The notes under the pieces: generated by a model
What the model was told of the DNA's origin: nothing
Databases searched by the model: none
What the model saw: the letters and a program-made list of their open reading frames with translations, nothing else
From: Candidatus Gastranaerophilales bacterium
GTDB taxonomy: Bacteria > Cyanobacteriota > Vampirovibrionia > Gastranaerophilales > Gastranaerophilaceae
Length of the DNA: 35,719 bases
Direction: 5' to 3'
Assembly: GCA_947587615.1 (NCBI GenBank)
Contig: CANPYC010000021.1
Coordinates: forward strand, 1 to 35,719
In this document: positions 1 through 35,719 of the stretch, piece after piece
Numbering within the stretch: the stretch's first letter is position 1
How the letters are laid out: each line of letters starts with the position of its first letter
Program-made: the position numbers and the translations under genes

Positions 1-1
1 T

Positions 2-73
2 TTAAACAAAGAAAGAAACGAACTTGATTCAAAACTAATTGAAGAAAGATTATATAAACTGTTTGAAACCTAA
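2..73 (+). CDS. 3' end of an unidentified gene (partial)
   Basis: From base 2 a frame stays open for 23 codons and ends at TAA 71-73. The residues are rich in Glu, Lys, Leu and Arg, as expected for a helical protein C-terminus, and the other two + frames are interrupted. The stretch is too short to name a product. It ends 45 bases before the next start on the same strand, so it may be the upstream member of the same transcription unit. Confidence 0.5.
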   Translation, partial: LNKERNELDSKLIEERLYKLFET

Positions 74-118
74 GAACTATAATAATACAGCTAGCAACAG
101 CCATCACCAGAGAATAAA

Positions 119-1180
119 ATGAGAAAACTTAAAAAAATATTTAAATCGACTTTGGCAAAGGTAATAAGCGCTCTTATTATTCTTTGTTTTTTGCTTAGCG
201 GATTTTTATTTTTTGATTTTTACAAAAGACAACTCCATAAAGCAAAAGGATTTTATTGGGTATATAGAGGGGATGAAGCTTTTAAACAAAGAGATTTACA
301 AAACGCAATTTATTATTATGAAAAAGGGATAAAGTATCACCCCAATCATTACAAAGCTTTGTATAATTTAGCTAATATTTACGTTGTTTATGAAGACTAC
401 TATCAGGCTCTTAAAAATTATGAGAAAGCTCTTTCAATTCGTCCTGATTACGAAGTAGCAAGAATTGATTATGCAATTATTCTCTCTCAAACATATAGAA
501 CCGATGAAGCAATACAACAGTATGAAAAAGTATTAAAAAACCCGCCAAAATTTGTGAAAATTCCTTTTATAATTGATAATAAAAAAACATATACATATAA
601 TCGTGGTGTTGCTTATTACAATATGGGTCTTGCATATAGAACAAAATCTCTTATTGCAGGGCTTGACAGCACTGAAAGCAACTACTATTTAAAAAAAGCT
701 TCCGAGTCTTATAAAGAAGCGCTTAATGTTTTAAAAACGTATAATGCAAATTATAACCTCGGTTTAATCAATCAACTTTTGAAAAACAGAAATCAAGCAG
801 GCTACTACTATTGCAGGGCAATAGAAATTGAGCCTATGGAATATGAAGCGCATTTTAATCTTGCGGTTTTATTAAATGATATGAAAGATTTTAAGGGGGC
901 TTCAGAAGAATTTAAAAGAGCAAGTCTTTTATTGGGAAGCGGCAGCAACCCTGCAAAAATAGAATATATTTACAACGTTTTAGCTGACGTAAATCAAAAA
1001 ATTGCAATAAATAAAGATGAAAATTACTTTAAAAAAATAAAAGAAGAAGATGAAAAATTCCTGCCAAACTATAAAGCAGGGAAAATTGTAATTGAGCAAG
1101 ATGAACAAAAGGAAAACCAACTAAGAAACGAATTTTCAAAATGTATCGGCTATGATATTTTTGTAGGAGAGAATGATTAA
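119..1180 (+). CDS. Membrane-anchored TPR-repeat protein
   Basis: This 353-aa protein has a short basic N-terminus and one hydrophobic segment at about residues 13-32, which probably anchors it in the inner membrane. Tetratricopeptide-type repeats follow from about residue 45 to 270; clear units read A-x-Y-x-x-G-x-x-Y and end in P-D/P-N turns. TPR arrays are protein-protein interaction scaffolds, so no enzymatic role is implied. The C-terminal 60 residues are charged and low in complexity. The start follows a weak AG-rich site at 110-113. The stop shares one base with the start of the downstream GGDEF gene (TAATG), so the two are probably co-translated and may work together. The partner and pathway are unknown. 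Confidence 0.8.
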   Translation: MRKLKKIFKSTLAKVISALIILCFLLSGFLFFDFYKRQLHKAKGFYWVYRGDEAFKQRDLQNAIYYYEKGIKYHPNHYKALYNLANIYVVYEDYYQALKNYEKALSIRPDYEVARIDYAIILSQTYRTDEAIQQYEKVLKNPPKFVKIPFIIDNKKTYTYNRGVAYYNMGLAYRTKSLIAGLDSTESNYYLKKASESYKEALNVLKTYNANYNLGLINQLLKNRNQAGYYYCRAIEIEPMEYEAHFNLAVLLNDMKDFKGASEEFKRASLLLGSGSNPAKIEYIYNVLADVNQKIAINKDENYFKKIKEEDEKFLPNYKAGKIVIEQDEQKENQLRNEFSKCIGYDIFVGEND

Positions 1181-2562
1181 TGGAAGTAAAAAAACTCTAT
1201 GATTTTACATATACTCTGACAAAATCTTATGAAGAAATAAACGACAGACAAGCGCTGATTGACGGTTTTATAAAAGCTTTTTCAATATTTTTCCCTGTTA
1301 AAGATTTAAAAATTTTTCTAATGGATGAATATTCTTATATTCTAAAAGATTTTACAAAGCCATGGGAAAATAACGTAAACAGTTTAGAGCATGAAAAAAT
1401 TAAAAAACATTTTGATAATTTCTTAATTCAAAAAAGCCAATATGAAATTGAAGATAATACGCTTTTGTTTCCTCTTGCAAAACAGCATAAAACCCTTGGA
1501 ATTGTTTGGCTTGTATCAAGAGAAAAAATAGAAAAAAGCGAAGATTTTTTTGAAATTCTCCCTTTGGTTAAAGCGCAAATTTCTATGCTTACTTCAACAT
1601 TAAAAGATAGAGAAGTTATAAAAATTAATTCCAAATTTCATCAAACCTTGAGAAATATTGCTCAAATTACTCAAACACAATATGAACTTGATTATATTCT
1701 GCCGATTATGGGCGAGATGATTGACAGGTTTATATCCGAACATTTGATTTATATTTTCTTAAAAAACAAAAACAAAAAAGAATATAAACTAATCTGGCCG
1801 AATAAATGTTCCGACAATAAAATATATTCTTATCTGGAAGAAATTAATTCAAAATCCAAAACAATCTTAAAGCAGGATAATAAACTCGGAATTTTTCCTT
1901 TAACGGTTGACGCTAAGCCCTTTGGGGCAATTGTTGCGTATAATCCTTTGAGCAAAATTACTTCAAAAGAAATCGGCTATTTAGAAGAAATTACAACCCA
2001 AGCAAGCGCTACTTTATCAAGAGCAAAGTCTTATGTCGAAGTGTTAAAATATGCAACACTGGACGCTCTGACGGGCTATAATAACCGCCATCAATTTGAA
2101 AAAAGGCTGATTGAAACAACTTCAAGCGCAAAAAGAAGAAACGAGCCCCTCTGTTGTATTATGTCCGACATTGATTTCTTTAAAAAAGTTAACGATACAT
2201 ACGGGCATGCAGTCGGCGACTGCGTTTTAAAGACAGTTGCAAAGACAATTAAAAAAGAATTGAGAGAATCGGATATTGCTTCAAGATACGGCGGAGAAGA
2301 ATTTATCTTCCTTCTTCCTCATACAAAACTTGATGAAGCAATTGTTGTTGCGCACAGGCTAAGGGCTTGTGTCGAAGCAAAAAAAATAAATATTGAAGAA
2401 TTTAAAATTGAAGGAGTTAAAGAAATCTCCGTCACAATTTCAATTGGTGTAAGTGAATTTGATAAAGGGGATAAAAACCCCTCCTCGCTTTATGAAAAAG
2501 CCGACTCGGCACTTTATAGTGCAAAAGAATCAGGAAGAAACAAAGTTGTAATTTACGGCTAA
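1180..2562 (+). CDS. GGDEF-domain diguanylate cyclase with N-terminal GAF-like sensor regions
   Basis: This 460-aa protein is predicted to make cyclic di-GMP from two GTP. The C-terminal 170 residues form a GGDEF domain. The active-site loop is G-G-E-E-F at residues 371-375, preceded by the D-x-D-x-F-K-x-x-N-D-x-x-G-H signature. An R-E-S-D at 362-365 lies exactly five residues upstream and fits the RxxD inhibitory site used for product feedback. Residues 1-290 resemble two tandem GAF-type domains (about 20-140 and 150-285), with no membrane segment seen, so a soluble signal or a partner probably controls it. It overlaps the upstream TPR gene by one base. Catalytic activity is likely because all signature residues are present; the input signal is unknown. 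Confidence 0.9.
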   Translation: MEVKKLYDFTYTLTKSYEEINDRQALIDGFIKAFSIFFPVKDLKIFLMDEYSYILKDFTKPWENNVNSLEHEKIKKHFDNFLIQKSQYEIEDNTLLFPLAKQHKTLGIVWLVSREKIEKSEDFFEILPLVKAQISMLTSTLKDREVIKINSKFHQTLRNIAQITQTQYELDYILPIMGEMIDRFISEHLIYIFLKNKNKKEYKLIWPNKCSDNKIYSYLEEINSKSKTILKQDNKLGIFPLTVDAKPFGAIVAYNPLSKITSKEIGYLEEITTQASATLSRAKSYVEVLKYATLDALTGYNNRHQFEKRLIETTSSAKRRNEPLCCIMSDIDFFKKVNDTYGHAVGDCVLKTVAKTIKKELRESDIASRYGGEEFIFLLPHTKLDEAIVVAHRLRACVEAKKINIEEFKIEGVKEISVTISIGVSEFDKGDKNPSSLYEKADSALYSAKESGRNKVVIYG

Positions 2563-2613
2563 ATCTTTTACACTTGCCCTTATTTATTGTAAAATAATAT
2601 AAAGGGGAAAGCT

Positions 2614-5229
2614 ATGGAAGATAAAAAAACTTTAATTTTAATAGACGGACATGCTCTTGCTTTCAGAATGTTTTTTGCGCTTGAAAGAACGGCAATGCAA
2701 ACAACGGAGCATACTCCGACATGGGCTGTATACGGGTTTTTTAAATCGGTATTTGACCTTTTGAGCGATAAGAAATTAAATATTCAGCCAAACTCCATAG
2801 CTGTTGCATTTGACGTATCTAAAGCAACGTTTCGCCTTGAAAAATATTCGGAGTATAAAGCAAACAGGCTAACTATGCCCGATAGTTTAAGGGTACAATT
2901 AGGGCTTATTCAAGAGGGATTAAGAGCGCTTGATATTCCGATATGCACCAAAGAAGGCTATGAAGGCGATGATGTCATAGGAACAATTGCAACCCGTGCA
3001 AAAAAATCGGGACATAAAGTTTATATTCTGACAGGCGATAAAGACAGCTTTCAGTTGATTGATGACGAGGGTTTAATTAATGTTTTAATACCTCAAAAAG
3101 GAGAGATGAACAAATACGACAAGCAAAAAGTTTTTGAAAACCTCGGAGTTTATCCTTGCCAAATTATTGACTATAAAGCGCTGTGCGGGGATAATTCGGA
3201 CAATATCCCGGGTGTTAAAGGAATAGGTCCAAAAAGCGCTGTTGATTTATTAAATGAGTACGAAAATTTAGATAATATTTATCAAAATATTGATAAAATT
3301 ACAAAAAAAGCTCTTAAAGAAAAGTTGATTGAAGGTAAGGAAAGTGCTTATTTATCTCAATTCTTAGCAACAATCGTTAAAGATCTTGATATTGATTTTA
3401 ACTTTGAAAGCGCTTGTTTAACCATTCCAGACAAAGAAAAAGTTAAAGCGTTTTTGCAGAAAATGCAGTTTTATTCTTTTGTTAAAAATATTGATAAATT
3501 GCTTTTGCCTTTTAATTCCGAAAAATCATGCAAAAATATTGTTGAATTTAAACCAATTGAAACACAAGAACAGCTTGGTTTATTTGCGCCGATTAAAAAA
3601 AAGGAGCTAAAAAAAATTGTACGGCTTGACGATACAAAAGCCCAAGAGTTTTTAAATAATCTTGATAAAAATAAAGCAATTGCAATTTTAAAAGATGAAC
3701 AGGATATAACCTGCTGTTATATGGCGCAGGGCGATAAAGTTATTAAAGAACAGCTTTCAAAAGTTAAAGATATTCTAAAAAACCCGGAGCTTAAAAAAAT
3801 TACATATCAGGTTAAAACTTTTGACAATATCAAAGGAGTTATAGCAGACGTTGAATTATCAAGCTATATTAAAGATTCATCAAGAAAGCATGATTTAATT
3901 ACTCAAATTAACGAGTGCTTAGAGGTTGTACCCGATGAAAAAGATTATTATTTATTATGCTCATATCTTTTTGATTTGGATGAATTCTACAAAAACAATT
4001 TAAACGAAAAAGAACTGAAACTCTTATCAGATATAGAACTTCCCCTTGCTTTTGTTCTAAAAGATATTGAAGATACGGGAGTTAAGCTTGATTGTAATTA
4101 TCTAAAAACAATTGGAGATGAAATTAACGTTAAAGTTAAAGATTTTGAACAAAAAATTTTTGATGAAGCAAAAACAACTTTTAATATTAACTCTCCAAAA
4201 CAAGTAGCGGAAGTTTTGTTTGATAAAATGCAAATAAAACCAAAGAAAAAAGGAAAATCGGGTAATTATTCAACAAACGCTAAAATATTGGATGAATTGG
4301 CTCTTGATTATGAAATTGCAAGAAATATCCTAGAACACCGCCAATTAATGAAATTGAAAACAACCTATATTGACGCACTACCTAAATTGGTTAAAAAAGA
4401 CGGAAAAATTCACACACACTTCAATCAAATTGTTACAACAACAGGAAGATTATCTTCATCAGAGCCGAATTTACAAAATATTCCAATCAGAACGGAATTT
4501 TCAAACAGAATTAGAGCGGGTTTTATCCCTTCAAGCGAAGATAATATAATAATGAGTGCCGATTATTCGCAGGTTGAATTAAGGCTTTTAGCGCACTATT
4601 CAGGTGATGAAGTATTAATAAAAGCTTTTTGTGATGATGTTGATGTTCATAGAGTTACTGCTTCAAAGATTTTTAATGTCGGTATGGATGAAGTAACAAA
4701 AGAGATGAGAAGAAAGGCAAAAACCGTTAATTTTGGTATAATTTACGGGCAGACAAAATATGGTTTAGCGCAGACATTAGGCATTCAACCCTATGAAGCG
4801 CAGGAGCTTATAAATAAATATTTTGCAACTTACCCAAAAATTTCTAACTATATGAATGAAACAATAGAATGTGCACAGGTAAACGGCTGGGTTGAAACGC
4901 TCTATGGCAGAAAAAGATATTTAGGTGCAGAGCTTAATTCAAGAAACGCTAATATTCGAGAATTTGCGCTTCGAGCTGCAATTAATGCACCGCTTCAAGG
5001 AAGCAGTGCTGATATTATAAAAATTGCAATGGTTGATTTGTTTGAAAAGTTGAAAAATTATAAATCAAAAATTATTCTGCAAATCCATGATGAACTTGTT
5101 TTGGAAGTCCCCAAAGTTGAGCTTGATGAAATAAAAGATATTACAATTAAAGCAATGGAAGTTAATCAGCCCTTAAAAGTACCTCTAAAGGTAGAAATAG
5201 GCTGCGGTAAAACCTGGATGGAGAAATAA
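2614..5229 (+). CDS. polA: DNA polymerase I
   Basis: This 871-aa family A polymerase removes RNA primers, joins Okazaki fragments and fills repair gaps. Residues 1-300 are a 5'-3' flap exonuclease domain with the acidic cluster and the G-D-N-S-D-N-I-P-G-V motif. Residues about 310-470 correspond to the 3'-5' proofreading domain, but the catalytic D-x-E is not recognisable, so proofreading is probably lost as in Bacillus and Thermus enzymes. The polymerase domain is intact: D-Y-S-Q-V-E-L-R from D650, the O-helix R-R-K-A-K-T-V-N-F-G-x-x-Y-G ending at G712, and H-D-E at 825-827. A Shine-Dalgarno AAGGGG at 2602-2607 precedes the ATG. The gene heads a tight series with the secreted-protein gene (3 bases later) and priA. 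Confidence 0.97.
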   Translation: MEDKKTLILIDGHALAFRMFFALERTAMQTTEHTPTWAVYGFFKSVFDLLSDKKLNIQPNSIAVAFDVSKATFRLEKYSEYKANRLTMPDSLRVQLGLIQEGLRALDIPICTKEGYEGDDVIGTIATRAKKSGHKVYILTGDKDSFQLIDDEGLINVLIPQKGEMNKYDKQKVFENLGVYPCQIIDYKALCGDNSDNIPGVKGIGPKSAVDLLNEYENLDNIYQNIDKITKKALKEKLIEGKESAYLSQFLATIVKDLDIDFNFESACLTIPDKEKVKAFLQKMQFYSFVKNIDKLLLPFNSEKSCKNIVEFKPIETQEQLGLFAPIKKKELKKIVRLDDTKAQEFLNNLDKNKAIAILKDEQDITCCYMAQGDKVIKEQLSKVKDILKNPELKKITYQVKTFDNIKGVIADVELSSYIKDSSRKHDLITQINECLEVVPDEKDYYLLCSYLFDLDEFYKNNLNEKELKLLSDIELPLAFVLKDIEDTGVKLDCNYLKTIGDEINVKVKDFEQKIFDEAKTTFNINSPKQVAEVLFDKMQIKPKKKGKSGNYSTNAKILDELALDYEIARNILEHRQLMKLKTTYIDALPKLVKKDGKIHTHFNQIVTTTGRLSSSEPNLQNIPIRTEFSNRIRAGFIPSSEDNIIMSADYSQVELRLLAHYSGDEVLIKAFCDDVDVHRVTASKIFNVGMDEVTKEMRRKAKTVNFGIIYGQTKYGLAQTLGIQPYEAQELINKYFATYPKISNYMNETIECAQVNGWVETLYGRKRYLGAELNSRNANIREFALRAAINAPLQGSSADIIKIAMVDLFEKLKNYKSKIILQIHDELVLEVPKVELDEIKDITIKAMEVNQPLKVPLKVEIGCGKTWMEK

Positions 5230-5231
5230 TT

Positions 5232-5606
5232 ATGATAAAGAAAATTTTTCCGATATTATTTTTGATGTTATCCTTAACGGCTTCAAATTGCTTTGGGTTC
5301 AGCTTAAGCGAATGTTATAAAATTTATTCTTATGACGCCGACATTCTTTATATGAACGCTCTTAGCGTTTTAAACTCGGCTTCAAAATATAATATCGTTG
5401 AAATGCAGTCAAAAAACGGGTATGTCTTATTTACCTACGGCGCAAAGTACTACCTTTTAACTTTAACAAAAAGATATAAAAATCAAACGGAAATTAAAAT
5501 CCTCCCTCAAAATTCCGATTATAGCGCAGGCTGTAACGTAGCTAAAGAAGTTTTTACAACACTTGATAACAGGCTAAAGGTGCAACCTATGGAGCTTATT
5601 AAGTAA
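5232..5606 (+). CDS. Small secreted or periplasmic protein of unknown function
   Basis: This 124-aa protein begins with a typical signal peptide: M-I-K-K, a hydrophobic core at residues 5-17, and likely signal-peptidase I cleavage near residues 22-23. A cysteine lies at residue 20, but the preceding residues do not make a good lipobox, so a lipoprotein is less likely. The mature part is about 100 residues with no motif I recognise. It is sandwiched between polA (2-base gap) and priA (one-base overlap, TAATG) and so is very likely co-transcribed with them, but nothing shows a functional link. Confidence 0.75.
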   Translation: MIKKIFPILFLMLSLTASNCFGFSLSECYKIYSYDADILYMNALSVLNSASKYNIVEMQSKNGYVLFTYGAKYYLLTLTKRYKNQTEIKILPQNSDYSAGCNVAKEVFTTLDNRLKVQPMELIK

Positions 5607-7654
5607 TGGATGAAACATCAAAAGAAAATAAAGCTCAAAAATATGCTCAAGTACTTGTTGATATAAATAAACTCGGAACAAAAACATTCAGCTATTTAAT
5701 TCCGGATGAATTTAAAGACGAAATAAAAATCGGTCAGGCGGTCTCAATTCCCTTCGGAAGAAGAAAAGAAGATTTAAAAGCTTATGTTGTCGGCTTTTCA
5801 AACTATTTAGATGAAGGTATTAAAGCAAAAAATATTTCTCAAATAATTGAAGCCAAGCCTTTATTTTCTCTTGAATACTTAAAACTTTTAGACTGGGTTT
5901 CAAACTATTATTTTTGCGATATTCAAACAGTTTTAAATACGGCTTTACCTCAAAAGTTTTTTGAAAAAAACGTAAAAAAATATAGAACACCTAAAATTAA
6001 ATCTAAAATTTTTGATGTTGAAAAAAAGAATTTTAACAGTTCTCTTTCAAGCGCTCAAAAAAAAATTTATGACGAGATTAAAAAAGTTAATGCTCCAACT
6101 TCACTTTTATACGGTATTACAGGTTCAGGCAAAACGGAAATATATTTTAAATTAATTGAAGATACTATTCAACAGGGGAAAAACGTTATTTTTTTAGCGC
6201 CTGAAATTGCTCTTGTGTCCCAGCTAACTATGAGAACAATTGAGCGCTTCGGGGCTGATTGCGTTGCTATTTGGCATAGTTCTATTACGGAAGCTCAAAA
6301 ATATGAAACGTGGAAAAAATTAAAAAATAATGAAATAAAAATCCTCTTTGGTGCAAGAAGCGCGGTATTCGCTCCTATTAAAGATTTAGGGCTTATAATA
6401 ATTGATGAAGAGCATGATTCAAGCTATAAGCAGACTATGCCAAACCCAAGATACCATGCAAGAGACGTTGCAAAAAAACTGGCTCAATTATACGGCGCAA
6501 AACTTGTCTTGGGTTCAGCTACACCTTCAATTGAGAGCTATTTTGAAGCAATTAACACAAATTCACTTTTTAAATTAAAAGAGCGCTATAACAGCGCTAA
6601 ACTCCCTAAAGTCAGTGTAATTGATATGCGAGTAGAGCGAGCCGAGAAAAACTATTCGATTTTTTCAAGAACTCTTATAAATAAAACAATAGAAACGGTT
6701 ATAAAAGGCAGGCAGGTAATTTTTTTAATTAATCGAAGGGGTTTTAGCTCTTATACTCAATGTCTTGAATGCGGAGAAGTTATAGGATGTACAAAATGCG
6801 CAATTCCTTTAATTTATCACGCAAACACAAATTCTTATAAATGTCATTATTGTAACTATGAACTTAAAACCGATAAATGCCCCAAATGCAATTCAAGCGC
6901 CATTGAACATTTTGGGTTGGGTAGCGAGAAAGTTGAAAATATCGCAAGGGAAATATTCCCCGATTTTAGAATTGAAAGACTCGATTCAGACAGCTTGACA
7001 AAGAAAAATGAACATATTGAAATATTAAAAAGATTTAAAGATGGAGAAATTGATATCCTGATTGGTACACAGATGATAGCTAAAGGGCTTGATAATAAAA
7101 ACGTTACTTTAGTCGGGGTTATTAATGCGGATTTAAGCTTTAATTTACCTGATTATAGAAGCTCCGAGCGTGGTTTTTCAATTTTAACGCAAGTGGCGGG
7201 GCGCTCGGGTAGAGGTGAAGAAGAAGGCAGAGTTATTTTTCAAACCTATAATTCCGATAATGCCTTTTTAATTAACGCAAAAGAGCAGGATTATGAAAAT
7301 TTTTATGAAAATGAAATTGAATTAAGGCAAATGCTAAGCTATCCGCCTTTTTCAAAAATGATTAGAGTAATTATTTCATCTAAAAACGAGTTTAGAGCGC
7401 AGAGGGCAATAGCTGAAATTGAATTTCATTTGAGCGATTATATTAAAAAACTTGCACTTGATGAGAATATTTTAATTTTAGGCCCGACACCTTGTGTTAT
7501 TAATAAAATTAAAGAAGAATACCGCTTTAATATAATAATTAAAAACCTTTTAGGGCAAAGGGGACATCAAACAATTTTAAGATTTTTAAAAACAGCTAAA
7601 TTACCGCAAGATATTAAAATGGTTGTAGATATAGACCCTAGCGACATTTTATAA
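5606..7654 (+). CDS. priA: Primosomal protein N' (replication-restart helicase PriA)
   Basis: This 682-aa superfamily 2 helicase recognises stalled forks and D-loops and reloads the replicative helicase. The N-terminal 120 residues match the 3'-end-binding domain. Walker A is G-x-T-G-S-G-K-T at 170-177 and the DEAH-type box is D-E-E-H at 267-270. The mid-protein zinc-binding region carries paired cysteines (C-x-x-C repeated four times between about residues 388 and 430). The C-terminal helicase half has the conserved I-G-T-Q-M-x-x-K-G and Q-V-A-G-R-S-G-R motifs. The length is close to the family norm of about 730. The start overlaps the previous stop by one base. Location beside polA and a recombination helicase-nuclease fits a repair/restart operon. 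Confidence 0.96.
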   Translation: MDETSKENKAQKYAQVLVDINKLGTKTFSYLIPDEFKDEIKIGQAVSIPFGRRKEDLKAYVVGFSNYLDEGIKAKNISQIIEAKPLFSLEYLKLLDWVSNYYFCDIQTVLNTALPQKFFEKNVKKYRTPKIKSKIFDVEKKNFNSSLSSAQKKIYDEIKKVNAPTSLLYGITGSGKTEIYFKLIEDTIQQGKNVIFLAPEIALVSQLTMRTIERFGADCVAIWHSSITEAQKYETWKKLKNNEIKILFGARSAVFAPIKDLGLIIIDEEHDSSYKQTMPNPRYHARDVAKKLAQLYGAKLVLGSATPSIESYFEAINTNSLFKLKERYNSAKLPKVSVIDMRVERAEKNYSIFSRTLINKTIETVIKGRQVIFLINRRGFSSYTQCLECGEVIGCTKCAIPLIYHANTNSYKCHYCNYELKTDKCPKCNSSAIEHFGLGSEKVENIAREIFPDFRIERLDSDSLTKKNEHIEILKRFKDGEIDILIGTQMIAKGLDNKNVTLVGVINADLSFNLPDYRSSERGFSILTQVAGRSGRGEEEGRVIFQTYNSDNAFLINAKEQDYENFYENEIELRQMLSYPPFSKMIRVIISSKNEFRAQRAIAEIEFHLSDYIKKLALDENILILGPTPCVINKIKEEYRFNIIIKNLLGQRGHQTILRFLKTAKLPQDIKMVVDIDPSDIL

Positions 7655-7677
7655 TAAAAATATGATAATAATTATTT

Positions 7678-10600
7678 ATGATAATAAATAGCAATTCACA
7701 CAAAAAAAGAGAAAATTTTTTATTAAATGAATATCTAAAGCTTTTAAATAAAGGTATTAAAGCACAGGATATTCTGGTATTGTGTCAAAATTCCAAAAAA
7801 AAGAAAGATTTTATTGAACTCATTAAAAAAAATATGGATTTTGGTAACATCGGTTCCATTAAAGTTTATAGCTTTTTTGGGCTTTGCTATAATACAATTA
7901 TTGAAAATTGGGCAGCAATTGAAAACTCAATAAAAGATGATAAAGGAAAAATTATTCCTAATCTGTGCGGGCTTGAAGTATCACAGTATATTTTTAAACA
8001 ATGTATTAAAGAAGTTGATTTTTCGGGCTATAACTCAAAAACAAGCTTATTACACCAGTTATTGCGCAGATATTCTTTAATTAATTTGAATAATTTATCT
8101 AAAGATGAAATTGAAAAAAGAGCAAAAATTTTATCTGAAAGCTATAGCAGGGAAGTTAATCTTGCAATTAATAAATATAAATCAAAATCAATTAATTTAA
8201 GGGCATTTGACTACATCAGACAAATTAATTTATTTGAATATATCTATAAAAATATAAAAACAAAATTTAAGTATGTTTTTATTGATGACGCTGATGAAAT
8301 AACCCCTGCAATATTAGCTTATTTAAAAGCAATTAAGCCCGATATAAAAGAGTTTTATATTGCTTATGATAATATGGGTTCAAGCCGTCTTGGCTACTTA
8401 GGTGCAATTAGCGTAGATTTTGAAGAATTTTTAAATGAAAAAGCAATTAATCTTAATAAGGACGATGAAAAAACAAAAAATGCCCTTTTAATACAAAAAT
8501 CTGTTAAAAATAACGAGCAAATTGATTTGGATAATATTAAAACCAAGTCATATTTAAAAAGACACGAGATGATAGGCGCTTTGTCAGATGAAATTAAGCT
8601 TTTAATTGATAAAGGTATAAGACAGGATGAAATTGCTCTTATAACCCCTATATCCGATGAATTTTTAAAAAGTATGCTTTTAAATTCGCCTAAAAATAGC
8701 GCACTTCACTTTAATTTTCTTGCAAAAAACGAAAAATTAAACCAAAATAAGCTTATTGGCTATATTTTAGAGCTTTTAAAAATAATTAACGATAAAAATA
8801 ATCAGGACGTTTCAAATTATGTTCTAAAAGGTATATTTATCGAACTTTTAAATTTTAATCATAAAGACGCTATTCAAATTATTCAAGAATACAAGCTTGC
8901 AAGGGATTTTAAGGGAGCAAATATTTTTGATTTTATAAAAGAAAAAAATGAAGACAATTTTAAAAAATTAATTGAACTTTATGAAAAAATACGCTTTGAA
9001 AAGCTGTCAAGTCAATTGTACGAGCTTGTTAGCAGCTTTACAAAAAACAAAAGCGAAAATGATACAATTAAAATTAATCAACTTTTAAAACAAATCTATG
9101 ACTTTGAAGAAGTTTTTTTAAATCAGGTATCAAACGAAGAACTTATAATTCAGCTTGAAAATACGATTATATCGGAAAATCCCTTATCTGATGATGAGAT
9201 TGAACAAAATTCAATTGTTGTTTCTTCCGCTCAAAAGATTATTGATTATTCTTACAGTGTAAAATATATGTTCTTGCTTGATGTAACAAATGAAAATTGG
9301 CTAAGACAGGATATCGGACCTCTATATAATGCGTGGGTTATGCAAAAAAGCTGGCAAAAAGAAAGTTTTGAGCTATCCGATAATATTGAACTTACAAAAG
9401 ACAGAAATGCAAGAACGCTATATAAGCTTTATTTATTAGCCGATAATATTACTCTTTATTCAAGTGTTTATGACTCTTTGGGTTTAGAAAATATATCGGG
9501 AATTGATAAATATTTTAAACATAAAATTGATGCTAAAAAAAATACCACTAAAGCGATTACACCAAGACCCGACCAAAAAGAAGTACTAAACTATAAGGGC
9601 GGATTAATGTCTGTATCGGCTACTGCGGGTTCAGGTAAAACAACGATTATGCTTTTAGTTGTTGATAAACTTTTATCGGGTGAAATTTTAGATAATATTG
9701 AGTCAAAAAATATTTTTGTTTTAACTTTTATGGAGTCTGCCGCAAGAAACTTTAGAGAAAGAATAAAAGCAAAATACCCTGATTTAGAGGTTTTGCCTAA
9801 TATTTCAACAATCCATGGGCTTGCGCTTAGGATAATAAAAGAAAATAATAACCATTCAAAAGTCGGTTTGGATTATGATTTTGATATTGTTGATGATATT
9901 AAAAAACCGTTAATTCTAAACGAGGTCTTAACAAGTTTTTCAATTCCAGGGGATAAATCGGATTTATATGAAAGTGCAATTTCCGCTTATAAAAATGAAT
10001 TATCCAATTTTGGCGATTTTGATTGTTCTAATAAGCTTTTTTTAAAGGTTTATGAGAGTTATCAAAATAAATTAAAAGAACAAAATTTAATTGATTATGA
10101 TGATTTATTATTGCTGGCACTAAAACTTTTAAAAGAAAATAAGGACGTATTGGAGTATTATCAAAACCTTGCAAAAATAATAATAGAAGATGAAGCGCAA
10201 GATTCAAGTTTTACTCAACAAAACCTTATTAAGCTTTTAGGCGGAAAGTATAAAAACATAATCCGCTGCGGTGATATTAATCAGGCAATTACTTCAACAT
10301 TTACCAATTCTGATGTTAGAGGGTTTAGAGAATTTATAAAAAATTCAAAAAATGTTGAAATGGACAGATGTCAAAGGTGCGCAACGGGGGTTTTGGATTG
10401 TGCCAATAATACCGTTAAATTTGCAAAAAGTAAAAATATTAATGCTTTTTCTTCTCTTGTAATGAAGCCTGTTGACGGGGTAAATATTGTTGATAAGAAG
10501 GCTGTTTATAAAGAAATTTTTGAAGATGAAGAAGAAGAAAAAAGATTTATTCTAAGTAAAATTCAAGAAATTTTAAAGCACGATAACAGCGCTACTTTTG

Positions 10601-11493
10601 CGATTTTAACAAGAAGCAATTTTGCAATTAATAAATGGGATGAAATTTTAAAGAATAATTCAATTAAGACTTTTAAAAATTCCGAAAGCCTTATAAATAA
10701 TCCGATGTATAGAGTGACACTTTTAATTTTAGAATTTATTGTTAATCCTTATGATTTAAAATTAACAAATAAAATTGCGCTTGAATTATTTGAGCTTGGA
10801 AAATATGATTATAATGCTGTTAAGTATGCGCAAAACCTTGATAGGGCAATATTTTTAAAGGATGATTATGAAGAGCAATTTTTTTGGGATATGAATTATT
10901 TTTTATTAAAAACAAATTTTTCAATTTATGACTTAGTTTGGGATATCTCTTCTTATTATTTTTCAAAAAGCGCTGATAGCGTAAATATTCCTTTAATTTG
11001 CGCAATTGCTCAAAAAATCAGCAATACTCAAAAGACTTTTGAAAATACCGTAAAAAAATTAAGAGAAATTCAGTATAAGAACAATTTTTCAAATATTAAA
11101 TTTTTTCAAAATGATGATAACACGAAAAAAGCTTCAACCGTTCAAATTATGACCCTTCATAAATCAAAAGGAGATGAGTTTGATTATGTCTTTATACCCG
11201 AGATGACACAGGAAAATTTGTGTTTTAATATAAATGAGTATAAATTAAAAGAAAATTCAAAATTTATTCAAAAGGTTAAAAAAGAGCCTAAAAGCGAGTT
11301 TGAACTTAAAGAAGAAATAATTGAAGAAAATTTCAGGCTTATTTATGTCGGTATTACAAGAGCCAAAAAAAAGCTCTATTTAACAAGCGCAAACAGGTAT
11401 AAATATTTTTCAAAAGTTAAGGATTATAAGCCTTGCGGTTTATTGGAAGGATTGGACGAAATTGAAGCTAAGGAGGTATATTGCGAAGTTTAG
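7678..11493 (+). CDS. Fused AddB/RecC-like and AddA/RecB-like (UvrD-type) helicase
   Basis: This 1271-aa protein contains two superfamily 1 helicase halves in one chain. Residues 1 to about 620 keep the outline of a UvrD helicase but are degenerate. There is no Walker A, a motif II-like D-D-A-D-E lies at 203-207 followed by a motif III-like stretch, and a remnant of motifs V/VI lies near residues 510-600. This resembles the inactive AddB/RecC/RexB subunits. Residues about 630-1271 are an active helicase: Walker A A-G-S-G-K-T (650-655), D-E-A-Q-D (838-842), motif V T-L-H-K-S-K-G (1159-1165) and motif VI Y-V-G-I-T-R-A (1223-1229). No nuclease domain is fused; one is encoded by the overlapping next gene. 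The inferred role is processing double-strand breaks for recombination. There is no obvious Shine-Dalgarno site; it starts 23 bases after priA. Classical addA/addB names do not fit the layout, so no symbol is given. Confidence 0.88.
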   Translation: MIINSNSHKKRENFLLNEYLKLLNKGIKAQDILVLCQNSKKKKDFIELIKKNMDFGNIGSIKVYSFFGLCYNTIIENWAAIENSIKDDKGKIIPNLCGLEVSQYIFKQCIKEVDFSGYNSKTSLLHQLLRRYSLINLNNLSKDEIEKRAKILSESYSREVNLAINKYKSKSINLRAFDYIRQINLFEYIYKNIKTKFKYVFIDDADEITPAILAYLKAIKPDIKEFYIAYDNMGSSRLGYLGAISVDFEEFLNEKAINLNKDDEKTKNALLIQKSVKNNEQIDLDNIKTKSYLKRHEMIGALSDEIKLLIDKGIRQDEIALITPISDEFLKSMLLNSPKNSALHFNFLAKNEKLNQNKLIGYILELLKIINDKNNQDVSNYVLKGIFIELLNFNHKDAIQIIQEYKLARDFKGANIFDFIKEKNEDNFKKLIELYEKIRFEKLSSQLYELVSSFTKNKSENDTIKINQLLKQIYDFEEVFLNQVSNEELIIQLENTIISENPLSDDEIEQNSIVVSSAQKIIDYSYSVKYMFLLDVTNENWLRQDIGPLYNAWVMQKSWQKESFELSDNIELTKDRNARTLYKLYLLADNITLYSSVYDSLGLENISGIDKYFKHKIDAKKNTTKAITPRPDQKEVLNYKGGLMSVSATAGSGKTTIMLLVVDKLLSGEILDNIESKNIFVLTFMESAARNFRERIKAKYPDLEVLPNISTIHGLALRIIKENNNHSKVGLDYDFDIVDDIKKPLILNEVLTSFSIPGDKSDLYESAISAYKNELSNFGDFDCSNKLFLKVYESYQNKLKEQNLIDYDDLLLLALKLLKENKDVLEYYQNLAKIIIEDEAQDSSFTQQNLIKLLGGKYKNIIRCGDINQAITSTFTNSDVRGFREFIKNSKNVEMDRCQRCATGVLDCANNTVKFAKSKNINAFSSLVMKPVDGVNIVDKKAVYKEIFEDEEEEKRFILSKIQEILKHDNSATFAILTRSNFAINKWDEILKNNSIKTFKNSESLINNPMYRVTLLILEFIVNPYDLKLTNKIALELFELGKYDYNAVKYAQNLDRAIFLKDDYEEQFFWDMNYFLLKTNFSIYDLVWDISSYYFSKSADSVNIPLICAIAQKISNTQKTFENTVKKLREIQYKNNFSNIKFFQNDDNTKKASTVQIMTLHKSKGDEFDYVFIPEMTQENLCFNINEYKLKENSKFIQKVKKEPKSEFELKEEIIEENFRLIYVGITRAKKKLYLTSANRYKYFSKVKDYKPCGLLEGLDEIEAKEVYCEV

Positions 11494-12086
11494 ATACTTT
11501 TAGCGCAAACTCCTTAAAAGTTTTAGAGCGTGATTTTGAAGAATTTAAAAATAAATATATTTATAACCTTACTCTTTTTAAAAGGGATGAAAGAGCGCTT
11601 TTGGGGCAAAAATTTCATAGTTTAATTTGCGCTTATCTGAAAAATTTTGACACTCAAAAGATGATACTTGAACTTAATGAAAAAGAAAATAATATTTGGC
11701 TGAAATTAAAAGAAAAACTGGAAGATAAGAAAAATAATTTTATTGAAACAGAGTATTCTTTTTTGGTAAAATGCGCCTTAAATAATAGAGCCGATAAACC
11801 CTATTACCTTACAGGCAGGTTTGACGCTATTTATAAAGATATCGAAGGGTATGTAATTTATGATTGGAAAACTCTTAATTTACCCTCTAATCCTTATGAG
11901 GACTTGCAGAGCGTAGTTTATTTATATTGCGCAAGTATAATTTTTAATGATACAAATATAAAAATGCGCTATTTTTCAATTGAAAAGCTTGATTTTATTG
12001 ACGTTGAATTTAAAAGTCAAACGTTTTACAAACAAAGAACAGATAAAGTTATAGAAAAATTACATCTTCTTAACAACTTGAATTAA
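11481..12086 (+). CDS. RecB-family PD-(D/E)XK nuclease, partner of the upstream helicase
   Basis: This 201-aa protein is essentially one RecB/Cas4-type nuclease domain. The conserved residues are in order and spacing: H46 in G-Q-K-F-H, D115 in G-R-F-D-A-I, D128 and K130 in Y-D-W-K-T, and the Q143-x-x-x-Y147 motif. No cysteine set like the AddB or Cas4 iron-sulphur cluster is present. The start is TTG, chosen because a perfect AGGAGG at 11471-11476 lies four bases upstream; the gene overlaps the helicase stop by 13 bases, indicating translational coupling. The inferred role is to supply the nuclease activity that AddAB carries within its own subunits. The 3' end overlaps convergent dnaA by 17 bases. 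Confidence 0.87.
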   Translation: MRSLDTFSANSLKVLERDFEEFKNKYIYNLTLFKRDERALLGQKFHSLICAYLKNFDTQKMILELNEKENNIWLKLKEKLEDKKNNFIETEYSFLVKCALNNRADKPYYLTGRFDAIYKDIEGYVIYDWKTLNLPSNPYEDLQSVVYLYCASIIFNDTNIKMRYFSIEKLDFIDVEFKSQTFYKQRTDKVIEKLHLLNNLN

Positions 12087-13470
12087 TAAGCTCGCAAAGT
12101 TCATCACTTACAATTTTCATTGCTTTATTAAGCTCAATATCTTTTTTTAATTTTTCATGCTGATAGATAATTGTTGTATGGTTTTTGTTAAATTCTTTAG
12201 CTATTACATTAAAACTCAAGTCTAAAAGCTCACGAGAAAGATATATTGCATATTTTCTTGCTTTTACAATTTCACCTGCTCTGGCGGTTGAAGTAATTTC
12301 TTTTTTATCAATTTGGAAATATTTTGCGCAAGTTGTAATTATATCGTCAACGGTTATTTTTTTCTTTTTTTCGTCAAGTTTTAAAAATTCCCTAACTTTA
12401 TCAACGCTAAGTTCAATTCCTTCTATTGAAGCAATTGCGCTTGCTTTATTGTATGCACCTTCAAGCTCTCTTATGTTTGAATTAAATTCCCTGGCCAAAA
12501 ACTCCGCAACTTCATCCGAAATCGGAAATTCCGATAAAATTGCATGACGTTTTACAATTTCTTTTCTTGTTAATAAATCAGGGATGGTTATATTTGCTTC
12601 TATTCCCCACTCAAAACGGCTTCTTAATCTGTCGGGGATTTTTTCAAAAGCACTCAGGGGTCTATCGGAAGCAAATACAATTTGTTTTCCGGCATGGTAT
12701 AATGCGTCAAAAGTGTTGAAGATTTCTTCTTCCGTCCTTTGTTTTCCATCTATCCATTGAATATCGTCGATTAATAAAACATCAACGTGTCTGTGCATAT
12801 CTCTGAATTTACGCATTTTTTCATTCAGCTCAAGTGGGCTTTTACAGGTGTTTAAAGATTCTATGAGCTTATTTCCAAATTCTTCCGCTTTTGTATATCT
12901 TATTTTTAAATTAGGAAAATTTCTTAAAATTTTATGCCCTATGGCATGCATAAGATGTGTCTTACCAAGACCGACAGAGCCTGAAATAAACAAAGGGTTA
13001 TATTTTTGCCCCGGGGCGTCTGCAATAGCCTGCGCAATTTTATAGGCAAGACGGGAATTTTCACCCTCTACAAAATTTTCAAAAGTATATTTTAAATTTA
13101 AACCGCAAAAAGAATGCATTTGAGCAAGATTTTCCATTTTTTGCGCCGTCGGAAGATGTTCTTTTTGCTCTGTTGTCGGTTTAGTTGCTTTTTTCTTTTT
13201 AATTGTTTCATCTAAAACAAATCTTACCGCCCTTTTTATTTGAGTAATTTCAAAAAGGGTTTCTTCTACTTCTTTAAGATATTTTTGCTGTAAAACCGCA
13301 ATACCAAAACTTTGAGAACTTTTAATCAGAAATATTCCGTTGTTTGTATCTTGCAGTAAAGGCAGTGCAGGTTCAAGCGAGGTTATCCACGGCTTAACAA
13401 AAGCAGGAAGCTTGTTTTCAAGAACACTTATAAACTTTTCCCAACTTTCTTTTTCAACTTTATCTTGCAT
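12070..13470 (-). CDS. dnaA: Chromosomal replication initiator protein DnaA
   Basis: This 466-aa AAA+ initiator binds DnaA boxes, oligomerises on ATP and opens the origin. Domain I is residues 1-85, a Lys/Thr-rich linker about 88-115, and the AAA+ core about 120-345 with Walker A G-L-G-K-T (K170, T171) and Walker B L-L-I-D-D (D235, D236). The C-terminal DNA-binding domain carries the signature helix with N430-H431-T432-T433. In nearly all DnaA proteins the residue before H-T-T is Asp (D433 in E. coli), one of the base-contacting positions; here it is Asn. The R399 equivalent appears conserved (T-A-R). The gene stands alone on this strand, about 4.8 kb from dnaN, and no strong Shine-Dalgarno site precedes it. 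Confidence 0.97.
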   Translation of the reverse strand: MQDKVEKESWEKFISVLENKLPAFVKPWITSLEPALPLLQDTNNGIFLIKSSQSFGIAVLQQKYLKEVEETLFEITQIKRAVRFVLDETIKKKKATKPTTEQKEHLPTAQKMENLAQMHSFCGLNLKYTFENFVEGENSRLAYKIAQAIADAPGQKYNPLFISGSVGLGKTHLMHAIGHKILRNFPNLKIRYTKAEEFGNKLIESLNTCKSPLELNEKMRKFRDMHRHVDVLLIDDIQWIDGKQRTEEEIFNTFDALYHAGKQIVFASDRPLSAFEKIPDRLRSRFEWGIEANITIPDLLTRKEIVKRHAILSEFPISDEVAEFLAREFNSNIRELEGAYNKASAIASIEGIELSVDKVREFLKLDEKKKKITVDDIITTCAKYFQIDKKEITSTARAGEIVKARKYAIYLSRELLDLSFNVIAKEFNKNHTTIIYQHEKLKKDIELNKAMKIVSDELCELINSSC

Positions 13471-13876
13471 GTACTAAACCGCCATTCCTAATATCTCAAC
13501 CTTCCATAAACTTATCATGCTTATTGTTTAATTTTATTACAAAAACAGAATATAGTAAAGGTTGTTTTAAAGTGCGCAATAAATTAATGCGGATATAAGC
13601 GCTGTATGTTAGGGTGGAGGATTGGTATGAAGCAGACCTTGATAAACGGTGGACTAAAATCCACCCTACGGATACAGTGAGAAATTATAATTGCAGGGTA
13701 GACTTTAGATAAACTGTAATTGTAGGGTAGACTTTAGTCTACCATCCTACCCGCCGCATCATCGGCAATGGTAAACTTTAATTTTAATACTTACCCACCA
13801 CACAATCTCCCAAACATAACCCTAAAATTAATTATCATGCTAAAATAAAAACAACAGACTATTTTAAGGTAAAATT
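13471..13876. repeat. Intergenic region with three copies of a GGTAGACT palindromic repeat
   Basis: This divergent gap between dnaA and the YbaK-type gene holds at least three members of a dispersed palindromic family. A variant forward copy lies at 13648-13669 (GGTGGACT arm, tail CCTAC). A truncated reverse copy lies at 13693-13709. A full reverse copy lies at 13722-13743 (GGTAGACTTTAGTCTACC core). A further GGGTGGA half-site occurs near 13613-13618. The forward copy is on the left and the reverse copies on the right, with tails facing inward. An extended -10-like TGCTAAAAT at 13838-13846 may serve the downstream gene. No DnaA-box cluster of the TTTTGCACA type is seen here. Confidence 0.8.
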
Positions 13877-14353
13877 ATGTCAATTGAAAAAGCAAGAGAA
13901 TATCTCAAAAAATTCAATATTCAAGATAGAATCAGGGAATTTAGCGTTTCATCAGCCACAGTTGAGCTTGCCTCTCGTGCTCTTAATTGCGAAGAAGCAA
14001 GAATAGCTAAAACCCTATCTTTTAAAGTTGATGAAAAACCGATTTTAATTGTTGCTGCGGGTGATGTTCGAGTTGACAATTCAAAATATAAAAACTTTTT
14101 TAAGACAAAAGCAAAAATGCTAACTCTTGAAGAGGTTGAACCGAAAATCGGGCATGCAATAGGCGGTGTATGTCCTTTTGGAATTAATGAAGGTGTTAAA
14201 ATATATCTTGATAATTCCTTAAAGCGCTTTAAAAGTGTTTTTCCTGCCTGTGGAAGTTCAAACTCGGCAATCGAGCTTACAATTGAAGAGCTTGAAAAAT
14301 ATTGCCCTTTTGAAGCTTGGGTTGATGTTTGTAAAAGCCGAGCTTTAAATTAA
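13877..14353 (+). CDS. YbaK/EbsC-family aminoacyl-tRNA deacylase
   Basis: This 158-aa protein matches the YbaK/ProX editing-domain family, whose members hydrolyse mischarged aminoacyl-tRNAs such as Cys-tRNA(Pro) or Ala-tRNA(Pro). Supporting features are the K-T-L-S-F-K strand (the family catalytic-lysine region), the V-A-A-G-D stretch, and G-G-V-C-P-F-G with the later P-A-C-G-S. The length is normal for a stand-alone deacylase. It is monocistronic in appearance: a repeat-filled gap lies upstream and a separate heat-shock gene follows 106 bases later. The exact tRNA substrate cannot be assigned from sequence alone. Confidence 0.9.
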   Translation: MSIEKAREYLKKFNIQDRIREFSVSSATVELASRALNCEEARIAKTLSFKVDEKPILIVAAGDVRVDNSKYKNFFKTKAKMLTLEEVEPKIGHAIGGVCPFGINEGVKIYLDNSLKRFKSVFPACGSSNSAIELTIEELEKYCPFEAWVDVCKSRALN

Positions 14354-14459
14354 AAAATAATAACTTATCATCCTATACAAATAAACTTAATCAAACAGGT
14401 AATGTTATCTTTTAAAAAATATCTCAAAATAAATTATCAAGATTTATAAGGAGATAAAA

Positions 14460-14924
14460 ATGAGATTTAGTATTATTAAAAGAGAACCTTCTTACTTTTT
14501 TGAAAATATCCACGAAGACCTAAACAGATTTTTAAAAGACACTTTTGGGGATATGGAATTTATTGATAAAGAAAACATGCCCTTATATAGAGCTTTTCGC
14601 CCTGCTGTTGAAATAAAAGAAAAGAAAGACCAATACAGATTAAAAGTTGAACTTCCGAACGTTCAAAAAGAAGATATTGATGTTGAACTTAATCAAAACG
14701 CAATTTCAATTAAAGCGGAATCTAAATTTGAAGAATGTAAGGAAGATGAAAATATTAAAACATCAGAATTTAGATACGGCAAATTTACCCGTGTAATTCC
14801 TTTTGAACATGAAATTGACCCCGAGAGGGCTAAAAGTGAATTTAAAAACGGAATTTTACACATCGAACTCCCTAAAGTTCACGAAGATAAAAAAGAAGAC
14901 ATTAAAAAACTAAAAATAGATTAA
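14460..14924 (+). CDS. Small heat-shock protein, Hsp20/alpha-crystallin family
   Basis: This 154-aa holdase chaperone is expected to form oligomers that keep unfolding proteins soluble. The alpha-crystallin domain spans about residues 45-140, with the typical opening P-A-V-E-I-K-E, the E-L-P-N-V-x-K-E-D-I strand and the closing G-I-L-H-I-E-L-P-K. The C-terminal tail is Lys-rich and lacks an obvious I-x-I motif. A strong Shine-Dalgarno AAGGAG at 14448-14453 precedes the ATG. No CIRCE inverted repeat is visible upstream. A stable nested hairpin terminator follows. Confidence 0.93.
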   Translation: MRFSIIKREPSYFFENIHEDLNRFLKDTFGDMEFIDKENMPLYRAFRPAVEIKEKKDQYRLKVELPNVQKEDIDVELNQNAISIKAESKFEECKEDENIKTSEFRYGKFTRVIPFEHEIDPERAKSEFKNGILHIELPKVHEDKKEDIKKLKID

Positions 14925-14971
14925 TTTTTGCCTTCTTTTGATATCATGTTTCTTTATTTTTATTTATATAT

Positions 14972-15020
14972 AAACCACCCTAAAAAGAACCTTTGTTTAT
15001 AAGGTTCATGGTGGTTTTTT
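14972..15020 (+). terminator. Nested-hairpin terminator after the small heat-shock gene
   Basis: An outer stem pairs AAACCACC (14972-14979) with GGTGGTTT (15010-15017). Inside it an inner stem pairs GAACCTT (14987-14993) with AAGGTTC (15001-15007). A T-run follows on the + strand, fitting rho-independent termination of the Hsp20 gene. It may also stop transcripts of the convergent minus-strand gene that ends at 15024. Confidence 0.8.
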
Positions 15021-15023
15021 ATT

Positions 15024-16793
15024 TTAGCCTATAAAAACATTTGTCTTTCTTTTGTTATTTAAATGAGCTTTTTCATATATATCATCAAGAGTATTATTTA
15101 AATAATCAATCATTTCAGGATGATTATTTTTTATACACATATCAACTATAAGATTATAAAAGTTAAGAATATCCTTTGTTTCAACTCCCTGCACGGGTAT
15201 TACAATGAATTGACTTTTCTGTGATACTATTGTGGGTTTTAAAGTAAAGAGTTTTATTTTAGAAGAGTTAATATGGCTGATTGCATTTACCAAAGAAGCT
15301 ATCATTCTTTCATCTTTAATCATTTTATCAGGCAGAGGGTAGGCATCCTGCTCCTGATTAAGTGCACCAAATAAATACATAATATTTAATTGCAGCAAAC
15401 TTGCAACTTCATCAGAAAAACCGGGGTTTTGTTTATCATATTCAGTAGATGTTTGCTCCTGTGTTCTTTCAAAATATTTAATATGTTTTGGATTAACATT
15501 AAATACTTCATCTATTGGTCTGATACTATATGCGCATTTTCCGCAATAGCGCCCGTCAGGGTTTCCGTTTTCTCTTGCAAATTCTGCTACAGCTTCTCTT
15601 GCTTGATTTGCAACAATATTATAAACATAAATTCCATCTTCAGAATTTGTATTATTAAGATAGTTAAATATCGGGCTGTTGGAATATTCCCAACCGTCAG
15701 TTAATGCTTTTGACCATTTTTCTTTTGCCCAGGAGTTTCTTTTCCAAAATTCTTCTAAAATTGAATTTTGCTTTTCGTTTGTATCCTGTGCCATAGTTAA
15801 TTGGGCTTCGTTAATTTTTGTATTATATTTTCTAAAAAATCTTGTTAAATATTTTTTAACGCTTTGACCTTCTTTTGTATTATTCCAAGCATACAAAAGC
15901 GCTCTTGTACATTTATCTTTTTGCTCCGGGTTATTTGCAAAATATTCTTTTTGTCTTTTTGATATTTCACTGCATTTTTCAGGATGACTTGAATAATATT
16001 CTATAAGCCCGTCGGAAATATGTTTCTTATGAGCTTCAGAGAGTTTACCCGATGGAATTATAACCGCTTCACCTTCTGCCAGTTGTACTTTTGCCTCAAG
16101 TGCCTGTCTTTTTTTAAGACTTAAGGTGTCGGTAAATTTTTTATTATAATCTTTATCCGATAACTTTAAAACTTTTGAATAACGAATAGACATTAAAGGA
16201 ATATTCAGCTTTTTTGTTAATGTGTAATAGAGTTTTGTTGTTTTATCGCCTTTTGAATTTTCGGCAATATAATTATCTAAGTCGTTTAGCGAAAGCCCTT
16301 GACCGTAATATAGCTTTATTAACTGCAAGGTTAAATCTTCATCAGGCGAAAATACATTTGATTTTCCCTGTTGAAACTCATCAATAAAACTATCTTTTCT
16401 TGCTGTAACATCATAAGAAGATAAAACATCTTTAAATTCAGGATATTTTTCTTTAAGTTCATCCAAGCTGAAACAATCTAAGACACCTTTATATCTTGCA
16501 TTATGAATATCACAAAGGGTTTTATTATTCGGATTTTTATTATCAAGCTCTTTTTTAATATCTTCTTTAATTTTCAAATTAGGATAATCGCTATCTTCAA
16601 GCTGTTCATAAGTTTTAGATAAATCAAGGCTGTAACCTCCTAAAAAAGCAAGATAGTCTTTTGTTGAAGGTATTGAAGCATAATTTATATTTGATGTATT
16701 AAAAGTTATATTTTTATCTTGTTTTAATTGTTTTGATTTTAAATTTTTAAAATTATCAAATTGAGATGTAATTATAGAATTTGCAATTTTCAT
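15024..16793 (-). CDS. Large orphan protein with NUMOD3-like segment
   Basis: I do not recognise this protein (589 aa from the chosen start). It is hydrophilic, rich in Lys, Asn and Ser, with no signal peptide or membrane segment. A mid-protein stretch (about residues 245-300) reads S-E-A-H-K-K-H-I-S-D-G followed by S-E-I-S-K-R-Q-K, which recalls the NUMOD3 DNA-binding repeat of homing nucleases, but no nuclease motif is visible. A C-G-K-C pair occurs in the C-terminal third. The frame extends 10 codons further upstream to a TTG at 16823. I prefer the ATG at 16793 because a possible -10 (TATACT on the minus strand, 16826-16831) would start the transcript after that TTG. It is flanked by a terminator and by a separate transcription unit, so it looks monocistronic. 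It is probably lineage-specific. Confidence 0.72.
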   Translation of the reverse strand: MKIANSIITSQFDNFKNLKSKQLKQDKNITFNTSNINYASIPSTKDYLAFLGGYSLDLSKTYEQLEDSDYPNLKIKEDIKKELDNKNPNNKTLCDIHNARYKGVLDCFSLDELKEKYPEFKDVLSSYDVTARKDSFIDEFQQGKSNVFSPDEDLTLQLIKLYYGQGLSLNDLDNYIAENSKGDKTTKLYYTLTKKLNIPLMSIRYSKVLKLSDKDYNKKFTDTLSLKKRQALEAKVQLAEGEAVIIPSGKLSEAHKKHISDGLIEYYSSHPEKCSEISKRQKEYFANNPEQKDKCTRALLYAWNNTKEGQSVKKYLTRFFRKYNTKINEAQLTMAQDTNEKQNSILEEFWKRNSWAKEKWSKALTDGWEYSNSPIFNYLNNTNSEDGIYVYNIVANQAREAVAEFARENGNPDGRYCGKCAYSIRPIDEVFNVNPKHIKYFERTQEQTSTEYDKQNPGFSDEVASLLQLNIMYLFGALNQEQDAYPLPDKMIKDERMIASLVNAISHINSSKIKLFTLKPTIVSQKSQFIVIPVQGVETKDILNFYNLIVDMCIKNNHPEMIDYLNNTLDDIYEKAHLNNKRKTNVFIG

Positions 16794-16950
16794 ATTTTTA
16801 CTAAATAACCTAACAAGTGACAAAAAGTATAAAACATGTAATACAATGGTTTTGCTATAAATGTAACAAAAGTTAATATTACGTTTATAGTAAAAATCCT
16901 CTTGTATAAAGCTTTTCTAATCTTTATGGGCTATTTTTTCATGTAGACAC

Positions 16951-16978
16951 TTACGTAAATATTTTTTTATGATATAAT
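16951..16978 (+). promoter_or_regulatory. Extended -10 promoter of the 53-aa gene
   Basis: TTACGT (16951-16956) and a perfect TATAAT (16973-16978) are 16 bases apart, and the -10 is preceded by TG at the extended -10 position (16970-16971). The start codon lies 45 bases downstream, giving a leader of about 38 bases. This is one of the best sigma-70-type promoters in the window. Confidence 0.65.
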
Positions 16979-17022
16979 AAGACAAAAGTTGTTAGTTGTA
17001 ATAATTTCGCTAGGAGGTTCTT

Positions 17023-17184
17023 ATGTCAGTTTCAACTCAAGACGCTAAAACACAAACTCCAATTAAATCAAAATTTAATGATGAGTTTCAACACTACCTC
17101 AAAAAACAATGTTTAAAAACTACGTTCAACGGATTAGAATTAGAAACATTCGGTTGGTACAAAAAAGTCCTCGGACTGGTTTAA
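17023..17184 (+). CDS. 53-aa small protein of unknown function
   Basis: This short gene encodes 53 residues from ATG 17023 to TAA 17182-17184. It is supported by a strong Shine-Dalgarno TAGGAGG at 17011-17017, a near-consensus promoter at 16951-16978 and a rho-independent terminator immediately downstream, so it is a complete single-gene transcription unit. The first 20 residues are polar and probably flexible (Ser, Thr, Gln, Lys). The rest is compact with aromatic residues (F-x-H-Y-L-K-K and F-G-W-Y-K-K-V-L), suggesting a helical fold. There is no signal peptide and no family I can name. The expression signals suggest it is abundantly made. Confidence 0.75.
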   Translation: MSVSTQDAKTQTPIKSKFNDEFQHYLKKQCLKTTFNGLELETFGWYKKVLGLV

Positions 17185-17202
17185 AAACAAAAAGACAAAA
17201 TT

Positions 17203-17235
17203 AAAAAAATGGGTCGCAAAAAAGCCCATTTTTTT
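17203..17235 (+). terminator. Rho-independent terminator of the 53-aa gene
   Basis: An A-rich arm ending in GGG (17203-17213) pairs with CCC and a run of seven T (17225-17235) around an 11-base loop, 18 bases after the stop codon. The shape and T-run are typical for intrinsic termination. Confidence 0.85.
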
Positions 17236-17300
17236 ATTTAACTCCCTATTTCTAATTTATTACAGCACATCAACTTTTAAAATATTTTTTGGAATTAAGA

Positions 17301-17951
17301 ATGTTTTTTGAAAACTGTATAACCTCTTTTTTAAATTTAATTTATAAACAAAATTGTCTGATTTGTAATTGTGCAAAAGTTGACAATTTTTTGTGCAAAA
17401 CCTGTTTAAAAGATGTTCATAATTTATCGAGTTTTGCACATAGAGTTTATAAAAATATTCCGATATATAGCGCTTATATTTATAGCGGAAGTATTAAAAA
17501 ATTAATTCAACTTTTAAAGTTTTCACACAAAAAGCAAGCTTCAAAAGTCTTGTCGCAGTTATTGTTCGACTATTTTAAAAAGCTGGATTTAAATAAAGAT
17601 TTTATAATTATCTATCCAAATACATATTTTATTAAGTCTTTTTCAAGAGGCTATAATTATATGTATTTATTAGCTTTAGAATTTTCAAAGCTGACAGGGT
17701 TTAAGGTTGAGAAAAATTTAATTAAAAAGATTAAATATACAAAGCCTCAATATCTTGCAAAAAACAGACATAAGAATATTGAAGGAAGTTTTAAAATTAA
17801 TAAAAAAACAGCTCAAAAATATAAAGATAAGAATATTTTAATTATTGATGACATAACTACATCGGGCGCAACTTTAGAAGAAATTATAAATTGTTGTTTG
17901 GATAACAATTTAAATAGTCTTATCTGTTTAACAATTTCAAAAACTGTTTAA
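17301..17951 (+). CDS. comF: ComF-family phosphoribosyltransferase-like protein
   Basis: This protein (216 aa) has the ComF layout: an N-terminal zinc-ribbon with C-x-x-C pairs (C-L-I-C and C-K-T-C, within residues 18-40) and a type I phosphoribosyltransferase domain with the PRPP-binding loop I-I-D-D-I-T-T-S-G-A (D183, D184). In naturally competent bacteria ComF helps import single-stranded DNA; in others its role is less clear. The frame extends four codons upstream to TTG 17289, but ATG 17301 has a GGA-containing site 7 bases away and is preferred. Three TTTTGCACA boxes of the probable origin lie inside its 5' part, and the gene ends just before the intergenic origin region. Confidence 0.87.
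   Translation: MFFENCITSFLNLIYKQNCLICNCAKVDNFLCKTCLKDVHNLSSFAHRVYKNIPIYSAYIYSGSIKKLIQLLKFSHKKQASKVLSQLLFDYFKKLDLNKDFIIIYPNTYFIKSFSRGYNYMYLLALEFSKLTGFKVEKNLIKKIKYTKPQYLAKNRHKNIEGSFKINKKTAQKYKDKNILIIDDITTSGATLEEIINCCLDNNLNSLICLTISKTV
17370..17440. other. Three variant DnaA boxes inside comF
   Basis: The 9-mer TTTTGCACA occurs exactly at 17392-17400 and 17370-17378 (minus strand) and at 17432-17440 (plus strand). They have the same sequence as the three boxes in the intergenic origin about 530 bases downstream. They lie in coding sequence and may be auxiliary DnaA-binding sites. Confidence 0.5.
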
Positions 17952-17959
17952 TTAATTAT

Positions 17960-18158
17960 TTAATACCTTGTGCAAAAGTTGTTCAATTTTTTCATAAGTT
18001 TTGCACATGTAAAAATTCAATCATATCAACTCTTTTAACACCTTTTGCACAAATATACACTCTTTATTATAGATTATTACTTTTTTATATAAATATATAT
18101 TTATTTATATAATATAATTTTGTAGTGCAAAGAAATTTAAATTTTCTAAATAGAAATG
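17960..18158. other. Candidate replication origin (oriC) with variant DnaA boxes and A/T-rich unwinding region
   Basis: The comF-dnaN gap carries exact TTTTGCACA boxes at 17969-17977 (minus), 17999-18007 (plus) and 18043-18051 (plus), and a weaker one at 18124-18132. The first two form an inverted pair. From about 18052 to 18122 the sequence is almost pure A/T with runs such as TATATAAATATATATTTA, as expected for a DNA-unwinding element. Placement beside dnaN matches the origin described in Synechococcus, where the box is TTTTCCACA. This box differs by a single base. The assignment is an inference from clustering; gene orientation does not flip here. Confidence 0.65.
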
Positions 18159-18188
18159 TTGTATATGTTTTTCTGTTTATACTATAAT
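18159..18188 (+). promoter_or_regulatory. Promoter of dnaN
   Basis: TTGTAT (18159-18164) and TATAAT (18183-18188) are 18 bases apart, 38 bases upstream of the chosen dnaN start. The promoter directly borders the A/T-rich part of the candidate origin, so dnaN transcription could be sensitive to DnaA binding there. Confidence 0.6.
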
Positions 18189-18226
18189 ACTTGGAGAATA
18201 ACTAACTTAAAGTGGAGAAATTGCCT

Positions 18227-19351
18227 GTGGAAATAGTTTTAAATAAAGAAGATTTCTCAAACGGGATAAAAATTGTAGAAAAGATTACTGCACAAAAAGC
18301 CATTCAACCTATACTTTCAAATATTTTAATTGAAACAATATCAAATGACAGAGTTAAATTTTGTGCGACAGATTTAAACCTTGCAATAAATTACAAAACT
18401 TCTGCTGAAGTTGTTGAAGGTGGCGCAATTACTTTAAGTGCAAAAAAAATATCTGAAATTGTTTCAAAAATATCTTCAACAAATATCAGTCTAAAAGTTG
18501 AATCAGATACGGATAATATCAAAATTAAAGGCGGAAAAACCGTTTTTGATTTAATAGGTTTAAATGCTTCCGAATTTCCGAATGTAATTGACACGCAAGA
18601 CAATGAAGAATACAAAACTATAACCGTAAACAAAAATGAATTTTCAAAATCAATTAAACAGGTAATTTTTGCGGTTTCAACTCAAGAAACGCAAGCTGTT
18701 TTAACAGGTGTTTGTTTTACGGTTGAAAACAATATTTTAGAACTTGCCGCAACTGATGGAAACAGATTAACAAGGGTTCAAAAACAAATTGAAGCACAAG
18801 TTGATGAAGCAATTAATTTCATTGTTCCGGCTAAAACACTTAGCGAAGTTCAAAGAATTTCATCAATTGTTGATGATGAAAACATTACTTTAAAAATTAA
18901 GAAAAATAAAATTTTATTTGAATTTAAAGATTTGGCTTTTCAATCAAGACTGATAGATGGAATTTATCCCAAGTATCAGCAACTTATTCCTTCTGCAAGT
19001 GATAAAAAAATTGTAATTGATAGAGCAGAGTTAATTAACTCAATTGAAAGAGTATCAATTATGGTTAACGAAAGAACAAACGTTGAAAGGTTTAAATTCA
19101 CACAAGGGCAGCTCGAGATAATGGCAGATACTCCGGAAGCAGGTAGTTCTAAAGATTATATTGATGTACAATATGATTTTGACGATATGTTAACGGCATT
19201 TAATTACAAATATGTGTTAGATGGTTTGAAAAATATGGATTCTAAAAATATTGAAATTGAAATTTCCGATGTTTTAGCTGCCTCAATTTTCAAACCGCAG
19301 GAAGATAGCAGTAACTATATTTGTTTAATCATGCCTGTTAAAGTTCAATAG
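18227..19351 (+). CDS. dnaN: DNA polymerase III beta subunit (sliding clamp)
   Basis: This 374-aa protein is the dimeric ring that tethers DNA polymerase III to DNA. It shows the three-domain clamp pattern, with I-L-S-N-I-L-I in domain I, A-T-D-G-N-R-L in domain II, and the C-terminal I-M-P-V clamp motif near the end. The start is GTG 18227, with GGAG at 18214-18217 nine bases upstream, and this start aligns exactly with the E. coli N-terminus. An upstream in-frame GTG at 18212 would add five residues. It is preceded by its own promoter and the candidate origin, and thrB follows eight bases after the stop, suggesting co-transcription. Confidence 0.96.
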   Translation: MEIVLNKEDFSNGIKIVEKITAQKAIQPILSNILIETISNDRVKFCATDLNLAINYKTSAEVVEGGAITLSAKKISEIVSKISSTNISLKVESDTDNIKIKGGKTVFDLIGLNASEFPNVIDTQDNEEYKTITVNKNEFSKSIKQVIFAVSTQETQAVLTGVCFTVENNILELAATDGNRLTRVQKQIEAQVDEAINFIVPAKTLSEVQRISSIVDDENITLKIKKNKILFEFKDLAFQSRLIDGIYPKYQQLIPSASDKKIVIDRAELINSIERVSIMVNERTNVERFKFTQGQLEIMADTPEAGSSKDYIDVQYDFDDMLTAFNYKYVLDGLKNMDSKNIEIEISDVLAASIFKPQEDSSNYICLIMPVKVQ

Positions 19352-19359
19352 GTAATATT

Positions 19360-20295
19360 ATGAAAGTAAGTGTTAAAACTCCCGCTACAATTGCTAATTT
19401 AGGTTCAGGCTTCGACTCGTTCGGTTTAGCTTTACCTTTATATAATATTGTTTCTGTTGAAGAAACAGTACTACCGGGGTCAGGAATTGAGATTAATATA
19501 ATCAATGAAAAAAATAACGAAAACTCAAGCCTTGTAAATGTTCCAACAGATAAAAACAATATTGTTTATAAAGCAATTGAGCTATTATATAATTTTATCG
19601 GACAAGTTCCAAATGAATTAAAAATTACAATTAAAACCGAAATCCCAATTTCAAGAGGTCTTGGTTCATCCGCTTCCGTTATTGTAGGTGGTTTAATTGC
19701 AGCAAATGAGCTTTTGGGGCATCCTGCCGATAAAAAGGTTTTAATGTCTATTGCGACAGAGATTGAAGGTCATCCCGATAATATAACCCCTGCTTTTGTA
19801 GGTGGAATGACTTTTTCAAGCTGGGAAGAAGACGGCTCTGTTATATATAGAAAACTTCCTTGGAATGATGATTGGAAATTAATGGTTTGTATTCCTGATT
19901 ATGAACTTAATACAGATATTTCACGTTCCGTATTACCTAAAGAAGTTCCAATGAAAGACGCTATCTATAACTTAAAAAGAACGGCAATGTTTGTTGATGC
20001 TCTTTATACAAAAGATGAAGAACTTTTAAAACTTGCTCTTAAAGATAAACTTCATCAACCTTACAGAGAAAAACTTGTCCCCGGACTTGTTGATATAACT
20101 AACAATTTAAAACATACAAACGGCGTTATAGGAACGGTTTTATGCGGGGCAGGGCCTTCAATATTAATTATTTATAACGGTATCGGTGTTTCTGAAATTA
20201 AAGAAATTGTAAGTAATACATGGAATTATTTTAATGTTAAAACAAACTTTTTAAATCTTCCGATTGAAAAAGAAGGCGCTATTAAGATTTTTTAA
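19360..20295 (+). CDS. thrB: Homoserine kinase
   Basis: This 311-aa GHMP-family kinase phosphorylates L-homoserine with ATP, the step before threonine synthase. The N-terminus has the family P-A-T-I-A-N-L-G-S-G-F-D motif, and the ATP-binding motif is G-L-G-S-S-A-S at 100-106. The later E-G-H-P-D-N and C-G-A-G-P-S motifs are both present. The length matches bacterial ThrB (about 300-310). It lies eight bases after dnaN with no promoter between, so clamp and threonine biosynthesis genes share a transcript, most likely by chance of operon layout. Confidence 0.95.
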   Translation: MKVSVKTPATIANLGSGFDSFGLALPLYNIVSVEETVLPGSGIEINIINEKNNENSSLVNVPTDKNNIVYKAIELLYNFIGQVPNELKITIKTEIPISRGLGSSASVIVGGLIAANELLGHPADKKVLMSIATEIEGHPDNITPAFVGGMTFSSWEEDGSVIYRKLPWNDDWKLMVCIPDYELNTDISRSVLPKEVPMKDAIYNLKRTAMFVDALYTKDEELLKLALKDKLHQPYREKLVPGLVDITNNLKHTNGVIGTVLCGAGPSILIIYNGIGVSEIKEIVSNTWNYFNVKTNFLNLPIEKEGAIKIF

Positions 20296-20373
20296 AAAAT
20301 AGAATTAGATTAAGGATTTTATAAAAGAGTGCCAGAGTATAAAAAGAAGAAAATAAAAGGCTGTTGAATAAAA

Positions 20374-22275
20374 ATGTTTAAATTTGATTGCATAGTAGTC
20401 GGGGCAGGTCATGCGGGTATAGAAGCTTCAATTTCAGCTGCAAGGCTTGGTGCTAAGACACTTTTAACAACTCTAAATATTGATAATATCGGTTTAATGC
20501 CCTGTAATCCTGCGGTTGGCGGGCCTGCAAAATCTAATCTTGTTAGAGAAATTGACGCACTGGGCGGTGTTATGGCAGAGCTTGCAGATAGTACCTATAT
20601 GCAGCTAAAAACGCTTAATTCTTCAAAAGGTCCTGCTGTTCGAGCTTTAAGAGCGCAATCAGATAAAAGAGAATATAAAAACCTTGCCCGTCATTATATT
20701 GAGCAGGAAGAAAATATTACTCTGAAACAAACGCAAATTGTTGATTTAATTGTTAAAGATAATGCGGTTATTGGGGTTGTTGATGAATTAGGAGTAGAAT
20801 ACCATGCGCCTTGTGTAATTTTAACAACAGGTACTTGTTTAGAAGGTAGAATTTATATCGGTTTAAAATCATACCCTTCCGGAAGATTAGGAGAAAGAAG
20901 CGCTATTGGTTTATCGGACGCTTTAAGAAAGCTTAATTTAAATGTTAGAAAGCTTAAAACAGGTACACCCGCAAGGGTTGACGGAAGAACAATAGACTAT
21001 TCTAAGCTTGAGTTGCACCCGGGTGATACAGTTGTTGATAACATGCCTCGCTTTTTCAGCTTTAAACCCAATAGACCCATAAGAGAACAATACCCTTGTT
21101 ATCTGACAAAGACAAATGAGAAAACTCATCAAATAATTAAAGATAATCTCCAATTTTCACCGCTTTATAGAGGCTTAATAACAGGTGTAGGCCCGAGATA
21201 TTGCCCAAGTATTGAAGATAAAGTCGTAAGATTTGCGCATAACCCTTCGCACCATATTTTTATTGAACCTGAAGGAAAAGACACTTATGAAGTATATATT
21301 CAGGGTTTTTCAACAAGCCTGCCTATTGAAGCACAATTTCAGATGATACATTCACTCCCCGGGTTAGAAAATGTTTCTGTTATAAAACCTGCTTATGCTG
21401 TTGAATATGATAGTGTATGTGCGCTTGAATCAGATTATGGGTTAATGACAAAAAAAATAAAAGGTTTATTTTTAGCGGGGCAAATTAACGGAACATCAGG
21501 CTATGAAGAAGCTGCAGCTCAAGGACTTGTTGCAGGAATTAATGCAATTAACTATCTTCAAAACAGGGATTATATTAAGCTTAATCGTGCTAATTCATAT
21601 ATAGGTACACTTATTGATGATTTAATAACTAAAGATATTGATGAACCTTATAGAATGCTTACTTCAAGAAGTGAATACAGGCTTATTTTAAGGCAGGATA
21701 ATGCGGATTTAAGGCTAATGGAGCTTGGATACAGCGCAGGGCTTGTTAGGGAAAGCGATATTCAAAGAAAAAGGTTTAAAGAAGAATGTATAAAAGAGCA
21801 ATTTGAGCGCTTAAAGGAATTTAAAATAAGTGCTAATTCAAAAAATCGTGAAATATTGGAAAAATACCATGAAAGCTTAGAGCTTGGAAGTTCTGCTCTT
21901 AATCTTTTAAAGCGCCCTAATGTTGATTATAAAATTTTAAAAGAGTTAGGTTATAAATCAAATATTGAAACGTCAGACACGTATTTAATTCGTGATATTG
22001 AAGAACAAGTTGAAGTTTTAATTAAGTATGAAGGCTATATTAAGCGCCAGCAGGAGCAAATAGATAATCAAACAAAAACGGATAATATTAAAATCCCTGA
22101 TAGTATTAATTATGATGAAATTAAACAGCTCTCGACAGAGTCAAAAGACAAGTTGAAAAAAATTCGCCCTAAAACTATCGGACAGGCTTTAAGAATAGGC
22201 GGGGTTAAACCTGCTGATGTGTCGGTTTTGATGGTTTTAATTGAACAGCATAGATTGCATAATTTAAATAAATAA
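20374..22275 (+). CDS. mnmG: tRNA uridine-5-carboxymethylaminomethyl modification enzyme MnmG (GidA)
   Basis: This 633-aa FAD protein works with MnmE to install carboxymethylaminomethyl on the wobble uridine of certain tRNAs. The dinucleotide-binding G-A-G-H-A-G is at 10-15, followed by P-C-N-P-A-V-G-G, T-G-T-C-L-E-G, and the C-terminal domain with R-P-x-x-I-G-Q-A-x-R-I-x-G-V-x-P. The length matches E. coli (629). The Shine-Dalgarno site is weak. The 78-base gap after thrB shows no terminator. No mnmE is present. mnmG near the origin is a common arrangement in bacteria. Confidence 0.97.
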   Translation: MFKFDCIVVGAGHAGIEASISAARLGAKTLLTTLNIDNIGLMPCNPAVGGPAKSNLVREIDALGGVMAELADSTYMQLKTLNSSKGPAVRALRAQSDKREYKNLARHYIEQEENITLKQTQIVDLIVKDNAVIGVVDELGVEYHAPCVILTTGTCLEGRIYIGLKSYPSGRLGERSAIGLSDALRKLNLNVRKLKTGTPARVDGRTIDYSKLELHPGDTVVDNMPRFFSFKPNRPIREQYPCYLTKTNEKTHQIIKDNLQFSPLYRGLITGVGPRYCPSIEDKVVRFAHNPSHHIFIEPEGKDTYEVYIQGFSTSLPIEAQFQMIHSLPGLENVSVIKPAYAVEYDSVCALESDYGLMTKKIKGLFLAGQINGTSGYEEAAAQGLVAGINAINYLQNRDYIKLNRANSYIGTLIDDLITKDIDEPYRMLTSRSEYRLILRQDNADLRLMELGYSAGLVRESDIQRKRFKEECIKEQFERLKEFKISANSKNREILEKYHESLELGSSALNLLKRPNVDYKILKELGYKSNIETSDTYLIRDIEEQVEVLIKYEGYIKRQQEQIDNQTKTDNIKIPDSINYDEIKQLSTESKDKLKKIRPKTIGQALRIGGVKPADVSVLMVLIEQHRLHNLNK

Positions 22276-22320
22276 TAAGAGTTTATTTAACTCATGGTAA
22301 TTTTGCTGAATGTATGCTTG

Positions 22321-22432
22321 TTTTAAGTGTAATGGTAGACTAAAGTCTACCCTACAGTGGGGAATTATAATTGTAGTTTTAAGTGTAATGGTAGACTAAA
22401 GTCTACCCTACGATGGAGAATTATAATTGTAA
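22321..22432. repeat. 56-bp tandem duplication carrying the palindromic repeat
   Basis: Bases 22321-22376 and 22377-22432 are near-identical 56-bp units, each beginning TTTTAAGTGTAATGG and ending in AATTATAATTGTA. They differ at only a few positions (for example CAGTGGGG versus CGATGGAG after the palindrome). This is a local direct duplication of one repeat with its flank. Confidence 0.85.
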
Positions 22433-22767
22433 GGTAGACTTTAGTCTGCCATCTTTGAAACTATAGTGGAAGCTATAATTGTAGGGTAGACTTTAGTCTA
22501 CCATCCTAAAACCTGACTTGCGGGCTTTTGATTTTTAACTTAGAGTATGGTGACTTTAGTTATAAATGGCAGGCTGAAGTCTACCCTGCGGTTCTAGCTA
22601 AAATCCGCTGTAATGACAGTAGGAGTAGATGTTCCAAGCTCAAAGATTACCCTGAGCATATTTACTCTTGGTAGTCTTTTTAAATTTATTAAATTTCCCC
22701 TTTGTAATCAAAGCAAAAACTTTATTACATTCTTCAAACACTCACCATAAAATTTATAAATTTCAAT

Positions 22768-22802
22768 TTTGTTATTTTCCAAAAAATTTGGGAATTAACA
22801 AA
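22768..22802. promoter_or_regulatory. 35-bp imperfect palindrome upstream of the 163-aa gene
   Basis: Perfect outer arms TTTGTTA (22768-22774) and TAACAAA (22796-22802) enclose a second pairing of TTCCAAA with TTTGGGA. It ends 28 bases before the start codon and just before the Shine-Dalgarno site. No T-run follows on the plus strand, so it is more likely an operator or a 5' leader hairpin than a terminator. Confidence 0.45.
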
Positions 22803-22830
22803 ATATAAACCGAAGGAAGTAGGCGAGGCT

Positions 22831-23322
22831 ATGTCAATCAACGCAATTACAAGTGTTTCTATATATGAGTATTATTATACCATTAATGAAAATAGTAAAA
22901 AGAAACAAGAATCCATACTTGCCGATGAAATGAAAAAATATGGCTTAACACCTACTGATAATGAATCGTTAAATTTAGCTATGTTAAACCGTGCTAAGCG
23001 TTCTGAAAATCAAGATAATATTTCATCAAGTCAAGAAGTTCCAAAGTCACAAAGACCTTGGGCAGATTTAATGTACCAATTAGGCATAAACTTTAACGAC
23101 AACCCTAGGGATGATATACAAGATATAAAGGATGAATTAGAAAAATTAACCCGAGGAATTGACGATGATGAGTTAAATAAAGAAATTGACGATCTTGAAA
23201 AATATGTCGAAAATCTTTATTTGAATTTTGAACAAAGTTATTCGACAAATATTGATTCAAGCACTGTTTTAAGTGCTCAATTAAATAGTCTTTCAATTAT
23301 AAATAAGGCTAATTTATATTAA
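22831..23322 (+). CDS. 163-aa orphan protein, probably helical
   Basis: I cannot assign a family to this 163-aa protein. The N-terminus (S-I-N-A-I-T-S-V-S-I-Y-E-Y-Y-Y) is followed by a Lys/Glu-rich helix, a polar linker with repeated Ser and Gln (about residues 50-75), and a C-terminal acidic coiled-coil-like part (about 90-140) rich in Asp, Glu and Leu. There is no signal peptide or membrane segment. The Shine-Dalgarno AAGGAAG at 22813-22819 supports the ATG. A palindrome lies directly upstream, and its 3' end overlaps the convergent radical SAM gene by 14 bases. It is probably lineage-specific. Confidence 0.7.
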   Translation: MSINAITSVSIYEYYYTINENSKKKQESILADEMKKYGLTPTDNESLNLAMLNRAKRSENQDNISSSQEVPKSQRPWADLMYQLGINFNDNPRDDIQDIKDELEKLTRGIDDDELNKEIDDLEKYVENLYLNFEQSYSTNIDSSTVLSAQLNSLSIINKANLY

Positions 23323-24886
23323 CTGTCTTTTTATATTCTAAAGCACGAGCTTGCCTTTGTGCTAAAGCCCCATTTTCCATGCAATCCCATTTCAGAGTTT
23401 TGATGTTATTTAAAGGATTTTTGGAAGCTTCTTCAAAGTCTTTCAAAAGTCCTTTTTTATTGTATGCTCTCCAAACTTGTTTAAATGCGCCTAAGTTAGC
23501 GCCTTTTTGTTCGGTTTCAACTAAAAAATCAAATAAAGAATCGTCATATCTTGATAAAATACTTTGAACCATATCCCATTCAATGCTTGATGGGCGCATT
23601 GTTATACCAAGTTTATGCAGGTTTTTTTTAAGGTAGTTCATCCTATTTTCAAGCGTTTTTTTATCAAACCTTTCATACCTCTCAAACGGTGTTTGCGCTT
23701 TTGGAATAAATGTTGAAGTTGATATAACTATCTCAAAACCTCCGCCGTTTTTCTTTATTTGAGACTTTATTTTTTTACATAATTCAACTAATTGCTCGAT
23801 ATCTTCCTGTGTTTCTGTCGGAAGTCCAATCATGGTATAAATTTTAAGACTTTTTAAACCGTTTTTTTGAGCAATGTTAATAGTGTTCAATAGCTGCGCT
23901 TCATTCAAGTCTTTTTTAATTAAATCTCTAAGTCTTTGACTGCCTGCTTCAAGCGCTATTGTAGCACTTTGAGCGTGACATTTTACCAGAGTTTTAATTA
24001 AATTTTCGTTTGTTAAATCAGCCCTAAGAGAAGAAATTGATAGTTCAATATCTGTGCTATCTGCTTTTTTTGAAATATAATTAATAATATCGTCAAATTT
24101 TGGATGTCCCGCCACATAAGCCCCTAAAAGGGCAATTTTATTTGTATATTGAAGCCCTAAATCAATTGCTTCAATAATTTTATCATAAGGCGCAAAGCGT
24201 GTCGGTAAATTTAGCCAGCTTGCAATACAAAAATTGCACATTTTAGGGCAGCCTCTTGAAACCTCCACTATAAAAGTATTGCTAAAATAGCTTTTAGGGG
24301 ATAGTATCGGCGTATAAACCGCTTCATTATTCAGATTGTCTCTTGTTAGGATAATTTTTTCTTTTTTATAAGCAGGTACATAAATTCCTTCTAAGTTTGA
24401 TAATTCTTTTAATTTTTCGCTTCTTGACAGTCCGTTTAATAACTTATTGTTTTTTAAAACCTCAAAAGCATTATCTAAAGCGCATTTTTCACCGATTGAA
24501 ATAAAATCAAAAAATTCTTCAAAAGGAAAGGGATTTGAAGCTAAAACAGGTCCGCCCGCAAAAATTAAAGGGTCATCCTCGCTTCTTAGAGAAGCTTTTA
24601 GAGGAATTTCATATTTATTTAAAATTTTTATAACATTAAAAATATCAAATTCAAAACTAATTGAAAAACCGATACAATCAGCGTTTTTTGGAGGATAAGG
24701 AGTTGAAGCGGAGTCTGAATAAAGCCTTAGAATATTAATATCCGATTTTAAATCAAATTCCTTAAAAATATTCAAATATCCTAATGACGAGAGCGCAAAG
24801 CTTTCGCAAGCGGGATATGCCAAATACATATTAAGCTTTATATCTTCTTTTTTTGGTCTTTTATATAAAAATATTTCTTGCTGCAT
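23309..24886 (-). CDS. Radical SAM protein of unknown substrate
   Basis: This 525-aa protein has the radical S-adenosylmethionine signature C-x-x-x-C-x-x-C (C213, C217, C220, in S-R-G-C-P-K-M-C-N-F-C) that binds a 4Fe-4S cluster and cleaves SAM. Residues 1-200 look like the Rossmann-type N-terminal domain found in B12-binding-type radical SAM proteins. The cobalamin-ligating D-x-H-x-x-G is not evident, so cobalamin use is uncertain. The layout resembles uncharacterised radical SAM proteins related to the YgiQ/TIGR03960 group, and the substrate is unknown. It follows the AI-2E-type gene on the same strand with a one-base gap, so the two form an operon. Confidence 0.88.
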   Translation of the reverse strand: MQQEIFLYKRPKKEDIKLNMYLAYPACESFALSSLGYLNIFKEFDLKSDINILRLYSDSASTPYPPKNADCIGFSISFEFDIFNVIKILNKYEIPLKASLRSEDDPLIFAGGPVLASNPFPFEEFFDFISIGEKCALDNAFEVLKNNKLLNGLSRSEKLKELSNLEGIYVPAYKKEKIILTRDNLNNEAVYTPILSPKSYFSNTFIVEVSRGCPKMCNFCIASWLNLPTRFAPYDKIIEAIDLGLQYTNKIALLGAYVAGHPKFDDIINYISKKADSTDIELSISSLRADLTNENLIKTLVKCHAQSATIALEAGSQRLRDLIKKDLNEAQLLNTINIAQKNGLKSLKIYTMIGLPTETQEDIEQLVELCKKIKSQIKKNGGGFEIVISTSTFIPKAQTPFERYERFDKKTLENRMNYLKKNLHKLGITMRPSSIEWDMVQSILSRYDDSLFDFLVETEQKGANLGAFKQVWRAYNKKGLLKDFEEASKNPLNNIKTLKWDCMENGALAQRQARALEYKKTVNIN

Positions 24887-24887
24887 A

Positions 24888-25910
24888 TTATTGCTTGTTA
24901 TTTATTCGATTTAAGTACAGTTCATCAACCAAAACGCAAATAGCGCTTGCAATTGCAGGGGATAGAATTACTCCCCAAAAACCCAAAAATCTTGCACTTA
25001 TTAAAAGGGCAACAATTATCATTAAAGGGTGCATATTTAAAAGTTTTCCAAAAACAATTGGTCTTAAAAGCTGATTTTGCGCCCATTGAGCAACCATATA
25101 AACTAAAAAAGTTAAAATTACAAATAAAAATCCGTCAGGAATACTTGTAATTAAGCCTAAACCAATTGCAATTGCAGGACCGACAACGGGAATAATATCA
25201 AACAAGCCTGTTATAAAACCCAATAAAAACGCATGGGAATTATGTAAAAATAAAAGTCCTATTGTTGTAAGTGCACCTACAAAAGCCATTGCGATACCTT
25301 GCGCAAAAACATAATTACCTACTTTTTCAGATATATTTTCCAATATTGATAAAGCTTTTTGTTTTGATTGCGGAGGGAAAAATTCAATAAATTTATCTTT
25401 CAACCTTTTTTCATCATAAGAAAGATAAAACACCATAATTGCAATGGCTAGGGTTGTTGTTAAAAAATTTGTTATCCATTTACCAAAAACGATTGAATTT
25501 TCAATAATACTGTGTGCGCCTTGAGCAAGCGGTTCTTTTAGAGATTCAAAAGTAATAAAAGAAGATACTTCTCTGTTAAATATTTTAAAATTTAAAATTT
25601 TATCGATACTATCAATTAAATTTGGAAAATTGTTTGCAAGATTAACTGCTTCTCTAACGCTTATTGTAATCAAAGGAACGATAATTAAAAAACTTGCAAG
25701 AATTAAAGCAAAAAGAATAAGCGTAACCGCCCAAACCCTCGGGATTTTTTGCTCCATTTTATTTATAATCGGATTAATTGCGCAGGTTATAACAAAAGAA
25801 GCAAAAAGCATCAGTAAAATATCAAGAGAGAAAATTGAAAGAGTAATAATACTAATGATAATTAAAAAAGTTATTATGCTTCTTAGGGTTATTATTCTTT
25901 GATTTTCCAT
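24888..25910 (-). CDS. AI-2E/PerM-family membrane protein
   Basis: This 340-aa integral membrane protein has about seven or eight hydrophobic segments: two near the N-terminus (about 10-45), one near 60-85, one near 150-170, and a cluster from 205 to 330. The family hallmark is the region N-Q-L-L-R-P-I-V-F-G-K near residue 280, followed by a P-L segment. Family members include TqsA and PerM/YdiK and have been linked to autoinducer-2 export or to ion and proton antiport; the substrate cannot be predicted. An AAAGGA site precedes the ATG. It is first in a two-gene minus-strand operon with the radical SAM gene and is transcribed divergently from lysA. Confidence 0.88.
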   Translation of the reverse strand: MENQRIITLRSIITFLIIISIITLSIFSLDILLMLFASFVITCAINPIINKMEQKIPRVWAVTLILFALILASFLIIVPLITISVREAVNLANNFPNLIDSIDKILNFKIFNREVSSFITFESLKEPLAQGAHSIIENSIVFGKWITNFLTTTLAIAIMVFYLSYDEKRLKDKFIEFFPPQSKQKALSILENISEKVGNYVFAQGIAMAFVGALTTIGLLFLHNSHAFLLGFITGLFDIIPVVGPAIAIGLGLITSIPDGFLFVILTFLVYMVAQWAQNQLLRPIVFGKLLNMHPLMIIVALLISARFLGFWGVILSPAIASAICVLVDELYLNRINNKQ

Positions 25911-25947
25911 TTTTAAATCCTTTAAATTTAAAAGTTAATAATATTTA

Positions 25948-25956
25948 TGTTATAAT
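25948..25956 (+). promoter_or_regulatory. Extended -10 promoter upstream of lysA
   Basis: A TGTTATAAT extended -10 element (TATAAT at 25951-25956) lies 51 bases before the lysA ATG in the 96-base divergent gap. No good -35 is seen, as is usual for extended -10 promoters. Confidence 0.5.
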
Positions 25957-26006
25957 CAATTTTGAAAATTATCAAGCCCGACTATATAAAAAGGTAGACT
26001 AATAAA

Positions 26007-27359
26007 ATGCACCAAGAGAACAAAAACCGAGAAACCAAAAAAGTAAATCAAAACATTAAACCTCTAAACACAAAAAGGAACGAAAAAGGCAACCTTGAAA
26101 TCTCAGGTGTTGACCTTGTCGAACTGGCTAAAACCTATAAAACTCCGCTTTATGTTATGGATGAAGTTACGCTAAGGCAGATGGCGCAAGATTATAAAGA
26201 CGCTTTTTCAAAATATGAAAAAACCCGCATTCTTTTTGCTTCAAAAGCTCTTATGACAAAAAGCATAGCAAAAATTTTTTCTAACTTCGGTTTTGGTTTT
26301 GATGTTGTTTCAATGGGCGAAATTTACACCCTTTTAAGTTCGGGGATTGGCCTTTCAAAAGTTTCTTTTAACGGGAATAATAAGTCAATTGAAGAAATAG
26401 AGTATGCAATAGATAATAATATTGACCATTTTAGCGTTGATAATTTCTTGGAACTGAAATTAATTAATGACTCAGCGAAAAAGAAAAATAAAGTTCAAAA
26501 AATTCATCTTAGAATTACTCCGGGGATTGAATGTCATACGCATGAATATATTAAAACAGGGCAGATTGACTCAAAATTCGGTTTTGATTTACCAAAAGTC
26601 GATTCAGCACTTGAACTTATTTTAAAAGAATATAAAAACCTCAATCTTGTCGGTTTGCATGCCCATATCGGCTCTCAAATTTTTGAAAAAGATGTTTATA
26701 GTGATGAAATAAGCGTTTTATTAAAAGAAATTAAAAGGTTGAATGATAAATTTAATATTAACCTAAATGAAATAAATATCGGGGGCGGGCTAGGTGTCAC
26801 TTACGTTGAAGAGGATAACCCTTATAGCGTTTTTGATATAGCGGATACTGTTATTAAATCGATTAAAGATAATTGCGCTAAATTAAATCTTGAATATCCG
26901 CTTTTATATATTGAACCGGGCAGGTCTTTAGTTTGCAGCTCCGGTTTTAGCCTTTATACAATTGGAAGCATAAAAACAATTGAAGGAATAAGAAAATATG
27001 TAGCTATAGATGGCGGTATGGCAGATAACCCAAGACCTTCAATGTATCAAGCAAAATATAGTGCCGAAATTGCAAATAATAAGAAAAATGCTAAAAAAGA
27101 AACCCTAACAATTGCCGGAAAATTCTGTGAATCAGGGGATATTTTAATAAAAGATATAGAACTTGATGAAGCAAAGCAAGGTGATATTCTTTGTGTTTAT
27201 GATACGGGAGCTTATTGCTATTCTATGTCATCAAATTATAACAGAATATTAAAACCCGCAATGGTTTTAATTAATCAAGGCAAGGTTGATACGATTATTA
27301 AAAGGCAAACCTTAGAACAATTGATTGAAAACGATGTTCTTTTGGACAGATTAAAATAA
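26007..27359 (+). CDS. lysA: Diaminopimelate decarboxylase
   Basis: This 450-aa fold-III PLP enzyme decarboxylates meso-diaminopimelate to lysine, the last lysine-biosynthesis step. The PLP lysine is K80 in F-A-S-K-A. The phosphate-binding glycine loop is G-G-G-L-G at 259-263, followed by E-P-G-R-S. The active-site cysteine motif from the partner subunit is C-E-S-G-D at 374-378. A charged extension of about 30 residues precedes the catalytic domain, so the true start could lie further in, though no internal ATG has a clear ribosome site. The cdaA gene follows 12 bases later, so lysine or peptidoglycan precursor metabolism and c-di-AMP synthesis are probably co-transcribed. Confidence 0.96.
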   Translation: MHQENKNRETKKVNQNIKPLNTKRNEKGNLEISGVDLVELAKTYKTPLYVMDEVTLRQMAQDYKDAFSKYEKTRILFASKALMTKSIAKIFSNFGFGFDVVSMGEIYTLLSSGIGLSKVSFNGNNKSIEEIEYAIDNNIDHFSVDNFLELKLINDSAKKKNKVQKIHLRITPGIECHTHEYIKTGQIDSKFGFDLPKVDSALELILKEYKNLNLVGLHAHIGSQIFEKDVYSDEISVLLKEIKRLNDKFNINLNEINIGGGLGVTYVEEDNPYSVFDIADTVIKSIKDNCAKLNLEYPLLYIEPGRSLVCSSGFSLYTIGSIKTIEGIRKYVAIDGGMADNPRPSMYQAKYSAEIANNKKNAKKETLTIAGKFCESGDILIKDIELDEAKQGDILCVYDTGAYCYSMSSNYNRILKPAMVLINQGKVDTIIKRQTLEQLIENDVLLDRLK

Positions 27360-27371
27360 TAGAGGATAAAT

Positions 27372-28283
27372 ATGAATTTTTCAAATCTTGATATTAATTT
27401 ATTAAATCAACTGCAAAACTTTTTTAATGAGATGGATAGAACCGCACTTGCAGTCAATATTTTTGAAATATGTGTTTTAGCTTTTATTCTTTATTATCTT
27501 TTTAAACGTTTTATAAAAGGAACGCAGAGTGAGAATTTAGTTCGGGGTTCTTTGGTTTTAATTGTAATGTGGGGAATTTCAGAGTTTTTAATAAGAATAC
27601 ATCTTAATATCTTTGGTGTATTTTTAAAAACCCTTGTTTCCATTGTTTCATTTGCTTTAATTGTAATTTTTCAACCCGAACTCAGGCGCTTTTTGGGTTA
27701 TATCGGTCAGGGGAATTTATTTGAAAAACTTTTTTTAAATTCCAATTCTGAATTTGCAAATGAAAAAAAAGTAGATATTGCACGTGAACTTATTGAAACA
27801 ATTAAATATCTTTCAAAATCTAAAACAGGCGGATTAATTGTTTTACAAAAAGATATAACTTCTCTTGCTCAATCGGATGTTGGGGTTAAATTAAATGCAG
27901 ATATTTCTCAAGAACTTTTATTAACAATATTTTTCCCAAAAACCCCTTTGCATGATGGTGCTGTTGTTATTAGGGATAATAAAATTATATCAGCAGGAGT
28001 ATTATTACCGCTAACGGAAGACCCCAAGCTTTCTTGGAGATACGGAACAAGACATAGAGCGGCAATCGGAGTATCTGAAGTTTATCCTGATTGCGCTTGT
28101 ATTGTAGTATCTGAAGAAACGGGAGATGTCAGCGTTGCAATAGATGGTATACTTAAAAAATATGATGATTTAGGAAAATTAAAAGCGGATTTAACAAGGA
28201 TTTTAGGCTATAAGCAGGAAGAAGAAAAACCGCATGAGAAAAACTTTATAAAATTTGATAATATTTTCGGGAAAAATCAATAA
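27372..28283 (+). CDS. cdaA: Diadenylate cyclase (CdaA/DacA type)
   Basis: This 303-aa membrane enzyme makes cyclic di-AMP from two ATP, a second messenger for potassium balance, osmotic and cell-wall control. Three hydrophobic segments lie at about residues 25-45, 55-75 and 80-100. The DAC domain that follows has the catalytic D-G-A motif at 195-197 and G-T-R-H-R at 225-229. The last 30 residues are polar. The usual downstream partner gene ybbR (cdaR) is absent here; a UvrD-type helicase gene follows 55 bases later. The association with lysA recalls the link between c-di-AMP and cell-wall synthesis known in Firmicutes. Confidence 0.95.
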   Translation: MNFSNLDINLLNQLQNFFNEMDRTALAVNIFEICVLAFILYYLFKRFIKGTQSENLVRGSLVLIVMWGISEFLIRIHLNIFGVFLKTLVSIVSFALIVIFQPELRRFLGYIGQGNLFEKLFLNSNSEFANEKKVDIARELIETIKYLSKSKTGGLIVLQKDITSLAQSDVGVKLNADISQELLLTIFFPKTPLHDGAVVIRDNKIISAGVLLPLTEDPKLSWRYGTRHRAAIGVSEVYPDCACIVVSEETGDVSVAIDGILKKYDDLGKLKADLTRILGYKQEEEKPHEKNFIKFDNIFGKNQ

Positions 28284-28338
28284 GGCTAAGAGTCAAAGAC
28301 CAAGGGTTAAAAAAGGGGTAAGGAGTAAATAAATAATT

Positions 28339-30354
28339 ATGCCATCAAATGAGCTTATTGAAGAAAATAAAAAACCTGTCGAGAGAAAAAAGTTTGTTTT
28401 AAAAAAAAGACAAGCGCCGATTGAAAAAACCCAAAAAAAAGATTATATAGTTAAATATGAAGAAGAGCTGAACCCCTCACAGCTTGAAGCGGTAACAACA
28501 AAAGACGGTGCAATTTTAGTTGTAGCAGGGGCAGGAACGGGTAAAACAAAAACTCTTACCTATAGAACGGCAAGACTGATTGAAGACGGCATCAGACCCG
28601 AGAACATTCTTCTTTTAACTTTTACTAAAAAAGCTGCAAAAGAAATGTTAAATCGAGCGTCTTTAGTTCTTGATGAAAGGTGCGATAGGGTTATTGGCGG
28701 GACTTTTCACAGTTTTTGCAATATGGTTTTAAGAAAATATTCAAACCTTTTAGGCTTAAAAAATAACTTTACGATTATGGATAGCGCCGATTGCGAAGAC
28801 GTTATAAACCATATAACAAATACGCTTTATCCTAAAAAAGAAAAAAGATTTCCAAAAAAATCAACACTTTTAGATATGTATTCAAAAAGCGTTAATAAAG
28901 AAACGCCCACAAAAGAAATAATAGAAAAAGAATACTATAATTTTATTAAATGCAGCGATAAGATTATTGAAATTCACAAAGGCTATGTAAAATATAAAAG
29001 AGAAAATTCAATTTTAGATTATGATGACCTGCTTTTATATTTAAAGTTTTTACTTGAAGATAATGACAACATAAGAAAAAAATTATCCAATGAATATAAA
29101 TATATAATGGTCGATGAATACCAAGACACTAACACCCTTCAAGCGGATATTATTAAGCTTTTAGCAAGCGAACATAATAATATTATGGCTGTAGGAGATG
29201 ACGCACAAAGTATTTATGCTTTTAGAGGGGCAAATTATAAAAATATTCTTGATTTTCCTTCAATTTTTCCAAATACAAAAATAATCAAGCTTGAGCAAAA
29301 CTATAGAAGTTCTCAAAATATTTTAAATTTAACTAATGCAATAATATCAAAAGCGCAAACGGGTTATAAAAAAGAATTATTTTCAGATATTACAGACCCA
29401 AAAAAGCCCGCTATTATTAGAGCAATTAATTCTCAAACGGAAGCGGAGTTTGTCTGCCAAAAAGTGCTTGAATTGCTGGATGAAGATATTGAACTATCAG
29501 ATATTGCGGTATTAATCAGAAACGCAAGAATGAGTTTTCAATTAGAAATAGAGCTTTCTAAATATAACATTCCTTTTCAAAAATTCGGAGGCCCGAAGTT
29601 TATGGAAGCGGCTCATATTAAAGACATAATTGCTCATTTGAGGGTAATTTTAAACCCTGATGATACAATAAGTTTAAATAGAATACTTTTGCTTTTAAAA
29701 GGAATTGGAGCTAAAGCGCTTAATCAAATAATACCTCTTATTCAAGCAAAGAATTATAATCAAAAACTTTTACCTTCCAAGTATTCAACCTCTTTAGAGC
29801 CTTTATTTAAGCTGTTAGTTAAAAATGATGAAAATAAATTTTCCCTTCAAGAATTAATTGAAGAAGTTTTGAGGTACTATAAACCGATTTTAAAAGAAAA
29901 GTATGACGACAGCCAAAAAAGAGAAAAAGACCTTGAACATTTTTCTTATCTGGCTTCGCAGTATCAAAAACTTGATACATTTTTATCGGATTTAGCGCTT
30001 GAACCGCCTGATTTGTCGGTTGAAGGAATGTATAAGAATAATATTAAAGATGATTGTCTTACGATTTCTACAATTCATTCTGCTAAGGGTTTGGAATGGA
30101 ACAGTGTTTTTATAATAGGTGCGGTTGACGGGAGATTTCCAAGCGCCTATTCATTTAATTCAACGGATGAAATGGAAGAAGAATTAAGACTTATGTATGT
30201 TGCAGCTACAAGAGCAAAATCCGATTTATTTATAAGTTATCCTATTGATATGTATGATTATTCTACACAGATGATTTTATCAAAACCTTCAAGATTTTTA
30301 GATAATTTGGATGAAGAATTGCTTGAAGTTTGGGATATTGAAGAGGAAGAATAA
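28339..30354 (+). CDS. UvrD/PcrA-type superfamily 1 DNA helicase
   Basis: This 671-aa 3'-5' helicase has all expected motifs: Walker A A-G-A-G-T-G-K-T (63-70), T-F-H-S-F (motif Ib), D-E-Y-Q-D (259-263), G-D-D-A-Q-S-I-Y-A-F-R-G-A (motif III), N-Y-R-S, the motif V region T-I-H-S-A-K-G-L-E-W, and motif VI Y-V-A-A-T-R-A (620-626). A Lys-rich tail of about 45 residues precedes the helicase core. The likely role is in mismatch or excision repair or in removing RecA, as for PcrA/UvrD/Rep; which of these cannot be told. AAGGAG at 28319-28324 is 14 bases from the ATG, a long spacing. It may share a transcript with cdaA. Confidence 0.94.
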   Translation: MPSNELIEENKKPVERKKFVLKKRQAPIEKTQKKDYIVKYEEELNPSQLEAVTTKDGAILVVAGAGTGKTKTLTYRTARLIEDGIRPENILLLTFTKKAAKEMLNRASLVLDERCDRVIGGTFHSFCNMVLRKYSNLLGLKNNFTIMDSADCEDVINHITNTLYPKKEKRFPKKSTLLDMYSKSVNKETPTKEIIEKEYYNFIKCSDKIIEIHKGYVKYKRENSILDYDDLLLYLKFLLEDNDNIRKKLSNEYKYIMVDEYQDTNTLQADIIKLLASEHNNIMAVGDDAQSIYAFRGANYKNILDFPSIFPNTKIIKLEQNYRSSQNILNLTNAIISKAQTGYKKELFSDITDPKKPAIIRAINSQTEAEFVCQKVLELLDEDIELSDIAVLIRNARMSFQLEIELSKYNIPFQKFGGPKFMEAAHIKDIIAHLRVILNPDDTISLNRILLLLKGIGAKALNQIIPLIQAKNYNQKLLPSKYSTSLEPLFKLLVKNDENKFSLQELIEEVLRYYKPILKEKYDDSQKREKDLEHFSYLASQYQKLDTFLSDLALEPPDLSVEGMYKNNIKDDCLTISTIHSAKGLEWNSVFIIGAVDGRFPSAYSFNSTDEMEEELRLMYVAATRAKSDLFISYPIDMYDYSTQMILSKPSRFLDNLDEELLEVWDIEEEE

Positions 30355-30355
30355 A

Positions 30356-30395
30356 AAACCGCTAAACTTGTGATGATGGCAAGATACGGCGGTTT
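30356..30395 (+). terminator. Possible weak terminator after the UvrD-type helicase gene
   Basis: AAACCGC (30356-30362) pairs with GCGGTTT (30389-30395) around a 26-base loop, directly after the stop codon. The T-run is short, so termination may be weak. Confidence 0.35.
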
Positions 30396-30822
30396 AAGTT
30401 TACATCAATTAACAAGGGCGGGGATAATAAAAGGATGAAAGTAGAAATCTCTAGGTGAGCTTCGCTCCACTATGCTTTAAGTTAAAAATCAAAACCCTGT
30501 AAGTTAGGCTTTAAGATGGTAGACTAAAGTCTACCCTGCAATTACAATTCTTCACTGTAGTAGTTTTAAGATGGCAGACTAAAGTCTACCCTGCAATTTA
30601 ATTCCCCGCCGCAGGGTGGACTTTAGTCTGCCGTTTTTTAAAGTTTAACCTGCGGCAATCTTGCTATATATAACTTTTATCTTTATTTTGGCATATTTCA
30701 ATCATAAAACAATAACTGCAATACATTCTAAAACATAAGATTAGCGAATTACTAAACCCTTAAACATCTTACATTCAAACGCAAATAACAACCCTTAACA
30801 GCACAACAATAGTATTAATTTA
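30396..30822. repeat. Intergenic cluster of three palindromic GGTAGACT repeats
   Basis: This gap between two convergent helicase genes holds forward copies at 30518-30539 and 30573-30594 and a reverse copy at 30611-30632. All have the GGTAGACT/GGCAGACT-type arms and a CTGC tail instead of the CCTAC tail seen elsewhere. Copies two and three face each other across about 16 bases. A separate small hairpin GAGC-TTC-GCTC lies at 30457-30467. From 30640 to 30822 the sequence is plain A/T-rich with no gene or motif recognised. Confidence 0.8.
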
Positions 30823-33714
30823 TCAAAACAGCTTTAACTGTTTTACTTCTTCTTTTTTATAAACCTTTTCAAACTTTGAGCGGTTTAACAATTCTTCTTT
30901 AATTTTAGCCAGATAAGGGCTGATTTTTCTTTCTTCCCACAAGCCTTTTATCTGTCTTTTTTCGCAATGGCTCAAAAAGAGTTGGTCTTGCGCTCTTGTC
31001 ATACCGACATATAAAAGCCTTTTTTCTTCTTCCCTCTCATCATAGGATTTAGCCAAATGAAAAGGTAAAATCCCATCCTCAACGCCGACAACAAAAACAC
31101 ACTTAAACTCTAAACCTTTTGAAGCATGCAGTGTCATTAAATTAATTCTGTCTGCTCTTTTATCTAATGTATCTGACGCCCTTAAAAAAGAAACTTCGTG
31201 GATAAATTCTTCTTTATTTGAAAATTTCTCAGATAATTCCAGCAAATATTGAAAAATATTTTCTTCAATATTTTTATCTTTATAATTTTCAATTTGAGAT
31301 TGTATTGAGCTATCATCCTTTAAATTTTTCAACAATTCTCTTATTGCTTTATCTTCAATTAAAAAATTATCCGAAAAATTAGCATAAGGTGCGCCTTTTC
31401 TGTTAAGTGCCACAATTAAGGGTTCAAGCTGTGTTTTTGTACGATACAAAATTGCAAAATCGCTGTATGAATAATTTTTTTCATTCTCAAAACCAAAAGC
31501 CCTTTTTGAATCCATTGAAAAGAAACTATCTCCCCCGATAAGTCTTTCTATCGTACTTACGACAAATTCCGCTTCAGCGTTTGGTGTCGGGGCTTTATGA
31601 ATTGTAATTTTTGTATTATTCTTTGATAATTTTGCTTTTAAATCATCACAATCAACAATTAAATTTGTTGCTTCGACTATGTTTTTTGTACTTCTATAAT
31701 TATTTTTTAAAGTAATTATTTTTGCATCCTTAAAATCTTCGCTGAATTTATCGAAATATTTGGCACTTCCGCCTCTAAAAGAATAAATTGCCTGATTTTT
31801 ATCCCCTATAACAAAAATATTTGTTTCATCAGTCGCTAAAAGCTTAATTAATTCATACTGATTAATGTCAATATCCTGATATTCGTCAACAAAAATATAT
31901 TTAAAGCGCTTTTGATATTCTTCTTTGACTTCGCTAAATTCCTTTAACAATTTTAGCGATAAAGTTATTAATTCATCAAAAGTTATAGAGTTTTCGTTCT
32001 TTGTATCGTATAATTTTTCTTCAAATTCGCTTATAAGTTTAAAATCGGGTTTTAGATTAATTAAAGCCCCGTTTTGTTTTAATAATTCAAAACAAAAAGA
32101 ATGAAACGTATTAATTGTTACACCCTTAATATCTTTATTCATAAGCCTTTGAGCCATCTCAAGCGAAGCTTTTTTACTAAACGTTAAAGCTAAAATATTA
32201 TAAGGGTTAATATTTCTATTCAATACAAGGTTTTCAATTCTTCTTGTTAAAACGCTTGTTTTACCTGACCCGGGGCCTGCTTTAATTAAAATATATTTTG
32301 AATTATCCAAAATTGCTTCTTCTTGGATTGAATCAGGGATGACGGTATCAAGAGCTAAATTATCATCAATTTTATATTCTTCAATATCAAGCTTATATTC
32401 TTTTTTCTTTTTGGGTTTTGAGGGGGCTAAATTTAGCCCTAATTTTAAATTATAAAAATCCTTTACTTCGCCTTCTTCAAATAATTTAATTATTCCATAT
32501 TCCCCGTCATAGCCCGCTTGTTTTATTACTTTACCTTCTCTTAACCTAAAAAGTGCTTCACTTAAAATCGGGGATTGCTTTTCTATTAAATTAAGGTCAA
32601 TATTTTGCAAAATATCAAGCTCGCAACCAAGATTTTGAATTAATCTTTCGTATTCAAGCTCAACCTTTTTAGAGGCTGAACCCACCATCATAATTTCAGC
32701 CAATATTTCATTCAAAGGTACTAAAGAAAATACTTCTCCTGCTGTTTTAGGTTTAAAACCCGCTGATATTTCTTCAATTTTTCTGGTCGCAAGTTCTTCT
32801 ACTCTATATGATACACCTATTGTTAAAGGCTTATGACACACAGGGCAAATTCCTTGTAATTTTTTTGTTTCTGATGACTCTAAACAAACTGCGCATTTTC
32901 TATGCCCGTCTTGATGATATTTTCCTTCTTCGGGGAAAAATTCAACCGTTCCAATGTAGCCTTCACCCGTTATTAGAGCGTTTTTTAAAGTATAATAATC
33001 GGGATTAATCGAAAACACCGTTGCTTCACGAGCCAATTTAGAAGGCGAGTGAGCGTCTGAATTAGAAACAAGTCTGTATTTATCAAGCTTTGAAACTCTC
33101 CAATTCATATAAGGGTCTGATGACAAACCTGTTTCAAGAGCAAAAATATGGTCTTTTAAATCTTCATAGCATTCTTCAATTGAATCATAGCCCGATTTTG
33201 AACCTAAAACAGAAAACCATGGCGTCCAGATATGAGCGGGGATTATATAGCTATCGGGGTTTGAATTAAGCACAATTTCAAGTAAATCTCTTGAATTAAG
33301 CCCCAGAATGGGTCTTCCGTCCGATTTAATATTTCCTATTGTTTCAAGCTTTTGTCTTAATTTTTGAGCAGACTCAATATCGGGTGAAAAAATAACGTGA
33401 TGAACTTTTCTTGTTTTATCAAATCTTTTATAAATTGTTGATATTTCAACGCTTAGAATGAATTTTGGAGGAGTCAGGTTAGGATAAGCACTAAAGACTG
33501 TTTTTTCAATTTCATCTTTTAATTTAAAAATGCCCCTATCAAGATAATCCAATTTATTTTGAATTTCCAAAAACCACTCCGGATGTGTAAAATCTCCCGT
33601 TGATATTAAACTTAAACCCTTTTTTGCTCCCCATAGCGCTAATTGTTCAAGGTTACAATCTTTGCTTGTTGCTCTTGAAAATTTTGAATGTATATGTAAA
33701 TCAGCGTAAAACAT
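30823..33714 (-). CDS. Endonuclease Q-like PHP domain fused to a UvrD-type helicase
   Basis: This 963-aa protein joins two repair activities. Residues 1 to about 400 match endonuclease Q: a PHP-type metal site (D5, H7, H9, D41, H44, later S-D-A-H-S) and a zinc module with cysteines at 274, 277, 290 and 293. Archaeal and Bacillus EndoQ enzymes nick DNA 5' of deaminated bases such as hypoxanthine and uracil. After an acidic/Lys-rich linker, residues about 455-930 form a UvrD helicase with Walker A G-P-G-S-G-K-T (480-486), D-E-Y-Q-D (610-614) and motif VI T-R-A (R907). The inferred role is to cut at damaged bases and unwind the strand in one step. The start matches stand-alone EndoQ and lies about 8 bases after a strong -10, implying a leaderless or near-leaderless mRNA. 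Confidence 0.92.
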   Translation of the reverse strand: MFYADLHIHSKFSRATSKDCNLEQLALWGAKKGLSLISTGDFTHPEWFLEIQNKLDYLDRGIFKLKDEIEKTVFSAYPNLTPPKFILSVEISTIYKRFDKTRKVHHVIFSPDIESAQKLRQKLETIGNIKSDGRPILGLNSRDLLEIVLNSNPDSYIIPAHIWTPWFSVLGSKSGYDSIEECYEDLKDHIFALETGLSSDPYMNWRVSKLDKYRLVSNSDAHSPSKLAREATVFSINPDYYTLKNALITGEGYIGTVEFFPEEGKYHQDGHRKCAVCLESSETKKLQGICPVCHKPLTIGVSYRVEELATRKIEEISAGFKPKTAGEVFSLVPLNEILAEIMMVGSASKKVELEYERLIQNLGCELDILQNIDLNLIEKQSPILSEALFRLREGKVIKQAGYDGEYGIIKLFEEGEVKDFYNLKLGLNLAPSKPKKKKEYKLDIEEYKIDDNLALDTVIPDSIQEEAILDNSKYILIKAGPGSGKTSVLTRRIENLVLNRNINPYNILALTFSKKASLEMAQRLMNKDIKGVTINTFHSFCFELLKQNGALINLKPDFKLISEFEEKLYDTKNENSITFDELITLSLKLLKEFSEVKEEYQKRFKYIFVDEYQDIDINQYELIKLLATDETNIFVIGDKNQAIYSFRGGSAKYFDKFSEDFKDAKIITLKNNYRSTKNIVEATNLIVDCDDLKAKLSKNNTKITIHKAPTPNAEAEFVVSTIERLIGGDSFFSMDSKRAFGFENEKNYSYSDFAILYRTKTQLEPLIVALNRKGAPYANFSDNFLIEDKAIRELLKNLKDDSSIQSQIENYKDKNIEENIFQYLLELSEKFSNKEEFIHEVSFLRASDTLDKRADRINLMTLHASKGLEFKCVFVVGVEDGILPFHLAKSYDEREEEKRLLYVGMTRAQDQLFLSHCEKRQIKGLWEERKISPYLAKIKEELLNRSKFEKVYKKEEVKQLKLF

Positions 33715-33721
33715 AGCTATA

Positions 33722-33750
33722 AGTATAGCAATAATAAAAGGTATTTACAA
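33722..33750 (-). promoter_or_regulatory. Promoter of the EndoQ-helicase gene, probably leaderless
   Basis: On the minus strand, -35 TTGTAA (33745-33750) and -10 TATACT (33722-33727) are 17 bases apart, with TG at the extended -10 position. The ATG at 33712-33714 begins only eight bases after the -10, and no Shine-Dalgarno site exists between them. Confidence 0.65.
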
Positions 33751-33759
33751 CGTTGTAAA
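33744..33759. promoter_or_regulatory. 16-bp perfect palindrome over the -35 (candidate operator)
   Basis: TTTACAACGTTGTAAA is a perfect 16-bp palindrome that covers the -35 of the EndoQ-helicase promoter. A dimeric repressor bound here would block RNA polymerase. It does not match the classical Gram-positive LexA box (GAACN4GTTC) or the cyanobacterial AGTACN-type box. Confidence 0.55.
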
Positions 33760-33775
33760 ATGATTTAAAATTTGT

Positions 33776-35050
33776 CTAAAGTGCTTTGTTAAATTCATTT
33801 GCAAGTTCGATAAATTCTTCTATTATCCCAATTTTTTTTAATTTTGATTTTAAATAGTCGTATAAAGCACTGTCGCTTTTATTAATTACATTATCATATT
33901 CATCTTCGCTTATTAAATACATCGATTTAACATGGTCATAAGAATCTTTTTTAGTTTTTCTATAATTAAACTTTTTCTCCGCTAAATTAAGAAGTTTTTT
34001 TCTTTTTTCAATATTATTTTCATCAACTCTTCGTATTACTATATCAATATTTACGGAGTTTTGTTTATTGTTGATTTCAAATATCAACAGATTTTGCGAT
34101 TCAACCCAATCTGAAATTGCTATATTTAATTTTGGATAATCCGCTTCTTTTGGTATAAATCGTATCCAATCGCTGTCTGAGGGCTTTAGACAAAGCTTGT
34201 CATCATTTTCTATAATGGATTTTAGAATGTTATAAATTTCATCCTTAAGAGAGCTTCTATATTTATTAATTAAATCAATTGCGGTTTTATGCTGTTTATA
34301 AATTTGTATACAAATTTGTTTAAGCTCGTCATTTTCCATTATATCCCTTTCCAACATTTTTTTATAATGAGTTATGAAAATATTAATTTCATTATTTATC
34401 TTATCTTGCTTTTCTTCGATTAATTCGCAAATAACATCTCTTATAATTTCGTAGTTTATATAAATATAAGGTTTTTCAACTTCTTCTTTTTTTTCGGGTT
34501 TGAGATAAATAAAAAGTTTTTTATAACCTTTTTTGTTCGGATATTTTTCATCAATGTATTGTCTGTATCTGCTAAGCTGATTATCATGCTGACAGGTGCC
34601 AAGCTTATTTTCAATAATAAAAACAAATTTATTTGCTTCATCAACCCCGAGAATATCAATATGAGCTTCTTTTTCTCTTGTTATTCGCATTTTTGATAAA
34701 TCAAGACAATCAATATCAAAAACCGAAGGAAAAGAATACGTTTCTTTGAGTATAAGGTTATTATTCTTGATATCTTTAAATTTAAAGGGATTAGCTTCTT
34801 TTAGAGCATTGATTTCTTTTTTCTTGTCTTTAACAATTGCTTTTAAAATTTTTTTTAAAAAATAATCGCCAAACCCGTGAGTTTCACAAGGATCAAGAAG
34901 CCACGCAAGGAAATTTGAATGCCTGATTTCAACCCCGCTTAATTTAAGACAGTTGAATATATTAAACTTGTTGAGTTCATACTTTTCTTCTAAATTTTTT
35001 AAATTTTTATCAAAAATGAAATTTTCCAGTAATTCTTCTTTATCAGGCAT
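33776..35050 (-). CDS. PD-(D/E)XK nuclease superfamily protein (PDDEXK_4-like)
   Basis: This 424-aa protein carries the nuclease-fold motif D132-x14-E147-N-K149 (I-D-I-L-G-V then I-I-E-N-K), and an N-terminal signature R-H-S-N-F-L-A-W-L-L-D-P near residues 38-49. These are typical of the PDDEXK_4 family, often found as single accessory genes and suspected of roles in defence or mobile elements. The remaining 250 residues are helical, Lys- and Glu-rich, with no further domain recognised. It is next to the decayed recombinase and so may have arrived with a mobile element. Its own promoter lies at 35079-35107; no Shine-Dalgarno site is seen. Catalytic residues are intact, but the natural target is unknown. 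Confidence 0.82.
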   Translation of the reverse strand: MPDKEELLENFIFDKNLKNLEEKYELNKFNIFNCLKLSGVEIRHSNFLAWLLDPCETHGFGDYFLKKILKAIVKDKKKEINALKEANPFKFKDIKNNNLILKETYSFPSVFDIDCLDLSKMRITREKEAHIDILGVDEANKFVFIIENKLGTCQHDNQLSRYRQYIDEKYPNKKGYKKLFIYLKPEKKEEVEKPYIYINYEIIRDVICELIEEKQDKINNEINIFITHYKKMLERDIMENDELKQICIQIYKQHKTAIDLINKYRSSLKDEIYNILKSIIENDDKLCLKPSDSDWIRFIPKEADYPKLNIAISDWVESQNLLIFEINNKQNSVNIDIVIRRVDENNIEKRKKLLNLAEKKFNYRKTKKDSYDHVKSMYLISEDEYDNVINKSDSALYDYLKSKLKKIGIIEEFIELANEFNKAL

Positions 35051-35357
35051 GGTTTTTTCTTTTTGCTTGTATGAGTGAATTTTAGCATAGTGTTATGTTA
35101 AATTCAAATGAATGATAAAATTGCCCTTGGATTTTAAAGGGGTTGAGAGTGTTTTACTTGCTGTTCTTTATAGCTTTTTTTCAAAAGTTGATTATCAATC
35201 CCCTTTTTTGTGCGATATCCATTGAACTTTTAAAAGAAATGTTCTTGCTTAACTTTAAATTGCTGTTTAATTTATCCGGTGTTATTGATGAAAGCACTTA
35301 AACCTTCTTCGCTATTAAAGTAATTATGGCATGTTTATACGCATGATTCAATGAATA
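35051..35357. other. Intergenic stretch with no gene recognised
   Basis: Apart from the promoter of the PD-(D/E)XK gene at 35079-35107, this 307-base stretch has only short broken frames. It may include eroded integrase sequence, but I could not align any of it. Confidence 0.5.
35079..35107 (-). promoter_or_regulatory. Promoter of the PD-(D/E)XK gene
   Basis: On the minus strand, -35 TTGAAT (35102-35107) and -10 TAAAAT (35079-35084) are 17 bases apart, and the -10 is preceded by TG (TGCTAAAAT). The start codon is about 28 bases downstream. Confidence 0.6.
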
Positions 35358-35571
35358 GATTATAGTGCATTTATGGAATTATCAACTCAAAAAGAACCAT
35401 TTTATAAAGCTTAACTTGTCATTTTTAATTTAAAAAGAGTGTTTAGCAATGTTTGTATAATTGCAGGTGTTGAAAATTTCATATTTCACGATTTTAAACA
35501 TACAGCAGTAGCAAGAATGGTAGGTTAAGACGTTCCTATAAGTCAAGAATAAAGATATTTCAGGTTATAGC
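35358..35571 (+). pseudogene. Decayed C-terminal fragment of a tyrosine recombinase (integrase)
   Basis: One frame reads residues typical of the catalytic end of phage-type integrases: [20 protein letters not shown] at 35466-35525, matching the conserved H-D-L-R-H-T region with the catalytic Arg replaced by Lys. In-frame stops occur at 35412-35414, 35526-35528 and two later positions, and the final Tyr motif is not found. The upstream 250 bases (35108-35357) contain no recognisable remainder. It is therefore a relic, marking a past integration event beside the PD-(D/E)XK gene. Confidence 0.6.
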
Positions 35572-35579
35572 GCAAACAA

Positions 35580-35601
35580 AAAGCCTCATGATAAAGGCTT
35601 T
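35580..35601 (+). terminator. Hairpin after the integrase relic
   Basis: AAAGCCT (35580-35586) pairs with AGGCTTT (35595-35601) around an 8-base loop, followed by AGTTTATAA. It resembles an intrinsic terminator, perhaps left from the recombinase gene. Confidence 0.4.
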
Positions 35602-35659
35602 AGTTTATAATTCGCGCTTGGAGAAGGACTCCAAAACGTATGCAAGGAGTAGGCGAAGA

Positions 35660-35719
35660 ATGAGCCGTACTCTTTGTAGTGTTTTGCATTTGCAAAACAC
35701 GTATTTTGGAGGGGAGAAC
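35660..35719 (+). CDS. Start of a possible gene cut by the window end
   Basis: An ATG at 35660 follows AAGGAG (35644-35649) and the frame stays open for 20 codons to the window edge, beginning M-S-R-T-L-C-S-V-L-H. The site spacing (10 bases) is good. However, the sequence also contains a 10-bp-arm perfect inverted repeat (35680-35701), so it may be a structured element and not a gene. Confidence 0.3.
   Translation, partial: MSRTLCSVLHLQNTYFGGEN

Follow-up and report, generated by a model that had tools for sequence, protein, structure and literature searches.

A probable chromosomal replication origin upstream of dnaN in a Gastranaerophilales genome, and covariation of DnaA-box position 6 with DnaA residue 433

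Introduction

Few protein–DNA pairs in bacteria are as conserved as DnaA and its box. Melainabacteria, to which the Gastranaerophilales belong, are non-photosynthetic relatives of the cyanobacteria, and a search of the open literature found no paper on their origin or DnaA box. In Escherichia coli, the DnaA box follows the consensus TTWTNCACA, in which any base is allowed at position 5 (PMC5043019), and Asp433 (E. coli numbering), reported to be strongly conserved in every class, has its published contact at box position 7, not 6 (PMC8235120). The Epsilonproteobacteria have a conserved T5 (TTCAC core), which represents a class-wide change in box preference accompanied by recognition-helix changes (PMC5043019), and the box of Thermotoga maritima is non-classical, ACCTACCAC (PMC10316083).

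Here, we analyzed a window of 35,719 nt, a complete contig from a draft Gastranaerophilales genome (2.13 Mb in 81 contigs), and compared it with related genomes. The 5′ part of comF together with the comF–dnaN gap is identified, with a probability of about 0.85, as the chromosomal oriC of this genome, and position 6 of its candidate DnaA boxes is found to vary with residue 433 of DnaA among the genomes compared.

Results

Candidate DnaA boxes cluster within comF (5′ part) and between comF and dnaN

The initial annotation had counted six exact copies of TTTTGCACA within about 680 bases and none elsewhere in the window. The recount agrees: all six lie within 17370–18051 (682 bp), the remainder of the 35,719 nt holds no other exact copy, and none of 100 shuffles reached six, the expectation for the window being 1.0; for six copies in 682 bp, a rough Poisson estimate gives P ~6e-14. 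DnaA boxes are thus clustered beyond chance, as in a DnaA-dependent bacterial oriC. Copies with one mismatch occurred in the window at the chance level (30 versus 23.7 expected). Counting the word genome-wide, which had been suggested as a check, proved uninformative, with 64 copies in 2.13 Mb; an apparent four-fold enrichment over the reversed word was dropped, because a Markov model predicts 50–66 copies. As TTTTGCACA occurs at the expected rate genome-wide, the signal is the cluster and not the word.

Of the six copies, three lie inside comF, in its 5′ part, and the other three in the gap, as had been described. The comF-like gene (17289–17951, + strand; phosphoribosyltransferase domain, Pfam PF00156 and ORF list) overlaps the first array with its 5′ part. 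This comF array comprises three boxes on the reverse strand, R1 (17370–17378), R2 (17392–17400, 22 bp past R1) and R3 (17403–17411, 11 bp past R2), and the forward box F (17432–17440, + strand, 62 bp past R1). R1, R2 and F are exact matches to TTTTGCACA, and R3 is the variant TTTTAAACA. Both R3 and a possible weak box TTATGAACA (17414–17422, − strand, 11-bp phase) are in phase with the comF array and had been overlooked by the exact-word search. In the gap array, exact matches are found at 17969–17977 (− strand), 17999–18007 (first forward box, + strand) and 18043–18051 (last forward box, + strand, 44 bp past the 17999 box), and a decayed box AATTGAACA with two mismatches lies at 17980–17988 (− strand, 11 bp past the 17969 box), where several relatives have an intact box. 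The window boxes therefore carry G5-C6 at the six exact sites, in addition to TTTTAAACA at 17403. The comF-array boxes at 17370–17400 coincide in part with codons for cysteine close to the N-terminus of ComF, the first box reading TGT GCA AAA, and ComF protein and origin constraints share bases in this stretch, where the 11- and 22-bp spacings place the boxes in different reading frames.

Adjoining the last forward box is an A/T-rich stretch (18052–18119), a candidate DNA unwinding element (DUE), which corresponds to the roughly 70 bases of nearly pure A/T noted previously behind the gap boxes and measures 68 bases with 93% A/T. The least stable 50-mer of the whole window starts at 18065, shortly past the last box, and the array is thus adjacent to an easily unwound A/T-rich stretch, as at an oriC. 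The gene dnaN (18212–19351, + strand; DNA polymerase III beta clamp, Pfam PF00712, PF02767 and PF02768) begins 160 bp beyond the last box, and dnaA (12070–13470, − strand; Pfam PF00308 and PF08299) lies 4 kb to the left of the array, so that the proximity to dnaA or dnaN that marks an oriC is found in the window. A dnaN promoter, which had been placed behind the A/T stretch, gained no support beyond chance from a consensus scan. In several relatives (loci L260, L261, L262, L263, L266 and L308), one TAA falls inside the dnaN match, with an open frame of ~374 aa versus 379 in the query, and the C-terminus of the clamp is probably slightly shorter there.

The box arrays are conserved in position and spacing among relatives

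The suggested comparison of the comF–dnaN gap in related genomes was run on 35 dnaN loci (Ca. Gastranaerophilales) from the window's genus and from genera close to it. The comF template, R-R-R-F at 0/22/33/62 bp, was recovered in 32 of the 35 loci (mismatch sum ≤4) and the gap template in 20 of 35, and neither was found in shuffled regions. In two genomes (L137 and L258) the first array is located farther from dnaN with its spacing retained. At the homologous sites, R1 is mostly TTTTGCACA/TTTTGAACA in the 32 related loci, R2 is TTTTGCACA/TTTTACACA, R3 is TTTTAAACA, TTTTGCACA or TTTTGAACA, and F is TTTTGCACA, TTTTCCACA or TTATGCACA; in the gap array, the spacing from the 17969 box to the next forward box is conserved, and both forward boxes are also supported by the relatives.

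Across 201 homologous sites, position 5 is G in 111, A in 68, C in 21 and T in 1, and position 6 is C in 145, A in 55 and T in 1, with the other box positions nearly invariant except for T/A at position 3; judging from these sites, the putative box of the window's clade is TTTT[G/A][C/A]ACA. Position 6 is C in all six exact window copies, and A in the 55 homologous boxes. As for the C5 of the cyanobacterial TTTTCCACA, G stands there in 6/6 window boxes and C in only the 21 of 201 homologous boxes. The C-to-G change had been proposed as a lineage-specific origin code, a claim that could not be upheld as stated, since position 5 takes G, A and C and TTWTNCACA allows any base. G at position 5 is thus not new in itself, and the sharper covariation is that of position 6 with DnaA residue 433.

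Box position 6 covaries with DnaA residue 433

In alignments, the DnaA of the window carries the recognition helix KNHTTIIYQH, in which KNHTT takes the place of RDHTT in solved DnaA structures, e.g. that of B. subtilis, and Asn is found where the classical helix, (R/K)DHTT, has Asp at 433. Asp433 is missing in every class member examined: the window's clade has Asn at residue 433, apart from one species with Thr, most others have Lys/Arg and a few families Thr/Gln. In cyanobacteria and other phylum members, Asp433 is retained. In a tree of DnaN plus the DnaA core, with domain IV excluded, the Asn433 clade (support 1.0), with the one Thr433 species, is nested inside the Lys433 lineages.

A word search upstream of dnaN with no box preset recovered TGTAGAAAA (TTTTCTACA) in the Lys433 genomes. 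In 22.2 kb upstream of dnaN in these genomes, 193 copies of TTTTCTACA were counted versus 1.2 expected and none of TTTTCCACA versus 0.8 expected, the expected counts being taken from downstream sequence, and word changes at positions 4, 7 and 8 remained at background (C8-to-T8, 2 versus 2.0 expected). Tandem classical boxes at 11 bp are nearly absent from the Lys433 genomes, which indicates that any arrays they have are built on a different word. At individual loci (L153, L154, L158, L326, L328 and other Lys433 loci), TTTTCTACA arrays replace the classical boxes upstream of dnaN, and among related genera TTTTGAACA is used in g6 and TTTTATACA in g98. The reverse–reverse spacings of 11/22 bp and the forward–forward spacing of 43–44 bp are common to the Asn433 and Lys433 groups, the latter being that of the 17999/18043 pair in the window; therefore, the two groups seem to have the same arrays with a changed word.

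When TTTTNNACA was counted upstream of dnaN, position 6 was C in 15 and T in 272 boxes of 53 Lys433 genomes, C in 83 and T in 3 of 19 Asn433 genomes, and C in 20 and T in 0 of four Asp433 genomes. A second count, with TTWTNNACA and thus no constraint on positions 5 and 6, yielded T 268, A 73, G 12 and C 6 at position 6 in 50 Lys433 genomes and C in 25/25 hits of the four Asp433 genomes; in the 19 Asn433 genomes it gave C 93, A 86, T 7 and G 1, which comprise all hits in ~1.5 kb and include some background, so the homologous-site count is the cleaner one for this group. At the genus level, T/(T+C) at position 6 was 0.5–1.0 in 22 Lys/Arg genera and 0–0.25 in four Asn genera, with the genera non-independent. 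Most boxes in the Lys433 arrays keep C5, and these arrays also contain A6, mostly as G5-A6. The loss of Asp433 as the cause of G5 was rejected, since in the majority of Lys433 arrays C5 is retained and it is C6 that changes. Upstream of dnaA, boxes of either kind are not enriched, and autoregulation thus lends no support.

Three genera with Lys or Arg433, g8 (L151), g4 (L308) and g2 (L161, L321 and L323), have no recognisable array upstream of dnaN, with DnaA present; the DnaA of g2 and g4 also has Pro at position 435 (HPT), and in all three genera the origin probably moved or the box changed further. One Lys433 genome (G051) carries two tandem near-classical pairs, TTATACACA/TTATCCACA and TTATCCACA/TTATTCACA, 2.5 kb apart on a contig other than that of its dnaN (C185, 14219 and 16733; L299 and L301).

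Weighed on these sequence comparisons, the chances that residue 433 is the cause of the base-6 change are roughly even. A hydrogen-bond reading, in which the acceptors Asp and Asn go with an amino base at position 6 (C and C/A, respectively) and the donor Lys mostly with the keto base T, fits most of the counts, the exception being A6 in the Lys433 arrays. Because the Asp433 contact is published as base 7, another residue may be the cause, or residue 433 may act indirectly, and as residue 433 changes with clear arrays number only about two on the tree, the association rests on few independent events. The strongest competing explanation, doubtful yet worth keeping in view, makes residue 433 a bystander and assigns position 6 to another change in domain IV, such as a one-residue deletion before the recognition helix; it draws on the published position-7 contact and on family f1, which carries this deletion. 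However, the deletion occurs with C/A6 in the Asn433 clade and with T6 in the Lys433 lineages of f1, and the order families f2–f7 have Lys433 and T6 without it, which means that the deletion does not track position 6.

That the locus is an ordinary classical oriC, with TTTTGCACA being just one TTWTNCACA word and the specificity unchanged, is improbable. The consensus does allow any base at position 5 (PMC5043019) and all six exact boxes fit it, but the homologous sites have A6 in 55/201 and T6 in 1/201, position 5 is mostly a purine, unlike in the nearly all-C cyanobacterial arrays, and the sister lineages have T6 with Lys433 in a class where every member examined has lost Asp433. A/T mutational drift would convert C to T and the Lys433 genomes are A/T-rich, yet drift instead of DnaA specificity is a very unlikely source of their T6, given that C6 persists in the Asn433 genomes, whose A/T content is about as high, that C5 stays in most Lys433 boxes, and that C8-to-T8 is at background (2 versus 2.0) at the same time as TTTTCTACA reaches 193 versus 1.2.

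GC skew switches at dnaN in relatives with long contigs

The third-codon-position, gene-strand-corrected skew was calculated and scanned for the best change-point. In the window, no significant switch was seen (F 0.5), and the skew of the source genome is very weak, 0.02–0.04 over 40–120 kb stretches (contigs C1–C5 of G000 and the window) compared with 0.14–0.26 in relatives. A genome in 81 contigs with such weak skew leaves the window unable to decide, and long contigs of relatives were therefore used; the weak own-window skew is uninformative rather than contrary to an oriC.

In two same-genus genomes and one of a neighbouring genus (G003, G295 and G001), the best change-point fell at 275,000, 108,000 and 51,000, versus dnaN 5′ ends at 274,772, 108,066 and 51,301, with F of 234, 139 and 251, respectively. 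The null maxima of F for these scans were 15–21, and the sign was that of an origin in all three. In G045, a Lys433 genome of a different, more distant family of the order, the best cut was ~5 kb from dnaN (F 534), and in G068 only a weak switch was seen, with the best cut at dnaN (F 8.1). The GC-skew check called for earlier thus locates the minimum at the site in three long-contig relatives and near dnaN in a fourth. A three-box TTTTGCACA cluster on contig C3 of G045 was discarded as an origin candidate, since the skew places the origin near dnaN on C1. The distance of dnaA from the origin is ~180 kb in G003 (C1) and ~40 kb in G001 (C2) versus 4 kb in the window, and the gene order around the origin is rearranged between these genomes.

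The proposal of a probable oriC by dnaN is therefore well supported, chiefly through the relatives, by the skew switch at dnaN in relatives, the array kept in position and spacing, and the adjoining A/T-rich stretch that is the least stable of the window. DnaA-box clusters away from oriC are known in other bacteria, e.g. datA of E. coli, and the window itself shows no skew switch, but a DnaA-titration or regulatory site for dnaN/comF in place of an origin is highly unlikely in view of the change-points at dnaN in three close relatives and near dnaN in a distant one, and of the least stable DNA of the window adjoining the array.

Discussion

At the origin proposed here, DnaA would read the candidate boxes and assemble on two arrays with helical phasing, namely the comF array, in which a forward box follows three reverse boxes, and the gap array, in which one reverse box precedes a forward pair spaced 44 bp apart; strand opening is then predicted in the A/T-rich element, within 18052–18119. 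The TTTT[G/A][C/A]ACA boxes would be read by an Asn433 DnaA; elsewhere in the order, Lys433 predominates and TTTTCTACA occupies the equivalent place. It appears that the class changed its initiator specificity together with its origin at box position 6, and that the window's clade changed a second time. In the simplest history, the class would have lost Asp, and exchanged C6 for T6, at its root or close to it; in the window's clade, a replacement of Lys by Asn would later have accompanied the change from T6 to C/A6. The first of these steps is dated only loosely, because arrays outside the order are short and their word is harder to make out. Whether residue 433 was itself the specificity switch by which the class rewired initiator and origin, acceptor Asp/Asn being matched with an amino base and donor Lys mostly with keto T, and the window's clade did so a second time, is a proposition to which we would give even odds.

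A class without Asp433 in which the boxes changed in step would exhibit the co-change of an essential initiator and a multi-site origin code, and the Asn433, Lys433 and Asp433 lineages would be natural pairs for testing DnaA specificity. The box words are also of practical use for locating oriC in uncultured Melainabacteria of the gut, as searches with the classical box would miss the TTTTCTACA arrays in most of the order.

Among known systems, the DnaA of Thermotoga maritima also lacks Asp433 (NRSHP in 2z4r), but it belongs to a different phylum and the register of its box to TTWTNCACA is ambiguous, for which reason a parallel at position 6 was dropped. In comparison with the E. coli R-type box, TTWTNCACA, all six exact window boxes match, whereas the homologous sites of the clade accept A6 and the sister lineages have T6 instead of C6. 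The cyanobacterial oriC lies near dnaN or dnaA with TTTTCCACA boxes and resembles that of the window in having arrays upstream of dnaN in several genomes (G067, G091 and G186), some of which are 11-bp phased; the cyanobacteria combine C5 and C6 with Asp433, whereas the window's clade combines G/A5 and C/A6 with Asn433. The Epsilonproteobacteria resemble the class of the Gastranaerophilales in having a class-wide change of box preference with recognition-helix changes, but theirs affects position 5 and leaves the Asp-His dyad intact; in the class studied here, position 6 shows the stronger change and Asp433 is lost.
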